From positions 2,418,001-2,482,000 of the forward strand of contig NZ_AP014723.1 in assembly GCF_001548035.1 (NCBI RefSeq): DNA of 64,000 nucleotides, given 5' to 3'. The position numbers were made by a program, and so were the translations under genes. The notes under the pieces are model-generated. The model worked only from the letters and a program-made list of their open reading frames with translations. It did not search any database and was not told the origin of the DNA. Positions within the stretch are counted from its first letter, which is position 1; each line of letters begins with the position of its first letter. The DNA is from Sulfurospirillum sp. UCH001. GTDB lineage: Bacteria; Campylobacterota; Campylobacteria; Campylobacterales; Sulfurospirillaceae. Below, piece after piece: positions 1 to 64,000 of the stretch.

Positions 1-1
1 G

Positions 2-697
2 TTACAATATGTAAAAATCAAGCTATTTTCCATATTCGCATCTTTCTTTGCATATGACAGGGGAAGCTCACAAAGTAGAGCGGGTGAAATTGCCCTCGCG
101 CATAATGGCATTTTATTTTTCGACGAATTTCCTAACTTTTCAAAAACGGTTTTAGAAAGTCTAAGAGAGCCTCTAGAAGATCATCGCGTTCTCATCTCAC
201 GCGTCAATACAAAAATAAGCTACGCGACTAAATTTCTCTTTGCAGCAGCACAAAACCCTTGTCCTTGTGGTAACCTTTTTAGCCAGACCCATGAATGTCG
301 TTGCAGTGAGGTGGAAATTAACCGTTATAAATCAAAAATTTCTGAACCTATTATGGATAGGATTGATCTTTACATTCAAATGAGTGAAGAACACTCTAAA
401 GAAAAAGGGCTAAGCTCAGAAGAAATGCTCAAACAAGTACTCAAAGCTTTTATCATGCAAAAAAAACGTGGACAAAAAGAACTGAATGGTAAACTTGATG
501 AACATGACACGATGCGTTTTTGTGTACTTGAAACAAAAGCACATGAAAGCTTGGAAATGGCGCAAAACCGTTTGGGTCTTAGTCAGCGCAGTATGCACAA
601 AGTGCTTCGTATAGCACGCTCCATTGCTGATTTGGCACAAAGTGAGCAGATTTTGCAAGAACATCTTTTAGAAGCTCTTAGTTTTCGTAAACGTTAG
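2..697 (+). CDS. comM: ComM/YifB-family AAA+ protein, 3' part only
   Basis: C-terminal 231 codons of a Mg-chelatase-like AAA+ protein. In transformable bacteria ComM is a branch-migration helicase acting on incoming DNA. Visible are the Walker B stretch ILFFDEF about 40 residues in, the cysteine cluster (NPCPCGN, then CRC about 12 residues later) typical of the family, and the C-terminal helical region. Walker A lies upstream of the window. The first ~16 codons do not read like the segment expected before the RAGEI motif, so the frame is firm only from about position 50. The gene ends nine bases before nnr, on the same strand. Confidence 0.85.
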   Translation, partial: LQYVKIKLFSIFASFFAYDRGSSQSRAGEIALAHNGILFFDEFPNFSKTVLESLREPLEDHRVLISRVNTKISYATKFLFAAAQNPCPCGNLFSQTHECRCSEVEINRYKSKISEPIMDRIDLYIQMSEEHSKEKGLSSEEMLKQVLKAFIMQKKRGQKELNGKLDEHDTMRFCVLETKAHESLEMAQNRLGLSQRSMHKVLRIARSIADLAQSEQILQEHLLEALSFRKR

Positions 698-706
698 GAG
701 AGAGCC

Positions 707-2104
707 ATGCGTTATGTTTATGAAGAAACCAGTAGTTTGGATGAGCGTTGTTACGCTACATTTGGATTAACCCCTGAGATTTTGATGGAACATGCAGGAG
801 TTGCACTTGCACGTGCTGTAAAAAAGAGGCTTACACGTAAAAAAAGTGCTCTATTTGTATGTGGCATGGGCAATAATGGCGCAGATGGCATTGTTGCAGC
901 ACGTATGCTTCATGGTCCTTACACTGTGAGTATCTACATGCCCTATGAACTCAAATCAGGACTTGCAAAACTTCAATTAGAGCGCGCGCAAAAAGTGGGT
1001 GTTGTCATCGTCAATGAACTGATTGATGCTGATATTTACGTTGATGCACTCTTTGGTGCAGGGCTCAATCGCCCTTTAGATAAGACAACCTGTCACCTTA
1101 TTGAAACACTCAATGCCAAAGAAGGCTACAAAATAGCGTGTGATATTCCTAGTGGCATTCTGAGCAATTTAACACTTAGTCCAACCGTTTTTAAAGCTGA
1201 TGAGACAATAACCATGGGTGCCTTAAAATTAGGGCTTTTCAACGATAATGTCAAAGACAATGTGGGCAAGATCAACGTTGCCAATTTAGGTATTGCACGA
1301 AAACAGTATGAAGTTCCAAGCACCACTGTGTTACTTCAAAAGAGTGACCTTAAATTGCCATTTAGAGAACAAAAAAATAGTAATAAAGGCTCGTTCGGAC
1401 ACGTTGCCATTGTTCAAGGCTCTAAAGAAGGAGCTGCACACCTTGCAGGCATGGGAGCATTTCATTTTGGCGCAGGATTAGTAACGCTTGTCGGTGAAAA
1501 AAACAAAAAATTGCCTGAGTATTTGATGAGCAGTAGGACTTTGCCTAAAAACGCTAATGTTATCGTGGCAGGAATGGGGCTTGAAATGCCTTTTGATGAA
1601 GAAGCCATTACATCACTACTCCTTGGCAATACGTTACCCCTTGTGATTGACGCCTCTTTGTCACATCATCCACTCGTTACGAAAGTCATTACGTCTAAAA
1701 AGCCTGTCGTTTTAACGCCACATCCTAAAGAGTTTAGCTCTCTTTTAGAGCTTCTCTGTAAAGAGAAAATTAGCGTTGAAGCGATCCAATCCAACCGCTT
1801 TGAACACGCTAAACGCTTTAGCCTTGCATTTCCTCATGTGGTACTTCTTCTCAAAGGTGCCAATACTATCATTGCACACAATAGGCAGCTTTTCATCAAC
1901 ACCTATGGTACACAAGCATTAGCCAAAGGTGGCAGTGGCGATGTCTTAGCTGGGATGATAGGAGCACTTATCGCTCAAGGCTATAGTTTAAAAGATGCAG
2001 CCATCCATGCATCATTAGCACATGCACTCGTTTCTCGTAAATTTATGGGCAACAATTTTGCATTCACTCCGATAGATATTTGTAAAGGTCTTAAATGGTT
2101 ATAA
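707..2104 (+). CDS. nnr: Bifunctional NAD(P)H-hydrate epimerase/dehydratase
   Basis: Repairs damaged NAD(P)H hydrates. The N-terminal YjeF_N-type epimerase domain (about residues 1-200) contains CGMGNNGADG. The C-terminal ribokinase-like dehydratase domain (about 215-465) contains TPHPKEF and the nucleotide-binding AKGGSGDVLAGMIGAL. The 465-residue length fits the fused family form. The ATG is preceded by GGAGAG about six bases upstream. The 3' end overlaps the purN start by ten bases, which suggests translational coupling. Cytoplasmic. No sign of damage. Confidence 0.95.
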   Translation: MRYVYEETSSLDERCYATFGLTPEILMEHAGVALARAVKKRLTRKKSALFVCGMGNNGADGIVAARMLHGPYTVSIYMPYELKSGLAKLQLERAQKVGVVIVNELIDADIYVDALFGAGLNRPLDKTTCHLIETLNAKEGYKIACDIPSGILSNLTLSPTVFKADETITMGALKLGLFNDNVKDNVGKINVANLGIARKQYEVPSTTVLLQKSDLKLPFREQKNSNKGSFGHVAIVQGSKEGAAHLAGMGAFHFGAGLVTLVGEKNKKLPEYLMSSRTLPKNANVIVAGMGLEMPFDEEAITSLLLGNTLPLVIDASLSHHPLVTKVITSKKPVVLTPHPKEFSSLLELLCKEKISVEAIQSNRFEHAKRFSLAFPHVVLLLKGANTIIAHNRQLFINTYGTQALAKGGSGDVLAGMIGALIAQGYSLKDAAIHASLAHALVSRKFMGNNFAFTPIDICKGLKWL

Positions 2105-2682
2105 AAAAAATCGCTATTTTATTTAGTGGCACAGGCAGTAATTTAGAAAAATTACTGGCATCTTTGCACAACAAAGTCTTTGAACATTGTAAGATTGAAG
2201 TTGCCACAACAATCTGCAATCGCCCCAATGCAGAAGGCATTGAAAAGTCACGAAATTACGGCATTGAGCCAGTCATTATCGATCATACACGTTATGAAAG
2301 TCGTGAAGCCTTCGATAAAGCCCTTGTAGAGGCCATTCATAACAGTGGCGCTGAGCTGACTGTCCTTGCAGGATTTATGCGCTTTTTAACTCCTTATTTC
2401 ACAAAACATGTTAAAGCCATCAATTTACATCCTTCACTCCTTCCCCTTTTTAAGGGCGGCAATGCTATAAAGGAAAGCTTTGATTCACCCATGAAAGTTG
2501 CTGGCATCAGTGTGCATTATGTCAGCGAAGAGCTGGACGGTGGTGAGATCATCGCACAACGCTGTTTTGAAAAAAATTCAGAGATGAGTTTTGAAGATTT
2601 TGAAGAAAAAATCCATGCTTTAGAGCATGAGCTCCTACCTGAAACCGTTAAAAATTTACTCAATAGGAACGAAAATGAATGA
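2095..2682 (+). CDS. purN: Phosphoribosylglycinamide formyltransferase
   Basis: Catalyses the 10-formyl-THF-dependent formylation of GAR in purine synthesis. Family motifs are all present: [11 protein letters not shown] near the N-terminus, [20 protein letters not shown], the catalytic [12 protein letters not shown] segment and [16 protein letters not shown]. The 195-residue length is normal. The start lies inside the last codons of nnr and the stop overlaps the thiG start, so nnr, purN and thiG form a tight operon. The functional link between the three is weak; shared transcription looks like economy rather than pathway logic. Confidence 0.95.
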
Positions 2683-3466
2683 CATCCTCAAAGTAGGTAA
2701 TATCGAATTTGCAAGCCGCTTAATCGTTGGTAGCGGTAAATATCCTGATTTTCAAACCACAAAAGATGCAACTTTAGCCAGTGGTTCAAAGCTCATTACT
2801 GTGGCTGTTCGCCGTGTTAACATCACCAATCCTCATGAAGAAAACTTGATGGACTATTTCAAAGGTACAGACATAAAACTGCTTCCAAATTCCGCTGGTT
2901 GTACGACTGCAGATGACGCCATTACCCTTTTTAGAATGGTGAGAGAAGCAACAGGTTTAGATCTTATCAAACTAGAAGTTATCGGCGATACTGCAAAAAC
3001 ACTCTATCCCGATGTTATGGAAACGCTGAAAGCCTGTGAAATCTTAGCACGAGATGGATTTACCATCATGACGTATACCAATGACGATCCTATTATGGCA
3101 AAACGACTTGAAAATGCAGGAAGTGCCGCTGTTATGCCTTTAGCATCACCTATTGGCAGTGGGCTGGGTATTCAAAATCGTTACAACGTTCTTTTTATTA
3201 AAGAAGCTGTTAATATCCCTGTCATTGTAGATGCAGGTATTGGCTGTGCCAGTGATGCAGCTATAGCTATGGAAATTGGTGCCGATGGCGTTTTGACGAA
3301 TACAGCTATTGCACAAGCTAAAAACCCTATCTTAATGGCAGAAGCTATGAAATATGCGGTCCTTGCTGGACGTGCAAGTTATCTTGCTGGACGCATCACA
3401 AAGAAACCATTTGCAACAGCAAGTTCCCCAACAGAAGGACTTATAGAGTTCCAATCAAAAGCCTAA
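2675..3466 (+). CDS. thiG: Thiazole synthase
   Basis: Forms the thiazole ring of thiamine from DXP, dehydroglycine and sulfur delivered by ThiS thiocarboxylate. The TIM-barrel protein shows the Schiff-base lysine segment LIKLEVIGD and the phosphate-binding glycine-rich loops [12 protein letters not shown] and [18 protein letters not shown] chose ATG at 2675 (MNDILKVG) rather than an in-frame upstream start because it gives the usual length (263 residues) and leaves an eight-base overlap with purN. No thiS or thiH lies nearby, so the sulfur donor genes must be elsewhere. Confidence 0.95.
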
Positions 3467-3477
3467 AAAACTTTTCC

Positions 3478-3506
3478 TTGACAAAAGGCTGGAATTTGGC
3501 TAGAAT
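3478..3506 (+). promoter_or_regulatory. Sigma-70 promoter of the tRNA operon
   Basis: TTGACA at 3478-3483, a 17-base spacer, and TAGAAT at 3501-3506, about 40 bases before tRNA-Pro. It begins just after the thiG stop, so the tRNA cluster has its own strong promoter. Confidence 0.8.
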
Positions 3507-3545
3507 TTCAGCCTTAAAAAGACAAACTTAGGTTTTTTTAAATGT

Positions 3546-3623
3546 CGGGGCGTAGCGCAGTCTGGTCAGCGCACCTGGTTTGGGACCAGGGGGTCGAAGG
3601 TTCGAATCCTTTCGCCCCGACCA
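3546..3623 (+). tRNA. tRNA-Pro (anticodon TGG)
   Basis: Acceptor arms CGGGGCG and CGCCCCG pair. The anticodon stem CTGGT/ACCAG encloses a loop with TGG. The T-arm GTTCGAATC is present and CCA is encoded at the 3' end. First of five tRNAs in one transcript. Confidence 0.96.
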
Positions 3624-3656
3624 CTTTTTCCAAAAACTATTTTGAATTTATTATAT

Positions 3657-3734
3657 GGTGAGTGTAGCTCAGTCGGTTAGAGCATCAGGTTGTGGTTCTG
3701 AGGGTCGTGGGTTCGATCCCCATCACTCACCCCA
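3657..3734 (+). tRNA. tRNA-His (anticodon GTG)
   Basis: Acceptor arms GTGAGTG and CACTCAC pair. The extra 5' G at 3657 lies opposite the C discriminator, as expected for histidine tRNA. The anticodon loop contains GTG. T-arm GTTCGATCC and encoded CCA are present. Confidence 0.96.
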
Positions 3735-3754
3735 TTGTTTTTGGAGCGGCTTAT

Positions 3755-3831
3755 GCGCTCGTAGCTCAATTGGATAGAGCAACGGACTTCGGATCCGTAG
3801 GTTGTAGGTTCGACTCCTGTCGAGCGCACCA
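3755..3831 (+). tRNA. tRNA-Arg (anticodon TCG)
   Basis: Acceptor arms GCGCTCG and CGAGCGC pair. Anticodon stem ACGGA/TCCGT encloses CTTCGGA, anticodon TCG (reads CGA-type codons). T-arm GTTCGACTC and encoded CCA are present. Confidence 0.96.
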
Positions 3832-3849
3832 CCCAAAACCGAAACTGAT

Positions 3850-3926
<77 letters not shown>

Positions 3927-3974
3927 CCCTTTTAAGACGGAGCTTCAGCTTCGCAAACTTTACTACTGTTATGT

Positions 3975-4059
3975 GCGGATATGGTGAAATTGGTAGACAC
4001 GCCAGACTTAGGATCTGGTGCCGAGAGGCGTGGGAGTTCGAGTCTCTTTATCCGCACCA
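3975..4059 (+). tRNA. tRNA-Leu (anticodon TAG)
   Basis: Class II tRNA with a variable arm. Acceptor arms GCGGATA and TATCCGC pair. Anticodon stem CCAGA/TCTGG encloses CTTAGGA, anticodon TAG. CCA is encoded. This is the last tRNA of the cluster, and the accessory DNA that follows suggests its 3' end has served as an integration target. Confidence 0.96.
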
Positions 4060-4074
4060 TCCCTATTTTAGGGA
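4060..4074 (+). terminator. Hairpin at the end of the tRNA operon
   Basis: TCCCTA-TTT-TAGGGA forms a six-pair hairpin directly after the CCA of tRNA-Leu, followed by a weakly T-rich stretch. Probable end or processing signal of the tRNA transcript. Confidence 0.6.
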
Positions 4075-4121
4075 CTTTCAAACAAAAAATCGAAAAACAT
4101 TTTTCTTCAAAAATCTCAAAA

Positions 4122-4143
4122 GTACACATTAGGGTACACATTA
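4122..4143. repeat. Tandem 10-base repeat beside tRNA-Leu
   Basis: GTACACATTA occurs at 4122-4131 and again at 4134-4143, a 12-base period. It lies about 60 bases past tRNA-Leu in AT-rich, otherwise featureless DNA (4075-4305), where I see no gene. Such repeats near a tRNA can be integrase arm sites, but no integrase gene is present, so this is only a suggestion. Confidence 0.4.
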
Positions 4144-4305
4144 AAAATTGGATAATATTTGCTGCTATAAAATCTTCTAATAGATCTCTAATTAATTACT
4201 TTTCTATTATAACGGCAAATATTATCAAGCACTACTCACATTTAATGCATTTGCCATCATTCTTATCGTAAAATATATTTCAAACCAGTTGAGGCTAAAA
4301 TATAA

Positions 4306-5103
4306 ATGTCTAAATATGAAGAAAATGATTCTGAAAACTTATTATTAGATATATCCCAAAAGCTATCTCAGAATTTTTTTGAGTATATAAATTCCCATGA
4401 CTATAATAAATTTATTTCCACAGTAGTACTTGAGATTTATCAAAATACAAAATTAATAAATTCAGGGGAAGATATAGAAGTTAACTTTTTTGGTTTGAAT
4501 AATCAAAAATCTTTGATTTTAGATATTTTCGAAAACATGATGAAGAAAAGTTCACATAGATATGATTTTAATATAACTGATCCACAAGACAAGCAACTTC
4601 TTTTGGATGCATTAAATCAAATATCCGTACAATTACAATATAATGACTTTAATTTTCCTTCGGAAAAAGATTATTCCAATATTATCAATGATTTCAAATC
4701 TCAAAAGATAAATGATAATCAAATAAGTTCAAACAATTATAATTTTATGTACGAACAATCCTTTAGAAATTACAGCAGGCTCACAAATCAAGAATTTAAC
4801 TTAGACATAAGACATACTGCAATTTATAATGAAATTACATCATTAGGTCTCGCTGTTTGGAGAGATTGTAAAAATTCTACTTTATATTTTCGAGTAAAGC
4901 CATTTGAAGATAAACAAAAAACTGATAAAGCAAAATTATCTAACTATCTTTCTAACCTCTTACAAAAAAACATTGAAATTTATGATAGCACATATGAAAT
5001 TCAATTTCCAGAAGCCAACTCTAGCTATTTAATTGTATCTTTAATGCCTATGGTTAAAATGGAAGTATTTGATCTGTCAACACTTTATGATACACAGAAA
5101 TAA
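4306..5103 (+). CDS. Unknown protein, 3' end replaced by the IS
   Basis: I do not recognise this protein. It is strongly AT-rich and rich in N, Y, K and I compared with its neighbours. It has no signal peptide or membrane segment. Residues 1 to about 254 are native. The last ten codons before the stop (from DLSTLY) are read from the left inverted repeat of the IS at 5070, so the original C-terminus is missing, and no continuation is found beyond the right IS end. There is no clear ribosome site ahead of the ATG. Position next to tRNA-Leu, base composition and lack of relatives among the neighbours point to acquired DNA. Probably a non-functional remnant. Confidence 0.6.
   Translation: MSKYEENDSENLLLDISQKLSQNFFEYINSHDYNKFISTVVLEIYQNTKLINSGEDIEVNFFGLNNQKSLILDIFENMMKKSSHRYDFNITDPQDKQLLLDALNQISVQLQYNDFNFPSEKDYSNIINDFKSQKINDNQISSNNYNFMYEQSFRNYSRLTNQEFNLDIRHTAIYNEITSLGLAVWRDCKNSTLYFRVKPFEDKQKTDKAKLSNYLSNLLQKNIEIYDSTYEIQFPEANSSYLIVSLMPMVKMEVFDLSTLYDTQK
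5070..5101. repeat. Left inverted repeat of the IS
   Basis: Begins TGATCTGTCAACACTT and ends ACACAGAAAT. Aligns with the reverse complement of 6327-6358 at 25 of 32 positions. It supplies the false 3' end of the gene at 4306. Confidence 0.88.
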
Positions 5104-5109
5104 ATATGT

Positions 5110-5979
5110 CTAGGCACTCATATCGTTTTGTAACAGTTTATTTTCAAAATCCACTGGTGACAAATAACCATTACTAGAGTGCAACCTCTGTCTATTATAA
5201 AACACTTCGATATATTCAAATATAGCTTGATTTGCTTGGCTCCTTGTTTCAAATTTCATATGGTGCGTAAGTTCTGTTTTTAAAGAATGAAAGAAACTCT
5301 CGGCAACAGCATTATCATAACAATTTCCCTTAGCACTCATACTTTGGACGATGCCATATTCTTTAAGCATGGCTTTATGGGCATCGGAAGCATATTGACT
5401 GCCACGATCGGTATGCCAGATGACACCCTGCGGAGGATTGCGTTTTTTAAGCGCCATAAAAAGCGCATCGTTGACAAGTGTTGCACTCATATGTGCATCC
5501 ATAGACCAACCAATAACTCTTCTTGAATATAAATCAATGACGACAGCTAAATAGAGCCATCCTTCTTGTGTCGGGATATAGGTTATATCACCTACATACA
5601 TTTGATTAGGAACTGAGGCATAAAAATCTTGTTGAATTCGATTAGGGGCAATAGCATAGGTATGATTGGAGTTGGTGGTAAGAACTCTAAAACGACGTTT
5701 ATTGCGACAACTTAGCCCAAGTTTTTTCATAATCCTTGCAATACGTCTACGAGAGACGATCAATCCATAGAGTTGTTCAAGTCTCTTTTTCATTCGGCGT
5801 GTGCCGTACGTTTGATAAGTGCTAAGAAAAATATCTTGAATCATGGTGTTTAATACCATATCTTCTTGCCTCTCTATTCGAAGCCATCGATAATAACAGT
5901 TACGAGAAACCTCTAATAAATGGCACATGTGCGCAATATTGAATTCATTACGATGCTCTTTAATCCAGGCGTACTTCAA
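5110..5979 (-). CDS. IS3-family transposase, OrfB (DDE integrase core)
   Basis: Catalytic half of the transposase. An HTH_21-type region (residues about 1-60, including the CHLLEVSRNCYYRWL helix) is followed by the rve/DDE core: first Asp in YVGDITYIP, second Asp in WHTDRGSQYAS, and Glu in NAVAESFFHSLK. The C-terminal YNRQRLHSSNGYLSPVDFE is typical. The 289-residue length is normal. Its ATG overlaps the orfA stop by four bases, but the active product is expected to be OrfAB made by frameshifting. Confidence 0.95.
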   Translation of the reverse strand: MKYAWIKEHRNEFNIAHMCHLLEVSRNCYYRWLRIERQEDMVLNTMIQDIFLSTYQTYGTRRMKKRLEQLYGLIVSRRRIARIMKKLGLSCRNKRRFRVLTTNSNHTYAIAPNRIQQDFYASVPNQMYVGDITYIPTQEGWLYLAVVIDLYSRRVIGWSMDAHMSATLVNDALFMALKKRNPPQGVIWHTDRGSQYASDAHKAMLKEYGIVQSMSAKGNCYDNAVAESFFHSLKTELTHHMKFETRSQANQAIFEYIEVFYNRQRLHSSNGYLSPVDFENKLLQNDMSA

Positions 5980-6290
5980 TGAGCTTCTTTCGCGAAGAAC
6001 GCCGCTGCCTTTTTTAAAATATCTCTCTCTATCTTCAACTTTGAGTTCTCTTTACGCAGTCGTCGATTCTCCTCTTCAAGACTTTCTTTGGGTGAACTAT
6101 TGGTAGTTCGGTTCGGTAATTCAGAAATTAAGTGATGCTTTTTCCTATAGTCTCGTAGCCACGCATACAGTGTTTTATCACTCATCCCTAAATCTTGTGC
6201 TATTTGATAGGCTGATTTTTCACTATTGAGGGCTAATTGTATTGTTGAGTTTTTAAACTCTTGAGTATATTTCTGAGCTTTGTTGACCAT
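5976..6290 (-). CDS. IS3-family transposase, OrfA (HTH and leucine zipper)
   Basis: DNA-binding subunit. An N-terminal helix-turn-helix (QIAQDLGMSDKTLYAWLRDY, about residues 28-48) is followed by a coiled coil (EEENRRLRKENSKLKIERD, about 73-91). The 104-residue length is typical. The end of the gene holds the A-AAA-AAG slippery heptamer. Confidence 0.93.
   Translation of the reverse strand: MVNKAQKYTQEFKNSTIQLALNSEKSAYQIAQDLGMSDKTLYAWLRDYRKKHHLISELPNRTTNSSPKESLEEENRRLRKENSKLKIERDILKKAAAFFAKEAH
6009..6015 (-). other. Programmed -1 frameshift site of the IS
   Basis: On the minus strand the heptamer A AAA AAG is in the orfA frame (codons TTA AAA AAG). A -1 slip continues through KGSGVLRERSS into OrfB without a stop, giving an OrfAB fusion. 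This matches the known IS3-family mechanism. Confidence 0.75.
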
Positions 6291-6326
6291 ATTATCAATC
6301 CTTCCTTATTATGTAGAAATCTTATC

Positions 6327-6358
6327 ATTTCTGTGTCCTAATAAGTGTAGCCAGATCA
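6327..6358. repeat. Right inverted repeat of the IS
   Basis: Reverse complement begins TGATCTGGCTACACTT and ends ACACAGAAAT, matching the left repeat at 25 of 32 positions. The following bases 6359-6412 show no continuation of the gene cut at the left end. Confidence 0.88.
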
Positions 6359-6412
6359 GAGATCGCTGAAACATCTGAGTATCTCACACACTAACTCGTA
6401 TTTGGAAATATT

Positions 6413-6889
6413 ATGCAAAAAATTTATCTCGCTGGTCCAGAAGTCTTTTTACCCAATGCACTAGAAATAGGCGCTTCTCATAAACTTCTTTGTCAAAAGT
6501 ATGGCTATGAAGGGCTATTTCCGCTCGACAACACTATCTCAGGGAACAACCCAGCAGATGTTGCAACCGCTATTCGCCTTGCCAATCAAACGATGATATA
6601 CGAATGCGACATCGTCATCGCCAATCTCTCGCCCTTTCGTGGTCCTGAGCCTGACAGCGGTACGGTTTGGGAAGTAGGTTTTGCACAAGGTTTGAACAAG
6701 CAGGTTCTAGCCTATTCTACTGATCTTCGAACCCTAAAAGAAAAAACACAATCCATTTTAAATTTAGGTGATGCTTCTCGTGACACTACAGGTATGGCTA
6801 TTGAAGATTTTGGGTTAACACACAATCTGATGTTTTCGCATATTGTCGTAGCTTCCAGCTTTGAAGAGTGTTTAAAGTACCTAAAATAG
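6413..6889 (+). CDS. Nucleoside 2-deoxyribosyltransferase family protein
   Basis: Family enzymes move or hydrolyse 2-deoxyribose on nucleosides (salvage or sanitation). The N-terminal nucleotide-fold motif IYLAGPEVFLPNA and the central active-site stretch ANLSPFRGPEPDSGTVWEVGFA are clear. The Asp and Glu of this stretch correspond to family binding and catalytic residues. 158 residues is the expected size. It is the first chromosomal-type gene after the IS. No signal peptide; cytoplasmic. Substrate cannot be read from sequence. Confidence 0.87.
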   Translation: MQKIYLAGPEVFLPNALEIGASHKLLCQKYGYEGLFPLDNTISGNNPADVATAIRLANQTMIYECDIVIANLSPFRGPEPDSGTVWEVGFAQGLNKQVLAYSTDLRTLKEKTQSILNLGDASRDTTGMAIEDFGLTHNLMFSHIVVASSFEECLKYLK

Positions 6890-7025
6890 GACTTTTAAAC
6901 AACATTAATCCAATCTAAAAAAAATAGTTAAACTCCTCTTTGTCTTAGTTGTTAAAGCATGCTGCACTAGAGTTTCTAAAGAGATACTTTTTATCTTAAA
7001 TAACTCTAACTAGAAAGGTGCAAAA

Positions 7026-8522
7026 ATGGCATATTCTAAACCAACGTATAAATCTCGTTATGAAAATTTTATTGGCGGTGAGTGGGTTCCACCTTTGAGT
7101 GGTGAATATTTTGACAATCTTTCCCCCGTGGATGGCGAACTTTTAACCAAGATTCCAAGATCATCTACAGCAGATGTTGATGCCGCTGTTGCTGCGGCAA
7201 AAAAAGCCTTTGAATCTTACAAACATTCTTCCGTCATTGAGCGAAGTACGCTTCTTAATAAAATTGCCGATAAAATCGAAGCAAATTTAGAAAAACTCGC
7301 GATTGCTGAAACACTCGACAATGGTAAAGCCGTACGCGAAACACTTAATGCTGACATTCCTTTAGTGATTGATCATTTTCGCTATTTTGCTTCTGTCATC
7401 CGAAGTGAAGCAGGAAGTGTGGCAGATCTTGATGAAAATACCATCTCACAAGAAATTTATGAACCTCTCGGCGTTGTAGCTCAAATCATCCCTTGGAACT
7501 TCCCTCTTTTGATGGCAGCATGGAAAATCGCTCCTGCCATTGCCGCTGGTAACTGCGTGGTCATCAAACCAGCCAGTGCAACACCAATGTCTATTTTACT
7601 CTTGATGGAAATCATTCAAGATGTCCTTCCAAAGGGCGTTGTCAACGTCATCAATGGCGCAGGTGGAAAGATTGGTAAACACCTCTCTACACACCCAGAC
7701 ATCAAAAAAGTAGGTTTTACAGGAGAGACGACCACGGGTCAGCTCATCATGCAGTACGCGACCGAAAACATCATCCCTTCTACTTTGGAACTCGGTGGTA
7801 AATCACCAAATATCTTCTTTGAGTCCATCATGGAAAAAGACGATGAATTTTTTGATAAAGCCATTGAAGGACTCGTTCTCTTTGCATTTAACAGCGGTGA
7901 AGTCTGCACATGCCCTTCACGTGCACTCATTCAAGAGTCTATCTACGAGCCGTTTATGAAACGTGTTTTAGAAAGAGTCAAAGCCATCACGCAAGAAAAT
8001 CCACTTGATCCAGCAACCAAAATGGGAGCACAAGCCTCAGTCAATCAGAAAGAGAAAATTTTGGACTACATTCGCATCGGTAAAGAAGAAGGAGCGGAGT
8101 GTTTGATTGGTGGAGAAGAGTATAAAAACAAAACCTTCCCAAAAGGAAACTACATCAAACCGACCATCTTCAAAGGGCATAACAAAATGCGTATCTTCCA
8201 AGAAGAGATTTTTGGACCTGTGCTGTGTGTCACAACCTTTAAAGATGAAAATGAGGCTCTTGCCATCGCAAATGACACCATTTATGGTCTAGGCTCAGGC
8301 GTTTGGTCACGAGATGCGCATCAACTTCATAAAATGTCTCGAGGCATCGAAGCGGGACGTGTATGGGTTAACTGCTACCATCTCTATCCATCGCATGCCT
8401 CTTTTGGTGGCTATAAAAAATCAGGCATTGGACGAGAAACACACATGATGATGCTCAATGCGTATCGCCATACGAAAAACATTTTGACGTCATTCAATAA
8501 AAATAAACTCGGATTTTTCTAA
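7026..8522 (+). CDS. NAD-dependent aldehyde dehydrogenase
   Basis: Oxidises an aldehyde to the acid with NAD(P)+. The 498-residue protein has the ALDH order: IPWNFPLLMAAWKIAPA, the NAD-binding GFTGETTTGQ, the catalytic Glu in TLELGGKSP and the catalytic Cys in GEVCTCPSRAL. The GEVCTCPSR form is that of the ExaC/AldB group, whose members act on acetaldehyde or similar small aldehydes. Start ATG follows AAAGGTG. The next gene encodes a DUF779 protein, a frequent partner of this ALDH group. Confidence 0.94.
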   Translation: MAYSKPTYKSRYENFIGGEWVPPLSGEYFDNLSPVDGELLTKIPRSSTADVDAAVAAAKKAFESYKHSSVIERSTLLNKIADKIEANLEKLAIAETLDNGKAVRETLNADIPLVIDHFRYFASVIRSEAGSVADLDENTISQEIYEPLGVVAQIIPWNFPLLMAAWKIAPAIAAGNCVVIKPASATPMSILLLMEIIQDVLPKGVVNVINGAGGKIGKHLSTHPDIKKVGFTGETTTGQLIMQYATENIIPSTLELGGKSPNIFFESIMEKDDEFFDKAIEGLVLFAFNSGEVCTCPSRALIQESIYEPFMKRVLERVKAITQENPLDPATKMGAQASVNQKEKILDYIRIGKEEGAECLIGGEEYKNKTFPKGNYIKPTIFKGHNKMRIFQEEIFGPVLCVTTFKDENEALAIANDTIYGLGSGVWSRDAHQLHKMSRGIEAGRVWVNCYHLYPSHASFGGYKKSGIGRETHMMMLNAYRHTKNILTSFNKNKLGFF

Positions 8523-8530
8523 ACTGTAAA

Positions 8531-8568
8531 AGCATGGGCTAAAACCCATGCTCCTTACGCAAAGGAGC
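8531..8568 (+). promoter_or_regulatory. Two overlapping hairpins before the DUF779 gene
   Basis: Stem A pairs AGCATGGG (8531-8538) with CCCATGCT (8545-8552). Stem B pairs GCTCCTT (8550-8556) with AAGGAGC (8562-8568). The stems share 8550-8552, so they compete. AAGGAG in stem B is the ribosome site of the gene starting at 8573. Stem B should hide it, and stem A should free it. Confidence 0.55.
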
Positions 8569-8572
8569 TAAA

Positions 8573-8950
8573 ATGAGCATCCATCGTCTTATCGCAACGC
8601 CTGAGGCTCTAAAAGTCATTGAAATGCTCAAAAATGAATACGGTGAACTTGTTTTTAACCAAAGTGGAGGCTGTTGTGATGGTACAGCACCGATGTGCTA
8701 TGAGAAAAAAGATTTTCATGTTCCTTCACGCAATGTCAAAATGGGAGAAGTGGGAGGGTGCGAATTTTTCATCGACCCTGAACAGTTTGAATACTTTCGC
8801 TACTCTCAAATCATTTTAGATGTCAAAGAAGAAAAAGCGGCATTTGGCAACTCTTTTTCACTCGAAATTGATGAGGGTTACCAATTTATAACACGTTCTC
8901 GTATTTTTAGTGATGAAGAAAATAGACAATTGAGTGAACAAGAGAAGTGA
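8573..8950 (+). CDS. DUF779 protein
   Basis: 125-residue cytoplasmic protein of the DUF779 family, often encoded next to ExaC-type aldehyde dehydrogenases. Shows the family region FNQSGGCCDGTAPMCY with three cysteines that could bind a metal or a thiol adduct, then VGGCEFFIDPEQFEY. The biochemical role of the family is not established to my knowledge. Its position 50 bases behind the aldehyde dehydrogenase, with a ribosome site inside a possible hairpin switch, suggests that its expression is tuned relative to the enzyme. Confidence 0.88.
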   Translation: MSIHRLIATPEALKVIEMLKNEYGELVFNQSGGCCDGTAPMCYEKKDFHVPSRNVKMGEVGGCEFFIDPEQFEYFRYSQIILDVKEEKAAFGNSFSLEIDEGYQFITRSRIFSDEENRQLSEQEK

Positions 8951-8967
8951 GTAGTCACTTCTCTTGT
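8938..8967. terminator. 13-pair hairpin between convergent genes
   Basis: A perfect inverted repeat with 13-base arms and a GTAG loop. The left arm includes the stop codon of the DUF779 gene, and the right arm faces the end of the minus-strand gene at 8974. Likely works as a terminator in both directions, although T-runs are short. Confidence 0.7.
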
Positions 8968-8973
8968 CGTGTA

Positions 8974-9408
8974 TTACAGTTTGTCTTTAAAATCAATCGC
9001 AGTAACGTTTAGATTATCCAGTGTAATAACCGTTAGAAGATCTGGTTTTTTGGGGAAGTACGCAAGATCTTTTTCATTCTCTAAAAGCCCTATAGAATAG
9101 TTGTATTTTTTAAATTTTGGCATCATAAACATGCTCATAACCATACTAGGAACTGATGTCGCATCCATAATATAGAGCGCATTATTATCAGTCAGATAAT
9201 TTGGGTTTGCTTCTAAGAAAGCCTTCATACTATCACCATGAGATTTTGTATAAGCGATAATAATTTGTTTTGTAGCCGGTGTAATATTTACATTTTTTTC
9301 AAACTGGTCTTTGATAGCAGGAGCTTGGATGGGAGCGCCCATTTTCAGTGCTTCAGCAAAGAGAGAAAAAGGTAAAAGTAACATCATTGCAAATAGAAGT
9401 TGTTTCAT
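8974..9408 (-). CDS. Exported protein of unknown function
   Basis: 144 residues with a clear signal peptide (MKQLLFAMMLLLPFSLFAEA, cleavage likely after FAEA). The mature part (about residues 20-144) has an alternating strand and helix pattern reminiscent of a thioredoxin fold (IIIAYTKSHGDS, then ALYIMDATSVPSMVMSMF with a possible cis-Pro), but there is no CXXC, so redox activity is unlikely. I do not recognise the family. ATG follows AGGAATTCT on the minus strand. Single-gene unit, convergent with the DUF779 gene. Confidence 0.75.
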   Translation of the reverse strand: MKQLLFAMMLLLPFSLFAEALKMGAPIQAPAIKDQFEKNVNITPATKQIIIAYTKSHGDSMKAFLEANPNYLTDNNALYIMDATSVPSMVMSMFMMPKFKKYNYSIGLLENEKDLAYFPKKPDLLTVITLDNLNVTAIDFKDKL

Positions 9409-9558
9409 AGAATTCCTTTGTTAATAATTATTATCCTATTCTAGCTTTTCTAAGTAAATAGAGTTTTAACAAAAATAAATCAATTTGATAAGCCAAGATT
9501 GAAGAAAGAATGTTATACTTTTTTTCAATAGTCGCTTCATCCCTCAAAAGGAATTTTT

Positions 9559-10482
9559 ATGAAAATTGCTGTCATCTCTCCACTTTTTTCTCGCTCTGCC
9601 CAGCTTATGAAAGAACTCACATCTTTTTTTCCTGATGTCAAACACAATGCCGATAATACGCTTAAAACAAAAGCCGATATCATCGCTTTTTTACACGATA
9701 TCGACATTGCTATCGTTGGACGTGAAGAGATAGACGATGAAATTCTAAGTGCTTGTCCAAAACTCAAAATGCTCTCTCGTTATGGCGTTGGACTGGATAA
9801 TTTAGACCTTGAAGCGATGAAACAAAGAGGTGTAGAGCTTGGTTGGACGGGTGGAACCAATAGTAATTCCGTCGCAGAAATCACGCTTAGCCTAATGCTC
9901 TCTCTCATTCGAAATTTACATATTGCTACCACACTTTTAAAACAGCACATCTGGAAGGTCAACGGCGGAAGTGAACTGACAGGTAAAACTATCGGACTGT
10001 TTGGATTTGGGCATATTGCTAAACGAGTTGTTGAACTTTTAGCACCATTTCACTGCACCATTCTTGTTTGCAACCGTACACACAACGAAGAAGAAGCTCT
10101 AAAATACGGCATTACGTATGCAAGTAAAGAACGTATTTTGGAAGAAGCCGATATTATTTCAATTCATTTACCACTCACACCTGAGAGTAAAAATCTTTTT
10201 TCAACCTCAGAATTTAAAGCTATGAAAAAAAGTGCATTTATCATCAATACGGCACGTGGCGGCATTATCGATGAAGAAGCACTCAAAACTGCGCTCAAAA
10301 CTGGAGAAATCGCAGGTGCTGGACTGGAAGCTTTCTTAGAAGAGCCTACACATGACTGGGAACTCATCGACCTTCCCAATTTAGTCTGTACGCCTCATCT
10401 TGGCGGGAACTCAAAAGAAAGTATTTTAGCGATGGGATACAGCTGTATAGAACACCTTAAAACATTTTGTGCCAAAAAGTAG
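9559..10482 (+). CDS. D-2-hydroxyacid dehydrogenase (SerA-like)
   Basis: NAD-dependent oxidoreductase of the D-isomer-specific 2-hydroxyacid dehydrogenase family, 307 residues. Visible are the Rossmann motif GLFGFGHIAKRV, the catalytic Arg in INTARGGIIDEEAL, the Glu in GLEAFLEEP, and the catalytic His in CTPHLGGNS. No ACT domain is present, so it is shorter than full-length SerA. Could act as phosphoglycerate dehydrogenase or on another 2-ketoacid; the substrate is not decided by sequence. Monocistronic in appearance. Confidence 0.9.
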   Translation: MKIAVISPLFSRSAQLMKELTSFFPDVKHNADNTLKTKADIIAFLHDIDIAIVGREEIDDEILSACPKLKMLSRYGVGLDNLDLEAMKQRGVELGWTGGTNSNSVAEITLSLMLSLIRNLHIATTLLKQHIWKVNGGSELTGKTIGLFGFGHIAKRVVELLAPFHCTILVCNRTHNEEEALKYGITYASKERILEEADIISIHLPLTPESKNLFSTSEFKAMKKSAFIINTARGGIIDEEALKTALKTGEIAGAGLEAFLEEPTHDWELIDLPNLVCTPHLGGNSKESILAMGYSCIEHLKTFCAKK

Positions 10483-10542
10483 TCATTACTATTTTATTTA
10501 TTTTAGATACAATAAGATCGATTTTGCGTTAATAGGGAAGTT

Positions 10543-11802
10543 ATGGAAGAGTCATCATTCAGTCAAGCTGAAAAAATCATTGAAAATTTTTTACGAGAAT
10601 TTGAACCAAAAGAGTATGTCTATTTAGATGTTTTATACCGTTTTGAAGAAGAGGATCTTTCAGAAATCCTGACGGCACTCCACGGGTGTAGGCTTCCAAA
10701 GAAGTACCACACCTACAAAGATGTCATCCATGAGAAATTTGCTAAAAAACTCTCTTTGAGCAATAATGATCTTTTTTTGTATATCGAAGATATCATCTAC
10801 ATCAAGCTCTTTTTCCAAGTAGAAGCACCTGAAAATAGTCCCGATAGAAGAGCATGTGGTCTTCCAAAAGAGGCACTAGAAACCTATAAAAAGAAGTTTT
10901 TTCCACATCACGAGTACAAAGAGCGTATGCTAACACTTCTTGAGGCTGCGATGGACAGTACTTTAAACATTAAGAAAATAAACCCATCCGAATTTCGTTC
11001 TCTTTTCATTCCAGTTCTCGTCAATATCGCTGATATTGTGGTCATCGAGTACAGTGAGTTAGAAGATTTGCGTGAAGTTAGAGGTCTTAGTTACTATATT
11101 TTACGTGAAATGTTTGAAGTCATGATGCTTAAAATCTCTGAAGATATTTTATTTCACTTCTCCAATCAAGAGAAAAAAGCGATCGACTTTTTAAGTCACT
11201 TTGGCATTCATGAGACTATCGATGCAAAAGGCAATCGTTATAAACCAAACCCTATTTTGGATGAAAGTAATCGTGCATGGAACATGACAACCATTCGCTC
11301 CACCATGATTCAGCACAAAAAATCCAAACAGACACTTTATGACAAGCGCAATGACCTTATCTCTATTAAAAAGAAGTTAGAAGCGTATCGAAATGAACAA
11401 AAAGAGCTCGTAAAGCATATTGAAAAAGAGCATAAAGCTGTTGAAGAAGCCGATGAAAAGTTAGATCATATTCATCAAACACTTGATAGACTCGAATATA
11501 CCGATGCAAAAGAGGTTAAGTTCTTAGAAGACGGTGAAGAGAAGTTGTTTGAACGCAAAAGCTTAATTACACAACTGTTTAGAAAAGAAGACTCTCTTAT
11601 CAAACAAAAAGCAAAACTGCATAAATCTATCAAAGAGCTAGAACTTGCCCTTTCCAACAAACAAAAAGAGATCTATGTTTGGGAGAAAAAACTCTCTGAA
11701 GCAGAAAAATCACTGGCTAACCTTGAATCACAAGGTCACCCGATTGATGCTCAGTATGAGAGGATTCAGCGAGCACTCGCCAAAACACTCTCACAACGTT
11801 AA
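10543..11802 (+). CDS. Unknown protein with long C-terminal coiled coil
   Basis: 419 residues, not recognised. Residues 1-240 look globular and mostly helical, with acidic and aromatic patches (EYVYLDVLYRFEEEDLSE). From about 255 to 415 the sequence is heptad-like and rich in K, E, L and Q, with few prolines, so a coiled coil of about 150 residues is likely. No signal peptide or membrane segment, hence cytoplasmic. ATG at 10543 follows GGGAAGTT. The end overlaps the convergent SHOCT gene by four bases. Confidence 0.8.
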   Translation: MEESSFSQAEKIIENFLREFEPKEYVYLDVLYRFEEEDLSEILTALHGCRLPKKYHTYKDVIHEKFAKKLSLSNNDLFLYIEDIIYIKLFFQVEAPENSPDRRACGLPKEALETYKKKFFPHHEYKERMLTLLEAAMDSTLNIKKINPSEFRSLFIPVLVNIADIVVIEYSELEDLREVRGLSYYILREMFEVMMLKISEDILFHFSNQEKKAIDFLSHFGIHETIDAKGNRYKPNPILDESNRAWNMTTIRSTMIQHKKSKQTLYDKRNDLISIKKKLEAYRNEQKELVKHIEKEHKAVEEADEKLDHIHQTLDRLEYTDAKEVKFLEDGEEKLFERKSLITQLFRKEDSLIKQKAKLHKSIKELELALSNKQKEIYVWEKKLSEAEKSLANLESQGHPIDAQYERIQRALAKTLSQR

Positions 11803-12017
11803 GCGCTCAATTTTTCTTTGATTTTTTCAAACGTTACCTCATCGATTTCGCCGCGAGCAAAACGCTTGCGTGCGATTTCAAGCGCATCGTCTTCTTTTGG
11901 CTCAGAGTAGCACGATCTACCACCTCGCATCAATACGAAGAGAATAACACAGATAATAGGGAAGAGTATCAACCATGGCATGAAAAATCCATGCCCCATC
12001 CATTGATTTACATACAT
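11799..12017 (-). CDS. Small SHOCT-domain membrane protein
   Basis: 72 residues. One transmembrane segment (MPWLILFPIICVILFVLM, about residues 13-30) precedes a cytoplasmic SHOCT-type helix pair (ALEIARKRFARGEIDEVTFE). SHOCT modules are short oligomerisation segments found at the C-termini of membrane proteins. ATG follows AAGGAG by six bases on the minus strand. Role unknown. Convergent with the coiled-coil gene and divergent from the metal regulator. Confidence 0.85.
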   Translation of the reverse strand: MYVNQWMGHGFFMPWLILFPIICVILFVLMRGGRSCYSEPKEDDALEIARKRFARGEIDEVTFEKIKEKLSA

Positions 12018-12113
12018 CGTTCACTCCTTAATATCACATGGCATTATTGTAGCCCTTTTATGTGAACAATCTGTTAATTAATTCAGTTTTTTAACATTAT
12101 ATTTGAGCTACAA

Positions 12114-12132
12114 TATCCTACCCCATAGGATA
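12114..12132. promoter_or_regulatory. Candidate operator of the CsoR/RcnR-type regulator
   Basis: Perfect seven-base inverted repeat TATCCTA-CCCCA-TAGGATA ending nine bases before the regulator ATG. The C-rich centre with TA-type ends resembles operators of the CsoR/RcnR family. The right arm overlaps the ribosome site (AGGA), so bound protein would cover both promoter exit and start region. Confidence 0.6.
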
Positions 12133-12141
12133 GGATATGAA

Positions 12142-12411
12142 ATGTCTCAACATCTCTCCCATATCGATGTACTTAAACGACTTAAAAGAGCGAGTGGTCA
12201 CCTTCAAAGTATTATGACGATGATTGAGAAAGAACGTAACTGCTCTGAGATAGCCCAACAGCTTCATGCTGTTGAAAAAGCTATCGCAAATGCAAAAAAA
12301 TTACTCATTCATGACCATATCGATCACTGCCTCGATAGTGCTGCTAAGCAAGGTACACTCAGTTCTGATGAAGTCATCAAAGAATTTAAACAAATCACAA
12401 AATATTTATAA
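12142..12411 (+). CDS. CsoR/RcnR/FrmR-family metal-sensing repressor
   Basis: Four-helix all-alpha repressor (DUF156 family), 89 residues from ATG 12142. An earlier in-frame TTG would read through the operator, so I reject it. Likely metal ligands are Cys34 (ERNCSEI), His59 and Cys63 (HDHIDHC). This Cys-His-Cys spacing (25 and 4) is that of Cu(I)-sensing CsoR, while RcnR uses His at the last position plus an N-terminal His. Here His4 and His7 are also present. The next gene is an RcnA-type exporter, so Ni/Co sensing is possible; the metal is uncertain. Confidence 0.87.
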   Translation: MSQHLSHIDVLKRLKRASGHLQSIMTMIEKERNCSEIAQQLHAVEKAIANAKKLLIHDHIDHCLDSAAKQGTLSSDEVIKEFKQITKYL

Positions 12412-12422
12412 CAAGGTAAAGT

Positions 12423-13259
12423 ATGACAGATATCGCTTCGATTATTCAAAACAATGCGTCCAATGCATGGCTCTTTCTCCCAAGTGCCATTCTTTTAGGT
12501 GCATTACATGGATTAGAGCCAGGACACTCTAAAACGATGATGGCAGCATTTATTATCGCCATTAAGGGAACAATTAAACAGTCTATCATGCTAGGTCTTG
12601 CTGCAACCATTTCTCATACAGCAGTGGTTTGGGTTATTACTCTTTTGGGAATGACATTTGGTGCACGCTTTGCAAGTGAAGCAGTAGAGCCTTACCTAGA
12701 AGTTGTATCCGGATGTATTATGATTGGTATTGCACTGTGGACACTATGGCAGACCCGTAAAAATGAATCTGCCTGCCTCACACATTCTCACGCCCATGAT
12801 CATCATTCACATGATCATGATCACGGTGAACATCATCATCACCATACCAAAGAAGAGATTATTTTTGAGGAACTTGGAAGTTGTAACGACCCACACGAGC
12901 TGGCCCATGCTAAAGATATTAAAAAGCGCTTTTCAAACAAAGAAGTTACAAACTGGCAGATTTTACTTTTTGGATTGACGGGAGGACTGATTCCTTGCCC
13001 TGCATCGATCACAGTGCTTCTTATTTGTTTACAATTCAAACAATTCACACTGGGTGTTGCGCTTGTACTCGCTTTTAGCGTAGGATTAGCACTTACATTG
13101 GTTTTATCAGGAGTGATTGCAGCACTTAGTATGCATCACCTCTCTAAAAGATGGAATGGCTTTGGAGCAATTGCGCAAAAAGCTCCCTATGTATCAGGTA
13201 GCCTTATATTGCTCGTTGGTTTGTATATAGGCTATCAAGGGTTACATCATCTTCTTTAA
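12423..13259 (+). CDS. rcnA: RcnA-type nickel/cobalt exporter
   Basis: Inner-membrane NicO-family efflux protein, 278 residues. The first membrane motif LGALHGLEPGHSKTMMAAF matches RcnA closely. Two further membrane helices precede a cytoplasmic or loop His-rich stretch (HDHHSHDHDHGEHHHHH, about residues 123-139), then three more helices including LIPCPASITVLL. It exports Ni2+ and Co2+ in enterobacteria. Lies 11 bases behind its regulator, so the pair forms an autoregulated operon. The His stretch is unusually dense. Confidence 0.92.
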   Translation: MTDIASIIQNNASNAWLFLPSAILLGALHGLEPGHSKTMMAAFIIAIKGTIKQSIMLGLAATISHTAVVWVITLLGMTFGARFASEAVEPYLEVVSGCIMIGIALWTLWQTRKNESACLTHSHAHDHHSHDHDHGEHHHHHTKEEIIFEELGSCNDPHELAHAKDIKKRFSNKEVTNWQILLFGLTGGLIPCPASITVLLICLQFKQFTLGVALVLAFSVGLALTLVLSGVIAALSMHHLSKRWNGFGAIAQKAPYVSGSLILLVGLYIGYQGLHHLL

Positions 13260-13266
13260 ACTCTAA

Positions 13267-13294
13267 TTGTATGTAAGGAATTCCTTACATACAA
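13267..13294. terminator. 28-base perfect palindrome between rcnA and tex
   Basis: Two perfect 14-base arms (TTGTATGTAAGGAA and its complement) without a loop, between convergent genes. Expected to form a strong hairpin in both transcripts and so act as a shared terminator. Confidence 0.7.
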
Positions 13295-13296
13295 CC

Positions 13297-15411
13297 CTAA
13301 ATCTCTTTAAGACTGAGTGATACTTTTCCACGCTCTTTATCGACTTCAAGTACTCGAATACGCGTTAACTGTTGGTTGATACTTAGAACCTCTAATGGAT
13401 GAGCAATACGTTTATCGCTCATCTGCGAAATGTGGATGAGTCCATCATTTTTAAGCCCTATATCCACAAATGCCCCAAAATCAGCTATGTTTCGCACCAC
13501 ACCTGAAACGATTGAGCCTTCGCTTAATTCACTGATATCCGTAAGGTCTGCACGAAACGCAATCGGCGGCAATGTCTCTCTAGGGTCAAAGCCTGGTTTT
13601 TGAAGCTCCATGACTATGTCTTTAAGTGTTGCTTCCCCTACACCATACTCTTTTGCAAGCGCAGGAACATCTGTCTCACGCACGTTTTTTACATCAACAC
13701 TCGCAAGTAGTTTTTGAGCAATAGCATAGCTCTCAGGATGTACACCCGTGTTATCTAACACACTTTTACCCTCACGAATACGGAAAAATCCCGCACACTG
13801 TTCATACGCTTTAGCGCCTAAGCCTTTTACACTGAGCAATTCACTTTTACTGTTAAACGCACCCTTACTTTCTCGATGTTCCACAATGGCTTTGGCGATT
13901 TTTGCACCTACGCCAGCAACATAAGAGAGCAGTGATACCGAAGCACTGTTGGGGTCAACGCCGATTCGATTGACCAAGTCTTCGGTGACTTCATGAAGTT
14001 TTTTCTCTAATTGTTTTTGGTCCACATCGTGTTGATACTGCCCAATACCAAGGGATTTTGGGTCGATCTTCACAAGAGCTGCCATCGGATCACGAAGACG
14101 CTGTGCGATGGAAATCGCCCCACGAATGGTTACATCAAGATTTGGGTACTCCTCTGTGGCAATTTTAGATGCGGAGTAAATGGATGCACCCGCTTCAGAA
14201 ACAACAGTATAGGCAAGATTTAGCCCCGTTTCTTTGTTAAATCTGGCAAAAAATTCTTGCGTTTCACGAGAGGCTGTACCATTTCCAATCGCGACAGCGT
14301 TAATATGATACTTCTGTGCAAGCTCTTTAATGACATTAGCAGACTTCTCATAGTCACTTTGCGGTGGTGTTGGATAGATAACCGTATGGGTAAGATACGT
14401 ACCATGTTCATCCACAACTGCCAGTTTACACCCTGTGCGATACGCTGGGTCAACGCCCAAAATCACCCGCTTTGTTACTGGCGGAGTATTAAGCAGTTGA
14501 GAAAGATTTTTGCCAAATGTCATGATAGCCTGTGCATCAGCTTTTTCTTTGATGATAGCATGAATCTCTCGCTCCAAAGAAGGGAAAAGCAGTCGTTTAA
14601 ACCCATCCATATACGCTTCTAGCAAATAGTTTTTAGAACTTTTTGCATTGCGTGAAATACGGTAGCGATTTATGGCACTTTCTACTCTCTCAATATCATA
14701 CGAGATTTTCACACTGAGCTCTTTTTCAGCTACACCACGCATCATGGCAAGGTAGCGATGGGAAGGGATAGAAGCGATGCGCTCACTTTTCCCCGCAAGT
14801 TTAGCATAGAGCCCATCTGCGTTAAGGCTTTTACTTGCTTTGATCTCAAAAGAGGAGTAGTCATGTAGTTGCCCTCTCCAGTATTCTCTCTCTTTGGCAT
14901 CATCACTGTAACGCTCCGCGATAATGTCTTGTGCCCCAGCGATGGCATCTTTCACACTTTCCACTTTGTCATTGACAAAACTATGCGCCCTCTTCTCAAA
15001 CGCATCTAGCTCTAGTTCGGCACGTTCTAACATATCTGCTAGAGGTGTTAAACCAGCCGCTATTGCCAAAGCCGCACGCGTATTTTTCTTCTCTTTGTAC
15101 GGTCTGTAAATGTCTTCTAACTCTTGGAGTGTCTGTGCTTTTTCAACTGCTTTTTTGACCTCATCACTCACATTTACTTTCTCAGCGATCAAGCGTAACA
15201 CTTCCTCTTTTCGCTCATGCAGTTTCTTCGCATAGGCATAAATGCTCTCAAATTCCCTAAGCGCTTCATCGCTCGCTCCACCTGTCATCTCTTTACGGTA
15301 TCTGGCGATAAAAGGGATCGTAGCGCCCTCTTCTAGGAGTTTTAAAATGTTGATAATATTTTCTTTAGTGATACCTGTTTTTTGAACGAGAGTGCTAATC
15401 AGTGGGTTCAT
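13297..15411 (-). CDS. tex: Tex-family RNA-binding transcription accessory protein
   Basis: 704 residues with the Tex order: N-terminal helix-turn-helix region (about 1-200), a YqgF-like RNase H fold (ILGVDPAYRTGCKLAVV near 320), two helix-hairpin-helix units (VAGVGAKIAKAIVEHR and SVKGLGAKAYEQCAGF, about 490-540), and an S1 domain at the C-terminus (GSIVSGVVRNIADFGAFVD, about 625-700). Binds nucleic acid through S1 and supports transcription. Length and motifs are complete. Transcribed alone from a start at 15411. Confidence 0.96.
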   Translation of the reverse strand: MNPLISTLVQKTGITKENIINILKLLEEGATIPFIARYRKEMTGGASDEALREFESIYAYAKKLHERKEEVLRLIAEKVNVSDEVKKAVEKAQTLQELEDIYRPYKEKKNTRAALAIAAGLTPLADMLERAELELDAFEKRAHSFVNDKVESVKDAIAGAQDIIAERYSDDAKEREYWRGQLHDYSSFEIKASKSLNADGLYAKLAGKSERIASIPSHRYLAMMRGVAEKELSVKISYDIERVESAINRYRISRNAKSSKNYLLEAYMDGFKRLLFPSLEREIHAIIKEKADAQAIMTFGKNLSQLLNTPPVTKRVILGVDPAYRTGCKLAVVDEHGTYLTHTVIYPTPPQSDYEKSANVIKELAQKYHINAVAIGNGTASRETQEFFARFNKETGLNLAYTVVSEAGASIYSASKIATEEYPNLDVTIRGAISIAQRLRDPMAALVKIDPKSLGIGQYQHDVDQKQLEKKLHEVTEDLVNRIGVDPNSASVSLLSYVAGVGAKIAKAIVEHRESKGAFNSKSELLSVKGLGAKAYEQCAGFFRIREGKSVLDNTGVHPESYAIAQKLLASVDVKNVRETDVPALAKEYGVGEATLKDIVMELQKPGFDPRETLPPIAFRADLTDISELSEGSIVSGVVRNIADFGAFVDIGLKNDGLIHISQMSDKRIAHPLEVLSINQQLTRIRVLEVDKERGKVSLSLKEI

Positions 15412-15483
15412 AAAGTCATTTCCTCATGTATGTATAAAGATTTTTGGAGGGGTATTGTAACGAAAATGCAGTATGTTCTTTGT

Positions 15484-15510
15484 AAAAAAGGAGGTGTTAC
15501 CCTCCTCTTT
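15484..15510 (-). terminator. Rho-independent terminator of the nitroreductase operon
   Basis: Read on the minus strand, AGGAGG-GTAACA-CCTCCT is followed by a run of T. It lies a few bases after the stop of the gene at 15514. Confidence 0.75.
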
Positions 15511-15513
15511 ATG

Positions 15514-16269
15514 TTATTCGTCCTTAAACGAAAATCCTTGTGCTTGAAAAGTAGCACCTGTCTTACGGTAAAATCCATCGGTATAGTTACTGACAATTTT
15601 CTCTGAGTAACTAGGTACTGCGCTGCTTCCTGTTTTCTCTCGAAACTCTTTGAACTCTTTTTCATACGTCAATGCGCTCGAGCGGACTTTGTCACTATCG
15701 TAGCAATCTTCCATCACAAAGCTATCCAATGCGACACGTGGTTTTAGTGGTGCATTTTTTGCCTGTTCTGTTGGCACGCCAATGGTCGTTCCCACCAACA
15801 AAAGTGTCTTTTTAGGAAGATTAAAGAGCGTGATAAACTCTTCCATACTGTTGCGTACAGAACCTAAGCATGTTGTCCCATAGCCCAATGCCTCTGCGGC
15901 ACTTTGAAGATGGTTCAGCATAATTCCCGCATCGACTGCACCGATGATGATGCCTTCCGCACTTTGTTCAATGACTTGGTGTTTACCCAAACTCTCTGCC
16001 ACAGCACTGGTACGGTTAAAGTCAATGACAATGCCTACAAAAACATCTGCTTTAGCAACATGAGCTTGCCCACCACACAGCTCAGCGATACGTGCTAATT
16101 TGGCTTTATCGCGAGTATATACCAAACTAATTTGCTGAGCATTGATAGACGTTGGAGCACGTTGAGCGGTTTTAAAGATCAGCTCCAAATCTGCATCCTT
16201 GATAGCTTCGCCTGTAAACTGACGGATCGATTTTCGATTTTGCAGTTGTGTGATAGTTGGATTTTCCAT
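15514..16269 (-). CDS. NfsA-like flavin-dependent nitroreductase
   Basis: FMN-dependent NAD(P)H oxidoreductase, 251 residues. The FMN phosphate site RKSIRQFTGEAI and APTSINAQ lie near the N-terminus; LGYGTTCLGSVRNS and LVGTTIGVP follow in the positions seen in NfsA/FRP-type enzymes. The longer C-terminal arm also fits that group. Likely reduces quinones or nitro compounds. The upstream gene encodes a quinol-monooxygenase-like protein eight bases away, which points to a quinone-related unit. Confidence 0.9.
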   Translation of the reverse strand: MENPTITQLQNRKSIRQFTGEAIKDADLELIFKTAQRAPTSINAQQISLVYTRDKAKLARIAELCGGQAHVAKADVFVGIVIDFNRTSAVAESLGKHQVIEQSAEGIIIGAVDAGIMLNHLQSAAEALGYGTTCLGSVRNSMEEFITLFNLPKKTLLLVGTTIGVPTEQAKNAPLKPRVALDSFVMEDCYDSDKVRSSALTYEKEFKEFREKTGSSAVPSYSEKIVSNYTDGFYRKTGATFQAQGFSFKDE

Positions 16270-16277
16270 GGATTCTC

Positions 16278-16571
16278 CTATAAAATCTTTTCTAATTTTT
16301 GAATTGCCATACTTTTAACCTTACCCTCTAGTGCTACTTGAAATGCCTTAAAATGGGCTTTTGTCATATGCTCTTCTAAAAGTGCTTCACTTTCCCATAT
16401 TTCAACAAAGACATAAGTATTTTCTTTCTCGTTATCTTTGTGAAGATCATACTGAATACAGCCTTTATCTTCTTGGTGTGTTGCTTTATGCAACGCTTTG
16501 AGTGCCTCTAGCGCCTCATCATTTTGTCCATCTTTTAAGCTCAATGTTGCAACAACAACCACGTGTTTCAT
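16278..16571 (-). CDS. ABM-domain monooxygenase (YgiN-like)
   Basis: 97-residue dimeric ferredoxin-like fold protein of the antibiotic biosynthesis monooxygenase family. Visible are VVATLSLKDGQ, CIQYDLHKDNE, YVFVEIWESEALLEEHM and the conserved His in KAHFKAFQ. Homologues such as YgiN act on quinols. Placed first in a two-gene operon with a flavin nitroreductase. Cytoplasmic. ATG follows AAGGAAAGAG on the minus strand. Confidence 0.9.
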   Translation of the reverse strand: MKHVVVVATLSLKDGQNDEALEALKALHKATHQEDKGCIQYDLHKDNEKENTYVFVEIWESEALLEEHMTKAHFKAFQVALEGKVKSMAIQKLEKIL

Positions 16572-16777
16572 CTCTTTCCTTTGGGTTTAAATTCTACAAG
16601 AAGTATAAAGATTAAGCACTTAAAATACTCTTACGATACTTTTAGAATGTAATAGTAAAATATTTTCAAAAATGCACTTTGAAAAGCTTTTCTATTTTTG
16701 GCTGACTATATTAAGCTCCCATACTATAAAATAATTTAATGCATCTTGTACGCGAAGGCGTTTAAAAAGGATTTATT

Positions 16778-17878
16778 TTGGAAAACAACAAACATCATCT
16801 CATCACAGAGTACGAAAAAGGACTCAAGCAGTATGAAAGTTTTAGTGACAAGATGAACATCCTCATCAAAGAGTTGCTTGACCAAGAGAAAATCTCTTAC
16901 CACTCCATCGAAAATCGTGTTAAAGAAAAAAGCAGCTTAGCAAAAAAGATCGATGGTAAAAACAAGTACCAAGATTTAGGTGAAATCACTGATATTGTAG
17001 GTTGTCGTATTATCAGCTATTTTGAAATCGATGTTGAAAAAATTGTAGCCCTTCTCTTTAAAGAGTTTAAAATAGATGAAGTGAACTCCATCGATAAAAA
17101 GAAAATCTTAGATCCTGATCGTTTTGGTTACCTCTCTTACCACATCATCTGCTCCATCAACGATGAAAGAGCGCAACTTAGAGAATACAAAAACTATAAA
17201 GATCTCAAATTTGAAATTCAAGTGCGCACCATTCTTCAGCACGCATGGGCGGAGATAGAACATGATATTGGCTACAAATCCAACATCGCCGTTCCTAGAG
17301 AATTTCGCAGAAAATTTTCACGCATCGCAAGCATACTTGAAATTGCCGATGATGAATTTAGCAGACTCAAACTTGACATTCACAACTATGTTGAAAACCT
17401 CTCCAAACAAGGGTTTGAAAACACCGATATCAACGCCGAAAGCCTTAAACTGTTCATCGAGCAATCAAACGATCTAGAAGAGATAGAAGCCTATGTTATC
17501 GAAACATTGAACTTAACCAATCTCTCTTTTTCAGAACAGATGCAAGAGGCAAACATCAGTCTCTTTTTGAACATCATCAACACATTTACCACCTATAAAG
17601 AGATACTAGAGATTCAAAACTCCATTCAAAAAAACAAAGAGCTCATCAAACAGTTCATTGTAAAATGGGCACACGCAAGAAGAAGGCTTCTTGAACGTTT
17701 CCACGAAAACTTTGAACAAAAAGATGGCTTCATTATAGGCTATGCGCTTATGCTCGAGTTTTTAGGAACCAATCATAAACAAGGGTTGAGCTCTTTTTTT
17801 CCGAGCCTTTCTCTGTCTGAGAGAGAAGAAGCTGTAGCCCTAGCGATGGCAATCTATAAAGACATTACACGTCACTAA
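16778..17878 (+). CDS. Stand-alone RelA/SpoT-type alarmone synthetase
   Basis: 366 residues. The synthetase domain (about 1-200) holds the key family segments: RVKEKSSLAKKI (ATP-binding), DIVGCRII (metal Asp), RFGYLSYHI, and the catalytic EIQVRTILQHAWAEIEHDIGY. There is no HD hydrolase domain and no TGS or ACT, so it should make, not degrade, (p)ppGpp-like nucleotides. A helical extension of about 165 residues follows and I do not recognise it. Start is TTG at 16778 with AAGGA six bases upstream; no ATG fits. The next gene follows after ten bases. Confidence 0.87.
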   Translation: MENNKHHLITEYEKGLKQYESFSDKMNILIKELLDQEKISYHSIENRVKEKSSLAKKIDGKNKYQDLGEITDIVGCRIISYFEIDVEKIVALLFKEFKIDEVNSIDKKKILDPDRFGYLSYHIICSINDERAQLREYKNYKDLKFEIQVRTILQHAWAEIEHDIGYKSNIAVPREFRRKFSRIASILEIADDEFSRLKLDIHNYVENLSKQGFENTDINAESLKLFIEQSNDLEEIEAYVIETLNLTNLSFSEQMQEANISLFLNIINTFTTYKEILEIQNSIQKNKELIKQFIVKWAHARRRLLERFHENFEQKDGFIIGYALMLEFLGTNHKQGLSSFFPSLSLSEREEAVALAMAIYKDITRH

Positions 17879-17888
17879 GTTTTACAAG

Positions 17889-18488
17889 ATGATTTCTTCT
17901 ATAACCGATAAAATGGATGTCTTTGCAGAAAATTTCACAGGTGAGAATCTGCACAAGCAAAAAATCACTAAAGCGGAGTTTGACGACTGCACCTTTGTCT
18001 CGTGCGACTTTAGCGAAACCTTTTTTTCTTCGTGCAGATTTATCGGGTGTCGTTTTGAAAACTGTAACCTTAGCCTTATGAAACTCACCGATACCAAAAT
18101 GAATGGTGTTACCTTCTCTTCATGCAAAATGATCGGCATCGACTGGACGATGGCAAACTGGGAGAGTCTTCTCTCCATCGAACCTCTACAATTTCACGAC
18201 TGCCTTTTGAATGACAGCAATTTTTTTGGCTTAAAACTTAGCGAAATTATCATGAGAAACTGCCGTATCACCGAAGTGGATTTTCAAAATGCCATACTTG
18301 AAAAAGCGGACTTTCGAGGCTCCGATCTCAAAGGCACACTCTTTGGCAACACCCATCTTGAAGGCGCCAACTTCACTGATGCACACAATGTTACACTTGA
18401 TCTACGCACAAACCATCTCAAAGGAGCTATCTTTAGCCGATTTGAGGCACTATCTTTACTTGAATTTATGGGGATTACATTAGTTTAA
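17889..18488 (+). CDS. Pentapeptide-repeat protein (Qnr/McbG-like)
   Basis: 199 residues composed almost wholly of A(D/N)LXX-like five-residue repeats (for example CTFVSCDFSETFFSSCRF and LEKADFRGSDLKGTLF), forming a right-handed quadrilateral beta helix. The spacer in the middle (about residues 75-105, IGIDWTMANWESL) and length recall Qnr proteins, which shield DNA gyrase. Whether this one does so is not evident. It sits between an alarmone synthetase and a tRNA-modifying enzyme on one transcript. Confidence 0.87.
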   Translation: MISSITDKMDVFAENFTGENLHKQKITKAEFDDCTFVSCDFSETFFSSCRFIGCRFENCNLSLMKLTDTKMNGVTFSSCKMIGIDWTMANWESLLSIEPLQFHDCLLNDSNFFGLKLSEIIMRNCRITEVDFQNAILEKADFRGSDLKGTLFGNTHLEGANFTDAHNVTLDLRTNHLKGAIFSRFEALSLLEFMGITLV

Positions 18489-19157
18489 ATGCAGACAATT
18501 TACGGTGATAGAGCAAAATGTTATACGTGTCACAGACCTAAAAGCTCCTGTATGTGTGAACACATTAGACCCATCGTGACACAGACTAAATTCATCGTTT
18601 TGATGCACCCCAAAGAGTTTAAAAAAACCAAAAATGGCACGGGGCATTTCACCCATCTCTCACTCCCTAATTCTGAGCTTTTTATGGGCATCGACTTTAG
18701 CGACAATGCTCGCATTAACGAGATCATCGAAACACATGAGAGTTTCATTCTCTACCCTTCTAAACACGCCATTAACCTCAGTCACGAAAATCCTTTGACA
18801 GATAAAACTTTACCTCTTAAAAAACCTATGGCAATTTTTCTGATTGATTCGACATGGGCGTGTTCGCTGAAAATGATGCGTGAGAGTAAGAATTTACACG
18901 CTCTTGCACACATTAGTTTTGACTCGACGAAGCGTTCGGAGTTTAAGATCAAAGAGCAACCTTTAGAGTACTGTTTATCTACCATCGAGTCCACACTTAC
19001 GGTTTTGGAGCTACTCACACACTGGAAGATAGAAACCATCGAGCCAACAAAATTTGAAGCGTTTCTTTCTCCTTTTCATGCGATGGTTGATTATCAACTG
19101 CAGTGCATCCAAAACCCTCTGCACCAAGCGGTGAGGTTCAAGTCTAGAAAATCGTAA
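18489..19157 (+). CDS. DTW-domain tRNA aminocarboxypropyltransferase-like protein
   Basis: 222 residues. An N-terminal zinc-type cluster (CYTCHRPKSSCMC) precedes the DTW domain with its signature form DSTW (FLIDSTWACSLKM). Known family members (TapT) transfer the aminocarboxypropyl group of SAM to uridine in tRNA (acp3U). The ATG directly follows the pentapeptide gene stop, so translation is coupled. Cytoplasmic. Confidence 0.9.
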   Translation: MQTIYGDRAKCYTCHRPKSSCMCEHIRPIVTQTKFIVLMHPKEFKKTKNGTGHFTHLSLPNSELFMGIDFSDNARINEIIETHESFILYPSKHAINLSHENPLTDKTLPLKKPMAIFLIDSTWACSLKMMRESKNLHALAHISFDSTKRSEFKIKEQPLEYCLSTIESTLTVLELLTHWKIETIEPTKFEAFLSPFHAMVDYQLQCIQNPLHQAVRFKSRKS

Positions 19158-19185
19158 CTGCGCTATAATGTCCTAAAAAAGGATA

Positions 19186-20262
19186 GTGGTGCGTTTTTTT
19201 CTCCTTATTTTTACCCTTATAAGCTCTTTATGGTCACTCCCCAATGATGCTGAACTCAAAAAAATGATAGGACATATGCTCGTTGTTGGATTTGATGATG
19301 CAACCATTAACGCACAAAGTCCCATCATCAAAGAGCTGCAAACGTATGAGCTGGGTGGTGTCATTTTATTTGATCGATTTTATAAAGAGAGAAATCGTAC
19401 CAAAAACATTAGCTCACCAGAACAGTTAAAAGAGCTTACCAAACAACTCAAATACTATGCAAAAAGACCACTGCTCATCTCCATCGACCAAGAGGGTGGC
19501 AAAGTTGCAAGACTCAAGCCTAGTTACGGTTTTGTAGAAATCCCTTCCGCTTTTACACTCTCTAAAACCTCTCTTGAACATGTTAAAAATGTTTATAACG
19601 CAATGGCACAGATGCTCAAAGACAATGGCATCAACTGTGATTTTGGACCCGTAGTGGACTTAGCAGTTAATGAGAAAAATAGCGTTATTGTAGGCTTAGA
19701 ACGCTCGTATGGAAAAGAGAGTGAAACCGTTACACAATTTGCCAAAGTGTTTATCGATGCACTTAAAAGCAAGGGTGTTATCAGCGTGCTAAAACACTTT
19801 CCAGGGCACGGCTCTTCACTAGGCGATTCACATTTGGGGTTTGTGGATGTCACACAAACATGGAGTGAAAGGGAGCTAGAGCCGTACCAAAAGCTTATCG
19901 CTTCCAACAGCGTTTCTATGATCATGTCTGCGCATGTTTATAACGCAAAGCTTGATGCAACCTACCCAGCAACACTCTCTTATGCCATTAATTCAAAGCT
20001 TTTGAGAGAAAAAATGCACTATAATGGTGTCTTGATAAGTGATGATTTGCAGATGGAAGCAATCTCAAAGTTTTATACGCTAAAAGAGACCGTGACCTTG
20101 GCGATAAACTCGGGCATTGATATGCTTCTTTTTGGCAACCAACTGTCTCAAACCAAAACGGATGAGATCGTAGAAACCATCATGGCACAAGTAAAAAATG
20201 GTGCGATTTCGCTTGAGCGCATTATAGAAGCTAATGAGCGTATTGCGCGCTTAAACCTCTAA
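19186..20262 (+). CDS. nagZ: Secreted GH3 beta-N-acetylhexosaminidase (NagZ-like)
   Basis: Glycoside hydrolase family 3, 358 residues. The NagZ hallmark KHFPGHGSSLGDSH and the nucleophile segment ISDDLQMEAI are intact, as is IDQEGGKVARL. It cleaves GlcNAc from peptidoglycan fragments. Unlike the cytoplasmic NagZ of enterobacteria it starts with an evident signal peptide (MVRFFLLIFTLISSLWSLP), so action in the periplasm is expected. The start is GTG behind AAAGGA. The next gene is an exported deaminase-like lipoprotein. Confidence 0.9.
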   Translation: MVRFFLLIFTLISSLWSLPNDAELKKMIGHMLVVGFDDATINAQSPIIKELQTYELGGVILFDRFYKERNRTKNISSPEQLKELTKQLKYYAKRPLLISIDQEGGKVARLKPSYGFVEIPSAFTLSKTSLEHVKNVYNAMAQMLKDNGINCDFGPVVDLAVNEKNSVIVGLERSYGKESETVTQFAKVFIDALKSKGVISVLKHFPGHGSSLGDSHLGFVDVTQTWSERELEPYQKLIASNSVSMIMSAHVYNAKLDATYPATLSYAINSKLLREKMHYNGVLISDDLQMEAISKFYTLKETVTLAINSGIDMLLFGNQLSQTKTDEIVETIMAQVKNGAISLERIIEANERIARLNL

Positions 20263-20287
20263 AACGTTTCACATGCAAGGAGTTACC

Positions 20288-21763
20288 ATGCATTATCTCA
20301 AACACCTCAGTCTTTTCTTACTACTCTCTCTTTTTGTAGGATGTACCATAGCACCCAATTTGCCACAAGGTGACAATGAAGGCGCAACTTCAGCACTTTA
20401 TGAGCGCTCCTTTGATGCCAATGTGCCCAATATCGCACTACTGAACCTCTTTTTCACACAAATGCCAAAAGGCGGTGACTTACACCACCATTACTCTGGC
20501 TCTATCTATGTGGAAACTTATCTTGAGTGGGTAAAGAACAAACACTGGTATATCGATAGCTGTACTTTCAAAATCGTTCCAATAAAAAATAATGATGGCT
20601 GTAAAGCCCTTAGCGTTGATGAACTCATCGCCAATGACACGCTTTATCGCAAACTACTCACATTGTGGTCAGACAAAGACTTTTCCAACCACAGCCACGA
20701 GCAACTACCGCCAGATAGCAACTTTTTCAACACATTTGGCTATTTTTCACCTATCTCAGACCAATACATGGATGTAGGCTTGAACATCATCAAAGAACGT
20801 GCCATCAATGAAAATGTTTCCTACATCGAAAGTATGCTCTCACGTGTTGGACTTAGCAGTTCAGAGTTTTTTAACTCCGATGAAATCAAAATGTTTAACA
20901 ACGAACTGCGCAATGCTTCTACACAAGAAGAAGTCAACGCTTTGTTAGAGCGTATCAGTATCGTGTACGAACATAGCCCAGCGTTTAATGCCAAAGTGCA
21001 AAACTTTGTAAAAGAGTTAGAGAGAAGACACCAAGGTATTGACACAGAAACCTTTACAATGCGTTACCAAACCTATGCTATCAGAGTAGTTGAGCCTCTA
21101 CAAGTTTATACCGACCTTCTCGCTGGTTATAAAGCCGTTCAAAGTACTCCACTTCTTGTGGGGGTCAATATCGTAGCGCCTGAAAACAACACTATAGCGA
21201 TTAATGACTACACGCTTCATATGCGTATGTTTAACTACTTGATGACAAAATACCCCAATATACACCGCACGCTTCATGCAGGAGAGTTAACACTGGGTAT
21301 GGTTGAGCCTAAAGAGCTTCTCTTTCACATATCGCAAGCACGTAACATCGCAGGTGCAGAACGCATCGGTCATGGTGTGGATGTCATGTATGAAAAAGAG
21401 CCGCTTTTACTTTTAGAAGCATTGAAAAAATATGCAGCCATAGAGATAAATCTTACAAGCAATGAGTTTATTTTAGGCGTCAAAGAGAGTGAACACCCCT
21501 ACTCCATCTATGCCACTTATGGTGTGCCTATCGTCATTTCTACCGATGATTCAGGTGTTTCAAGAGCTAACCTGAGCCACGAGTATGTTTTGCTTGCAAG
21601 TCGCTACCATCCAAGCTACAAAACCATCAAAACTTATGTGTATAACAGCATCGACTACTCGTTTTTAGCACCTGCAGAAAAAACGAAAATTAGAGCACAG
21701 TTGGATAAAAAATTTGAGGTTTTTGAAAAAGAGATGAGTCTCTTGGCAAAACGTTTAAACTAA
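20288..21763 (+). CDS. Adenosine-deaminase-like lipoprotein
   Basis: About 491 residues from ATG 20288; an upstream in-frame ATG at 20273 would place the AAGGAG ribosome site inside the gene. A lipobox (LFVGC) follows a hydrophobic stretch, so the protein is probably membrane-anchored in the periplasm. The amidohydrolase fold shows metal-binding GGDLHHHYSGS, then LHAGEL, RIGHGVDVMY and STDDSGVSRANLSHEY, as in ADGF/CECR1-type adenosine deaminases. A role in using extracellular nucleosides is an inference. Confidence 0.88.
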   Translation: MHYLKHLSLFLLLSLFVGCTIAPNLPQGDNEGATSALYERSFDANVPNIALLNLFFTQMPKGGDLHHHYSGSIYVETYLEWVKNKHWYIDSCTFKIVPIKNNDGCKALSVDELIANDTLYRKLLTLWSDKDFSNHSHEQLPPDSNFFNTFGYFSPISDQYMDVGLNIIKERAINENVSYIESMLSRVGLSSSEFFNSDEIKMFNNELRNASTQEEVNALLERISIVYEHSPAFNAKVQNFVKELERRHQGIDTETFTMRYQTYAIRVVEPLQVYTDLLAGYKAVQSTPLLVGVNIVAPENNTIAINDYTLHMRMFNYLMTKYPNIHRTLHAGELTLGMVEPKELLFHISQARNIAGAERIGHGVDVMYEKEPLLLLEALKKYAAIEINLTSNEFILGVKESEHPYSIYATYGVPIVISTDDSGVSRANLSHEYVLLASRYHPSYKTIKTYVYNSIDYSFLAPAEKTKIRAQLDKKFEVFEKEMSLLAKRLN

Positions 21764-21764
21764 G

Positions 21765-21783
21765 GGGTGAGAATTTCTCACCC
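21765..21783. terminator. Hairpin between convergent genes
   Basis: GGGTGAGA-ATT-TCTCACCC, an eight-pair stem, spans the gap after the deaminase gene and the end of the LysE-type gene. Confidence 0.6.
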
Positions 21784-22407
21784 AAGCGCCAACCATACCC
21801 CAACACCGAGCATCAAAGTACCAGCTATGCGGTTCATCAGCCTGACATTGTCCCCTTTTTGCAAAAATTTTCGCAAAGTATTGCCGCCACTGGCATAGAT
21901 AATCATACAGATAAATTCAAGCGTTAAAATAATGGCTAACAGCACAGAGATTTGAGGTACAAGCGGTTTTGCTTGGTTGATAAAAGGTGGCAAAAGTGCT
22001 ATGAAAAATGCCCAGCCTTTTGGGTTCGCAATAGCTGTTACAAAACCCTGAAGTGCTAAAGAGGTTGCGGAGATACTTACAGAACATTCGGTATTGGAAA
22101 GTGCCATTTTCCCACGATTTAGCCAGAGTTGTACCCCTAAAAAGCCTAAGTAAAGTCCGCCTGCGTACTTAAAAATGGTAAAAATATCAGGATGATTGAT
22201 CATGATTGCCGCGACACCCACCACCGAAGAGAGCGCTACGATGCCAACACCGATCAGCTCGCCGATCATCATGTAAAAGGTACGCTTTAAGCCGATGCTC
22301 ATGCCAAGGCTCATCGCAAGCGTCATGCACATACCAGGTGTTACCGAGACAAAAAAGAACGTAGGGAGAAAAAGCGCCATAATGGAAAAGTCAACTGCTG
22401 AAGCCAC
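21778..22407 (-). CDS. LysE/RhtB-family amino acid exporter
   Basis: 209 residues from GTG 22407, which has AAGGA eight bases upstream; the in-frame ATG farther out lacks such a site. Six membrane helices are evident, beginning with the family motif FVSVTPGMCMTLAMSLGMSIG. Family members export amino acids or related metabolites from the cytoplasm. The substrate is not evident. Single gene. Confidence 0.9.
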   Translation of the reverse strand: MASAVDFSIMALFLPTFFFVSVTPGMCMTLAMSLGMSIGLKRTFYMMIGELIGVGIVALSSVVGVAAIMINHPDIFTIFKYAGGLYLGFLGVQLWLNRGKMALSNTECSVSISATSLALQGFVTAIANPKGWAFFIALLPPFINQAKPLVPQISVLLAIILTLEFICMIIYASGGNTLRKFLQKGDNVRLMNRIAGTLMLGVGVWLALG

Positions 22408-22534
22408 GGTACATCCTTTCAACAAAAAAGAATTATACCCCATGTTTTCTTTCTAAAAAATGGAAGTTAATGTTAAGCTGTCTCATTTAATTTCAAGAAA
22501 GTTTCATACAATACATAAAACACGAAAAGGCTAG

Positions 22535-23203
22535 ATGATGACCGTATCGGAAGCACTCAAAACACGAAAATCAACACGCGCTTTTTTACCTAAAGCCGTA
22601 CCACAAGCACTTATAGAAGAGATCCTTGAAGATGCCAAGTATGCACCCTCGGGCGTCAATATGCAACCATGGCATGTGTGTGTTGTGAGTGGTGAGAAAA
22701 AACGCACACTAGAACAAAAAGTCATCGAAGCCTTTGAGAGCGGGCATAAAGAGGTGATGGACTATGCCTATTACCCTTCCACGTGGGAAGAGCCTTATCA
22801 AAGTAGGCGTAAAGAGACAGGACTTTTGATGTACAGCACACTAGGTATCGCCAAAGAGGACAAGCAACGACAAATGGAGCAATGGAAACTTAACTACCGT
22901 GCCTTTGACGCGCCCGTCGTACTCTACTTTTTTATCGATGCGAGTTTAGAGAAAGGCTCTTACCTCGACTATGGTATGTTTTTGCAGTCTGTTATGCTGA
23001 GTAGCTTAGAAAAAGGGTTAGCGACCTGCCCACAAGCCGCCTTGGCTGAATTTCCAAGCATTGTGAAAGAAGAACTAGGCGTTGCATCAAATAAACTTTT
23101 ACTCTGTGGCATTGCCATGGGCTATGAGGACAAAGAAGCGCTCATCAATGGCTATCGAACGCCTCGCATTGCCCTTAGTGAGTTTGCGACGTTTTACCAT
23201 TAA
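22535..23203 (+). CDS. Nitroreductase-family FMN oxidoreductase
   Basis: 222 residues. FMN-binding TRKSTRAFLPKAVP and YAPSGVNMQPW at the N-terminus, dimer and flavin segment MFLQSVMLSSLEKGLATCPQ, and the C-terminal GIAMGYEDK are all typical of the NfsB-like branch. Distinct from the NfsA-like enzyme at 15514. Start is one of two adjacent ATG codons. Followed after 42 bases by the YccF gene. Confidence 0.9.
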   Translation: MMTVSEALKTRKSTRAFLPKAVPQALIEEILEDAKYAPSGVNMQPWHVCVVSGEKKRTLEQKVIEAFESGHKEVMDYAYYPSTWEEPYQSRRKETGLLMYSTLGIAKEDKQRQMEQWKLNYRAFDAPVVLYFFIDASLEKGSYLDYGMFLQSVMLSSLEKGLATCPQAALAEFPSIVKEELGVASNKLLLCGIAMGYEDKEALINGYRTPRIALSEFATFYH

Positions 23204-23245
23204 CCCATATTCTAGTACAATACCTCAAAAAAACAAGGTTGGCAT

Positions 23246-23704
23246 ATGAGACTGCTTGGTAACATCATCTGGTTTTTGTTTGGTGGTATTTTCATGGGAT
23301 TGGCATGGTGGTTTTTTGGCGTGATTGCCCTTATTAGCATCATCGGCATTCCTTGGGCAAAAGCGTGCTTTGTCATCGGTCAGTTTACCTTTTTCCCTTT
23401 TGGAAAAGAGTCCATCAGCCGAAAAGCTCTGCATCAAAAAGAGGACATCGGCACAGGAACGCTAGGACTTATTGGTAACATTGTGTGGTTTATCTTCGCG
23501 GGATTTTGGCTGGCGATCGGACACATTATGTCTGCCTTTGCGTGTGCCATCACCATCATCGGCATCCCTTTTGCCATCCAGCACTTAAAACTCGCCGTTA
23601 TTTCCCTTGCTCCGATTGGGCAAACGATTGTGGATAAAGAGGTCGCAGCGGTGCTTAGAAAACAAGCGGCTGAGGCGTATGTAAGCGAAGTTCAAAATCG
23701 TTAA
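23246..23704 (+). CDS. YccF-family inner-membrane protein
   Basis: 152 residues with two copies of a DUF307-type unit, each with a GNIIWF or GNIVWF start and an IIGIPWAK or IIGIPFAI end. About four membrane helices. Family function is not established. The stop is directly followed by the start of the acetyltransferase gene. Confidence 0.9.
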   Translation: MRLLGNIIWFLFGGIFMGLAWWFFGVIALISIIGIPWAKACFVIGQFTFFPFGKESISRKALHQKEDIGTGTLGLIGNIVWFIFAGFWLAIGHIMSAFACAITIIGIPFAIQHLKLAVISLAPIGQTIVDKEVAAVLRKQAAEAYVSEVQNR

Positions 23705-24181
23705 ATGAAACCTATCGCTATTGTACCTTACAACTTTCGTTCTTTTTGTGAGATTGCAGATCTCTATCACGCAAGTGTTCATGCTATCGATCCTTCTATT
23801 TATACAGAAAAGCAACAAGAGGCTTGGGCTCCAACACCTCCAAATTATGATGCATGGCATGAGCGATTAAAGATAACCCAGCCTCTTTTAGCATTAGTTG
23901 AGAACAAAATTGTTGGTTTTATAGAATTAGAAGATGATGGTCATATTGATTGTGCTTACACACATCCACATTATCAAAAATGCGGAGTTATGACACACCT
24001 CTATAACTATATTGAATTATATGCTTATGAGAAAAAACTTCCACGCCTTTACGTTGAGGCATCATTTATTATTCAACCTTTTTTTGAAAAACGAGGATTT
24101 AGAACGATACGTGAAAATACATTGGTAAGGAATGGGTGTATCCTTACCAATTATTCAATGGAGAAAATACTACGCAGTTAA
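23705..24181 (+). CDS. GNAT-family N-acetyltransferase
   Basis: 158 residues. The acetyl-CoA fold is visible in LALVENKIVGFIELEDDGHID followed by the motif A region YTHPHYQKCGVMTHLYNYIE and a C-terminal RLYVEASFIIQPFFEKRGF typical of YafP-like members. The pyrophosphate loop reads QKCGVM, a slight variant of Q/RxxGxG/A. Target unknown. The ATG abuts the yccF stop with no separate ribosome site, so translation depends on coupling. The last gene before a 335-base gap. Confidence 0.85.
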   Translation: MKPIAIVPYNFRSFCEIADLYHASVHAIDPSIYTEKQQEAWAPTPPNYDAWHERLKITQPLLALVENKIVGFIELEDDGHIDCAYTHPHYQKCGVMTHLYNYIELYAYEKKLPRLYVEASFIIQPFFEKRGFRTIRENTLVRNGCILTNYSMEKILRS

Positions 24182-24183
24182 AT

Positions 24184-24256
24184 TCACACCTCTATCTTCT
24201 GCAACTTATAGTAAAGCACTGGTATCACTATAGAAGCCAAGGGTCAGAGCTTGATT
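24184..24256 (-). pseudogene. Remnant of an RND efflux pump C-terminus
   Basis: Minus-strand reading from 24184 gives ASIVIPVLYYKLQKIEV and a stop, closely like the end of the CusA-type protein at 27014 (VIPVLYYMLQKKEG). One base farther upstream the frame shifts: the preceding LTL is in another frame, separated by one extra G. Nothing more of the gene remains. I read this as the decayed 3' stub of a lost heavy-metal RND gene. The stretch up to 24310 shows nothing else. Confidence 0.6.
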
Positions 24257-24324
24257 TTTAACTCTAAACTCACGTTCCCCACTTTAATCAACATCTAACA
24301 TACCTTTTTATATACTTCCATCCT

Positions 24325-24436
24325 CGTCATTAGGGAGTAGTCGCTCTTCTTTATCAAAGAAGTTGGCTTGTATCAACATAATTGAGTTTTACTCATGGTG
24401 CAAGCGGTTGAAAAACTTGGCAAGACTTTTGGCTAC
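24325..24436 (+). ncRNA. yybP-ykoY (Mn2+) riboswitch
   Basis: Conserved blocks are in order: GGGAGTAG (24333-24340), hairpin CTTCTTT/AAAGAAG, TATCAACATA, hairpin GAGT/ACTC, and GGCAAGAC (24419-24426). These match the yybP-ykoY class, which binds Mn2+ and turns on Mn exporters. It lies about 90 bases before a GDT1-family transporter, a well-known target. A small hairpin TTTAC/GTAAA after it may belong to the expression platform. The rest of the 335-base gap holds only the RND remnant. Confidence 0.85.
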
Positions 24437-24516
24437 AAAATATTTACGCTTTGTAAATGCTTTGTACTCAATGGTTGATGTCACAATGTATTTATAAAGT
24501 AACAGAGGAGACTTAC

Positions 24517-25089
24517 TTGGATTCACTACTTATTTCTACTGGTGTTGTCGCTTTAGCCGAAATCGGCGATAAAACGCAACTACTCGCTTTTCTTCTAGCC
24601 GCACGGTTTAAAAAACCACTGCCTATTATCTTTGGTATTTTGGTCGCTACCATTTTCAATCATGCATTAGCAGGTGCTTTAGGTGCTTGGATTACGACGG
24701 TGATAAGCCCTGAATTGCTTCGTTGGATACTCGGTGGTTCATTCATCGCCATGGCTATTTGGACGCTTATTCCCGATGAAATTGAGGAAGAAGAGACACA
24801 AATCGCAAAACAATTTGGCGTGTTTGGTGCTACGCTGATTACATTCTTTTTAGCGGAGATGGGCGACAAAACACAAGTCGCTACCGTTGCTATGGCAGCA
24901 CACTTTAGCAATGCCCTCTTCGTTGTTGCTGGAACAACACTTGGCATGCTCATTGCCGACATACCTGCTGTTTTCATTGGCAATAAATTCGCCAGCAAAA
25001 TCCCGATGCGCCTTGTACACAGTGTTGCCGCGGCTATTTTTGCTATTTTAGGTCTTTTAACACTCTTTAAAGTTGAAGAGTATTTTTAA
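24517..25089 (+). CDS. GDT1/TMEM165-family (UPF0016) cation transporter
   Basis: 190 residues from TTG 24517, with GAGGAG six bases upstream; an ATG 60 bases earlier has no such site and would add a hydrophilic tail. Two copies of the signature E-phi-GDK are visible: ALAEIGDKTQLLAF and FLAEMGDKTQVATV. Six membrane helices. Bacterial members such as MneA export Mn2+, and the riboswitch upstream supports that role here. Confidence 0.92.
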   Translation: MDSLLISTGVVALAEIGDKTQLLAFLLAARFKKPLPIIFGILVATIFNHALAGALGAWITTVISPELLRWILGGSFIAMAIWTLIPDEIEEEETQIAKQFGVFGATLITFFLAEMGDKTQVATVAMAAHFSNALFVVAGTTLGMLIADIPAVFIGNKFASKIPMRLVHSVAAAIFAILGLLTLFKVEEYF

Positions 25090-25096
25090 TCTTAGT

Positions 25097-25122
25097 GATA
25101 GGGTGTGAAATCACACCCTATC
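25097..25122 (+). terminator. 12-pair hairpin after the GDT1 gene
   Basis: GATAGGGTGTGA-AA-TCACACCCTATC, a perfect stem eight bases after the stop. T-run is weak, so termination is likely but not certain. Confidence 0.65.
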
Positions 25123-25197
25123 CACCTTAAATATTCTTGACATTGTCACTCACTCGTAATACAATTTCTTTTATAATTTGATGCTAAAGGATACACA

Positions 25198-25701
25198 ATG
25201 TATACCATCTTAGTTGCCAGTTTAAATGAAAACATGAAGTTAGCAAAACTGATTCAAAACCATTTGGAAGCTATGAAAATCCAAAGTGAGATTATCAATT
25301 TAGTTGATTTAAACATACCCTTGTATGACTCTTTCAAAGAGACAAACGATGGCATTCCAAGTAAAATCCTTGAACTCTCAAACACAATGAAGAATGCCAC
25401 TGGGTACATCATTGTAGCACCTGAATATAACTTTTCCATTCCTCCTGTTTTAACCAATGTCATCGCGTGGTTATCTAGAAGCGGTGAGAATTTCAGAGAA
25501 CTCTTCACCTTGAAATACGTTCAACTAGCGACGCACTCAGGAATTACTGGAAATGATGTTTGCAACGCGATGAGGACACAGTTTTCAAAACTAGGAGCCA
25601 TTGTTGCGCCAAGAGAGATTTTAACGACCTATGATAAACACATTGAAGAAGGGAGTTTACAGAGAATTTTGACACAATTTATCAGTATTTCTCAAAAGTA
25701 A
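25198..25701 (+). CDS. NAD(P)H-dependent FMN reductase family protein
   Basis: 167 residues with a flavodoxin-like fold. The N-terminal phosphate loop reads LVASLNENMKLAKLI, and the family motif APEYNFSIPPVLTNVIAWLSR binds the flavin. Such proteins reduce FMN, quinones or azo dyes. ATG follows AAAGGATACACA. Monocistronic in appearance; ends before the MarR regulator promoter. Confidence 0.88.
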   Translation: MYTILVASLNENMKLAKLIQNHLEAMKIQSEIINLVDLNIPLYDSFKETNDGIPSKILELSNTMKNATGYIIVAPEYNFSIPPVLTNVIAWLSRSGENFRELFTLKYVQLATHSGITGNDVCNAMRTQFSKLGAIVAPREILTTYDKHIEEGSLQRILTQFISISQK

Positions 25702-25761
25702 AAGTCATTTTGAAGCATCTCCAAAAGAGGTAAACCTTACTTATGAAAGCACTTTTTATTT

Positions 25762-25796
25762 TTAGTTGACTTATCAATACTTGTCTTGACAACTAA
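25762..25796. promoter_or_regulatory. Candidate MarR operator
   Basis: Two nested repeats: TTAGTTG (25762-25768) with CAACTAA (25790-25796), and TTGTC-TT-GACAA (25781-25792). Both overlap the -35 element of the promoter for the MarR gene, as expected for autorepression. Confidence 0.55.
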
Positions 25797-25814
25797 ATTT
25801 TTGATTGCTATAAT
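25786..25814 (+). promoter_or_regulatory. Consensus sigma-70 promoter of the marR-SDR operon
   Basis: TTGACA (25786-25791), 17-base spacer, TATAAT (25809-25814), 18 bases before the ATG. A perfect consensus is rare here and suits a promoter kept off by a repressor. Confidence 0.85.
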
Positions 25815-25832
25815 GTACATCAAGGAGTCAAG

Positions 25833-26273
25833 ATGAAATTTGATATGGACAATTCTCTAGGTTTTATTTTAAACAAAACGGCATTACTTTCCAAAGCGCA
25901 TTTCAATAACTATCTCAAAGAATACGACATTTCACCAGAACAATGGTCACTCGTTTTTCGAGTGGTTGAACGCAGCGGACTGACGCAAAAAGAGCTTTCT
26001 GACTCAACCTACAAAGATCAAGCCAATATCACTCGAAGTATCGATCGCTTAGAACAAAAAGGATTTTTAAAACGTATCGAAAATCCAAATGATCGCAGAT
26101 CGTTTCAACTGGTTCCGACCCAAGATGCAATAGCATTGGTTGAACGCATCATTCCTCTCTCACAAGCATTTAACGCACAGTTGACGCAAGGCTTTAGTGA
26201 AGAAGAAACAAAAATGCTAATTGCATTGCTCAACAAAGTACATCATAATTTAGAAGGAAAATCCGTATGTTAA
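25833..26273 (+). CDS. MarR-family transcriptional regulator
   Basis: 146 residues with a winged helix-turn-helix (LTQKELSDSTYKDQANITRS, about 50-72, then the wing KRIENPNDRRSFQLVP). Family members bind short palindromes and release on binding a small ligand. ATG follows AAGGAG. The stop overlaps the start of the SDR gene by seven bases, so the dehydrogenase is the probable controlled gene. Confidence 0.92.
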   Translation: MKFDMDNSLGFILNKTALLSKAHFNNYLKEYDISPEQWSLVFRVVERSGLTQKELSDSTYKDQANITRSIDRLEQKGFLKRIENPNDRRSFQLVPTQDAIALVERIIPLSQAFNAQLTQGFSEEETKMLIALLNKVHHNLEGKSVC

Positions 26274-26977
26274 CCAACAAAACTATTTTAATTACAGGAG
26301 CCAATGGTGGCCTAGGTATGGCACTTGTTAAAGAGGCACTTGCACTAAATGCCAAAAAAATTCACGCTTGTGTTCGCAATTTTAAAAATGCATCGGCATT
26401 AGAAACGCTTGATCCGCGAGTGGAAGTTCATAACCTTACCATAACCGCAAGTGACAGTGTAGAAAATTTGGCTGCGAGTATCAATGAGATTGATATTTTG
26501 ATCAATAACGCTGGTGTCAATAGTGAAAAAAGAGTTCTAGAACCATGTAAAAGTGATTTTGAAACCAATGTTTTTGGAACACTAAAAATGTGTCGTGCTT
26601 TTGAAAATAAAATCGCAAAACATGGTGCTATCATCAATGTCACTTCGATTTTAGCGTTGGTTAATTTACCTATTATGGGATTATACTCTGCATCTAAAAG
26701 TGCATTGCACTCGATAACACAAGCATTACGAGCAGAGTTTGCCCTCAAGAACATCGACGTCTATGAAGTTTTTCCAGGTCCTATGGATACCAAAATGACA
26801 CAAAACCAAGTGTTCGATAAAGCCGACACAAAAGATGTCGCGCAGGAAATTTGGGCGGGCTACAAAGCAAAAATATTTGAAATCTATCCAGACGCTACCT
26901 CCAAAGGCATGAAAGAAGGACTACAACACGCTCCAGAAGCCGTTGTAGCTGAGTGTGCAAAATCGCTTTTAGGCTAA
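26267..26977 (+). CDS. Short-chain dehydrogenase/reductase
   Basis: 236 residues, classical SDR. Cofactor motif ILITGANGGLGMALV, structural NNAG in LINNAGVN, active-site Ser in NVTSILAL and catalytic YSASK in GLYSASKSALHSI, then PGPMDT. The substrate is unknown. Expressed with the MarR regulator through a seven-base overlap. Followed by a strong hairpin. Confidence 0.92.
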   Translation: MLTNKTILITGANGGLGMALVKEALALNAKKIHACVRNFKNASALETLDPRVEVHNLTITASDSVENLAASINEIDILINNAGVNSEKRVLEPCKSDFETNVFGTLKMCRAFENKIAKHGAIINVTSILALVNLPIMGLYSASKSALHSITQALRAEFALKNIDVYEVFPGPMDTKMTQNQVFDKADTKDVAQEIWAGYKAKIFEIYPDATSKGMKEGLQHAPEAVVAECAKSLLG

Positions 26978-26980
26978 AAA

Positions 26981-27006
26981 ACATGTAAGGATTTCTCCTT
27001 ACATGT
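26981..27006. terminator. Hairpin between SDR gene and cusA
   Basis: ACATGTAAGGA-TTTC-TCCTTACATGT, an 11-pair perfect stem between convergent genes, suited to end both transcripts. Confidence 0.7.
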
Positions 27007-27013
27007 ATCTAGG

Positions 27014-30000
27014 TTAACCCTCTTTTTTTTGTAGCATATAGTAAAGTACTGGGATAACCAAAAGCGTGAGTATCGCTGAACTTACCACACCACCGATCAT
27101 CGGAGCGGCGATGCGTTGCATCACTTCGCTTCCCACGCCATCGAGCCACATGATGGGTAAAAGTCCTCCAAGAATCGCAAAAACGGTCATCAGTTTTGGG
27201 CGAACACGCAGTACTGCTCCTTCAAAGATGGCTTCTTGAACATTTTTAGCTGTTCGCTCTTTCACATGAGCCATCGCTTCTTCAAGGTAGATAATCATCA
27301 CTATCGCCGTCTCCACCGCTATACCAATCAGCGCTAAAAAGCCCACGATAACGGCAATGGAAAGATTATAATTCAAATAGTCCACATACAAAAACCCACC
27401 TACTGCAGCAAGTGGTAAGGTCAAAAAGACCAAAAGCGCATTTCTAAACGAGCTCAGTCCTAAGTAAATGAGCATAAACGTGATGAGCAATGTGAGAGGC
27501 AAGATAAACTGCAAGCGCTCCATCGCACTCTCTAAGTACTCGCTCTCCCCTGCCCAACCGATGTAAAAACCTGTTGGAAGTTCCACACTCTCTTTTAAAA
27601 TTTTACTCGCTTCTTCTTTATAGGTTTTAGATGAAAAGCCTTCTTTTAGGGTGATGTAGATGTAGTTCACTTTTTTGCCCATTTCAGACTTCAGCTCACT
27701 CGCTCCTACATCGTAACTAAGTTCCACAAAATGCCCTAAACGCTGGAACCCATACGCTGTTTTGATGGGAAGCTCCGCAATGGCATTCAGATCTTTTCTA
27801 CTCTCTTCTTCCAGCCTTAATGTAATCGCATAGCGCTCAATGCCTTGGTAAAAGGTACTCACTTTTGAGCCACCGATGGCATTATCCACGAAATTAAGGA
27901 TTTCCTCTTTTGTAATCCCATACGCAGCGATATTTTCAGGCTTTAACGTCATATTGAGGTAGTAGCCGCTATTGGCTTTGTCCGCAAAAATGCTTTTGGT
28001 TCCCTCATAGTTTGCAAGCACACTTGCTATTTTGTTCGCACTCTCTTCCAACGCTTGGTCATTGTCACCGTAAAGTTTAATGCCAAGAGGGGTACGTATA
28101 CCTGTAATGAGCATATCGATACGCCCACGAATTGGATATGTCCATGAATTTGTAAGCCCCAGCATTTGAAGCTGTTCGTTCATCTCATCTCTTAGCTTCT
28201 CATACGTCATACCCTCTCGCCACTGCGATTTTGGTTTGAGCTGTATAATGGTTTCGATCATCGAGAGCGGTGCGGGGTCAGTAGCACTCTCCGCGCGCCC
28301 TGCTTTAGCAAACGTGCTTTCAACCTCTGGAAAACTTTTGATGACCTCGTTACTCTTTTGTGCATACTCTTTTGCCATCTCTATGCTGATGCCAAAAGGC
28401 GTTACAGGCATATACATAAACGTCTGCTCATTGAGTGGCGGCATAAACTCCCAACGCTGTTTGGTGTAAGTGTGATACCCAAGCACCAAAAAGCCCATAA
28501 ATAGGGCTATAGCAACATACCAAAAACGCATATGCAGTTTTAAAAGTGGTGCATAGAGCCAAATGAAAAGACGGTTGAGCGGATTTTTATGCTCTTCAAG
28601 GATTTGGCCTTTGACGAGGTACAGCATCAAAAGTGGAACCAACGTGATAGAGAGTAACGCACCAATCAGCATCGCAAAGGTTTTCGTGTAGGCAAGCGGT
28701 TTAAAGAGTGCCCCTTCTTGTCCTGAGAGCGCGAAAATCGGTAAGAAACTCACCACAATCAGTAAGAGTGCAAAAAAGATAGGACGTCCTACTTGTTTGG
28801 ATGAAGCGATGATGAGAGCTTTGCGCTCCTCTTCGTCTTTGACTTCAGTGTATGAGAGCTTTTTATGGGCATTTTCAATCATCACGATACACGCATCGAC
28901 CATTGCACCAATGGCTATGGCAATACCACCTAAGCTCATAATGTTTGATTCTAGCCCAAAAAGTTTCATACATAAAAAGGTTAAAGCAATGGTCAGTGGT
29001 AGAACGATGATAACAACAAGTGCACTTCTAAAGTGCAGCAAGAAAAGCATAACGACTGCCAAAACAACGATACTTTCCTCTAAGAGGGCTCGTTTGAGAT
29101 TATTAATCGCTTTTGTTATCAGGTCGCTTCGATCATACGTCGTAACTACTTCCACGTCACTCACATGCAACTGTGAAAGCTTCTCTTTTACCGCTTGGAT
29201 AACTTTGTACGCGTTCTCTTTGTGACGTACAACAACGACACCACCCACGACTTCACCCTCGCCATTGAGCTCTGCCATACCACTTCTATAGGTTGGAACG
29301 ACACGAATATCAGCGATGTCAGAGAGTTTAAGCGGAATGCCACTCACCGTTTTAATGGTGCTGTTAGAGAGATCATCCAGTGATCTTGAAAAACCTCTGG
29401 CTTGAATGATCTGCTCAAAACCGTTTTCAAGTACCACACGACCACCCAAATCGCTGTTGTTTTTAGAAAGTGCGTTCATCAAATCATCGATGCTTAGGTC
29501 GTACTTGTAGAGGGCATCTGGGCGAAGTGTGACTTCATAGTCTTTCACGTAACCACCCACACTTGCCACTTCACTTACCCCTTCCACGCCTAAAAGCGCG
29601 TAACGGTAAAGGTAGTCTTGAATACTTCTAAGTTCATCTAAACTTCTGTTTTTAGAAGTGAGTGCATACTCAAAAGCCCAGCCGATGCCCGTTGCATCGG
29701 GTCCTAGCTTGATGGTCGCATTTTTAGGAGCATTTTTAGAGACGTTTTGGATGACTTCATTCACCCTATCTCTCGCCCAGTAAAGGTCAGTACTCTCTTC
29801 AAAGATGATGTACACTATGGCATTTTCATACGAGGTAAACGCGCGTACGGTTTTGGTTTTAGCCACCGATAACAGCGCATTGGTCAGTTCATAAATGAGC
29901 TGATCTTGAATGATCTTTGGCGATTGTCCCAAGTACTTCACATTTACGATGACTTGCGGTGGCGTGAGGTCGGGTAAAGCATCTAAAGGTGTTTGCTTTA

Positions 30001-30091
30001 TCGCCCAAAAAGAGACAAAAGCAGCAATAATGAGGCTTAGAAGAAGCAGCGCCCTGTTTTTGACGCTCTTTTCAATGATAGACTCTATCAT
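27014..30091 (-). CDS. cusA: CusA-type Cu(I)/Ag(I) RND efflux pump
   Basis: 1025 residues, 12 membrane helices, inner-membrane part of a tripartite exporter. The HME-RND motif GGIAIAIGAMVDACIVMIEN in TM4 is the form of the Cu/Ag branch. Two of the methionine sites known from E. coli CusA are kept in context (PLSMIETIIQLKP and RIDMLITGI). The fourth gene in a cus operon, overlapping cusB by four bases. A decayed relative of its 3' end lies at 24184. Confidence 0.95.
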   Translation of the reverse strand: MIESIIEKSVKNRALLLLSLIIAAFVSFWAIKQTPLDALPDLTPPQVIVNVKYLGQSPKIIQDQLIYELTNALLSVAKTKTVRAFTSYENAIVYIIFEESTDLYWARDRVNEVIQNVSKNAPKNATIKLGPDATGIGWAFEYALTSKNRSLDELRSIQDYLYRYALLGVEGVSEVASVGGYVKDYEVTLRPDALYKYDLSIDDLMNALSKNNSDLGGRVVLENGFEQIIQARGFSRSLDDLSNSTIKTVSGIPLKLSDIADIRVVPTYRSGMAELNGEGEVVGGVVVVRHKENAYKVIQAVKEKLSQLHVSDVEVVTTYDRSDLITKAINNLKRALLEESIVVLAVVMLFLLHFRSALVVIIVLPLTIALTFLCMKLFGLESNIMSLGGIAIAIGAMVDACIVMIENAHKKLSYTEVKDEEERKALIIASSKQVGRPIFFALLLIVVSFLPIFALSGQEGALFKPLAYTKTFAMLIGALLSITLVPLLMLYLVKGQILEEHKNPLNRLFIWLYAPLLKLHMRFWYVAIALFMGFLVLGYHTYTKQRWEFMPPLNEQTFMYMPVTPFGISIEMAKEYAQKSNEVIKSFPEVESTFAKAGRAESATDPAPLSMIETIIQLKPKSQWREGMTYEKLRDEMNEQLQMLGLTNSWTYPIRGRIDMLITGIRTPLGIKLYGDNDQALEESANKIASVLANYEGTKSIFADKANSGYYLNMTLKPENIAAYGITKEEILNFVDNAIGGSKVSTFYQGIERYAITLRLEEESRKDLNAIAELPIKTAYGFQRLGHFVELSYDVGASELKSEMGKKVNYIYITLKEGFSSKTYKEEASKILKESVELPTGFYIGWAGESEYLESAMERLQFILPLTLLITFMLIYLGLSSFRNALLVFLTLPLAAVGGFLYVDYLNYNLSIAVIVGFLALIGIAVETAIVMIIYLEEAMAHVKERTAKNVQEAIFEGAVLRVRPKLMTVFAILGGLLPIMWLDGVGSEVMQRIAAPMIGGVVSSAILTLLVIPVLYYMLQKKEG

Positions 30092-31074
30092 TGCATTCCC
30101 CCTCCGTTATTTTGGGCATCGGCATCAAACATAAAGAGCGCGTTTGCAACAACCACATCGCCCTCTTTCAGTCCAGAGATAATCTCAAAAGTGTCGTTGT
30201 TCAGGCGTTTTGCTTCAACTTCACGTGGCTCATACTCGCCTTCAAATTCGCCTTTGACAAAAACACTCGTCTTCGCACCTTTGGTCATCACCGCACTTTT
30301 TGGAAGGGCGAGGTACTCTCGCTTAGCAGTACCAAAACGCGCTTTTGCAAAAGCGTTTTCGTAGATTTCAAGCTCTTTATTATCGATGACCAAACGCACA
30401 TCCACACTCTTAGTTTGTGGATCGACTTTAGGGTAGATAAAATCGATTTTAGCTTTATACGGTTTTGAATGCATATCAAAAAAGATGTCGGCATTTTGCG
30501 CTTTCTTTACAAACTCAAGGTCTTTTTCATAGACTTTCACGATAAGCCATAAATTCGTATAGTCGCTTATCTCGTAGAGTTTTGTCCCTTTAGGAACGAA
30601 TGAGCCTTGATTGATAGCTTTGGCTGTTACGATGCCATTGTAAGGCGAAACGATGGTGATATTTTCAGGTACGTTTTTCTCAGCAATAATCTTCGCGATG
30701 GTCTTTTCATCAACCCCTAAGAGTTTGAGCTTTTGGGTAATGCTTTGAACCATACTGTCACTTTTGATGCGTAGCGCATTGATGAGCTCCAACTCCGCAG
30801 TGTAAATCTCCTGCGAGTAGAGTTTCGCAAGCGGTTCGCCTTTTTTAACACTGGTAAAACTCTTGTTGACATAAAGCTGTTCGATAAACGCGTCATAACG
30901 AAGTGCGACCTCTTTCACGCTCTCTTCATTGGCTTTGGTGTAGCCATAAAACTCTTTAGCGGAGCCTTCAAGGACTTTTTTCACTTCGATGGTTTTGACG
31001 TTAAACATCTGCTTAGCGTCAAGCTGGGAGCCTAAAAGTAAAAGCGCTGTTAAAATAAGATGGGTGTATTTCAT
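30088..31074 (-). CDS. cusB: CusB-type membrane fusion protein
   Basis: 328-residue periplasmic adaptor. Signal peptide MKYTHLILTALLLLGSQLDA, then barrel-sandwich halves flanking an alpha hairpin (VSPYNGIVTAKAINQGSFV marks the lipoyl-like half) and a beta barrel (LWLIVKVYEKDLEFV). Shorter than E. coli CusB (about 400) with no N-terminal Met cluster, so metal handover may rest on the small Met-rich protein of the same operon. Four-base overlaps on both sides. Confidence 0.92.
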   Translation of the reverse strand: MKYTHLILTALLLLGSQLDAKQMFNVKTIEVKKVLEGSAKEFYGYTKANEESVKEVALRYDAFIEQLYVNKSFTSVKKGEPLAKLYSQEIYTAELELINALRIKSDSMVQSITQKLKLLGVDEKTIAKIIAEKNVPENITIVSPYNGIVTAKAINQGSFVPKGTKLYEISDYTNLWLIVKVYEKDLEFVKKAQNADIFFDMHSKPYKAKIDFIYPKVDPQTKSVDVRLVIDNKELEIYENAFAKARFGTAKREYLALPKSAVMTKGAKTSVFVKGEFEGEYEPREVEAKRLNNDTFEIISGLKEGDVVVANALFMFDADAQNNGGGMQ

Positions 31075-32252
31075 AATGGCTCTCCTAAAAGCGTGTAAAT
31101 TTTGATGATAGACTCGTTATACGCAAAGGTATTGGCGTTGATCTGTTTTTGGGCTTCAAGCATTTGCGTTAGGACATTTAAAAGGCTCAAAAGAGCGTCA
31201 TTTTGAGAAAGCGCTGTACTTTGAAGCACTTCATACATCTTCTGATTTTCATGCAACACCTCTTTAGAAAGAGCGATTTTGTCGTATTGCAACTCTTTGT
31301 TGAGTAACTCGTCTTTTAGTTCAAAAAGAAGCTGTTTTTGTGTATTTAAGACACTTTGCTCTGAAGCTGAATGGGTCAGTTTTGCTTTTTGAATAGAGAG
31401 ATTTTCTTTGCCATAGATAGGCAGTGGTATCTCAAAGCCTAAAAAGGCGTAGTCATCTCGTCCTTGTCTTCGATTGTAACCTAAACTAATGGTGACATCA
31501 GGGATTTTGGTCGCTTTTTCATAGCGTAAATTTAAAAGCTCTTTTGTACTTTGAAGGTTTTGAAGCTGTAACTTAGGTGCTTTCTCCAAACGCTTCTCTT
31601 CATCACTCAGCCCATAGCTCAAAAGCCCCTCTTTTGCATGCCATTCAGGCATAGAAGTCGCCAAAATACTCTCTAGTTTTCGCTCAAGCGAAGCCTTCTC
31701 TTTAAGCAGTGTTTTTTTCTCTATGGAGAGATTTTTCTGCAAAATCGTGTTGTTCAGCGTATCGACATAGTGCGCGCTGGTGGTATTGTAAGCAAGATGA
31801 GCGTTTTTAAGATCTTCTAGTATTTTCTCATACTTTGCAACCAATGCTAAATCTTGCGTGATGCGCACATACGTTTGCTCTAGCGTAGCAATCTCTTGTT
31901 GCATCTCTAGCTTTTTGGTTTGAAGCTCTAACTTTTTGATAGCAACATCTTGCAGAGCAATCGACTCTTTGATGTCAAGCTTTCCACCCAACGGAATTTT
32001 TTGAGAGAGTGAAATAGCCTCATTTTGGGCTTCTTGATTTCGAATAAGCGGCTCACGTAAGAAAATATCGTTTACACCCAAATTGAGAGTTGGATTTTCC
32101 CAAATCTTGCTTAGATCAACCTCTTTTTCGAGAGCACTTAGTTCTGACTCAAGCGCTTTAAGTTCATGGTTATGGCTGTAGGCTAAAGAGAGAAGCTCAC
32201 TTTGAGCCCATGCGTAGCCCGCAAAGGCTACGACTAAAAGAGCTCGTTTCAT
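31071..32252 (-). CDS. TolC-family outer-membrane channel of the cus operon
   Basis: 393 residues, OEP family. Signal peptide MKRALLVVAFAGYAWA, then the long alternating helices of the TolC tunnel with WENPTLNLGVNDIF and IPDVTISLGYNRR in repeat-equivalent positions, and AFLGFEIPLPIYGKENL. Likely the outer-membrane exit for CusBA. No lipobox, unlike E. coli CusC. Overlaps neighbours by one and four bases. Confidence 0.9.
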   Translation of the reverse strand: MKRALLVVAFAGYAWAQSELLSLAYSHNHELKALESELSALEKEVDLSKIWENPTLNLGVNDIFLREPLIRNQEAQNEAISLSQKIPLGGKLDIKESIALQDVAIKKLELQTKKLEMQQEIATLEQTYVRITQDLALVAKYEKILEDLKNAHLAYNTTSAHYVDTLNNTILQKNLSIEKKTLLKEKASLERKLESILATSMPEWHAKEGLLSYGLSDEEKRLEKAPKLQLQNLQSTKELLNLRYEKATKIPDVTISLGYNRRQGRDDYAFLGFEIPLPIYGKENLSIQKAKLTHSASEQSVLNTQKQLLFELKDELLNKELQYDKIALSKEVLHENQKMYEVLQSTALSQNDALLSLLNVLTQMLEAQKQINANTFAYNESIIKIYTLLGEPL

Positions 32253-32641
32253 TAGAGGTTCACACTTGATTTTAATCGCTGTTTTTTGCCATCAGCGCTC
32301 TCTATCACGATGTTAATCTGCCATGTACCGTTCATAGAGAAGATCACATTAGCTTCATACGCACCGTCTTTATATACAGCATCTGCTTTTTCTTCCATAG
32401 CGTGCATTCCAGGCATTGCTGGCATTGAAGCGATGACGCTCACTTTCGCATCTTTTACCTCTTTAGCGCCATCCATGACTTTTACTTTGATGAGATTCAT
32501 CCCCTGAGAGATAGGCTTTAGCGTACTGTACTCTACTTCTAAATTGCCTGCCATACCTTTTTTAGAAAGCGCTTCTGCACCAAAAGCACTACCAAGGCTT
32601 AACGCCACCGCTAGGAACATTCCTAATATCTTCTTCATCAC
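32252..32641 (-). CDS. FixH/YtkA-like periplasmic protein with Met-rich loop
   Basis: 129 residues, first gene of the cus operon. Signal peptide (cleavage near SAFGAEA), then an Ig-like domain of the FixH/YtkA type. The loop MPAMPGMHAM (about residues 72-81) is rich in Met and His and looks suited to bind Cu(I). The ATG chosen has AAGGAG six bases upstream; a second ATG follows at once. By position it could play the CusF role of a periplasmic metal chaperone, although the fold is different. This role is inference. Confidence 0.85.
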   Translation of the reverse strand: MMKKILGMFLAVALSLGSAFGAEALSKKGMAGNLEVEYSTLKPISQGMNLIKVKVMDGAKEVKDAKVSVIASMPAMPGMHAMEEKADAVYKDGAYEANVIFSMNGTWQINIVIESADGKKQRLKSSVNL

Positions 32642-32742
32642 TTACTCCTTGTAAAGTTATGCAAGAAGTATAAAAAGTGTGTGTGGAATATTTGTGGAGC
32701 GGGTATAATATAACACATAAAAAATTTTCAGAGGGGATACTT

Positions 32743-33024
32743 ATGTATTACATTCTTTTTTACAACTATGTTGATAACATCATTGAAAAACGTGTTCCTT
32801 TTAGAGAGGCGCATCTTGCCCTCGCAACCTCTTTCGTAGAGAGTGGAGAATTACTTCTTGGCGGTGCTTTTGCAAATCCCGCAGATGGTGCTATTCTTAT
32901 CTTTAAAGTCGAAAATAAAGCACAAGTAGAAGCATTTGTCAAACAAGACCCCTATGTTCAAAACGGTCTTGTCACAAGCTGGAATATTCGCGAGTGGAGT
33001 GTCGTTGTGGGTGCAGCATTGTAA
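32743..33024 (+). CDS. YCII-domain protein
   Basis: 93 residues from ATG 32743 (GAGGGG upstream). YciI-like ferredoxin fold with the conserved His in REAHLALATSF and FANPADGAILIFK, then WNIREWSVV. Family function is not settled. Divergent from the cus operon; a TATAAT lies at 32704-32709. Ends 40 bases before the response regulator. Confidence 0.88.
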   Translation: MYYILFYNYVDNIIEKRVPFREAHLALATSFVESGELLLGGAFANPADGAILIFKVENKAQVEAFVKQDPYVQNGLVTSWNIREWSVVVGAAL

Positions 33025-33056
33025 TTGAAATATCTCTTTTAATTTTCATGTATAAT
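33025..33056 (+). promoter_or_regulatory. Promoter close to the response regulator start
   Basis: TATAAT at 33051-33056 with a weak TTGAAA 20 bases upstream. The ATG at 33064 is only seven bases after the -10, so an mRNA made from it would have almost no leader. Confidence 0.5.
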
Positions 33057-33063
33057 GCCTTTT

Positions 33064-33726
33064 ATGAAAATCCTACTCTTAGAAGATGACCCCATTCTTA
33101 GCGAAATTATTGAAGAGTTTTTAGTCGAACATGGCTTGCATGTGACACTCTTCTACGATGGTAAAGAAGCGCTTGATGCCATTTTTGAAAACAAATTTGA
33201 CATCTTGGTCTTAGACATCAATGTTCCAAGCCTGAGTGGTTTTGAGCTTTTAAAAACGCTCAAAGACGCGAACATCACGACACCTGTCATCTTCATCACC
33301 TCATTGGATCAAATCAGCGATGTGAAAAAAGGCTTTGCCTTGGGAGCGGAGGATTACCTCAAAAAACCCTTTGAGCTTGAAGAGCTTTTGGTACGCATCG
33401 AACGTACCAAAAAACTGCATCATATCGAAGAAAACACCCTTGTGCATTTAGCACCGCAGATCAGTTACGATCCGCAAAATTTTCAGATCATCACACCTGA
33501 GCAAACGTACAATCTTCGCAAAAAAGAGGCACAGCTTTTGGAGTATTTTTTAGCGCATCAAAATCGTCTTTTGAGTTTTGAAGAGATCATCGAAGAGGTG
33601 TGGCGTTTTGATGAAGTACCTACACATTCAACGCTTCGTACCTACATCAAAAACTTGCGTAGTTTCGGGCTTGAGAGTCTTATAGAGAATATCAAAGGAG
33701 TAGGTTATCGCTTTAAGTGCTTATGA
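33064..33726 (+). CDS. OmpR-family response regulator
   Basis: About 220 residues. Receiver domain with acidic pair LLEDDPIL, phospho-Asp in ILVLDINVPSLSG, Thr/Ser in IFITSLD and Lys in EDYLKKPFELEELL; a winged-helix DNA-binding domain follows (about 125-220, HSTLRTYIKNLR and GVGYRFKCL). I prefer the second ATG (MKILLLEDD), since the first lies within a -10 box. It forms a pair with the kinase 14 bases downstream. Target genes may be the adjacent cus operon, but this is inference. Confidence 0.9.
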   Translation: MKILLLEDDPILSEIIEEFLVEHGLHVTLFYDGKEALDAIFENKFDILVLDINVPSLSGFELLKTLKDANITTPVIFITSLDQISDVKKGFALGAEDYLKKPFELEELLVRIERTKKLHHIEENTLVHLAPQISYDPQNFQIITPEQTYNLRKKEAQLLEYFLAHQNRLLSFEEIIEEVWRFDEVPTHSTLRTYIKNLRSFGLESLIENIKGVGYRFKCL

Positions 33727-33739
33727 AAAACGCTCACTT

Positions 33740-34882
33740 TTGAGGTTTTTACTCATCTACCTTGGTTCTATTTACGCCTTTATCTGCCTACTCGCATGGA
33801 TGTTTTACACCATCGAGATTAAAAACTTGCATGAAAATTATGCCCTTAAGATGCGTGCCACCGCTTCAAGCATCGCTCATAAAATCGTCACGGCGCACAT
33901 GATGGAAGATGGAACCTTACACCAATGTCTTGCTAAAAATGCTCCTGAGATATGTTTTGGTTTAGAAAAAGAGTATCAACTTGGACTCTTTGGAGAAAAC
34001 AATAAACCTTTACATGTCAGTTTTTCGGAGCCTATTGATTTTAGCAAAACCTTTTACCTCGAAAATGATAGTTTTTATACCCTAGATGAGAGCACACAAG
34101 GGCATCTTGGTATTCATACCATTGTTCTTAAGCACATGCATATCTCAAGCGCGGTGAATGCGCTTCATTCACAAGTGCTGCTCTATTTTTTACTCAGTCT
34201 TGCTTTTGCAACATTTTTGGGTTACGTACTTGCCAAACAATTTCTTAAGCCCATTCAAGAAGAGATCAACCATCTTGATACCTTTATCAAAGACTCCACA
34301 CATGAGCTCAATACGCCTATTACAGCAATTTTGATGAGCATTGGAACGCTCAAAAATGTGGATGAAAAAAAACGTAAACGTATTGAACTCAGTGCCAAAC
34401 GCATCGCAACGTTGTATGGCAATCTAAGCTTCATGCTGCTGCACGACAAACAAAATGAAGAGAAAAACGATGTCGATGTCAAAAAACTCATCGAGGAAAG
34501 AGTCGAGTATTTTGCGGATTTGATGGCGAGCAAACGCATCGATCTAAGCCTCACACTGGAAGAAAAAAGCCTGCATATCAACGAAGAGAGCCTCATCAAA
34601 CTTATCGATAACCTGTTCTCAAACGCCATCAAGTATAACCGTTTGGGTGGAACTATCGAAGTGCTACTTGACTTTGAAAAGCTCAGTGTTAAAGACAGTG
34701 GCATTGGTATAGAAAGCTCGAAACTGGGCGACATCACCAAACGCTATAAACGTGCTAATAGCGACAAAGGTGGCTTTGGCATTGGTTTAGACATCGTGAA
34801 CACCATCTGCAAAACCAATAGCTTTAGACTGGAAATAGACTCAAAAGAAAATGAAGGCTCAACGTTTCGCATCTACTTTTAA
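33740..34882 (+). CDS. Sensor histidine kinase
   Basis: 380 residues from TTG 33740. TM1 (about 3-25), a periplasmic sensor domain of about 115 residues, TM2 (about 145-168), then the dimer domain with phospho-His in DSTHELNTPITAIL, N box LIDNLFSNAIKYN, G1 VKDSGIGIES and G2 GGFGIGLDIV. No start codon other than TTG is available after the upstream in-frame stop. Pairs with the regulator before it. Convergent with fbpC, overlapping by four bases. Confidence 0.9.
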   Translation: MRFLLIYLGSIYAFICLLAWMFYTIEIKNLHENYALKMRATASSIAHKIVTAHMMEDGTLHQCLAKNAPEICFGLEKEYQLGLFGENNKPLHVSFSEPIDFSKTFYLENDSFYTLDESTQGHLGIHTIVLKHMHISSAVNALHSQVLLYFLLSLAFATFLGYVLAKQFLKPIQEEINHLDTFIKDSTHELNTPITAILMSIGTLKNVDEKKRKRIELSAKRIATLYGNLSFMLLHDKQNEEKNDVDVKKLIEERVEYFADLMASKRIDLSLTLEEKSLHINEESLIKLIDNLFSNAIKYNRLGGTIEVLLDFEKLSVKDSGIGIESSKLGDITKRYKRANSDKGGFGIGLDIVNTICKTNSFRLEIDSKENEGSTFRIYF

Positions 34883-35838
34883 ACAAAACGTATTAGACGA
34901 CTCGCATCAATCTCAAACCCTATTGTATCGCCTACACTTAGGCTATCATCAAAGCTATATGCCATCAATGTCTCATTTTCACATTCCAAGGTGACTTCGT
35001 AAAAATTACCATAAAAGACTATCTCGCTTATGCGTGCTTTGTGCTCAAAATGCTCTCCTAAACGCACTGCATCCAAACGGCAATAGAGCTCTTTTTCACC
35101 TTGCATAAAGCATTGTGGTAACAGATTCATTTTGCCTAAAAAGTTGGCGCAATAAAGGGATGTCGGATGATTATAAATCTCTTTAGGTGTGCCTATTTGC
35201 AAAATATCTCCCCCATCCATAATAGCGATGCGGTCGGAGAGGTAAAACGCATCTTCTTTGTCATGGGTGATGAAAAGCGCTGTGATGCCAAAGAGTTTGA
35301 TCATCTCTTTAAGCTCTGCCCTTAAAATGGCTCTTAGCTCGGTGTCAATGTTGCTCAGTGGTTCATCTAAGAGGAGAATTTTGGGCTTATCCAAAATGGC
35401 ACGAGCAAGGGCAACGCGTTGTTGTTGACCACCACTGATTTCATGTGGGTATTTTGAAGCAAGGGCGTCTATCTTTGTTTTTTGCATCACCGCTAACACT
35501 TCATCTTTACTCGCTTTACTTCCAAAAGCGATGTTTTGTGCAATGTTTAGGTGCGGTAAAAGGGCATAATTTTGAAATACAATGGCAATGTCTCTTTGAT
35601 TGGGTGGGAGGTTTGTTTTAGCACCAAATACGACTTTATCACCAATGCAAATTCTCCCACTATCGGGTGTTTCAAGACCACTTAGCATACGTAAAAGCGT
35701 GGTTTTTCCGCTCCCGCTTCTGCCCAAAATGGTAAAAATTTCACCTTCTTGGATAGAGAAAGTAACTTCATTGGCAACGCAAATGCTCCCTTTACAAAAC
35801 CGTTTGTGTAAATTTTCAATGGTGACGATAAGTTTCAT
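34879..35838 (-). CDS. fbpC: Fe(III) ABC transporter ATPase
   Basis: 319 residues. Walker A GRSGSGKTTLL, signature ISGGQQQRVALARA, Walker B ILLLDEPLSNID and switch His in LFITHDKEDAFY. A TOBE-like C-terminal domain (about 240-319) matches the FbpC group. Starts within the last codons of the permease gene (four-base overlap). Powers ferric-iron import with the genes at 35835 and 37397. Confidence 0.92.
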   Translation of the reverse strand: MKLIVTIENLHKRFCKGSICVANEVTFSIQEGEIFTILGRSGSGKTTLLRMLSGLETPDSGRICIGDKVVFGAKTNLPPNQRDIAIVFQNYALLPHLNIAQNIAFGSKASKDEVLAVMQKTKIDALASKYPHEISGGQQQRVALARAILDKPKILLLDEPLSNIDTELRAILRAELKEMIKLFGITALFITHDKEDAFYLSDRIAIMDGGDILQIGTPKEIYNHPTSLYCANFLGKMNLLPQCFMQGEKELYCRLDAVRLGEHFEHKARISEIVFYGNFYEVTLECENETLMAYSFDDSLSVGDTIGFEIDASRLIRFV

Positions 35839-37406
35839 CTTCTACCTCGTACAAATTTTGAATTAAGTAATAAAACAGCAATGGCGGTTGTGCCCACCAA
35901 TAAAAGCGATGGAAAAGCACTTTTATAGAGTATCTCGTTACTGGCTAGTTCGTAAATGCGAATCGCAATGGTGTCATAGTTAAAGGGTCTAAGAAGCAAA
36001 GTTGCGGGAAGCTCTTTGGCAAGGTCGATGTAGAGAATCAAAAAACCACTGAGCAAATAAGGTCGCATCAAAGGCAGATAGACTCTAAAAATGCGCTCAA
36101 ACTCATCTGTTCCAAAAACCTTTGTCGCATCATCAATGCTTTTGTCGATCTTACTAAAACCGTTTTCAACTGAGCCTATACTTGCAGCAAAATAACGCGT
36201 CAAATAAGCAAAAACCAGCGCAACAAAAGAGCCTCCAAGCACCACTTTTCCAAGACTTTGGTCGATAAAATTGGTGAGAAGCAAAATGCCAATGCCCACA
36301 ATCGCCCCAGGGATGGAGTAACCTAGCATGGAGAGTTTTTGACTTAGCACACCCCATCTGCTTGGATAAAACCGTGAAGCATAGACCATCATAAACGCTA
36401 AAGCGATGATGCATAAAGAAGAAATGCCATTAAGACTCAACGTGCGATACAAATAACCGAATGTTTCCCATTCTAGGGTGTGAAAATCAAGATAAAACCA
36501 GTACAAAAGTACACCCAAAGGGATGAAAAGCGTTACTGTGGCTATAAGCAGTGAGAGCATAAAAATCATGACATTTCTCCATCCTTTTAGCTTTATTTTC
36601 GCGGCTTTTTTGGCACTGTGTGTTGAGCTGATAAACCGAAACTTTGCTCTTAAGCGCGCTTCGCCAAACATCAAACCAAACACCACGACTAAAAGCATCA
36701 TAGAGAGATTGATCGCCTCTTTTAAATTGCCATAGCCAAACCAACTTTTAAAAATGCCCACACTAAAGGTATCAACCCCAAAGTAAGCTACCGTACCGTA
36801 ATCGCTTAACACCTCCATCAACGAGAGCACAAGCCCTGCAAAAATAGCGGGGTATGCCAAAGGCAGATAGACACTCCAAAACGCTTTGAGAGGAGAAAGC
36901 TGTTTTAGAGAAACCAGTTCAACCACGGTTGAAGAGATAGATGCAAACGAAACGCGTGCTAAGATGTAAACATAAGGAAACATCGCAAAAGAGAGAATGG
37001 CGATAACGCCGTAGATAGTTAAAATATCGAGTTTAAATTTTGGAAGCCCTAGAAGTGTGGAAAGGATGCCATGAAACTCAAAAAATCCCACATACGTATA
37101 GCCGATGATGTAGGCAGGAAACGATAAAGGCAGTACAAAAGCAAGCGTAAAAAAACGGCTTCCTGTGTACTCAAAACGCGCACTCATAAATGCTGTACTG
37201 ATGCCCAAAAGCAGCACTAAAAAAGCCGCTCCAAGGAGAATAAAAAGCGTATTTTTTGCATAGAGTAAAAGCTCTGAAGCATGAAAATTTGCAACTGAAA
37301 CATTACCTTGTATCATAAAATAGATGAACAGTGCAAAAATAGGTAGAGCAATGAGTAGCCCCAAAGAAGGGGCTAGCGCGTATTTAAGTTTTTGCATTAT
37401 CGCCAA
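35835..37406 (-). CDS. fbpB: Fe(III) ABC transporter permease (double domain)
   Basis: 523 residues with about 12 membrane helices in two BPD-type halves; the coupling-loop motifs are in VELVSLKQLSPLKAFWSVYL and DDATKVFGTDEFERIFRVYL, each with the EAA-like pattern. The fused form is typical of FbpB. Overlaps fbpA by ten bases and fbpC by four. Inner membrane. Confidence 0.92.
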   Translation of the reverse strand: MAIMQKLKYALAPSLGLLIALPIFALFIYFMIQGNVSVANFHASELLLYAKNTLFILLGAAFLVLLLGISTAFMSARFEYTGSRFFTLAFVLPLSFPAYIIGYTYVGFFEFHGILSTLLGLPKFKLDILTIYGVIAILSFAMFPYVYILARVSFASISSTVVELVSLKQLSPLKAFWSVYLPLAYPAIFAGLVLSLMEVLSDYGTVAYFGVDTFSVGIFKSWFGYGNLKEAINLSMMLLVVVFGLMFGEARLRAKFRFISSTHSAKKAAKIKLKGWRNVMIFMLSLLIATVTLFIPLGVLLYWFYLDFHTLEWETFGYLYRTLSLNGISSLCIIALAFMMVYASRFYPSRWGVLSQKLSMLGYSIPGAIVGIGILLLTNFIDQSLGKVVLGGSFVALVFAYLTRYFAASIGSVENGFSKIDKSIDDATKVFGTDEFERIFRVYLPLMRPYLLSGFLILYIDLAKELPATLLLRPFNYDTIAIRIYELASNEILYKSAFPSLLLVGTTAIAVLLLNSKFVRGRR

Positions 37407-38419
37407 TTTGCCTTTGTTGCGACTTCCACCGCTTTTTTGTTGTATTTGCCAACTTCACTGAGTGGTAAAGTGTCTTCTTTAAATGCTCCAAACGTTGCAA
37501 CCGTACCAGAAGCTTTGACTGCTGGATTTGCAGGGTATTCATGGTTGGCTTCTGCAAAGAGTGTTTGTGCCTCAACACTGCTTAAAAACTCGATGAGCTT
37601 CATCGCATTTTCTTTGTTTTTCGCATACTTTGTCACACCCGCACCACTGATGTTGATGTGTGCACCTTCGGCATTTTGAGCAGGAAAGTAAAGCTTAACA
37701 CTTTTAGCTACTTCAACATCTTTTGGGTCTTTGCTGTTCAGCATAACACCTAAATAGTAGGTATTGACGATAGCTAAATCCCCCTCGCCGCTTGCCACGG
37801 CTTTGATTTGGTCTCTGTCATTTCCTTTTGGCTCTCTGGCTAAATTGGCAACTAACCCTTTGGCAAACTCTAACGCTTTGGCTTCACCATGATTTGCGAT
37901 GATGGACGCTAAGAGCGATTTATTGTACGCGGCAGATGAACTGCGTGTTAAGATTTTGCCTTTAAACTTTGGATCACTAAGATCAAGGTAACTTCCAAGC
38001 TCTTTTTCGGAGAGTTTCTCTGGGTTATACACAAAAATACGTGCACGTTTTGTCAAGCCAAACCACTCATTATCAGCATCTCTTAAATGGGCTGGTATGT
38101 TTGCACTCAGTACTTTAGAGTCGATTTTTTGAAGTAAACCCTCTTCTTTGGCTTCGTATAAATTGCCTATATCCGAAGTAATGAGCATATCTGCCGGGCT
38201 ATTTGCGCCCTCAATTTTGAGTTTTGAAACCAACTCTTCTGCTTTTGCCGTAATCACATTGACCTTAATGCCACTTTTTTCTTCAAAGGCTTTAAAAAGT
38301 GCTTTGTCGCTATCGTAATGACGATGCGAATAGACATTGACTTCTGTGCTTGCAAATGCCATCGATACGGCCAAACTGAGACCTACTATCATCTGAAGAA
38401 AAGATATTCCACGTTTCAT
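37397..38419 (-). CDS. fbpA: Fe(III)-binding periplasmic protein
   Basis: 340 residues from ATG 38419 (AAGGA upstream); the longer in-frame start adds a segment before the signal peptide, so I reject it. Signal peptide ends near SMAFASTEV. The mature protein opens with VNVYSHRHYDSDKAL and has the paired tyrosines IVNTYYLGVML that bind ferric iron in FbpA. First gene of the fbpABC operon, with a Fur-like box about 60-80 bases upstream. Confidence 0.93.
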   Translation of the reverse strand: MKRGISFLQMIVGLSLAVSMAFASTEVNVYSHRHYDSDKALFKAFEEKSGIKVNVITAKAEELVSKLKIEGANSPADMLITSDIGNLYEAKEEGLLQKIDSKVLSANIPAHLRDADNEWFGLTKRARIFVYNPEKLSEKELGSYLDLSDPKFKGKILTRSSSAAYNKSLLASIIANHGEAKALEFAKGLVANLAREPKGNDRDQIKAVASGEGDLAIVNTYYLGVMLNSKDPKDVEVAKSVKLYFPAQNAEGAHINISGAGVTKYAKNKENAMKLIEFLSSVEAQTLFAEANHEYPANPAVKASGTVATFGAFKEDTLPLSEVGKYNKKAVEVATKANWR

Positions 38420-38477
38420 AAAAATCCTTTTATTTATTTTTTCGTCGAAATAATATGCCAATAAACCTTTAAACAAA

Positions 38478-38496
38478 CATAATAACTATTATCAAT
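38478..38496. promoter_or_regulatory. Fur box before fbpA
   Basis: CATAATAACTATTATCAAT resembles the 19-base Fur consensus and contains the perfect repeat ATAATA-AC-TATTAT. It lies 59-77 bases upstream of the fbpA start. Iron-responsive repression is expected. Confidence 0.65.
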
Positions 38497-38532
38497 TTAG
38501 TAGTTAAATATGCATTTTATTCTTTATAGATT

Positions 38533-38549
38533 TACTATACTTTATAGTA
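38533..38549. repeat. Small inverted repeat in the fbpA-sulfur operon gap
   Basis: TACTATA-CTT-TATAGTA, seven-base perfect arms. It lies in the 306-base gap (38420-38725) that also contains the Fur box and, at its right end, the sulfur-operon promoter. Could be an operator; nothing else is seen in this gap. Confidence 0.4.
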
Positions 38550-38672
38550 TCTTTACTCAATTTTTCTAATTTTTAGGGATTTTTATTCTTTCAGTAAAAT
38601 GCGGTATTATCATAATTGAGAGTCTATTGAGACGACAAGCTATTTTATACATTAGTATTTTTATAAACTTAC

Positions 38673-38701
38673 TTGACAATAGGTGATTAAAATGGTATGA
38701 T
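38673..38701 (+). promoter_or_regulatory. Sigma-70 promoter of the sulfur operon
   Basis: TTGACA (38673-38678), 17-base spacer, TATGAT (38696-38701), 24 bases before the first gene, which has a strong AAAGGAGG ribosome site. Confidence 0.8.
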
Positions 38702-38725
38702 TCTGAAAATTTTAAAGGAGGCAAC

Positions 38726-38953
38726 ATGGTTGAGCATAAAAAACGAAGTATTGCAAAAGCAATTTCTTGGAGAACACTTGGAACTGTTGACACCATGTTG
38801 ATTAGTTTTATCGTCACAGGAAGCCCGCTTGCTGCTGTTTCTATCGGAGCATTCGAGCTTATCACCAAAACATTGCTTTACTATTTTCATGAACGCGCGT
38901 GGAATAAAATCAATTTTGGTAGAGAAAAACCACAACCTGAGTATCAAATATGA
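38726..38953 (+). CDS. DUF2061 small membrane protein
   Basis: 75 residues. Family pattern KRSIAKAISWRTLGTVDT, a hydrophobic helix (MLISFIVTGSPLAAVSIGAF), then KTLLYYFHERAWNKI. DUF2061 proteins are often encoded beside sulfate-assimilation genes; a role in sulfate or sulfite movement or in complex assembly has not been shown to my knowledge. The stop overlaps the cysH start by four bases, so it is the lead gene of the operon. Confidence 0.9.
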   Translation: MVEHKKRSIAKAISWRTLGTVDTMLISFIVTGSPLAAVSIGAFELITKTLLYYFHERAWNKINFGREKPQPEYQI

Positions 38954-39645
38954 GTCAAAGTTATGAAATCAAAATCGCAGAAGCGATTAATGCACTTCAA
39001 GAACTTGTTGGAGCGAAAGCTCTTAAAGTTACATTGGCGTTTAGCCATCAAAGCGAAGATGCCATCAACATTTCACTGGCGCAAAAAGCAGGCATTGATT
39101 TTGATGTTTTTACGCTTGAAACGCATAAACTTTTTGAGGAATCTTTAGCCTATCAAAAAGAGATCGAAGCATTTTTTGGTGTAGAGATTAAAAGTTTTAG
39201 CGCAAGCGATGAAGAGATTAAGGCATTAGAAGAAAAAGTTGGAGAATACGGCATCTTTGATGATATCAATTTACGCAAAGAGTGTTGTCGCGTGAGAAAA
39301 CTTGTTCCTTTGGCTAAGGCTCTTAAAGGCTATCATGGTTGGATTAGCGGTATCAGAATCGCTCAGTCAATCACCAGAAGCGATACAAAGTTAATGGAGT
39401 TTGATGACAATTTCAAACTTCTCAAGTTCAACCCACTGGCTCATTTTAGCGATGAGGATGTTGAGCGCTATATGCGTGAAAATGACATTCCACAAAGTGC
39501 CTTGTACGCTAAAGGTTTTAAAAGCATCGGATGTAAGCCGTGTACAAGAGCCATCAAGGAAGGCGAAGACATCAGAGCAGGCAGATGGTGGTGGGAAAAC
39601 CCAGAACATAAAGAGTGCGGATTGCATCTGCATAAGGAGAAATAG
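38950..39645 (+). CDS. cysH: Adenylylsulfate (APS) reductase, assimilatory
   Basis: 231 residues. PP-loop-type fold with the APS-reductase cysteine pattern for a [4Fe-4S] cluster: KECCRVRK and [10 protein letters not shown], plus the catalytic ECGLH near the C-terminus. The cluster cysteines mark it as using APS rather than PAPS, consistent with the absence of a cysC kinase here. Reduces APS to sulfite with thioredoxin-type donors. Confidence 0.94.
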
Positions 39646-39647
39646 TA

Positions 39648-40526
39648 ATGGATCATTTAGACAGACTTGAAGCTCAGAGTATCTATATTTTGCGAGAAGC
39701 GTATCGAAGCTTCCCAAACCTTGCCATGCTTTGGAGCATCGGTAAAGATAGCACGGTACTGTTGTGGCTCACACGAAAAGCATTTTTTGGACATGTGCCC
39801 TACCCATTGGTACACATTGATACAGCGTTTAAAATTCCTGAAATGATTAGATACCGCGATGAGATCGCCGTACAGTGGGACTTAAACCTTGTGGTTGGAC
39901 AAAACAAAGAAGCCTTGGCAAAAGGAGAAACCTTTGTGAATGGACTTGATCGCCTTAGCTGCTGTAAAAAACTCAAAAGTGACGCGCTTAAGTACACGCT
40001 TGATGGTACATGGGCACGTCGCAAATGGAACCCTTACAAAAAAGTATGGGAAGATGAGTTAAACGGAGCACCTTATACAGGTGTTATCGTGGGTGTTAGA
40101 GCGGATGAAGAGGGAAGTAGGTCTAAAGAGCGCGTCTTTTCAGCACGCGATGAAAAAAGCGAATGGGATGCCAGTACCCAACCACCAGAGCTGTGGAATC
40201 AGTACAAAACCGATTTTGCACCAGGCACACACGTGCGCATTCACCCACTCTTAGAGTGGACGGAGCTCAATATTTGGGAGTACATCGAGAGGGAGAATAT
40301 TCCTATAATTTCACTCTACTTTAATAACGGCAATGGCAAACGTTACCGCTCTTTAGGATGTTTCCCATGTACGGCGCCTGTGGATTCAGAAGCGCGTAAC
40401 CCAAAAGAGATTATTGAAGAACTAACCTCTGGAAAGTTCAAAGACATCGCAGAACGCTCAGGTCGTGCCCAAGATAAAGATGGTGGCGGAACGTTAGAGG
40501 CACTAAGAAAAGAAGGATATATGTAA
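39648..40526 (+). CDS. cysD: Sulfate adenylyltransferase subunit 2
   Basis: 292 residues. ATP-PPi loop [15 protein letters not shown], then [27 protein letters not shown] and LFPCTAPV-like segment [15 protein letters not shown] at the C-terminus. Makes APS from sulfate and ATP with CysN as GTPase partner. The last base of its stop is shared with the cysN start. Confidence 0.96.
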
Positions 40527-41914
40527 TGCAAAGACTCAATATTGTCATCACAGGGCACGTCGATCACGGTAAAAGCACGCTCATCGGGCGTCTGCTTGCC
40601 GACACAGACTCATTGCCACAAGGAAAACTAGAGAGTGTGAAAAAGATGTGTGAAAACAATGCACGTCCTTTTGAGTATGCCTTCTTGCTAGACGCTCTTG
40701 CCGATGAGCAAAAACAAGGCATTACCATTGATAGTGCGCGTGTCTTTTTCCAAAGTAAAAAACGAGAGTACATCATCATCGATGCTCCTGGTCACATCGA
40801 ATTTTTAAAAAATATGATCAGTGGAGCGTCTCGTGCAGAGGCAGCACTACTTCTTATCGATGCCAAAGAAGGTGTAGCGGAAAACTCTAAGCGTCATGGT
40901 ATGTTGCTTTCACTTTTAGGCATCAAACAAGTGGCAATTGTCGTTAACAAAATGGACTTGGTGAACTTTAGTGAAATCGCCTTTAACAAGCTCAAAATAG
41001 AGTACAGCGAATACCTAGCAACCCTAGGCATTAAGAGCGATATTTTTATACCGATCAGCGCACGTGAAGGTGTAAACCTTATCGAACACTCTGGCTCAAC
41101 GCCTTGGTATAAAGGACCAACTGTTTTAGAAATTTTAGACAGTTTTACAAGCGTCGAAGAAAAAGAGAACGATGACTTTAGAATGCCGTTACAAGACGTG
41201 TACAAGTTTACCCGTGACAACGATGATAGACGTATCTATGCGGGAACGGTCACCAGTGGCGAACTCAATGTAGGCGATGAAGTGGTCTTTTACCCTTCTC
41301 TTAAGCGTTCACGTGTAGCGAGTATCGAGAGTTTTAACACCTCTGTGAAAACACGTGTTAAAGAAAGTGAAGCCGTTGGTTTTACGCTTCAAACGCAAAT
41401 TTATGTACGTAACGGTGAAGTAGTTGCTCGTGCCGATCAGAGTGCTCCAAAAGTGAGCAATCGTTTTGAAGCCAACCTTTTCTGGTTGGGTGCAAAACCA
41501 CTAGAACTCGATAAACCGTACAAAATCAAGATAGGTTCGGCGCAAAGCACCATCTATCTAGAAGAGATCAAGCGCGTCATCGATGGCGATACGCTCGATC
41601 GTGCCGATGAGCCAAGTGTGGGACGTCATGAAGCAGCGTGCGTCATTTTTAGAGTGCATGACCTTTTGGCAATGGAACTCTTTGCTGAAAACCAAAAGCT
41701 AGGACGTTTTGTCATCGTCGATGAGTTTGATATCGCAGGTGGTGGTATCATTACAGAAGTACTAGAACAATACAGCAATCGTCGCACAAAGACCAGCACT
41801 ATTGCAAACACTTTGGTGGAAAAAGTGGGTGAAAATGCCAATTTTGAAGAAGAGTTATTTGAACTTCTTCGTAAATATTTTCCACATCAGTTTTCTACCG
41901 ACTCAGTCGGTTAG
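40526..41914 (+). CDS. cysN: Sulfate adenylyltransferase subunit 1 (GTPase)
   Basis: 462 residues, EF-Tu-like. G1 [15 protein letters not shown]3 [13 protein letters not shown]4 VNKMDLV, then two beta-barrel domains. No CysC kinase domain is fused. The C-terminus ends shortly after [12 protein letters not shown] 7-base-arm hairpin covers the stop codon, and the structured element described at 41898 follows. Confidence 0.96.
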
Positions 41915-41975
41915 CTTTAGTGCCACAGCGGCTAGCGTAGCCAAAGAAGCTTTGCTTTTTTGGCGTGATAAAATA
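41898..41975 (+). ncRNA. Structured intergenic element, copy 1
   Basis: After cysN: hairpin ACCGACT-C-AGTCGGT over the stop codon, then CCACAG, stem 1 GGCTA-GCG-TAGCC (41930-41942) and stem 2 CCAAAGAAGC-TTT-GCTTTTTTGG (41941-41963, ten pairs). Stems 1 and 2 share the CC at 41941-41942 and so cannot both be complete. The same order appears at 48356 with compensatory base changes. No T-run terminator follows. It may stabilise, process or regulate the mRNA. Confidence 0.6.
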
Positions 41976-41993
41976 ATTAAAAGAGGATACACA

Positions 41994-42200
41994 ATGAAAT
42001 TAACGATTAACGGTGATGTAAAAGAGATTAAAGACGGAGTAACACTTCCAGAGTTACTCATTATCGAAAATGTTGAGCAACCTGACATGGTCTCTGTTCA
42101 ACTTAATGATGAGTTTATCAGACAAGATGAACACAAAAGTGTTGTGCTTAAAGATGGCGATGAAATCAACTTTTTATACTTCATGGGAGGTGGCGCGTGA
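41994..42200 (+). CDS. hcyS: Sulfur-carrier protein of the thiocarboxylate methionine pathway
   Basis: 68 residues, ubiquitin-like ThiS/MoaD fold. The C-terminus ends LYFMGGGA: the carrier Gly-Gly is blocked by one alanine, as in HcyS of Wolinella succinogenes, where a metalloprotease must remove it before activation. I chose ATG 41994 (AAGAGG upstream); farther in-frame codons run through the structured element. Overlaps hcyF by four bases. Carries sulfide as a thiocarboxylate to MetY. Confidence 0.9.
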   Translation: MKLTINGDVKEIKDGVTLPELLIIENVEQPDMVSVQLNDEFIRQDEHKSVVLKDGDEINFLYFMGGGA

Positions 42201-43003
42201 GAGATTTTACGGACGAAGAATTAGAGCGTTATTCACGCCACATTATCCTTCAAGATGTTGGTATCGAAGGGCAAGAAAAAATTGCAAATTCTAAAGTGTT
42301 GGTCATTGGTGCAGGCGGGCTTGGTTCTCCTGTAGCACTTTACCTAGCCGCTGCAGGTGTAGGTGAAATTGGCATCGTGGATGGTGACGTGGTTGATTTG
42401 AGCAATCTTCAACGCCAAGTCATTCACACAACTGCTGATGTAAGTGTACCTAAAGTGCTCTCCGCCAAAGCGAAGATGGAAGCCATTAACCCCAATGTAA
42501 AAGTAACGGTCTATCAAAAGTTTTTGGATGCATCGAACATCTTAGACATCGTGAAAGGCTACGACTTCGTTATCGATGGAACGGACAATTTTTCATCAAA
42601 ATTCTTGATTAACGATGCGTGTATCTTAGCAAACGTACCGTATTCTCACGGTGGTATTTTGCGTTTTGGTGGACAGACGATGACCATTAAACCTGGTCAA
42701 AGTGCATGTTATGCGTGTGTATTTGACAGCCCTCCTCCAGCCAATGCCATTCCTACATGCTCAAGTGCGGGCATTTTAGGAGCGGTTGCGGGTATGCTGG
42801 GAACGATTCAAGCCGCAGAAGCGTTAAAATACATCGTTGGTGTAGGTGAACCACTGTATAATAGACTCTTAACGTTTGATGCAAAAACGATGAACTTTAG
42901 AAATGTGAATTTCAAAAAGAACCCTAAATGCCGTGTATGCGGTGGCGAAGGCATCAAAGAGATTAGAGACTACGAAGCCGTTGTATGTGAGGCAAAATTA
43001 TGA
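42197..43003 (+). CDS. hcyF: HcyS-adenylating enzyme (ThiF/MoeB family)
   Basis: 268 residues from GTG. Opens with RYSRHIILQDVGIEGQEKI and nucleotide loop VIGAGGLGSPVALYLAAAG, then IDGTDNFSSKFLINDAC. Two zinc CXXC pairs (ACYACVF and CRVCGG) and a possible catalytic Cys in PTCSSAGILG are present. It should adenylate the HcyS C-terminus after alanine removal. GTGA overlap with hcyS and ATGA overlap with hcyD. Confidence 0.92.
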   Translation: MRDFTDEELERYSRHIILQDVGIEGQEKIANSKVLVIGAGGLGSPVALYLAAAGVGEIGIVDGDVVDLSNLQRQVIHTTADVSVPKVLSAKAKMEAINPNVKVTVYQKFLDASNILDIVKGYDFVIDGTDNFSSKFLINDACILANVPYSHGGILRFGGQTMTIKPGQSACYACVFDSPPPANAIPTCSSAGILGAVAGMLGTIQAAEALKYIVGVGEPLYNRLLTFDAKTMNFRNVNFKKNPKCRVCGGEGIKEIRDYEAVVCEAKL

Positions 43004-43401
43004 TAAAAATCCCTAACAGTGCGTACAATGAGATGGTTCTCCACGCACTAAAAGATAAACCCATTGAAGCGTGTGGTTATCTTGCTGGGCTTAATGGCGA
43101 AGTGAAATATGCCATCCCTATGAAAAATACGGATGAGAGCAACGAACACTTTAGCTTTGACCCACAAGAACAGTTTGATGTGTTTAAAAAGACACAAAAA
43201 GAGGGGCTTCGTTTGATTGGGGTGTACCATTCACACCCTGAAACCCCTGCACGTCCAAGTGAAGAAGACATTCGTTTGGCGTATGATCCTAATGTGAGCT
43301 ATGTGATTATCTCACTTGCGGGTGCAGAGCCTGATATGAAGTCATTTATTATTAAAAACAAAACGGTTGAAAAAGAAGAAATTGAAATAATTTTAGATTG
43401 A
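43000..43401 (+). CDS. hcyD: JAMM metalloprotease for HcyS maturation
   Basis: 133 residues. Complete JAMM/MPN+ zinc motif: Glu in IEACGYL, then YHSHPETPARPSEEDI (H-x-H-P...S-x-x-D). By comparison with W. succinogenes HcyD it cuts the last alanine from HcyS. Four-base overlap with hcyF. Followed by a 165-base spacer with a strong stem. Confidence 0.92.
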   Translation: MIKIPNSAYNEMVLHALKDKPIEACGYLAGLNGEVKYAIPMKNTDESNEHFSFDPQEQFDVFKKTQKEGLRLIGVYHSHPETPARPSEEDIRLAYDPNVSYVIISLAGAEPDMKSFIIKNKTVEKEEIEIILD

Positions 43402-43438
43402 TGAAAAAGGCGCGTAGAAAAAATCCGAATAAAACACT

Positions 43439-43492
43439 TTGAGCCGATGGGACGAATAAGCGGAGCGTTTCGGGGCTCCCATCGTGGCTCAA
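43439..43492 (+). ncRNA. Long stem-loop between hcyD and sir
   Basis: TTGAGCC-GATGGGA (43439-43452) pairs with TCCCATC-GT-GGCTCAA (43477-43492), 14 pairs with a two-base bulge. The 24-base inner part can form a small CGAA/TTCG hairpin. No T-run follows and sir starts 75 bases later, so it is not a plain terminator. It could be an mRNA stabiliser, a processing site or a ligand-binding leader. The remaining spacer 43402-43566 shows only the AAGGAG of sir. Confidence 0.55.
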
Positions 43493-43566
43493 CCGTGTTG
43501 CAAGAGGGTTTATTTTGAAGCTGCTTTCTTCATAAAAACGTTTACCTGTAACAACAAGGAGTTACG

Positions 43567-45855
43567 ATGAGCAGATATGAAATTCCCCAAATGGTCTATG
43601 ATGACCTTGCTACGTTCAAAAAAAACCATGCCGATTTTTTAGCAGGCAAACTTGATGAACTTACCTTTAAAACAATGCGTGTTCCTTTTGGTGTTTACGA
43701 GCAACGTGAAGCCAACACCTTTATGGTACGTATCAAACTTGCAGGTGGTATCGTTACCCCAAAACAGCTTTTAACATTGGCTGATTTAGCACAAAAGTAC
43801 GCGCATGAAGCCATTCACATCACCACGCGTGGTGGTGCACAACTCCACTACGTGAAGATTGAAGATATTATTGCTATTATCGAAACCTTGCACAGTATTG
43901 ACCTTAGCGGTCGTGGCGGCGGAGGAAATACCGTTCGTAATATCATGGCAGACCCACTTGCAGGTACTGCACCTGATGAAGTGTTTGATGTCTCACCTTA
44001 CGCACTTACACTCACCTCTAAAATGCTAGAACAAAAAGACTCTTTTGCGCTTCCACGAAAATTCAAAATCACGTTTAGTGGCTCAGAAGCAGACCGTGGT
44101 TACGCGACCATCCATGACGTTGGATTTATCGCTAAAATCCAAGATGGTGTAAAAGGCTTTAAACTCTTTACCGCGGGTGGTATGGGTGCAAAATCTCGTT
44201 TGGGAACGAAACTTCGTGATTTCGTGCCAGACACTGAGGTATTCCTCTACTCTCAAGCCATCAAACAAGTGTTTGACAAATACGGCAACCGTAAGAACAA
44301 ACACGCCGCGCGTCTTCGCTTCTTGTTTGAAGATTTAGGGTTGGAAGAGTTTAATAAACTTCTTGAAGTTGAATTAGAAGCAGTAAAAGCCAAAGGCGAT
44401 TGGGAACTTCCTATCACTGAGATTGAAAGAACAGTAGGCGATACCACGCATGAGCCATTTAGCGTTCCTGAAAACATAAAAAAATGGTGGAACCGTTACG
44501 TGTATGCCCAAAAACAAGCCGGTTTTTATGGCTGTAAAGTACCCGTGCATTTAGGCGACATTCACTTTGAAAACGCACGTGCTCTTGCAAATGCGCTTCT
44601 GCCATATGGAGAAGATGTTATGCGTTTTACGGGTGACCAAAACCTCTACATCCGTAACCTCACAGGTCCACAAATGGCAAGTTTGCATGACATCTTGCAA
44701 GCCTTCTCTAAAGATGTGGCAAAACCAACCCTCTTTGGTGATATGGTAGCGTGTACAGGTGCTGCAACATGTCAGTTAGGTATTGCTCGTCCTCGTGGTG
44801 CAGTCGATGCGATTCAAAAACGTCTTAATAAACTCATCGATGAGCGTGACTATGACGCCCTTCAAGGCTTTAAAATTCATTTATCGGGTTGTCCAAACAG
44901 TTGTGGTAAACACCTCATCGGGGATCTTGGTTTCTTTGGAAAAGTCCAACGTAATGAAGGCTACTCTTACCCAGCATACAACGTTGTTGCAGGCTCACGC
45001 ACGTCAGGTGATGGCAGTGTTTACGCACAAAAAGCAGGCGATGTCGCAGCGTTTCATGTGCCAGCTTTTGTTGAAGAAGTGCTCGATACATGGCTAAAAC
45101 ACGTAAAAGCCTATAAAAGTTTTGCGGATTGGATTGATGATGGCGGACTTGCGATTATCACTGAAATCAGTAAAAAATACGTGGATATTCCATCGTTCAA
45201 AGAAGATAAAAACCCATACTTTGACTACGATGCCGTGGAACTCTTCTCTTTAAAAGGTCGCGGTACAGGTGAATGTAGTGCAGGTATGTACGACCTCATC
45301 GAAGCCGATAAAAAAGCTCTTAAAGAGGCACTTGAGAAAGAAGAGAAAAATTTTGAGCTGATTCGTCTTCTCTCCGCTCGTATGCTTTTAGTGACTCGTG
45401 GTGAAGATGCACGCGATAAAGAGGCCGTACTTAAGGCATTTAAACAACACTTTATCGAAACAACACTTCTGAATGCTTACTTTGGGACAATGTTAGAGGG
45501 TGATGCGGATGAGAAATCGATTGAGCTCGCGGAAGAAGTCATTAAACTCTATGAAACAATGGATCATACGCTAAAATTTGCGAAAGAGAAAGAGCTAGCC
45601 GCGGCAGCAGCAACAGAAGCAAAACCAGTAGCTTCGGCACACTTTAAGGATCTTAGTGGTGTAGCGTGCCCAATGAACTTTGTCAAAACCAAAATGGAAC
45701 TCTCTAAAATCGGCAGTGGCGAAGTCTTGGAAATTTTACTGGATGATGGAGCACCGATTGATAACGTCCCAAAATCTGTTGCGAGTGAAGGTCACACCGT
45801 CGAGGCAACCACTAAAGAGGGTAACGGCTGGCGTGTAAGGATCGTGAAAAAATGA
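43567..45855 (+). CDS. Sulfite reductase fused to a TusA-like domain
   Basis: 762 residues. The sulfite/nitrite reductase core (about 1-560) has THITTRGGAQLHYV-type and siroheme-[4Fe-4S] motifs: CTGAATCQLGIARPRGA and LSGCPNSCGKHLIGDLGF, giving the four cluster cysteines. A helical linker (about 560-690, ending in an Ala-rich stretch) leads to a TusA/SirA-like domain (from about 693) with sulfur-carrier Cys701 in GVACPMNFVKTK. Reduces sulfite to sulfide for HcyS loading. ATG follows AAGGAG. Confidence 0.93.
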   Translation: MSRYEIPQMVYDDLATFKKNHADFLAGKLDELTFKTMRVPFGVYEQREANTFMVRIKLAGGIVTPKQLLTLADLAQKYAHEAIHITTRGGAQLHYVKIEDIIAIIETLHSIDLSGRGGGGNTVRNIMADPLAGTAPDEVFDVSPYALTLTSKMLEQKDSFALPRKFKITFSGSEADRGYATIHDVGFIAKIQDGVKGFKLFTAGGMGAKSRLGTKLRDFVPDTEVFLYSQAIKQVFDKYGNRKNKHAARLRFLFEDLGLEEFNKLLEVELEAVKAKGDWELPITEIERTVGDTTHEPFSVPENIKKWWNRYVYAQKQAGFYGCKVPVHLGDIHFENARALANALLPYGEDVMRFTGDQNLYIRNLTGPQMASLHDILQAFSKDVAKPTLFGDMVACTGAATCQLGIARPRGAVDAIQKRLNKLIDERDYDALQGFKIHLSGCPNSCGKHLIGDLGFFGKVQRNEGYSYPAYNVVAGSRTSGDGSVYAQKAGDVAAFHVPAFVEEVLDTWLKHVKAYKSFADWIDDGGLAIITEISKKYVDIPSFKEDKNPYFDYDAVELFSLKGRGTGECSAGMYDLIEADKKALKEALEKEEKNFELIRLLSARMLLVTRGEDARDKEAVLKAFKQHFIETTLLNAYFGTMLEGDADEKSIELAEEVIKLYETMDHTLKFAKEKELAAAAATEAKPVASAHFKDLSGVACPMNFVKTKMELSKIGSGEVLEILLDDGAPIDNVPKSVASEGHTVEATTKEGNGWRVRIVKK

Positions 45856-47120
45856 GTACCCTAGGCATTGCACTCACGCCGAAACGCACGCTTTTGATCG
45901 GAGCTGGCAAAGTCGCAGCGCAGAAAGCACGAGTGCTTGATAGTCTTGATTTTGCGTATGAAATTGTTGCAGAATCAAGACTTGATGCCTACTTTGAAAC
46001 CAAAAAACTACGCCTCAAGCCTTTTGAAGATGCTGATGCAGAGGGCTTTGAGGTGATTATCGATGCGACGGGTAATGAGCATGTGACCAACCGTCTTGTA
46101 GCCCTTAAACCTCATCTTCATTTCTGGCTCAATGTCGTCGATGTTCCAGAGCTCTGTGATTTTTACTTTAGTGCCCTTACGCGCCGTGGCGACATCCAAG
46201 TCGCCGTCAGTAGTGGCGGTAGTTCGCCTACCTTAGCGCAAGTCATTCGTGATAAGATAGAACGTCTTTTACCCCGTGAACTCACCTCTTTGATAGAACG
46301 CCTCAAAAACGAGCGTAAAAAGCCTGATCGCGATCTTGAAAACTTAAAAACTATCGCTAAAGAGGGTGTGGGGAAAGTGTTCCTCATCGGTTGTGGAACA
46401 GGCTACATGGGCAATCTCACCTTAGATGCACTAAACGCTTTTGAGCTTTTAGATGTTGCTCTAGTCGATGCTCTGGTATCTCCTGAAATTCGAGCTCTCA
46501 TCCCTGCTTCGTGTAAAATCGTTGATGTGAGCAAAAAAAAGGGTTTTCACTCTAAAACACAAGATGAAATCAACGCACTCTTACTCGAATACGCCAAACA
46601 AGGCTTGGTGGTTGGACGTCTTAAAGGTGGCGACCCACTTCTGTTTGGTCGTTTGGGTGAAGAGAAGCAGATCTTGGTGCGACATGGCATCGCTTTTGAA
46701 GTAATCAATGGCATTACCTCAGCTCTAAGATCGTGTACGGTTTCAGGTATCGTTCCTACGATTCGCGATATTTCCAAAGGGGTCAGCATTGTTTCTGCAC
46801 ACCTAAGGGAGACACTATTTAATGATGAGTGGATACCGCTCATTCGTCAGCCTTTACACACGGTTATCGTATTAATGGCGCACAGTTTTGCGAAAAAAAT
46901 TGAAGATGCCATCGCAAAAGAAGGCATTGATGAAAACCTTCCTGCCGCATTTGTCTCGAAAATTGACCTGCCTGATCAGGTGACCATAGTGGGAACTGTG
47001 GGAAAATTAGATAAAATGAGTACTTTATGTGCTACTCCTGCCGTGCTCATCATTGGTGAGTGTGTCGCAAAAGAGAACATAATACCTGCCGAAAATAGCG
47101 GCAAAATTATTTATATATAA
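45852..47120 (+). CDS. cysG: Siroheme synthase (CysG-like, two-domain)
   Basis: 422 residues. N-terminal precorrin-2 dehydrogenase/ferrochelatase part (about 1-150: LLIGAGKVAAQKARVL, NVVDVPELCDFYF, VSSGGSSPTLAQ) and C-terminal SAM-dependent uroporphyrinogen-III methyltransferase part (about 175-415: FLIGCGTGYMGNLT, GRLKGGDPLLFGR). Makes the siroheme of the sulfite reductase just upstream, overlapping it by four bases. The order of domains is as in CysG. Confidence 0.94.
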   Translation: MSTLGIALTPKRTLLIGAGKVAAQKARVLDSLDFAYEIVAESRLDAYFETKKLRLKPFEDADAEGFEVIIDATGNEHVTNRLVALKPHLHFWLNVVDVPELCDFYFSALTRRGDIQVAVSSGGSSPTLAQVIRDKIERLLPRELTSLIERLKNERKKPDRDLENLKTIAKEGVGKVFLIGCGTGYMGNLTLDALNAFELLDVALVDALVSPEIRALIPASCKIVDVSKKKGFHSKTQDEINALLLEYAKQGLVVGRLKGGDPLLFGRLGEEKQILVRHGIAFEVINGITSALRSCTVSGIVPTIRDISKGVSIVSAHLRETLFNDEWIPLIRQPLHTVIVLMAHSFAKKIEDAIAKEGIDENLPAAFVSKIDLPDQVTIVGTVGKLDKMSTLCATPAVLIIGECVAKENIIPAENSGKIIYI

Positions 47121-47130
47121 AGAGGATTTT

Positions 47131-48363
47131 ATGGGATTTACCACCAAAGCATTGCATGCCAAACCAACAAATAAAGATACTTATGGCGCAATGCGCTTTC
47201 CCATCTACCAAAGCTCAGCCTTTGAGTTTGAAAAAGCAGAAGATTTGGAGGCCGTTTTTAAAGGTCAAAAGATGGGACATGTTTACACACGCTCTTCAAA
47301 CCCTTCTATTGAAGAGTTTGAACTCAAAGTTAAAACTATCAGCGGTGCTTTTGGAGTTATCGCTACGGCAACAGGTATGGCAGCCATTTCAAATGCTCTT
47401 TTTGCGCTGGTAAAAAGTGGTGACAACATCATCACGACGAGTTTCCTTTTTGGCAACACACTCTCTTTGTTCCAAACACTGTTCAGTGATTTTGATGTGG
47501 AAGTACGCTATGTTGATGTGAACGATCTTGAGGCTATTAAGAAAAATATCGATGCTAGAACACGTCTTCTTTTTTGCGAAAGTGTGAGCAATCCACAACT
47601 CATCGTACCTGATTTCTTGGCTATCAAGAGCGTGCTTAAAGAATATAACATTCCATTGATCGTCGATACGACAATGACACCATGGAATATCTTCGATGCC
47701 CGCAAAAATGGTGTTGATGTGGAGATTATCTCTGCAACAAAATACCTCAGTGGTGGTGGTCATGTTTTAGGTGGACTTATTGTTGACAATGGTACGTTTA
47801 ATTGGAAAAATCATGCAAACTTGGAACCATTTTTCAAAAAATTTGGTCCTTTTGCTTTTATGGCACGCCTTCGTAAAGAGACTTTTAGAAACCTTGGAGC
47901 TACACTTACAGCTCAAAGTGCATACCTGTTAAGTCTTGGTCTTGAAACATTGGATTTAAGAGTTCAAAGAAGTTGTTCCAATGCTCTTGCCGTTGCAAAA
48001 CATCTCCAAGAAAGAAGCGAGGTCATAAGTGTTGACTACCCACTTTTAGAGGGTTCTCGCGCTTATGCCAATGCTTCAAAACAGTTTAGTGGTGGTGGGG
48101 CGATCGTAACGTTTAGCCTTGCAAATAAAGAGAAAGCCTACACATTTTTAAATAATCTTTCTATCATCAAGCGCGGAACAAACATTCAAGACAATAAATC
48201 GCTTGCCATTGCTCCGTATCATACGATTTATGCTGAGTACAGCGATGAGCAAAAAGCTTCGTATGAACTCAATGAGGGAATGATTCGTCTTTCTGTAGGT
48301 ATCGAGGATTTGGAAGACTTGATCGCCGACATCGATAAAGCACTTGAAATTTCTGCCTCATAA
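47131..48363 (+). CDS. metY: O-acetylhomoserine sulfhydrylase (MetY-type)
   Basis: 410 residues, PLP fold type I of the Cys/Met metabolism family. YTRSSNPSIEEFE, ATGMAAISNALFAL, LIVDTTMTPW and the PLP lysine in ISATKYLSGGGHVLGG are in order. With HcyS thiocarboxylate as sulfur donor it makes homocysteine. It is the last step of the operon's pathway. The end of the gene overlaps a GCCTC-ATAA-GAGGC hairpin. Confidence 0.94.
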   Translation: MGFTTKALHAKPTNKDTYGAMRFPIYQSSAFEFEKAEDLEAVFKGQKMGHVYTRSSNPSIEEFELKVKTISGAFGVIATATGMAAISNALFALVKSGDNIITTSFLFGNTLSLFQTLFSDFDVEVRYVDVNDLEAIKKNIDARTRLLFCESVSNPQLIVPDFLAIKSVLKEYNIPLIVDTTMTPWNIFDARKNGVDVEIISATKYLSGGGHVLGGLIVDNGTFNWKNHANLEPFFKKFGPFAFMARLRKETFRNLGATLTAQSAYLLSLGLETLDLRVQRSCSNALAVAKHLQERSEVISVDYPLLEGSRAYANASKQFSGGGAIVTFSLANKEKAYTFLNNLSIIKRGTNIQDNKSLAIAPYHTIYAEYSDEQKASYELNEGMIRLSVGIEDLEDLIADIDKALEISAS

Positions 48364-48434
48364 GAGGCAAGCTTCCGTTCCACAGTGGCTAACGTAGCCT
48401 AGAGAGCTTCGCTTTTTAGGCGTATAAAATAATA
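48356..48434 (+). ncRNA. Structured intergenic element, copy 2
   Basis: After metY: hairpin over the stop codon (GCCTC-ATAA-GAGGC), then CCACAG, stem 1 GGCTA-ACG-TAGCC (48387-48399) and stem 2 CCTAGAGAGC-TTC-GCTTTTTAGG (48398-48420, ten pairs). Compared with copy 1 the loop bases differ, and in stem 2 an A-T pair has become T-A, with other sites exchanged for G-T. The downstream ATAAAATAAT is also shared. Confidence 0.6.
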
Positions 48435-48439
48435 ACGGT

Positions 48440-48492
48440 GCCCTATTTTGGGCTAACTCGAAACGTAAAGACTTTTACTCTTTAGACGTCGA
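48440..48492 (+). promoter_or_regulatory. Two hairpins in the mnmA leader
   Basis: GCCC-TATTTT-GGGC (48440-48453) and a longer bulged stem (48458-48492: TCGA, CGT and AAAG pair with CTTT, ACG and TCGA). They lie between the structured element and the mnmA start. Function unknown; possibly a terminator-like or processing signal between metY and mnmA. Confidence 0.4.
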
Positions 48493-48514
48493 AATAAAAG
48501 AGGTTATATACTAT

Positions 48515-49534
48515 ATGAAAATTGCACTACTAATGAGCGGAGGAATTGACTCAAGTTATTCTGCTTATCTGTTAAAACAAGAAGGTCATGAGGTTGTGGG
48601 AATTTATCTTAAACTTCATGAAGATGAGAATAAACACAAAATTAACATCGCCAATATTGAAAAAGTGAGCCACCATCTGGGCATTGAAACACACATCATC
48701 GATGCTAAGGCTCTTTTTAAAGAACATGTCTATGACTACTTTGTGCGCTCCTATGAACAAGGGTTAACGCCCAACCCATGTGCCTTTTGTAACCCAAGAA
48801 TGAAATTTGGTTTTGCGTTTGAAAAGGCAATGGAACTTGGCTGTGAAAAAATCGCAACAGGGCATTATGCCAGAGTAAAAGACGGTCATATCCAAGAAGC
48901 GTATGACATGAGCAAAGACCAAAGCTACTTCCTTTTTGGACTCAAAAAAGAGGTCATTGAAAAGATTCTTTTTCCACTCGGTGGCATGAAAAAAGAGGAC
49001 ATTAAACCTATCGCTCTTGAAAAACTGCCTTGGCTTGGAACGCTTGAAACCTACAAAGAGTCTCAAGAGATCTGCTTTGTGACAGACACCTACATTGAGG
49101 TTTTAAAAAAACATCTCAATGTCGATCAAAAAGGTGTTGTCAAAGATACCAGTGGCAAAGTCATTGGAGAACACAAAGGCTACATGCACTACACCATCGG
49201 TAAACGAAAAGGTCTTACCATCAATGGTGCACATGACCCACATTTTGTTGTGGGCATTGATGCTAAAACCAACACTGTTGTTGCAGGTACCAAAGAAGAA
49301 CTTCTTCAAAAACGTGTCGTAGCCAGTAACTTCTCTTTGCCTGATGATTTTAAAGAGGGAATTTATGGTGTGAAAGTACGCTACAGAAGCCCACAAGCAA
49401 AAGCACATGTAAAAATTGAGGGTGATAAAATCATCGCAGAATTAGAAACAGGCGTTTACGGTCTTGCAAGCGGTCAAGCGCTTGTGGTTTACCAAGACGA
49501 TTTAGTCTTAGGCGGCGGTTGGATCGAAGCGTAA
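48515..49534 (+). CDS. mnmA: tRNA 2-thiouridylase
   Basis: 339 residues. PP-loop [16 protein letters not shown] at the N-terminus, catalytic Cys pair region [15 protein letters not shown], persulfide Cys in [14 protein letters not shown], and C-terminal beta-barrel domains. Adds sulfur to U34 of Lys, Glu and Gln tRNAs. Sits behind the sulfur operon, so supply and use of sulfur may be linked. The gene is slightly short but complete. Confidence 0.92.
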
Positions 49535-49541
49535 AAAAGTA

Positions 49542-49573
49542 GTTTTGTAGCTTTATAAACAAAGCTACAAAAC
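49542..49573. terminator. 13-pair hairpin after mnmA
   Basis: GTTTTGTAGCTTT-ATAAAC-AAAGCTACAAAAC, perfect arms, eight bases after the stop. The right arm overlaps the end of the convergent gene at 49565, so it likely ends both transcripts. Confidence 0.75.
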
Positions 49574-50332
49574 CCCTAAAATCAGTAAAAAAGCCACACT
49601 CCCCAACATCCACGCTACCACAAAGCGAATAAACTCAATACTCACTTTTTTAAGAAAATACTTTCCAATCAATGTTCCTATAAAAGCACTGACTATCGCC
49701 ACTACGATCATCTGCCACTGAGCAAGTGCACTTTGCCAATGGCTTGCATACAAACTCAAACGAGAAAGATCCACAACAACGGCAATGCTCACACCAGTGG
49801 CTAAAAAAACCTCTTTGGAGAGAGCATTTTGGGTTAAAAAAAGACTACGAAAAGCACCTTGATGACCACTAAGTCCTCCAAAAAACCCACTGAGCATTCC
49901 TCCAAGCCAAAGCTTTTTGAAAGCACTTGGAACATGCAGTGTTGAGTTTGACTCCAAGACTAAAAAGAGAGCTATCACCAAGCCGATAATCACTTTAAGT
50001 GGTGTCACGTGTCCGGTAATGTCAAAAAAGGTGTAAACAAATTCCCATTTCCACTCACTTAAAGATTCCAAACACCATGCTCCTAAAAAGGCAAAGATAA
50101 CCGCAGGAATGCCAAAACGAAGTAAGATAGGAAAATTGCTATAGCGAGCAAGAAGCGCAAATTTAAGAAGGTTATTGGAAAAGTGAACAATCGCCGTTAT
50201 CGCAATAGCGATAGGAAGCGGAAAAAAGAGCGCAATAATGGGCATAAGCAATGTGCCTAAACCAAAACCGGAGAAAAAAGTAAGTAGTGAAGCCACCAAG
50301 GCGACACTTGAAATAAGTAATATCTCCATCAA
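49565..50332 (-). CDS. TauE/SafE (TSUP) family exporter
   Basis: 255 residues, about eight membrane helices. Family traits: TFFSGFGLGTLLMPI near the N-terminus and LSGFFGGLSGHQGAFRSLFL in the middle, with GTLIGKYFLKKV near the end. TSUP proteins move small organosulfur or oxyanion species, such as sulfite or sulfoacetate. Location next to the sulfur operon makes sulfite export a fair guess, but it is on the other strand and closer to the haem genes. Confidence 0.88.
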   Translation of the reverse strand: MMEILLISSVALVASLLTFFSGFGLGTLLMPIIALFFPLPIAIAITAIVHFSNNLLKFALLARYSNFPILLRFGIPAVIFAFLGAWCLESLSEWKWEFVYTFFDITGHVTPLKVIIGLVIALFLVLESNSTLHVPSAFKKLWLGGMLSGFFGGLSGHQGAFRSLFLTQNALSKEVFLATGVSIAVVVDLSRLSLYASHWQSALAQWQMIVVAIVSAFIGTLIGKYFLKKVSIEFIRFVVAWMLGSVAFLLILGVL

Positions 50333-50355
50333 AACCCTTTAGAGGAAAAGAAGGG

Positions 50356-51063
50356 TTACCCCTCCTTTTTCCAAATATTAGCCAAAACAAGCACACTCAT
50401 CAAGAGAATCGATGAAACCATCACTCCTCCCATTGCAAAGATGAGATACACAAGCTGTGGGACAAACTTTGAAAACCACCATGAAAAGATATCTAAAAAT
50501 GCACCACCAAACGAAGCAGCGATGATGAGTGTTCTTATACTCTCTTTATAAGTTGTATAGGCAAACATCAATGTCACCAAAATCAAAAAGGTCGAAATCC
50601 CAAACATATGAATATGCGCCTGTTTAGACATCTTTGACCATGAATACCCCGCTTCCGTATGGCTCATCACTTGCTCATACGTATCAAACGGCATTGAAGG
50701 AATGGCTCGACTCATTTTAGAGGTTTTACTATGACAATTCGCACAATCATTTTGAATGATTTTCCATGCATCATCATAGAGTTTTCCCTCTTTTTTAGCC
50801 CCCTCTTTGATCCAGTTATGCACGGTGTCAATGTCTGAATCATCTGTTACTTCTTTATACATGCTCCCTTTCATCGCTGAGACGATGGAAGGCATCGTAT
50901 ATTTGTTTTGAATCTGTGAAATAGTAGGAATATTAAGTCCTGCTTTTTCGCCAGAGAGTTCAAGCCCTAACAGTATGACCGAGGAAATCGTTGCGGTTAT
51001 CACAAAGAGCAAAAACAGCGAAATCGCTGTTTTTGCCGGTGTGTTGAGTTGTTGAATCGACAC
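50356..51063 (-). CDS. Membrane protein with one c-type haem site
   Basis: 235 residues. TM1 (about 12-34), a periplasmic loop with one CXXCH haem site (NDCANCHSKTSK, about residue 107-113), then three further helices (about 150-170, 180-200, 205-230). Conserved His in KQAHIHMFG lies at the start of a helix and could bind a second haem. Not recognised as a named enzyme. It is 11 bases behind the exported haem protein, so the two probably form a redox pair. Confidence 0.8.
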   Translation of the reverse strand: MSIQQLNTPAKTAISLFLLFVITATISSVILLGLELSGEKAGLNIPTISQIQNKYTMPSIVSAMKGSMYKEVTDDSDIDTVHNWIKEGAKKEGKLYDDAWKIIQNDCANCHSKTSKMSRAIPSMPFDTYEQVMSHTEAGYSWSKMSKQAHIHMFGISTFLILVTLMFAYTTYKESIRTLIIAASFGGAFLDIFSWWFSKFVPQLVYLIFAMGGVMVSSILLMSVLVLANIWKKEG

Positions 51064-51074
51064 ACGCTCTCCTT

Positions 51075-52121
51075 TTACTTAAATTTTAACTCAATCGCTC
51101 CATCATGGTAAACATGGTTGATTTGAGAGTTGTCAAATGCCGCTACACCAAAGAAATACGGCTTTTTAAGATCATTAAACTGTACATCTTGCTCAGCATC
51201 TTTTGGGGCAGTTGTCACAAGGGCTCTTTTCATAACCAGTGTCCACTTACCATCTTTCCAAACCGCACTCGTTTCAATGTCACCTGCTGAACCTGTATGT
51301 TTAGTGACGATTGGTCCAGGAATTTTATCACCAGGTTTGAAGGTATCTACAAACGGAACTTTGTTCTCGTCTTTGATCGAACCAATGGCATTATCTTTTG
51401 GGTCTTTATTCATAAAAGCAGGACCTGTTTTTGCCTCATTGATGTTGTTTTTATAGCCGCCACTCTCTTGCGCATCACCTTTTCTTCCCCACTCTTTATT
51501 GAGTTTTGGATCATTGGTGCTGTCCACATACTGGTCATGCGTTTGATTAAATGACAAGCCCGTTCTTACCCCTTTCCAGTGCCACATATCGATAGTTTCA
51601 CCTGGATTGTTGGTATATTTTCGACCCGCAGAGGTATCATCAAAACCATTATTTTTGCCATCTTTGGTAATGTGACAGGCGATAGCACACCCTTTTTTCT
51701 CAAAGCCTTTGGTGTTGATATTCCAGAAAAGTGCCGCTTTGTCTTCATAGTACGTATTGTCTTGACCTGCTTGATCTAACACTTTAAGCTGTTTCCATGA
51801 GCCATCTTCTTGTTTGACCCACGGTTGTCTGTCTATACTGTATGTTGGGTCATCATACTGGAGTTTGATGTAGATATTTTTATCATCATAAAGTGATTTA
51901 ATCACTGCGGTTGATTTAAGCATTCCCTTGTAACCATCAGGCTTATAAGGCGTTTCTGTAAGTGGAACACTGATCTCTTTTGCTTTTGTCCAAGCAGCAT
52001 CACTCGCATCAAGACTTGCAGGTGTGCCTTTCACACTCTCCAATGTCGCAATACCTGCCCCAAACAGAGTTGTTCCTCCCAAGATAGCACTTGCCAAAAC
52101 CATAGAAGATAATTTCTTCAT
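51075..52121 (-). CDS. Exported ethylbenzene-dehydrogenase-like haem protein
   Basis: About 348 residues from ATG 52121 (AAGGAG upstream). Signal peptide MKKLSSMVLASAILGGTTLF. The rest resembles the haem-binding domain of the EB_dh family (YKGMLKSTAVIKSLYDDKN, then IKLQYDDPT and DAALFWNI-like segments). It contains KKGCAIACHIT: Cys and Cys-His are separated by three residues, not the usual two. First gene of a unit with a membrane haem protein; divergent from a two-component system. Substrate unknown. Confidence 0.8.
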   Translation of the reverse strand: MKKLSSMVLASAILGGTTLFGAGIATLESVKGTPASLDASDAAWTKAKEISVPLTETPYKPDGYKGMLKSTAVIKSLYDDKNIYIKLQYDDPTYSIDRQPWVKQEDGSWKQLKVLDQAGQDNTYYEDKAALFWNINTKGFEKKGCAIACHITKDGKNNGFDDTSAGRKYTNNPGETIDMWHWKGVRTGLSFNQTHDQYVDSTNDPKLNKEWGRKGDAQESGGYKNNINEAKTGPAFMNKDPKDNAIGSIKDENKVPFVDTFKPGDKIPGPIVTKHTGSAGDIETSAVWKDGKWTLVMKRALVTTAPKDAEQDVQFNDLKKPYFFGVAAFDNSQINHVYHDGAIELKFK

Positions 52122-52227
52122 GTAGAACTCCTTTTGTAAATGTGAAAAGAAGTATCGCATTGTTTTATTTCGTCAATATTAACGCTAGATTAATTTTTTT
52201 TAATCTTTCTTTGGCTACGATGAAAGC

Positions 52228-52899
52228 ATGAAACTTTTAATCATTGAAGACGATCCAAAAATTATTTCTTTTGTTCAAAAAGGGCTCCAAGAAGAGGGGT
52301 TTATCGTTGATGCAGCTAGTGATGGAGAAGAAGGACTCTATCTGGCTGAGCAGTACACATATGACCTTCTTATTATTGATTGGATGCTGCCAAAACTCGA
52401 TGGTTTGAAAATCTGTGAAAAATTACGCGAGAAAAAAAACCTGACTCCCATTTTAATGCTCACTGCAAAAACCAGTGTGGAAGAGCGTATTTTAGGGCTT
52501 GGATGTGGGGCGGATGATTATTTGGTAAAGCCTTTTGTTTTTGCAGAACTCGTAGCACGCATACGCTCTTTGCTTCGTCGTTCATCGTATAACTTCAATG
52601 AATGTTTAACCCTCGATACACTCGAAGTCAATGTCTCTAAAAGAGTGGTAACACGCTCCAAAAACCCTATCACGCTTACCTCTAAAGAGTTTGATATTTT
52701 GGTCTATCTTCTTCTCAATCAAAATACAATCATCACCCATACACAACTTCAAGAGAAAATCTGGGGTATAAACGAAACCACATCGAGCAATATTATTAAC
52801 GTTTTTATTCACCATCTACGCCATAAAATTGACATAGAAGGTGAAAAACCTCTTATCAAAACCATTCGTGGTTCTGGTTATAAAATAGAATCTCTTTAA
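52228..52899 (+). CDS. OmpR-family response regulator
   Basis: 223 residues. Receiver with LIIEDDPKI, phospho-Asp in LLIIDWMLPKLDG, MLTAKTS and DDYLVKPFVFAEL; winged helix from about 125 (ITLTSKEFDILVYLLLNQ, IRGSGYKIESL). One base separates it from the kinase gene. Divergent from the haem-protein genes, which are the likely targets. Confidence 0.92.
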   Translation: MKLLIIEDDPKIISFVQKGLQEEGFIVDAASDGEEGLYLAEQYTYDLLIIDWMLPKLDGLKICEKLREKKNLTPILMLTAKTSVEERILGLGCGADDYLVKPFVFAELVARIRSLLRRSSYNFNECLTLDTLEVNVSKRVVTRSKNPITLTSKEFDILVYLLLNQNTIITHTQLQEKIWGINETTSSNIINVFIHHLRHKIDIEGEKPLIKTIRGSGYKIESL

Positions 52900-52900
52900 A

Positions 52901-54322
52901 ATGCAAATTATCCTCTTTGTTTACGGACTCTCTTTTTTTATCTTAGGGGTTTTGGTTCTCTTTGTACAAACGAAAGAGAGTACCATTTTCTTCGCTCGCA
53001 AAATTTGGTTACTGGGTGTATTCGCACTTCTGCACGCTTTTGTCGAGTGGGTTTTTCTTTATATGTACCTCTATCCAAATTATGAATCTCTCTTAAGCCC
53101 TATAAAATTCATTTTGCTGTTACTTTCGTATCTTTTTTTATTTGAATTCTCACGTTTTATCGTCAGAGAAAGTTTTAAAGACAACACATCGAAGCTTCAT
53201 TTTCTGCATACACTCTATGCGGCACCCGTCATTTACATTATCAGTCTTTCTAGTCTTTTAGGATTGATTATCATACAACCTTCCTTAGATGGTGCCATTG
53301 CGGCTATTCGCTACACCTATGGCTTTTTTGGCTCTTTGTTTTTGGGTATTGGGCTCTATTATTACGGAGAATCGCTCAAAAAAAGCGAGTATGTTGAACG
53401 CCTCAAAATTTATTTTAAAGTACCTGGCGTTGCGTTTATTTGTTATGCTCTTTTAGCGGGTATTGCTGTTTCACCTACACAATATTTTCCAGGAAACACC
53501 ATCAATACCACATGGTTTTTAGAAACTTTTGGTATTCCTGTGCAGTTTTTTAGGGCACTCTGCGCCTTGGTTATTACTATCTGTTCTATCAAAGCCTTAC
53601 AGATTTTTAGTGATGAAACCCATCTGAAGATGGTCAGATCCCTCAAACAAATCAAGCGTTTTTCTTCAGATGTTTCACACGAACTCAAAACACCACTCAC
53701 GGCGATGAAAGGGGAAATCGAAGTTGCTCTTAAAGAGCCTAGAAGCCAAGAGGAGTACCAAACGATTTTACGCTCTACGCTTGAAGAAGTCGATACACTG
53801 CAAAGCATTGTTAAAAACCTTTTGATGCTCACCTATCTTGAAAAAGAGTCTTTGAAAACCAAATTTACCCCGCAAAATTTAGATGATGTGCTGCTTAAAG
53901 CGATTGAAGATCTTATCATCATTGGGTCGCAAAAAAATATTATATTTGAAATTGGAACCTTAGAATCCCTTGTGGTAAACGGCGATGAAATTTTGCTCAA
54001 AACCGTCTTTTCCAATCTCATCGAAAATGCGATTAAATACAGTCCAAACCATACCACTGTCTCTCTTTCACTCACATCTTCCAATCGGATGGCATGTTTT
54101 CACATCGAGGATGAAGGTAATGGAATTGATGAAGAAAAACTGAGTCTTATCTTTGAGCGCTTTTACCGTGCAGATGACTCACGCTCAAAACAAATCAAAG
54201 GGTTTGGACTTGGACTCTCCATCGTTCAGCAAATTGTTGATGTTCATGATGGAATAATTCACGTTAAAAATAGAAAGCCTAAAGGACTTGAAATCGAAGT
54301 CATGCTTCCTTTAGTTTCCTAA
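52901..54322 (+). CDS. Membrane sensor histidine kinase
   Basis: 473 residues. The N-terminal half (about 1-235) has seven membrane helices, so sensing is probably within or near the membrane. The kinase core has phospho-His in SSDVSHELKTPLTAM (about residue 260), N box FSNLIENAIKYSPN, G1 IEDEGNGIDEEKL, and G2 GFGLGLSIVQQI. No periplasmic domain is seen. Partner of the regulator at 52228. Overlaps the end of the convergent gene at 54311. Confidence 0.92.
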   Translation: MQIILFVYGLSFFILGVLVLFVQTKESTIFFARKIWLLGVFALLHAFVEWVFLYMYLYPNYESLLSPIKFILLLLSYLFLFEFSRFIVRESFKDNTSKLHFLHTLYAAPVIYIISLSSLLGLIIIQPSLDGAIAAIRYTYGFFGSLFLGIGLYYYGESLKKSEYVERLKIYFKVPGVAFICYALLAGIAVSPTQYFPGNTINTTWFLETFGIPVQFFRALCALVITICSIKALQIFSDETHLKMVRSLKQIKRFSSDVSHELKTPLTAMKGEIEVALKEPRSQEEYQTILRSTLEEVDTLQSIVKNLLMLTYLEKESLKTKFTPQNLDDVLLKAIEDLIIIGSQKNIIFEIGTLESLVVNGDEILLKTVFSNLIENAIKYSPNHTTVSLSLTSSNRMACFHIEDEGNGIDEEKLSLIFERFYRADDSRSKQIKGFGLGLSIVQQIVDVHDGIIHVKNRKPKGLEIEVMLPLVS

Positions 54323-54760
54323 AAGCAATTCGACCTCTTTTGCAGCAAAGGCAACGTAAAGATCGCATTTACATGCTTTACAATTTCCCTCTTTAAACTT
54401 CACGCCCGCATCTGAGGAGTTGAGAGAAAATCCCAACAAAGAAGCGCATTCACACGCCCCAAATGCCTTTTCAAAGTGCTCTTGAAACATCTGTACATTG
54501 TGATAGAGTGCATCCTTTGACTCGTTTGCATTTTTGCGTCCTTTAAGCAAAGAAAGCGCCATAATGCCACCACTTAATGCACCGCACAAGCCATGTTCTG
54601 TTCTAGCCATTCCACTCCCAAATCCTGAAGCTATCGCAGGAATAAGCGGCGAATCGATCCCATGCTTTTCAGCGACAGCTTTTAAAACTGCTTCGCTGCA
54701 GACATATCCACTTGAAAAATACTCTAGTGCTTTTTGTTCTATTGTTTCATTCATCTTCAT
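54311..54760 (-). CDS. C_GCAxxG_C_C family protein
   Basis: 149 residues of the family named for its spaced cysteines. Visible are YVCSEAVLKAV, GLCGALSGGIMAL, ACECASLLGF and GNCKACKCDLYVAFAA. The cysteines suggest metal or redox-cluster binding; function is not established. No signal peptide. ATG follows AAGGAAT. Lies three bases behind the cyclase gene on the same strand. Confidence 0.9.
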   Translation of the reverse strand: MKMNETIEQKALEYFSSGYVCSEAVLKAVAEKHGIDSPLIPAIASGFGSGMARTEHGLCGALSGGIMALSLLKGRKNANESKDALYHNVQMFQEHFEKAFGACECASLLGFSLNSSDAGVKFKEGNCKACKCDLYVAFAAKEVELLLGN

Positions 54761-54763
54761 TCC

Positions 54764-56197
54764 TTATGCAACAACGACTTGATCTTTGCCCGCTTTTTTC
54801 GCTTCATAAAGTGCATTATCGACTTTGTACACTAAACCATCTTGACTCTCTAAGCTACTAAGTTCCCCTAAGCCGATGCTCACTGTCAGGGGTTTTTGTA
54901 ACAACTGCGTCAACACTTTATCTTCTTTAATAGCCTGACACAGTTTTTGTGCGATCTCCATTGCTTTCTCAGGAGAAACATCTACAAGTAAGAGTGCGAA
55001 CTCTTCGCCGCCCCATCGAGCTATCATATCAGAAGCCCTTAGTTCCACTCGTAAGATGTCAGCAACGCGAATGAGTGCTTCATCGCCAATGAGATGACCA
55101 AACGTATCATTGACCTCTTTGAAGTCATCAATATCAATAAGAAAGAGTGTCAGTCTATTGATACCTTTTTTATAGAGCTTATAGAGTTTTTCAAAATGTT
55201 CGTTGAATTTTCTACGATTTGCAAGCCCCGTGAGAGCGTCTTCACTTGCCAGTTGAACAAGCTGTTTTTGGTAAATATTGATCGTGTAAAGAATAATAAA
55301 TGTCACCAAAACCGTCACTAAAATTGATGCTAACAAGTTGCCATAAAACGTCTTCTTAAGCTCATCGAGATACTCTTTTTTATTGATCTCAACAAAAAGA
55401 TGCAATTTGAGTTTTTCAATGTACTTGGTATTGAGCAGGTATTCACCGTCTTTGTCTTTATATTCAAATTGCGTCTGTTTTCCTTCAAAAATACTCTCTT
55501 CTATTTGCCTTAAACCCTCAATATTAGCAATATTTCCCCGTTTATTAAGCGCTTTTGAGAAGAGTGTCAACTCCCCTTTTTGATCCACGAAATAGACATC
55601 GTATTTGTAACGTGTCTTAAAGGAGTTTAGCATCTGTTCGATGTTTAAAAGTCTTACACCCACACCCGTTACACCGATCATCTCTTTTTTATAGTTCATC
55701 ACTTTGTAATTAATGAACATCACTAAAAAATCGCCTAAATTGGCATTGTGATCGAGGTTGATTTCATAAAGCTCACTTTGTTCTTTAAAGCGAAAGTACC
55801 ATGTATCGGCACTATTCTCTTTATTGATAACATCGATGAGTCCACGTGGATGATAATAGTTTTTTGTGACATCCGAGACTAGAAACGTTGTAAAGACATC
55901 ATATTTTTGCTGGATTTCAGTCAGATAGCGCACAATACCGTTTAAATCGGTCTCCCCTTCCATAATCCAATCACGCAGAAATGTATCGTTGGACATCAAC
56001 GATGAGACGAGAAGCGGCTCAATCATACGCTGTTGAATCTCAGTATAAATATTATCCACCGAAAGTGGCAAAGAGGTATTTTGCAGTTGCGCTTGCGTAT
56101 CGCGCACATTTTTGTGGTAATTGATGATGGAACCTGTAATGGAAACACCCAAAAGCAAGCTCGCTATAATAAGTACAACTTTGGTTTTTAATCGCAT
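54764..56197 (-). CDS. Membrane diguanylate cyclase
   Basis: 477 residues. TM1 (about 5-25), a periplasmic Cache-type sensor (about 30-285, with YYHPRGLIDV and VTGVGVRLLNI), TM2 (about 288-308), and a GGDEF domain (from about 325: DALTGLANRRKFNEHF, LIDIDDFKEVND). The signature is GGEEF (ARWGGEEFALLL), so it is active, and RASD five residues before it is an I-site for product inhibition. Makes c-di-GMP in response to a periplasmic signal. Confidence 0.94.
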   Translation of the reverse strand: MRLKTKVVLIIASLLLGVSITGSIINYHKNVRDTQAQLQNTSLPLSVDNIYTEIQQRMIEPLLVSSLMSNDTFLRDWIMEGETDLNGIVRYLTEIQQKYDVFTTFLVSDVTKNYYHPRGLIDVINKENSADTWYFRFKEQSELYEINLDHNANLGDFLVMFINYKVMNYKKEMIGVTGVGVRLLNIEQMLNSFKTRYKYDVYFVDQKGELTLFSKALNKRGNIANIEGLRQIEESIFEGKQTQFEYKDKDGEYLLNTKYIEKLKLHLFVEINKKEYLDELKKTFYGNLLASILVTVLVTFIILYTINIYQKQLVQLASEDALTGLANRRKFNEHFEKLYKLYKKGINRLTLFLIDIDDFKEVNDTFGHLIGDEALIRVADILRVELRASDMIARWGGEEFALLLVDVSPEKAMEIAQKLCQAIKEDKVLTQLLQKPLTVSIGLGELSSLESQDGLVYKVDNALYEAKKAGKDQVVVA

Positions 56198-56240
56198 CGC
56201 TTCTCCTTATTAGCGGCGATTATAACACAAAATAAGCACG

Positions 56241-56471
56241 CTATGACAACAATGTGACTATTTCATCAGCACTTAAAAGCTTACCACTACTTACGACTTT
56301 ACCATCCAGTACCAATGCTGGTGTTGATGTCACACCATACTCCATAATTTTCATAATATCTTCGACTTTGTCTATTTGCGCAAAAATACCTTTTTTTGCG
56401 ACAGCTTCTTTAACATTTGCCATCAATGTATGACACTTAGTACATCCTGTTCCTAAGACTTCAATTTTCAT
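56241..56471 (-). CDS. Thioredoxin-like small redox protein (MTH895 type)
   Basis: 76 residues. Active site GTGCTKCHTL (CXXC) near the N-terminus, cis-Pro in VTSTPALVLDG. This short thioredoxin_3-type family is often encoded with permeases of the ArsP/DUF318 type, as here. No signal peptide, so cytoplasmic. Starts within the end of the rhodanese gene (four-base overlap) and is the last gene of the operon. Confidence 0.9.
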   Translation of the reverse strand: MKIEVLGTGCTKCHTLMANVKEAVAKKGIFAQIDKVEDIMKIMEYGVTSTPALVLDGKVVSSGKLLSADEIVTLLS

Positions 56472-56929
56472 TTTTTCTCCTTATCTGTTTTGTACGCTTC
56501 TAAAAACTCTTTAGCATTTTCACCGCGTAAAAAATCTGCTGTTTTTAAAAGCCCATCATTGAGGTATTTTGCGTTATAACCATTTTGCACCAGAAAAAGC
56601 CTAGCAAGGTTTGATCGATCATTGTGCGGACATGCTGTAATGATGAGTTTATCTTTTGGTAATTCATGAAGACGTTTTGGAAGTTCATTTAAAGGAATAT
56701 TTTTAGCAAAATTCATATGCCATACCTCAAATTCTTCCGCAAAGCGAACATCCACTAAAATAGCTTTCCCCTCTTCAACAAGGGCTAACATATCGGGTGT
56801 TTTGATTTTCATAGCTTCACGTTCTTTATAATCAAATTTTGAAAGGTACTCATCAAAACTCACTTTTTTAATCTCCGTTGCACTCATCAACGTTGTCAGT
56901 GCCAACGCCATTAAAATTACTTTTTTCAT
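56468..56929 (-). CDS. Exported rhodanese-like protein
   Basis: 153 residues. Signal peptide MKKVILMALALTTLMSATE, then a rhodanese domain: ILVDVRFAEEFEVWHM and the active-site Cys in ITACPHNDRSNLARLF, six-residue loop kept. Could transfer sulfur or act as a thiol handler in the periplasm. Ten bases behind the permease gene. Confidence 0.9.
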   Translation of the reverse strand: MKKVILMALALTTLMSATEIKKVSFDEYLSKFDYKEREAMKIKTPDMLALVEEGKAILVDVRFAEEFEVWHMNFAKNIPLNELPKRLHELPKDKLIITACPHNDRSNLARLFLVQNGYNAKYLNDGLLKTADFLRGENAKEFLEAYKTDKEKK

Positions 56930-56938
56930 GGTCTTCTC

Positions 56939-57898
56939 CTATAAAAGCGCATTAAACAGATACCCAACACCCATAATTCCTAAAGCCACGATGCCAAAAA
57001 AGATTGCAATGAGTTTGATATGTAAAATACGTTTTAAGATGAGTGCCTCAGGCAGACTCAGTGCAGTGATTGCCATCATCAAACTAAGTGCTGTTCCAAG
57101 CAACATTCCTTTGGAAGTTAAAACCTCAATGAGAGGCATAACACTAGCAGCACTCGCATACATCGGTACACCCATGATAACAGCAAGCGGCACGCTGTAC
57201 CATCTATTCTCTCCCGTATAAGCCACTATCATTTCGGTAGGAATATACCCATGTATCCACGCCCCAACCCCAACTCCCAGTAGTACATACAGATAAATTT
57301 TGCTAAAAATCTCAGCGGTATTTTGCCACGCCTCTGCAAGACGTTTCGTGAATGAAAGGCTTATCTGTACCTCTTCTAGCTCGCCTTCCATGGGTTTAAC
57401 AGGAATCAGTACATAACGCTCTAGCTTTAATTTTCCAATCACATATCCACCCAAAATCGCAACCAATAATCCAAAACCAATATAAAGTGCTGTGATTTTC
57501 CAGCCAAACAGTCCAAACAAAAGTGCAATTGCAACTTCATTGTTCATAGGACTTGAAATAAGAAAACTAAAGGTAATCCCCATAGGAATACGCGCTTGCA
57601 TAAAGCCCAAAAAGAGGGGTATAGCTGAGCAGGAACAAAAGGGCGTTATGATGCCAAAAAGTGCGGCTAGGATGTTTCCCATAAACGTGCTTCTTCGCTG
57701 TAAATAGGCTCTGATTTTTTCGGTATTGAAGTAGGTACGTAAAAAAGAGATCAGAAAAATGATGCTGATTAAAAGAATGTAAATTTTTACCGTATCAAAA
57801 ATAAAAAAGTGCAATGCTTGTGCTTTTTGCGTTGTTGCATCGAGCCCAAAAACTCCATATACAAGAAAATCAACCATTTTTTCCCATAAATCAAACAT
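56939..57898 (-). CDS. ArsP/DUF318-family permease
   Basis: 319 residues with about eight membrane helices. Two Cys motif FCSCSAIPLFLGFMQ, then FSFLISSPMNNEVAIALLFG, and GVPMYASAASVMPLIEVL in the second half. The family includes ArsP, which exports trivalent organoarsenicals. Its place after arsC, ccdA and a thioredoxin lipoprotein supports arsenic or thiol-reactive substrate export, but substrate is inferred. Confidence 0.87.
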   Translation of the reverse strand: MFDLWEKMVDFLVYGVFGLDATTQKAQALHFFIFDTVKIYILLISIIFLISFLRTYFNTEKIRAYLQRRSTFMGNILAALFGIITPFCSCSAIPLFLGFMQARIPMGITFSFLISSPMNNEVAIALLFGLFGWKITALYIGFGLLVAILGGYVIGKLKLERYVLIPVKPMEGELEEVQISLSFTKRLAEAWQNTAEIFSKIYLYVLLGVGVGAWIHGYIPTEMIVAYTGENRWYSVPLAVIMGVPMYASAASVMPLIEVLTSKGMLLGTALSLMMAITALSLPEALILKRILHIKLIAIFFGIVALGIMGVGYLFNALL

Positions 57899-57907
57899 CT
57901 TTTTCCT

Positions 57908-58348
57908 TTATAAAATGATTTTTTGTTCTTTTAATTTTGCAATTAGTCGCTCATAGTTAGTTGCACCAATGTGTCTATCGCTCTCTGTCCCTTTGGCATC
58001 GAGGTAAACTTGTGTCGGAATCATCTGTATCTTATAATCACGAATCGCTTGTTGTTCATTGCGAACTTCAATAAAATAGATTGCACTTTGTGGATATTCT
58101 TGCTTGACACGATAGAGGAGTTTTCCCATCTCAACACACGAAGCACAACTGGTCGAACCAAACTCTAAGAGCATCGGTTTTGTACCTATATGAGGGACAA
58201 TCTGTGCATAAGGAGTTGCCTCTAACATCAAAGAGCTCTCGTGCGTCTGTTTCAAAGAAGATACCGCAGGCGTTTTGGATTCTACTTTTGGTTCACCACA
58301 GCCCACCAAAACGAAGGTTAATACAGCTAAAACAATTATTTTTTTCAT
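57908..58348 (-). CDS. Thioredoxin-fold lipoprotein
   Basis: 146 residues. Lipobox VLVGCGEP after a short signal peptide. Thioredoxin domain with active site STSCASCVEMGKLL (CXXC) and cis-Pro in QMIPTQVYLD. Anchored in the periplasm, it should receive electrons from the CcdA-like protein encoded just upstream. Confidence 0.9.
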   Translation of the reverse strand: MKKIIVLAVLTFVLVGCGEPKVESKTPAVSSLKQTHESSLMLEATPYAQIVPHIGTKPMLLEFGSTSCASCVEMGKLLYRVKQEYPQSAIYFIEVRNEQQAIRDYKIQMIPTQVYLDAKGTESDRHIGATNYERLIAKLKEQKIIL

Positions 58349-58356
58349 CTTTTTTC

Positions 58357-59064
58357 CTAAAATACAAGGTACGTTTGATAGAGAAAATAAACGCCAATTC
58401 CCACTAAAATCACTATAAAAATGCCATTAATAAAACGGCTAAGGCTACTGATTTTTTTACTGGAAACGACACTTTGTGTAAATCCAAGCGATGTTCCAGC
58501 CACCAACAGCAACATCCCATGCCCTATGGCAAATGCTAAAACAAGGGCGTAGGAATAAACCCAACCGCTCTGACTTGCAATGGTGATGATGGCAACCAAA
58601 GGAGCAGAGGCACACGGCGTACTTACCAATCCAAAAATAAGCCCAATGATGATTGCTCCAAAGAGTTTGAGCTTTAAAAACTTACGTGCAACTTTCTCTT
58701 TGTCTAACACAGAAATAAATCCAAGGGCATAGGCAACCACTGTAAATGTTGCAAGTGCCGCGAGCAGATACGCCCAAAAAGGCGCAAGGGAGAGCATCAT
58801 GCCCATCTTGGAAACCAGAAGCATCAACAGTGAAAAACTGATGACCAAGCCCAAAACAAACAGAAGCGAGTATTGGTAAATAAAGACTTTTTTCTGCTTT
58901 GGAGTGAGATCGCCTGAAAGCCCCAAAGCACTCGCAGCAAGCAGAGGCAAAGTGATGATGGAACATGGAGCGAGTGAGGTCAAAAGACCAATGCCAAATG
59001 AAGCAACAATCGCCCACACCCCAAACTGTGAAGTCATTTCAATCAGCATCTGCTCTGCATTCAT
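58357..59064 (-). CDS. ccdA: CcdA/DsbD-type membrane electron transporter
   Basis: 235 residues, six membrane helices. The two redox cysteines are in SLAPCSIITLPLL and VSTPCASAPLVAI. It passes electrons from cytoplasmic thioredoxin to periplasmic thiol proteins. Four-base overlap with arsC. Together with the lipoprotein downstream it makes a reducing pair across the membrane. Confidence 0.9.
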   Translation of the reverse strand: MNAEQMLIEMTSQFGVWAIVASFGIGLLTSLAPCSIITLPLLAASALGLSGDLTPKQKKVFIYQYSLLFVLGLVISFSLLMLLVSKMGMMLSLAPFWAYLLAALATFTVVAYALGFISVLDKEKVARKFLKLKLFGAIIIGLIFGLVSTPCASAPLVAIITIASQSGWVYSYALVLAFAIGHGMLLLVAGTSLGFTQSVVSSKKISSLSRFINGIFIVILVGIGVYFLYQTYLVF

Positions 59065-59459
59065 AAAAGTTTTTCTTTGATGATCGGTAGTAATTCGGCT
59101 TCAATCGCTTGATAGGTAAGAATAAACGCCCCATAATCTTTACCATCAGGATCAGAGAAACCAACATGGATTTTTTTTGTAAGACGAGGGAACATCGGAC
59201 AGGTTTCATGAGCATGGTCACACACAGTTACCACCAAATCAAAGTCAAGATTAATGACTTCATCCAAGACTTTAGAATGATACGAATCTTTCCAGATACC
59301 CTCTTCTTCTAAGACTTTTTTTGCATACGCATTCACTTTACCACTCGCACGTACGCCCGCACTGTAAGCTATGATGCCTTCTAATTTTGCATTGACCAGT
59401 GCTTCCGCGATGATGCTTCGACAGCTATTTCCTGTGCATAAAATCAGTACTTTTTTCAT
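59061..59459 (-). CDS. arsC: Arsenate reductase, LMW-phosphatase type
   Basis: 132 residues. P-loop ILCTGNSCRSIIAEAL at the N-terminus with catalytic Cys and Arg, and later cysteines in VTVCDHAHETCPMF for the thiol relay, then GFSDPDGKDYG. Thioredoxin-coupled ArsC type. First gene of a six-gene operon, 48 bases downstream of an ArsR-like operator. No arsR gene is in the window. Confidence 0.93.
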   Translation of the reverse strand: MKKVLILCTGNSCRSIIAEALVNAKLEGIIAYSAGVRASGKVNAYAKKVLEEEGIWKDSYHSKVLDEVINLDFDLVVTVCDHAHETCPMFPRLTKKIHVGFSDPDGKDYGAFILTYQAIEAELLPIIKEKLL

Positions 59460-59506
59460 ATTTTACCCTTCTATCCAATGGTGAAATGGTAGCATAAAAT
59501 TATCTT

Positions 59507-59528
59507 TATATCAAGATATATTGATATA
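59507..59528. promoter_or_regulatory. ArsR-type operator before arsC
   Basis: TATATCAA and TTGATATA, perfect eight-base arms with a six-base spacer, 48-70 bases before arsC. ATCAA-N6-TTGAT is the common half-site form for ArsR-family repressors. Confidence 0.65.
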
Positions 59529-59543
59529 TTAAATGCCTTGTTT

Positions 59544-60650
59544 TTAAAAATACCAATACAACTTTGTCCATAATGTATCTTGAACTAACTTTGAGCCATA
59601 TTCTGATCCTCGTTGCCCATCGTTGATGTTGTAAGAAATATCCAAAAGCATATTGTTCTTAAAGCTGTATGTCGCACCCAATGAGTTTTGCATTGATTTA
59701 TCTCCAAGATTGTAAATATTTTTATAGTAAATAGCTCCATAAAGCCAATTAAAGGGCTCTTTTTGTGAAAACTTATTCATAACATACTGATGATCGTAAA
59801 AAGGTTCCGATTTACTGCTTTGATTTTTTTGGTAAAAATACTCTGTCGTAATGGTAAGATCAAACGCTGTAAGATACTTAAACCCTAGCAAATAGGCATA
59901 GTCATCCTCACCAAGTGTTTTGGCAAACTCTCCATGTACTTCAATGTTCGTTTGAATATTTTTAGAAAAATCAAGCCCTACTTTATCGCTCTGTTCGCTT
60001 CTGCGATAGTAGATAAGATCAATATCCGTATCATACGCCAAAAAATAAGCTTTCATACCTACATGATTTTGTTCTTCTTGGCTAAACTCATCGTTCATAT
60101 GCTCATTACTTTTCATCACAATGAGATCAAAAGAGACATTGCGAATATTTCCATCATAACTTTTGTTATAACGATAATTTGCCATAACATAACCCTCGCG
60201 TGAAGCATCAGGATCATTTGGATCTTTTTTTCGATCAAAGAACGCTATCGGATTGACAAAATAGCCTTTCCCCCAGTTAGGCGCTTTTTTACCCACTTCA
60301 ATCAAATTATTTTGATCAAATTTATACTGCATAAACAACTGAGCAATGGTATATTTATCACTGTACGCCCCATCTATGTCATTATAATTGACCATCACCT
60401 CAGAATCTAATTTCAATGCGTCCTGAAAATAGGCAAACTTGACATCGCCTTCACTTGCATATGTCTTTATGCTATCTTTGTTTTTGGTATGAAACAGAGG
60501 TGAATCGTCATTGAGTCCTTGAAGTTTATTTTCACCTTTTAGATAACCGCTCAATGTATAGGGTTTGACCTCGATAGCATCAAGGTCAAAATCATAATCC
60601 CCTGCATGGCTTAAAATGGCTACACAGAGGATGAGAGGTAATGCTTTCAT
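59544..60650 (-). CDS. Outer-membrane beta-barrel protein
   Basis: 368 residues. Signal peptide MKALPLILCVAILSHA, then alternating amphipathic strands (for example YTIAQLFMQYKFDQNNLIEV and SLGATYSFKNNMLLDISY) and a C-terminal aromatic (LYWYF), as expected for a barrel. No known porin family recognised. Last gene of a four-gene operon, starting one base after the LolA-like gene. It probably forms the outer-membrane part of the system. Confidence 0.82.
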   Translation of the reverse strand: MKALPLILCVAILSHAGDYDFDLDAIEVKPYTLSGYLKGENKLQGLNDDSPLFHTKNKDSIKTYASEGDVKFAYFQDALKLDSEVMVNYNDIDGAYSDKYTIAQLFMQYKFDQNNLIEVGKKAPNWGKGYFVNPIAFFDRKKDPNDPDASREGYVMANYRYNKSYDGNIRNVSFDLIVMKSNEHMNDEFSQEEQNHVGMKAYFLAYDTDIDLIYYRRSEQSDKVGLDFSKNIQTNIEVHGEFAKTLGEDDYAYLLGFKYLTAFDLTITTEYFYQKNQSSKSEPFYDHQYVMNKFSQKEPFNWLYGAIYYKNIYNLGDKSMQNSLGATYSFKNNMLLDISYNINDGQRGSEYGSKLVQDTLWTKLYWYF

Positions 60651-61367
60651 CTATTTTCTAAACTCATGAACTTTGCCGATATTTTCAATGGTAAAGAGTT
60701 CATCAGAAACTTTACGCTCTGTAATCTTTCCATATACCATAATCGACTTATAGCCTTTATAGAGTGGCGAATCTGTCTCAATGACAGCAGCTCTGATGAT
60801 GCCGCCACCAAAGTCTTTAATATCTTTATAGTAAAGTGTTTTTATGAGCATCCCTGTTGACGTATAACAGGCGATTTTTGTGGGTGTGACTGTTTTTTTA
60901 TCGACTTCCATCAACAGTTTATCGTAAGCTACTGTCTCATTTTTAGCCTTAAGATCTAAAACAAGAACGGCTCCTTCATCTTTTTCACTTTTGATGTCAT
61001 ACTCCGCTGAAAAATCTAACTGCATAATATCACTGTTATTAAACACCCCACCTACCACACTTTGCATTGAAGTGATGCGAATCGGCTTGCCTACTTCAGG
61101 TAAATAGAGCCACATATTTTCATCAAGCCTTAGTGTGCTTCTGCCTTTTTCACTATCTGGTTGCAAAAATAAAGAGACAATTTTATCTTTGTCTTTTTTG
61201 ATTTGATAGAGCAAAAACTCTTTTTTACTCCCATCAGGCTCAATGTTAATCAGTTTTTTATAACTATCTGCAGAACTAGGGCTTAGCTTTTTATCGACCT
61301 GCTCCAAGATATTTTCAGCTCCAAAAAGAACCACTGCTGTCAGTAAAAAAAGTAGTGTTTTTTTCAT
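60651..61367 (-). CDS. LolA-like lipoprotein-sorting family protein
   Basis: 238 residues. Signal peptide MKKTLLFLLTAVVLFGAE. Core segments STLRLDENMWLYLPEVGKPI and GGVFNNSDIMQLDF match the outer-membrane lipoprotein-sorting (LolA_like) family. Periplasmic. Such proteins are found with RND or MacB-type transporters rather than the general LolCDE system. Ligand unknown. Confidence 0.87.
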   Translation of the reverse strand: MKKTLLFLLTAVVLFGAENILEQVDKKLSPSSADSYKKLINIEPDGSKKEFLLYQIKKDKDKIVSLFLQPDSEKGRSTLRLDENMWLYLPEVGKPIRITSMQSVVGGVFNNSDIMQLDFSAEYDIKSEKDEGAVLVLDLKAKNETVAYDKLLMEVDKKTVTPTKIACYTSTGMLIKTLYYKDIKDFGGGIIRAAVIETDSPLYKGYKSIMVYGKITERKVSDELFTIENIGKVHEFRK

Positions 61368-61376
61368 ACAAATCTC

Positions 61377-62615
61377 CTAGTACGTACGTAAAGCTTCAAC
61401 AGGATCGAGTCTTGAAGCTTTAATCGAAGGTGAGATAGATGCGATCAGTGATATCACGATAACAATAGCACTGACACTCAAAACATCACTCAAAGCCAGT
61501 TTTGGAATAAGCACTAAACCGCTTTGTTGCCCAAAGCTATAGGTAATTTTGACAAAATTGAGAATAAACACTATACCTAGCGATAAAATGCTTCCAAGGA
61601 ATGCACCAAGCGCTCCCATCATCAGCCCTTCGCATAAAAAAAGTTTAACGATGCTCATAGGCGGTGTACCAATGGCCGCTATCGTTCCAATCTCTCGTAT
61701 ACGCTCATAAACACTCATAATCATAACGTTCAAAATGGAAATAAGCACAATAGAGATCAAAATAATTTTGATAGAAACGTTCATCAAGTCGATCATCTTA
61801 ATGATGTTATAAAATGGAGAGAGTTGTTGCCACGTATGGATTTCAAAAACAGATTTACCCTCTTTGTTGAGCTTTTCTAAGATGGGTTGCAACGATTTTT
61901 CGGCAACACTGAGTTGTTCCACATCTTTAAGTCGAAGAACGATTTCACTCACTTCTACCTCGTTATTCATACGCAGTACTTTTTTAGCATCATCCATATG
62001 AATGTAACCATCACGTCCACCAGGTCCCATGACTTGGCCTAAGATACCAGCAACTTTAAGATTGATGCCATTCACTGAGCCACTTTTATTATTGGCAACC
62101 AAAACAATGGTATCGCCGATTTTAACATCCATCCCTTTTATCAAAAGTTCTGGAACGATAATCTCCCCTGCTTTGAGCGTTTCATTCATATCCAAAACCC
62201 GATCTCTTAGTAAAGGCAAGGTTTCAAATTCATCCTCAGGATCAATTGCATTGAGTCTAATATTTGTAGTGCTAGTAAAGTTTGAAAACATCGCACCAAA
62301 TTTGATGCGATAACTGTAGCTTGCAATATACGGGTTCATTTCCAACTTTGATTCTATAAACTCTAACATCTTTGCGTTGAGATTTTTATCTAATGGGAGG
62401 TTATCCACAGAAGCGACATACCCTTTTTTATGAATCTGAATATGTCCCATCACAGAATCTGTGATTTGTCCTACGGTATAGTTTTTGAAACTTCCAGAGA
62501 GCGCAGTATAAAGAAGTACAAAAACCACGCCTAAAGTGATGAGTGAGGTTGTTAATAGGGTTCTTCTGCCATTACGTTTAAGATTTCGGTAGGATATTTT
62601 AAAGATATTATTCAT
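61377..62615 (-). CDS. FtsX/LolE-type ABC transporter permease
   Basis: 412 residues. TM1 (about 20-40), a periplasmic MacB_PCD-type domain (about 45-280), then three helices (about 285-310, 330-355, 380-402) of the FtsX unit. ISPSIKASRLDPVEALRTY at the end is typical. Belongs to the mechanotransmission ABC type. Overlaps the ATPase gene by four bases. Confidence 0.9.
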   Translation of the reverse strand: MNNIFKISYRNLKRNGRRTLLTTSLITLGVVFVLLYTALSGSFKNYTVGQITDSVMGHIQIHKKGYVASVDNLPLDKNLNAKMLEFIESKLEMNPYIASYSYRIKFGAMFSNFTSTTNIRLNAIDPEDEFETLPLLRDRVLDMNETLKAGEIIVPELLIKGMDVKIGDTIVLVANNKSGSVNGINLKVAGILGQVMGPGGRDGYIHMDDAKKVLRMNNEVEVSEIVLRLKDVEQLSVAEKSLQPILEKLNKEGKSVFEIHTWQQLSPFYNIIKMIDLMNVSIKIILISIVLISILNVMIMSVYERIREIGTIAAIGTPPMSIVKLFLCEGLMMGALGAFLGSILSLGIVFILNFVKITYSFGQQSGLVLIPKLALSDVLSVSAIVIVISLIASISPSIKASRLDPVEALRTY

Positions 62616-63298
62616 CGCATCATCCTTTTTTCTTCTACGATTTCCCCATCCACAATAGTAATGAGTCTATCAACATTAGCAACAATTTTTTCATCATGTG
62701 TTGCAAAAACGAACGTTGTGTGATGCTCTTTTTGGATTTTTTTCATCAGCTCTATAATCATATAGGCTGTTTTACTGTCTAAGTTAGCTGTCGGCTCATC
62801 CGCAAAAACAATCTTAGGGTTGGTTACAAGTGCCCTTGCAATGGCAACACGCTGCATTTGACCGCCTGAGATTTTATCGGGTGTTTTATCTTTATGCTCT
62901 AACATCCCTACCTCTTCCAAAAGCGTTAACACCCGCTTTTGGCGCTCCTTTTCCTCAAGGTTTTGTACCATGATAAGAGGATACTCAACATTTTCATACA
63001 CGCTTAACACAGGAATGAGATTGAAACTTTGAAAAATAAACCCAATATTTTCACCCCTAAAATACGCTCTTTGCGTTCTATTCATCGTCGTTGTTGCCGT
63101 GTTGTTGATGGTAATCGTACCTTGAGTGGGTGTGTCTAAGCAGCCTAGCATGTTCAGCACCGTACTTTTACCACTTCCGCTAGGTCCAACGAGAGAGATA
63201 AATTCACCCTCATGAATCTCTAAAGAGAAATCCTTGATAACCTCTTGAACCACTTCGCCCGTATGATAAACCTTCTTGAGGTGCTGTGCTTGAAGCAT
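62612..63298 (-). CDS. LolD/MacB-type ABC transporter ATPase
   Basis: 228 residues. Walker A GPSGSGKSTVL, Q loop IFQSFNLIPVL, signature ISGGQMQRVAIARA, Walker B IVFADEPTANLD and switch His FATHDEKI. First gene of the operon. It drives the permease at 61377. Confidence 0.93.
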   Translation of the reverse strand: MLQAQHLKKVYHTGEVVQEVIKDFSLEIHEGEFISLVGPSGSGKSTVLNMLGCLDTPTQGTITINNTATTTMNRTQRAYFRGENIGFIFQSFNLIPVLSVYENVEYPLIMVQNLEEKERQKRVLTLLEEVGMLEHKDKTPDKISGGQMQRVAIARALVTNPKIVFADEPTANLDSKTAYMIIELMKKIQKEHHTTFVFATHDEKIVANVDRLITIVDGEIVEEKRMMR

Positions 63299-63495
63299 GT
63301 TTCTACCTTTTGCTTAATTTGGAAAAGTATAGAAGATGTATATTAATGAAATGTTAACATTTTTTTACTTTTATAGATAGAAAAAATGATGTAACTAAAA
63401 TCATGAGATAATTAATCCTATTTTTTTCGTCATATTTAGCTTTTATTTACGGAGTTTTGATAGGATTTCATATCTTACATACTAAAAGGTTTTAG

Positions 63496-63933
63496 ATGAA
63501 AAAACTACTTTTAACAAGCCTATTATTGGGCTTTTTTATGTCACTCTTTGCAGAGACTCTTCCGCCTGTTACCGTTTACAAATCAAAATATTGTGGGTGT
63601 TGTGGCGAATGGGTTAAACATATGGAAAACAATGGATTTAAAGTCAATGTGATAGAAACAGAAGCGCTCAATGAAGTCAAAATCAAATACAATGTCCCAG
63701 CTCCTCTTGCGTCATGTCATACGGCTATTATTGGTAATTTTATCGTCGAAGGACACACTCCCGCAAGCAGTATAAAACGCTTTTTAAAAGAGGCTCCAAA
63801 AGATGCTATTGGACTTGCGGTTCCTGGTATGCCTCTTGGATCTCCTGGCATGGAGCAAGGCAATATGAAACAACCTTATGATGTACTAGCCTTTGACAAG
63901 CAAGGACATACCGTTGTTTTCGAAAAGTTTTAG
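63496..63933 (+). CDS. DUF411 exported metal-binding protein
   Basis: 145 residues. Signal peptide MKKLLLTSLLLGFFMSLFAE. DUF411 hallmark KYCGCCGEWVKHMENNGF, then APLASCHTAIIGNFIVEGH and Met-rich VPGMPLGSPGMEQGNM. Family members are linked to copper and other metal handling. AAAAGG lies upstream of the ATG. The gap 63299-63495 before it holds no gene. Confidence 0.9.
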   Translation: MKKLLLTSLLLGFFMSLFAETLPPVTVYKSKYCGCCGEWVKHMENNGFKVNVIETEALNEVKIKYNVPAPLASCHTAIIGNFIVEGHTPASSIKRFLKEAPKDAIGLAVPGMPLGSPGMEQGNMKQPYDVLAFDKQGHTVVFEKF

Positions 63934-64000
63934 TCTCTTAGCTCTTTTAGGGCTTTTACAAAGCAATCTTTTGAGCGCAAGCAATGAAGTATTGTACAAC
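63914..64000 (+). CDS. Start of an exported protein, cut by the window end
   Basis: 29 codons from TTG 63914, in another frame, overlapping the end of the DUF411 gene by 20 bases. AAGGA lies seven bases before the TTG. The reading begins FSKSFSLLALLGLLQSNLL and SASNEVLYN, a good signal peptide. It may be an outer-membrane efflux or metal protein, but too little is visible. Confidence 0.5.
   Translation, partial: MFSKSFSLLALLGLLQSNLLSASNEVLYN

Follow-up and report, generated by a model that had tools for sequence, protein, structure and literature searches.

Two folded, RNA-like sequences lie in one sulfur operon of Sulfurospirillum sp. UCH001, and they raise the question of whether they belong to the regulation of that operon or to a repeat that merely landed there. 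In the window, by which we mean the whole stretch of 64,000 nucleotides that was analysed, the operon runs cysH, cysD, cysN, thiS, a moeB/thiF-like gene, a desampylase-like gene, a sulfite/nitrite reductase-like gene, a cysG-like gene, a metY-like gene and mnmA. The two copies lie at the ends of cysN and metY (Table 1), much as a sequence-only reading had placed them. Aligned locally, they score 56, against a maximum of 19 in 200 shuffles and 26 for the best other place in the window, and their folding z-scores are -2.7 and -3.3. As had been noticed, each copy has its left hairpin over the stop codon (cysN TAG, 41912-41914; metY TAA, 48361-48363), because the element itself supplies both stop codons.

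Table 1. Positions of the two copies and of other features named in the text (window coordinates, unless a locus is given)
Feature	Position	Strand	Description and basis
Copy 1	41893-41966	+	Spans the end of cysN and gives its last codons and stop; R1 covariance match of 92.6 bits, 41892-41967
Copy 1, left hairpin	41897-41911	+	ACCGAC-TCA-GTCGGT; read from the sequence, helix 1 covaries
Copy 1, core (28 nt)	41913-41940	+	AGCTTTAGTGCCACAGCGGCTAGCGTAG, with GTAG at its end; nine-copy alignment
Copy 1, right hairpin	41940-41964	+	11 bp with TTT loop, 41940-41950 paired with 41954-41964, then end of CGT; helix 3, with strong covariation and G-T polarity
Copy 2	48351-48423	+	Spans the end of metY and gives its stop codon; R1 match of 83.2 bits, 48350-48424
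Copy 2, left hairpin	48355-48368	+	GCCTC-ATAA-GAGGC; read from the sequence, helix 1
Copy 2, core	48370-48397	+	AGCTTCCGTTCCACAGTGGCTAACGTAG, differing from copy 1 at five places; nine-copy alignment
Copy 2, right hairpin	48397-48421	+	11 bp with TTC loop, 48397-48407 paired with 48411-48421; helix 3
Related composite repeat	cysN-thiS gap in L093, L099, L100, L101; 3' of metY in L116, L123	opposite	
Candidate mnmA leader	48437-48500	+	No second copy in its own genome
RF00080 match	24320-24451	+	54.7 bits (Rfam)

Structure of the element

The sequence-only reading had taken the two copies for an RNA switch acting in cis on the sulfur operon, in which a short stem (GGCTA/TAGCC) and a ten-pair stem would compete, and the finding of two copies in one such operon, both folding better than shuffles and covarying, is what such a switch would lead one to expect. 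The compensatory changes in the long stem were borne out, although it has 11 bp rather than ten; over all paired positions, 12 of 19 pairs change on both sides among the nine best copies of the genome, and no shuffle reaches 12. The short stem did not hold up, since in many copies the core is followed by TAGTC or TAGTT; as it is not general, the case for competing stems is weak. Searches of Rfam also count against a switch, with no family matching the element in the window at the gathering score and none matching the cysN copy up to an E-value of 5. Elsewhere in the window there is an Rfam match to the yybP-ykoY manganese riboswitch family (Table 1).

Across copies, the unit measures about 74 nt and consists of TCT, a left hairpin usually of the form GCC..GGC, a conserved 28-nt core ending in GTAG (typically AGCTTTAGTGCC(A/T/C)(C/T)AGCGGCTAGCGTAG), a right hairpin of about 11 bp and a terminal CGT. 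C-G-T-A-G is invariant in the nine-copy alignment, and 110 right hairpins sit directly after GTAG-type motifs. The edges at TCT and CGT are sharp, with information content at background beyond the unit and near zero in the left flank beyond TCT. Three variable bases and then about four A follow the CGT; of the shared ATAAAATAAT reported at this end, the CGT and these A are conserved, and the rest is mostly A-rich flank with background conservation. The earlier remark that no T-run follows was correct, the flank being A-rich, and the element thus does not fit an intrinsic terminator, in which a G+C-rich stem precedes a run of T. Integron attC sites were also rejected on the sequence, which has no paired core sites and occurs in scattered rather than arrayed copies.

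Related forms have the GTAG hairpin and CGT in common with the element; their middle part is shorter or of another sequence (AAGCACCAAAGGTGCG...CCCAGTGTTAACGTAG), or they carry an additional hairpin. One composite repeat joins a GAGTTCTT..AAGAACTC hairpin, a GTAG hairpin and an AGCACC..GGTGC hairpin, and has the GTAG hairpin and CGT in common with the element. Head-to-tail arrangements also occur, with three copies at 75-nt spacing 5' of a dnaK-like gene (L206) and two at 86 nt in G024.

Dispersal and occupancy of single sites

A covariance model built from nine own-genome copies (R1), run together with BLAST of the same genome, gave 26 copies at E<1e-3, of which 18 at E<1e-7, on both strands of the 2.61-Mb genome. 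All 24 genomes of the genus examined have matches at E<=0.01, from 8 to 87 per genome. At least 48 of 298 evenly sampled genomes of the phylum, spread over four families, match at E<=0.001, counts here being lower bounds since the phylum scan scored the best 16 candidates per genome. In public genomes, the matches listed for the exact 28-nt core come from Sulfurospirillum, Sulfurimonas, Sulfuricurvum and Sulfurovaceae, from further Campylobacterota MAGs, of which some are labelled Helicobacteraceae, and from one record labelled only Proteobacteria. Nearly all copies are intergenic. About 70% of those with both neighbours called sit between co-directional genes, where sense copies are in mild excess over antisense ones (54 vs 34, p=0.04).

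The neighbours of the own-genome copies have no common theme. They include ribonucleotide reductase beta, NrdG2-like, asparaginase, uracil-DNA glycosylase, heavy-metal ATPase and EAL-domain protein genes; TrmL-like, PurU, IspG, PriA, histidine kinase, YciA-like, CheB-like and leucyl aminopeptidase genes; and UbiE, ClpS/ClpA, GlnA, penicillin-binding protein, Apt, TtcA-like and RecO genes. No enrichment of sulfur genes was seen among neighbours in this genome. A metabolite-sensing riboswitch of sulfur genes would show a consistent sense association with them, and instead the neighbours are unrelated and many copies are antisense. The proposed tie to sulfate-to-methionine conversion therefore fails: the covariance model returned about 26 copies beside unrelated genes, which is the outcome that the sequence-only reading itself had named as its refutation, and most relatives have the same operon without the copies, both of which speak against the switch. 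The dispersed REP-like repeat that had been named as the main alternative proved to be the right description.

Single sites were compared among relatives. Across 17 genomes, the cysN-thiS gap holds the element in three (G000, G033, G020), a related element in the opposite orientation in four (G019, G022, G021, G025) and an apparent decayed remnant of the left hairpin in two (G015, G016); in the remaining eight it is empty, with only a few bases separating cysN from thiS. Such a pattern identifies the copies as insertions. The insertion point is common to G033 and G020, just past the cysN stop, and lies inside the cysN end in G000, and this one short gap appears to have been hit by at least three separate insertions. 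At the metY stop, the element is present in G000 only and absent from the 18 others of 19 metY neighbourhoods. Downstream, a conserved leader precedes mnmA, and the gap that separates the two is filled in 6 of 17 genomes, by the element in G014, G025 and G031 and by the related one in G012, G021 and G026, with neither in the other eleven. Several relatives (L111, L113, L114, L116, L120, L124) have a tRNA gene between metY and mnmA, which makes this junction a hotspot of change in the genus.

The mnmA leader itself (Table 1) is a separate candidate feature. In 17 genomes of the genus its 23-nt centre has one and the same sequence and in each case precedes mnmA; G024 and the other 57 genera sampled gave no match, and the leader was not seen before mnmA in G032 and G034. 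The leader folds (z -2.3) into a hairpin with compensating arm changes between species, followed by UAAAGA-CUUUUAC-UCUUUA, whose stem closes a 7-nt loop (C-U-UUU-A-C) and which resembles the anticodon arm of tRNA-Lys(UUU). This tRNA is a known substrate of MnmA. Autogenous control of mnmA by anticodon mimicry would be a reasonable hypothesis, and a yeast aminoacyl-tRNA synthetase provides a precedent for mimicry of this kind (PMC6542539).

Covariation and the strand under selection

Among 91 distinct copies from the phylum, 97.2% of cells pair, and in 17 of 19 pairs both partners have changed. Double-change cells number 367, compared with 78 in shuffles, and a one-base shift of the partner abolishes the signal. 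These loci were picked by the core and not by the hairpins; hairpin covariation is thus not built into the set, though the alignment was fitted to the model, and conservation of the core is in part by construction. Selection on structure, as suggested from the two copies at the outset, is strongly supported.

The two hairpins differ in their wobble pairs. Nearly none of either kind occur in the left hairpin; in the right one, the ratio of G-T to A-C cells is 121:7, or 119:9 with symmetrical scoring and duplicates removed, a bias present at many stem positions in cells that are not all independent events, some being shared by related copies through descent. Because G-T on one strand is A-C on the other, the folded form is one fixed strand. 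Were the operon mRNA the selected molecule, the bias would reverse in antisense copies, and it does not: between co-directional genes, G-T and A-C cells stand at 50:2 where the copy is sense and at 33:4 where it is antisense. Selection therefore acts on a strand of the element itself, be it single-stranded DNA or an RNA transcribed from the element. The unchanged polarity of antisense copies also counts against the RNA switch of the sulfur operon, which on all the evidence is almost certainly wrong.

The polarity would also fit an RNA made from each element, the copies then being a family of small-RNA genes, and a TATAAT does lie shortly 5' of one copy (L033). No promoter is common to the copies, however, in keeping with the near absence of information to the left of TCT, and the window copies end without a T-run. 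Tens of copies between operon genes would also be unusual for small-RNA genes, and we regard this explanation as very improbable.

Several sites hold the element in different species, with compensated hairpins and in both orientations, and such persistence means either that settled copies are useful or that they are refreshed by conversion or re-insertion. The first of these corresponds to a domesticated intercistronic element, which arrived as a mobile one and whose settled copies were kept for the action of their hairpins in place, for instance in stabilising mRNA upstream of them, as marks for processing or as binding sites of a chromosome protein. In-place hairpin roles of this sort have been proposed for enterobacterial REPs. 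The preference for co-directional gaps and the sense excess agree with domestication, and we leave it a minor share of belief because of this retention at several sites across species, with compensation in both hairpins. The shared polarity of antisense copies and the sporadic occupancy of sites tell against it, re-insertion or gene conversion is another possible source of the persistence, and the core conservation of the phylum set derives partly from the choice of loci; on balance, domestication seems unlikely.

Probable mobility in trans and comparison with known systems

The explanation that we favour is a REP-like element moved in trans as single-stranded DNA, to which, as a whole statement, we give a probability of about 0.72. 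Its parts differ in strength: the dispersed, insertional nature taken alone is very likely, whereas an HUH enzyme as the mover is only somewhat better than an even bet. Each copy would result from a single insertion event, in which a short mobile DNA element of the REP (repetitive extragenic palindrome) kind, itself non-autonomous, entered the A-rich stretch that separates a stop codon from the ribosome-binding site that follows. We infer that what moves is probably single-stranded DNA, always the same strand of the element, and that it is recognised in trans by a tyrosine transposase (HUH, of IS200/IS605 or TnpA-REP type), and recognition of this kind would account for the keeping of the hairpins. 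The invariant TCT at the left edge would offer a CT for TnpA-REP-type cleavage. On this reading the window copies have no sulfur-specific role and at most act on the mRNA as any intercistronic hairpin would. Several points weigh against mobility in trans, namely the want of a flanked Y1 gene, the different terminal repeats of the genome's own Y1 gene, a length about twice that of a classical REP, a persistence of some copies at shared sites beyond what dead insertions would lead one to expect, and the fact that no transposition event was observed directly.

None of the 30 Y1_Tnp loci of the genus has an element match in its 1.5-kb flanks, and no RAYT gene flanked by copies was found among them. 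One Y1 gene does lie inside an 8-kb element locus, and it carries its own GGGGTCAGG repeat and no flanking copies. Genes between close pairs of copies encode asparaginase, a membrane protein and guaB-like proteins, with no transposase. The genome's only Y1_Tnp gene (L029, 1401-2243, near 363 kb) lies between inverted repeats GGGGTCAGGGCTAAACTTTTAACTTTTT; these terminal repeats are of the GGGGTCAG type, unlike the element, and mark a TIRYT-type element. TIRYTs, described in PMC3733652 as RAYT genes with GGGGWSAS terminal repeats, share genomes with the element and differ in having terminal repeats unrelated to it in sequence. Partial repeats like those of this Y1 gene (AAAAGTTTAGCCCTGACCCC) also occur near mnmA in relatives.

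Palindrome-bearing MITEs derived from IS200/IS605 are short and non-coding, with hairpins near both ends and no evident target duplication. By analogy the element would resemble them in all of these respects; it differs in that no full-length partner with the same ends was found. It is conceivable, though we doubt it, that the copies represent an unnamed class of mobile single-stranded DNA in Campylobacterota, with two hairpins, a near-fixed 28-nt core, a mover in trans unmarked by flanking copies, repeated entry into the same few-base operon gaps, and some copies fixed and useful. For annotation, this reading accounts for convincing, covarying RNA-like folds in Sulfurospirillum, Sulfurimonas and Sulfuricurvum as copies of a mobile element, and it helps to avoid taking them for riboswitches. 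At single sites, cysN-thiS among them, a natural series of empty, filled, inverted and decayed states is available for studying how REP-like elements spread when no transposase lies beside them and how they affect operons.

The nearest known counterparts are the GTAG-tagged REPs, which Di Nocera et al. (2013) report from epsilon-division genomes including Sulfurovum (PMC3733652); our literature search found GTAG repeats from that division and no description of the present element. According to PMC3733652 and PMC8266576, TnpA-REP/RAYT enzymes bind REPs as single strands and cleave them at CT, and the G-T polarity is consistent with one-strand binding and cleavage of this kind, if indirectly. 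A REP is a single palindrome of 20-40 bp, whereas the element, at about 74 nt, is roughly twice as long and has two hairpins and a core, so that the GTAG hairpin makes up its right half only. REPs are typically found in head-to-head pairs and would be expected to flank a RAYT gene; the element is mostly single or tandem and flanks none at the 30 Y1_Tnp loci of the genus. Its right half may overlap one of the GTAG families of PMC3733652. Like the GTAG-tagged REPs, the element has GTAG at the 5' foot of a hairpin, is dispersed, intergenic and present in high copy, and has a stem that is variable in sequence yet paired, with G-T pairs and one strand used, and it is best filed as REP-like.

Follow-up and report, generated by a model that had tools for sequence, protein, structure and literature searches.

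The 165-base spacer (43402-43566) between the genes hcyD and sir of Sulfurospirillum sp. UCH001 contains a long bulged stem, and raises the question whether this stem belongs to sir as a device sensing a sulfur metabolite, as was proposed in the sequence-only reading, or has reached its position in some other way. The window, that is, the whole stretch of DNA analyzed, comprises 64,000 nucleotides, and the following features of it are referred to below.

43000..43401, plus strand: hcyD, upstream gene, named in the first reading of the sequence; Prok-JAB peptidase domain (Pfam PF14464, E 9.7e-27)
43402..43532, plus strand: whole hairpin element including the outer arms, delimited by the MFE fold of 43402-43540 and by filled and empty hcyD-sir spacers of relatives
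About 43402-43429 and 43505-43532, plus strand: outer arms, from the same fold
43411..43420, plus strand: left-arm block CGCGTAGAAA, which includes GTAG (by eye on the alignment)
43417..43512, plus strand: conserved core, which defines the orientation (covariance model R1, G000:C1:2461417-2461512, E 2.7e-25; 74-copy alignment)
43439..43492, plus strand: 14-pair stem seen in the sequence, belonging to the inner helix
43453..43476, plus strand: apical part, with a CGAA/TTCG helix of 43453-43456 with 43469-43472 (34-copy alignment, pair counts)
43473-43476, plus strand: one-sided bulge GGGC, for which most other copies read GGG[CT] (by eye)
43484-43485: GT bulge of the stem
43567..45855, plus strand: sir, downstream gene; NIR_SIR sulfite reductase domains and a C-terminal TusA domain (Pfam PF01077, PF03460, PF01206)

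The stem itself, as well as the length of the spacer, was reproduced exactly as first described: the segments TTGAGCCGATGGGA (43439-43452) and TCCCATC-GT-GGCTCAA (43477-43492) form 14 pairs with a single two-base bulge (GT). A search for stems of 7+7 pairs with a bulge of at most 2 nt and a loop of 3-30 detected 14 pairs only here in the 64-kb window, and nowhere in any of 20 first-order Markov resamples. The reported stem proved to be the middle of a larger imperfect hairpin (43402-43532). For 43402-43540 the MFE was -47.3 kcal/mol on the plus strand (z -3.7), which none of 200 shuffles reached, and -37.3 kcal/mol on the minus strand (z -2.4), which 4 of 200 shuffles reached. Four more spacers were folded, with z values of -4.4 to -5.0 in three of them; the copy between cysG and metY in G014 folded at chance level (z -1.05, 30 of 200 shuffles as good). 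Within 43300-43700 no promoter-like sites were found, and the sole terminator-like site was a 5-pair stem on the minus strand, while an Rfam scan of 42900-43700 gave no match up to E 5.

According to Pfam, the further neighbors encode two proteins with PAPS-reductase domains, a CysN-type GTPase, a ThiS-like carrier, ThiF, a CysG-type protein and a Cys/Met PLP enzyme. The operon had been described as otherwise overlapping, which is not uniformly the case, as the cysN-hcyS spacer (41915-41993, with hcyS taken from 41994) measures 79 bases.

A BLAST search with the spacer revealed a second copy in the same genome (G000:C1:2378818-2378897, 88% identical; G000:C1:2378803-2378899 as a match to the 96-nt core), located between the genes of XTP pyrophosphatase and MltA, both named from their translations. 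The earlier statement that the stem is unlike two repeated elements thus holds at most within the window and fails for the genome. Spacer matches were obtained in 19 of 60 genomes, the own one included, all of the same genus; in G005 and G022 only flanking sequence was matched. At E<=0.01 the covariance model R1, built from 34 copies with the window copy among them, detected the element in 20 of the 24 genus genomes, with 1-4 copies in each of these and 41 altogether (two in the own genome, 0-4 over the genus). Throughout the order it matched in 38 of 298 genomes and 14 of 81 genera at E<=0.001, of which the matches at E 1e-4 to 1e-3 may be due to chance, nine genera being left at E<=1e-6. In a phylum sample of 298 well-completed genomes, 16 matched at E<=1e-4, all within the same order. 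A degenerate core pattern matched 20 stretches of the GTDB collection, assigned to Sulfurospirillum, Sulfurospirillaceae, Nitratiruptor, Arcobacter, Campylobacterales/Campylobacteraceae and one MAG labeled Proteobacteria. A phage or plasmid origin was considered and rejected: the spacer had no BLAST match in phage or plasmid collections, and the core pattern was absent from viral contigs. No account of this element was found in the literature searched, including the accessible portions of PMC6006769 and PMC3847290.

Pairing in relatives that keep the hcyD-sir order had been named as the check on the stem, and this expectation was borne out: the element precedes sir in 15 of the 19 genus genomes with hcyD, its pairing being kept with many double changes. 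In the 34-copy core alignment (A2), 92.6% of the cells were paired vs. 87.2% in shuffles, and double-change cells numbered 54 vs. 17.5, while a slid structure was paired to at most 51%; further pair types showed no excess in A2 (23 vs. 22.7 in shuffles). The 74-copy alignment (A3), which was fitted to R1 and hence leans towards the model, exhibited changes on both sides in 23 of 29 pairs, 363 double-change cells vs. 106 shuffled, and 92.8% pairing vs. 33-46% in slid controls. Watson-Crick pairs make up the great majority of cells (1940 of 2144), and 50 cells are G-T. As judged by eye, three unpaired features recur across genera: U facing CC, a single bulged U, and the one-sided GGG[CT]. In a strand test by G-T vs. 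A-C mismatches, the inner helices had no bias (26 vs. 25; 13 vs. 16 in the MAFFT alignment A2), the outer helix of the model had 24 vs. 5 (17 vs. 4 in A2), and the arms, read on the core strand, had 50 vs. 12 in 58 copies, a bias that shrank to 32 vs. 12 when 41 distinct loci were counted (p 0.047 after allowing for composition) and that is at most suggestive of a strand.

Orientation and occupancy varied at orthologous sites. At hcyD-sir, eight copies are in the plus orientation (G000, G002, G003, G006, G010, G011, G014, G021; in G006, hcyD lies on a separate contig) and seven in the minus one (G004, G008, G012, G016, G019, G020, G023); G022 (41-base spacer) and both G007 and G009 (practically no spacer) have no element, and G013 carries a different hairpin element instead. 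The cysG-metY junction holds the plus orientation in five genomes (G002, G004, G011, G020, G021) and the minus one in three (G010, G012, G014), is empty in G000, G003 and G022, and contains another element, designated type II, in G006, G008, G016, G019 and G023; a short contig of G006 also ends in a partial minus copy. Between guaB and metX the element is plus in G017 and G007 and minus in G015. The copies at XTPase-mltA (five genomes) and rpe (two genomes) have a single orientation among all copies, and rpe and XTPase leaders without the element occur as well, e.g., in G011 and G012. Presence and absence at orthologous sites were thus recorded at five loci (hcyD-sir, cysG-metY, rpe, XTPase-mltA, guaB-metX). 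Some copies look nested, with an inverted copy within remnants of another (G012, G004, G023, G019, G016), and in G002 the entire nest is inverted (both by eye); such nesting is what imperfect template switching would leave. Comparison by eye of empty and filled sites at cysG-metY, XTPase-mltA and rpe gave no clear target-site duplication, the junctions having diverged.

Other hairpins were encountered at the same junctions. Type II is a second, unrelated dispersed hairpin element of about 105 nt (GCACC..GGTGCGTGGGC..CTGCCGAAG..GTTAGCGTAG..) with 2-39 BLAST matches per genome in all 24 genus genomes and nine in the own genome, and it fills junctions that carry the present element (type I) in other species; examples are L118 (hcyD-sir, G013), L041:11670-11828 (cysG-metY, G008) and L162 (rpe leader, G004). 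An Rfam scan of L118, L162, L112 and L115 returned only a sub-threshold match to Alpha_RBS, at L162. Type II matches are found in spacers of the hcyD-sir operon in other species, and 41933-41958 in the cysN-hcyS spacer of the window bears a weak likeness to it (81% over 26 nt, E 0.2). The rpe leader has a small hairpin TAGACT..AGTCTA at the type I position in G000, G016 and G023 (L163, L166, L165), type I in G008 and G019, and, besides the type II of G004, a type II-like insert in G002 and G021 (by eye). Of the 22 guaB-metX spacers read, 20 hold some hairpin, its kind differing among species: nine have a further hairpin element, in its commonest form ATTCTGTCTCGAAAGAGACAAGC..GCGTAGGTTTTTGGGCTTTGCCTAAAAACCGTGG, with REP-like GTAG plus hairpin (e.g., L259, L263, L264, L268), and seven others have unrelated simple hairpins in the same place (all by eye). 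Also by eye, G005 retains remnants of the arms at guaB-metX without the core, which is present there in G015.

The arms outside the core have their own sequence at each locus, yet are self-complementary. In the 58 of 74 copies scored, the mean arm score was 13.4 vs. 6.7 for arms swapped between copies, and scores of at least 10 were reached by 51 of 58 copies vs. 14 of 174 controls. At the orthologous cysG-metY site both arms change jointly (GTAAATC/GATTTAC, GGCTAATC/GATTAGCC). The motif GCGTAG is present in the left arm of 15 of the 23 copies from hcyD-sir and cysG-metY and in none from other loci in the same alignment (by eye). In the copies of G029 and G053 (L207, L104) the arms resemble by eye the AGACTTCTTGCAAAA hairpin that precedes the type II element. 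Insertion of the core into a repeated hairpin is a tentative idea at most: the exact hairpin pattern was found in only one of 37 genomes, a set to which G029 and G053 do not belong.

Among 14 genomes the mean identity of the hcyD-sir core was 0.875 vs. 0.52 for the 4-fold sites of hcyE, and it exceeded the latter in all 91 genome pairs. The cores of G000 and G008 are 98% identical though inverted; of the 4-fold sites compared between these two genomes, 24 of 39 match for hcyD, and 44 of 82 for the first part of sir. Strong purifying selection on the core, and not recent spread, could be behind this high identity. Two types of the hcyD-sir core, grouped by the analyst, are scattered on the HcyE + CysG tree, in which only four of 12 inner branches are well supported: type B takes five changes (shuffled mean 4.8) and type A three (mean of 4.3 in shuffles, of which 68 in 500 needed no more). 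This departure from the gene tree suits replacement or re-insertion.

Outside hcyD-sir and cysG-metY we considered 25 loci, a set with a few orthologous pairs and a few doubtful neighboring ORFs, where the element is sense to both neighbors in 10 cases, antisense to both in 11, mixed in three and one-sided in one. The neighbors, recognized from translations, are unrelated to one another and read mostly as housekeeping genes: rpe, guaB/metX, XTPase/mltA, dxr, gidA, acpP, dnaE, dnaB, metE and recQ. At 20 of the 25 loci the gap between the core and the ORF on its upstream side is 41 nt or less, or the two overlap, and no shared sequence upstream of the copies was noticed by eye. No transposase, recombinase or parent element was recognized by eye in the first 90 residues of the immediate neighbors at these loci. 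Matches to Y1_Tnp, one to three each, are present in 23 of the 24 genus genomes. RAYT as mobilizer is a mere lead and speculative, because Y1_Tnp is also found in G005, G013 and G022, three of the four genomes where R1 detected no copy, and because about 3 kb on each side of 20 RAYT (Y1_Tnp) loci gave no spacer match at E<=1e-3 (one match at L238 covers 30 nt with E 0.055). The single Y1_Tnp match of the own genome is a RAYT-like Y1 transposase whose C-terminus weakly matches an HTH domain (L233:2896-3654, G000:C1:362895-363653), encoded just upstream of a long ORF reading as gyrase subunit A, and homologues are present in all 20 loci. Of 39 genus copies, 28 have a different motif, TTACATGTAA, no farther than 100 nt away, and 32 do so if one mismatch is allowed. 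It was rejected as a target site, since these loci contain it frequently in any case (190 occurrences over 342 kb), and the association may reflect a preference for intergenic regions. In the loci of G008, G019 and G012, TTACATGTAA is the commonest 10-mer, with 53 occurrences over about 87 kb, and 16 of 18 genus genomes counted contain it frequently, with none in 80.5 kb of the own genome, window included, and one in 24.5 kb of the sister G020; it has the look of an uptake- or nucleoid-type signal that the own lineage has lost.

With regard to known repeats, ERIC elements occur in both orientations, and we know of no ERIC in which a conserved core is enclosed in locus-specific arms. The present element agrees with ERIC in length, fold and orientation, being an intergenic imperfect palindrome of near 127 bp found either way round. 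The enterobacterial ERIC/IRU (RU-1) is described in PMC2229807 as about 127 bp long, intergenic, forming a long stem-loop and co-transcribed with its neighbors in Yersinia; the same source tabulates it with 7-bp TIRs, terminal TA and TSDs, of which no clear instance was seen in the copies here, and the organisms are different. The REP/REPIN repeats with their RAYTs are likewise palindromic, extragenic and found in both orientations, and Y1_Tnp in the genus and GCGTAG in some copies recall them. However, REPs are given as 20-40 bp in PMC3733652, compared with the 96-nt core, and as usually exceeding 100 copies in PMC2817692, compared with one to five per genome. In addition, the RAYT gene has no adjoining copy in the 20 loci. 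REPs are marked by a GTAG/GGAG tag beside a short hairpin, and GTAG stands in the left arm of the 15 copies mentioned. Families of the Correia/NEMIS, RUP and RPE type are known to be present or absent between related genomes, as is the element at its five loci, and these and other MITE-like repeats share with it the small size and the possible long stem-loop. Most of them are tabulated in PMC2229807 with defined terminal inverted repeats, and several with TSDs, whereas the outer arms here vary by locus. In the Rfam structured RNAs, such as riboswitches and attenuators, helices are likewise conserved through double changes and loop bases are fixed, but these RNAs keep a constant sense orientation in leaders of functionally related genes, whereas the element has no Rfam match to E 5 and no strand preference relative to genes. 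On the whole, the hairpin shares some features with ERIC and MITE-like repeats and lacks others.

The conserved pairing and loop bases upstream of a sulfur gene, together with metY, metX and metE among the other neighbors, are what a cis-acting riboswitch or attenuator would display, whether it sensed a sulfur metabolite or otherwise governed sir specifically. We rejected this explanation on orientation, absence and context, and leave it next to no probability: in 7 of 15 genomes the element points against sir, 4 of 19 genomes with hcyD lack it, most of its neighbors read as unrelated housekeeping genes approached with no sense bias (10 sense, 11 antisense of 25), Rfam offers no match, and the spacer region has no promoter-like site and its only terminator-like site on the minus strand. 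The sensing of a sulfur metabolite is very unlikely precisely because the element is a dispersed repeat, lying in both orientations beside unrelated genes. Double changes with conserved unpaired bases across the order could also be produced by a free-standing small RNA gene, present in several copies and driven by a promoter of its own, in keeping with the excess of G-T over A-C in the arms and outer helix (50:12; 32:12, p 0.047; 24:5) and with the better folding of the window copy on the plus strand. Such a gene is improbable, given the scant room for a promoter at 20 of 25 loci, the lack of a common upstream sequence by eye and of a promoter-like site at the window copy, and the equality of G-T and A-C in the inner helices (26 vs. 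25).

The covariation might, on the other hand, be a by-product of template switching, which keeps a palindrome matched and makes double changes no sign of selection for structure. Two papers describe the homogenizing of arms and the inversion of spacers (PMC8604942) and compensatory changes (PMC8794818) by this route, and the predominance of Watson-Crick pairs as well as the in-place inversions agree with it. We regard this as rather doubtful, as arm correction alone would have removed the mismatches, while internal loops and bulges persist across genera, and the inversions reported in PMC8604942, in yeast genes, span spacers of a few bases, the core here being far longer. Somewhat more credit, though still short of an even chance, is due to the view that the hairpin, of mobile origin or not, is kept as an intercistronic stem useful to the host (3'-end protection, RNase processing, partial termination), for which any hairpin would suffice. 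Indeed, 15 of 19 hcyD-sir junctions are filled and G013 has a different hairpin element there, 20 of 22 guaB-metX spacers hold some hairpin (by eye) of kinds differing among species, the window copy folds on both strands, and PMC2229807 ascribes effects of this sort to ERIC and NEMIS. Against this stand the hcyD-sir junctions of G022, G007 and G009 and the cysG-metY site of G000, all without the element, the chance-level fold of the cysG-metY copy of G014, and the dependence of the ERIC effect on orientation mentioned in the same paper.

The element is dispersed, lies in both orientations, is present or absent at orthologous sites and keeps its pairing through double changes. We consider it quite probable that 43402-43532 is one copy of a low-copy, orientation-indifferent, mobile, dispersed palindromic repeat of Campylobacterota, ERIC/REP/MITE-like in character. 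This repeat would be a small (about 115-130 bp), non-coding and non-autonomous element, its conserved core presumably forming a long hairpin with fixed internal loops within locus-specific self-complementary arms. As DNA, it would appear at or vanish from a site, be replaced there, and turn round in place between its arms. The simplest account of inversion and arm re-matching is presumably polymerase template switching between the inverted arms, which would explain both matched locus-specific arms and inversion in place without a recombinase. Template switching between short inverted repeats re-matches arms and inverts the spacer, in yeast genes with spacers of a few bases, far shorter than the core here (PMC8604942), and it can yield compensatory changes (PMC8794818). 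It leaves the constant internal loops unaccounted for, and these must come from a common mobile source, from selection, or from both. New sites might be reached if a trans-acting enzyme of the HUH/RAYT type, a speculative candidate, acted on the folded single strand. That the structured core travels in such a form, settles in the loop of a locus-specific inverted repeat or creates one itself, and then flips freely in place, as an undescribed kind of mobile element, is an unlikely proposal, to which the arms of the G029 and G053 copies and the coreless arm remnants of G005 point by eye. In RNA, the element would be transcribed together with hcyD and sir and, whichever its orientation, would give an intercistronic hairpin. 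An effect of this hairpin on the hcyD/sir transcript is possible; it may modestly influence processing, stability or read-through, much as the transcripts of ERIC and NEMIS are reported to affect adjacent mRNAs (PMC2229807).

Several observations count against the reading as a mobile repeat. The filling of 15 of 19 hcyD-sir junctions would fit a selected host function there just as well, one to five copies per genome are few for a REP or MITE family, and the copies at XTPase-mltA (5) and rpe (2) each keep one orientation. On the same side stand the 25 loci with no parent element, transposase or recombinase recognized by eye in the immediate neighbors, the 20 RAYT loci with no copy within about 3 kb at E<=1e-3, the lack of a clear target-site duplication, the weakly supported gene tree, and the possible purifying selection on the core. 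Taken together, what was supposed to be a riboswitch specific to one operon turns out to be a member of a dispersed hairpin family with a strongly covarying core and no Rfam match. There is also a warning in this, for covariation normally serves to prove that an RNA is functional and is met here in a strand-flipping element, where template switching can make it. With three loci occupied in both orientations and other hairpins at the same junctions, the origin and turnover of intercistronic hairpins become directly testable.
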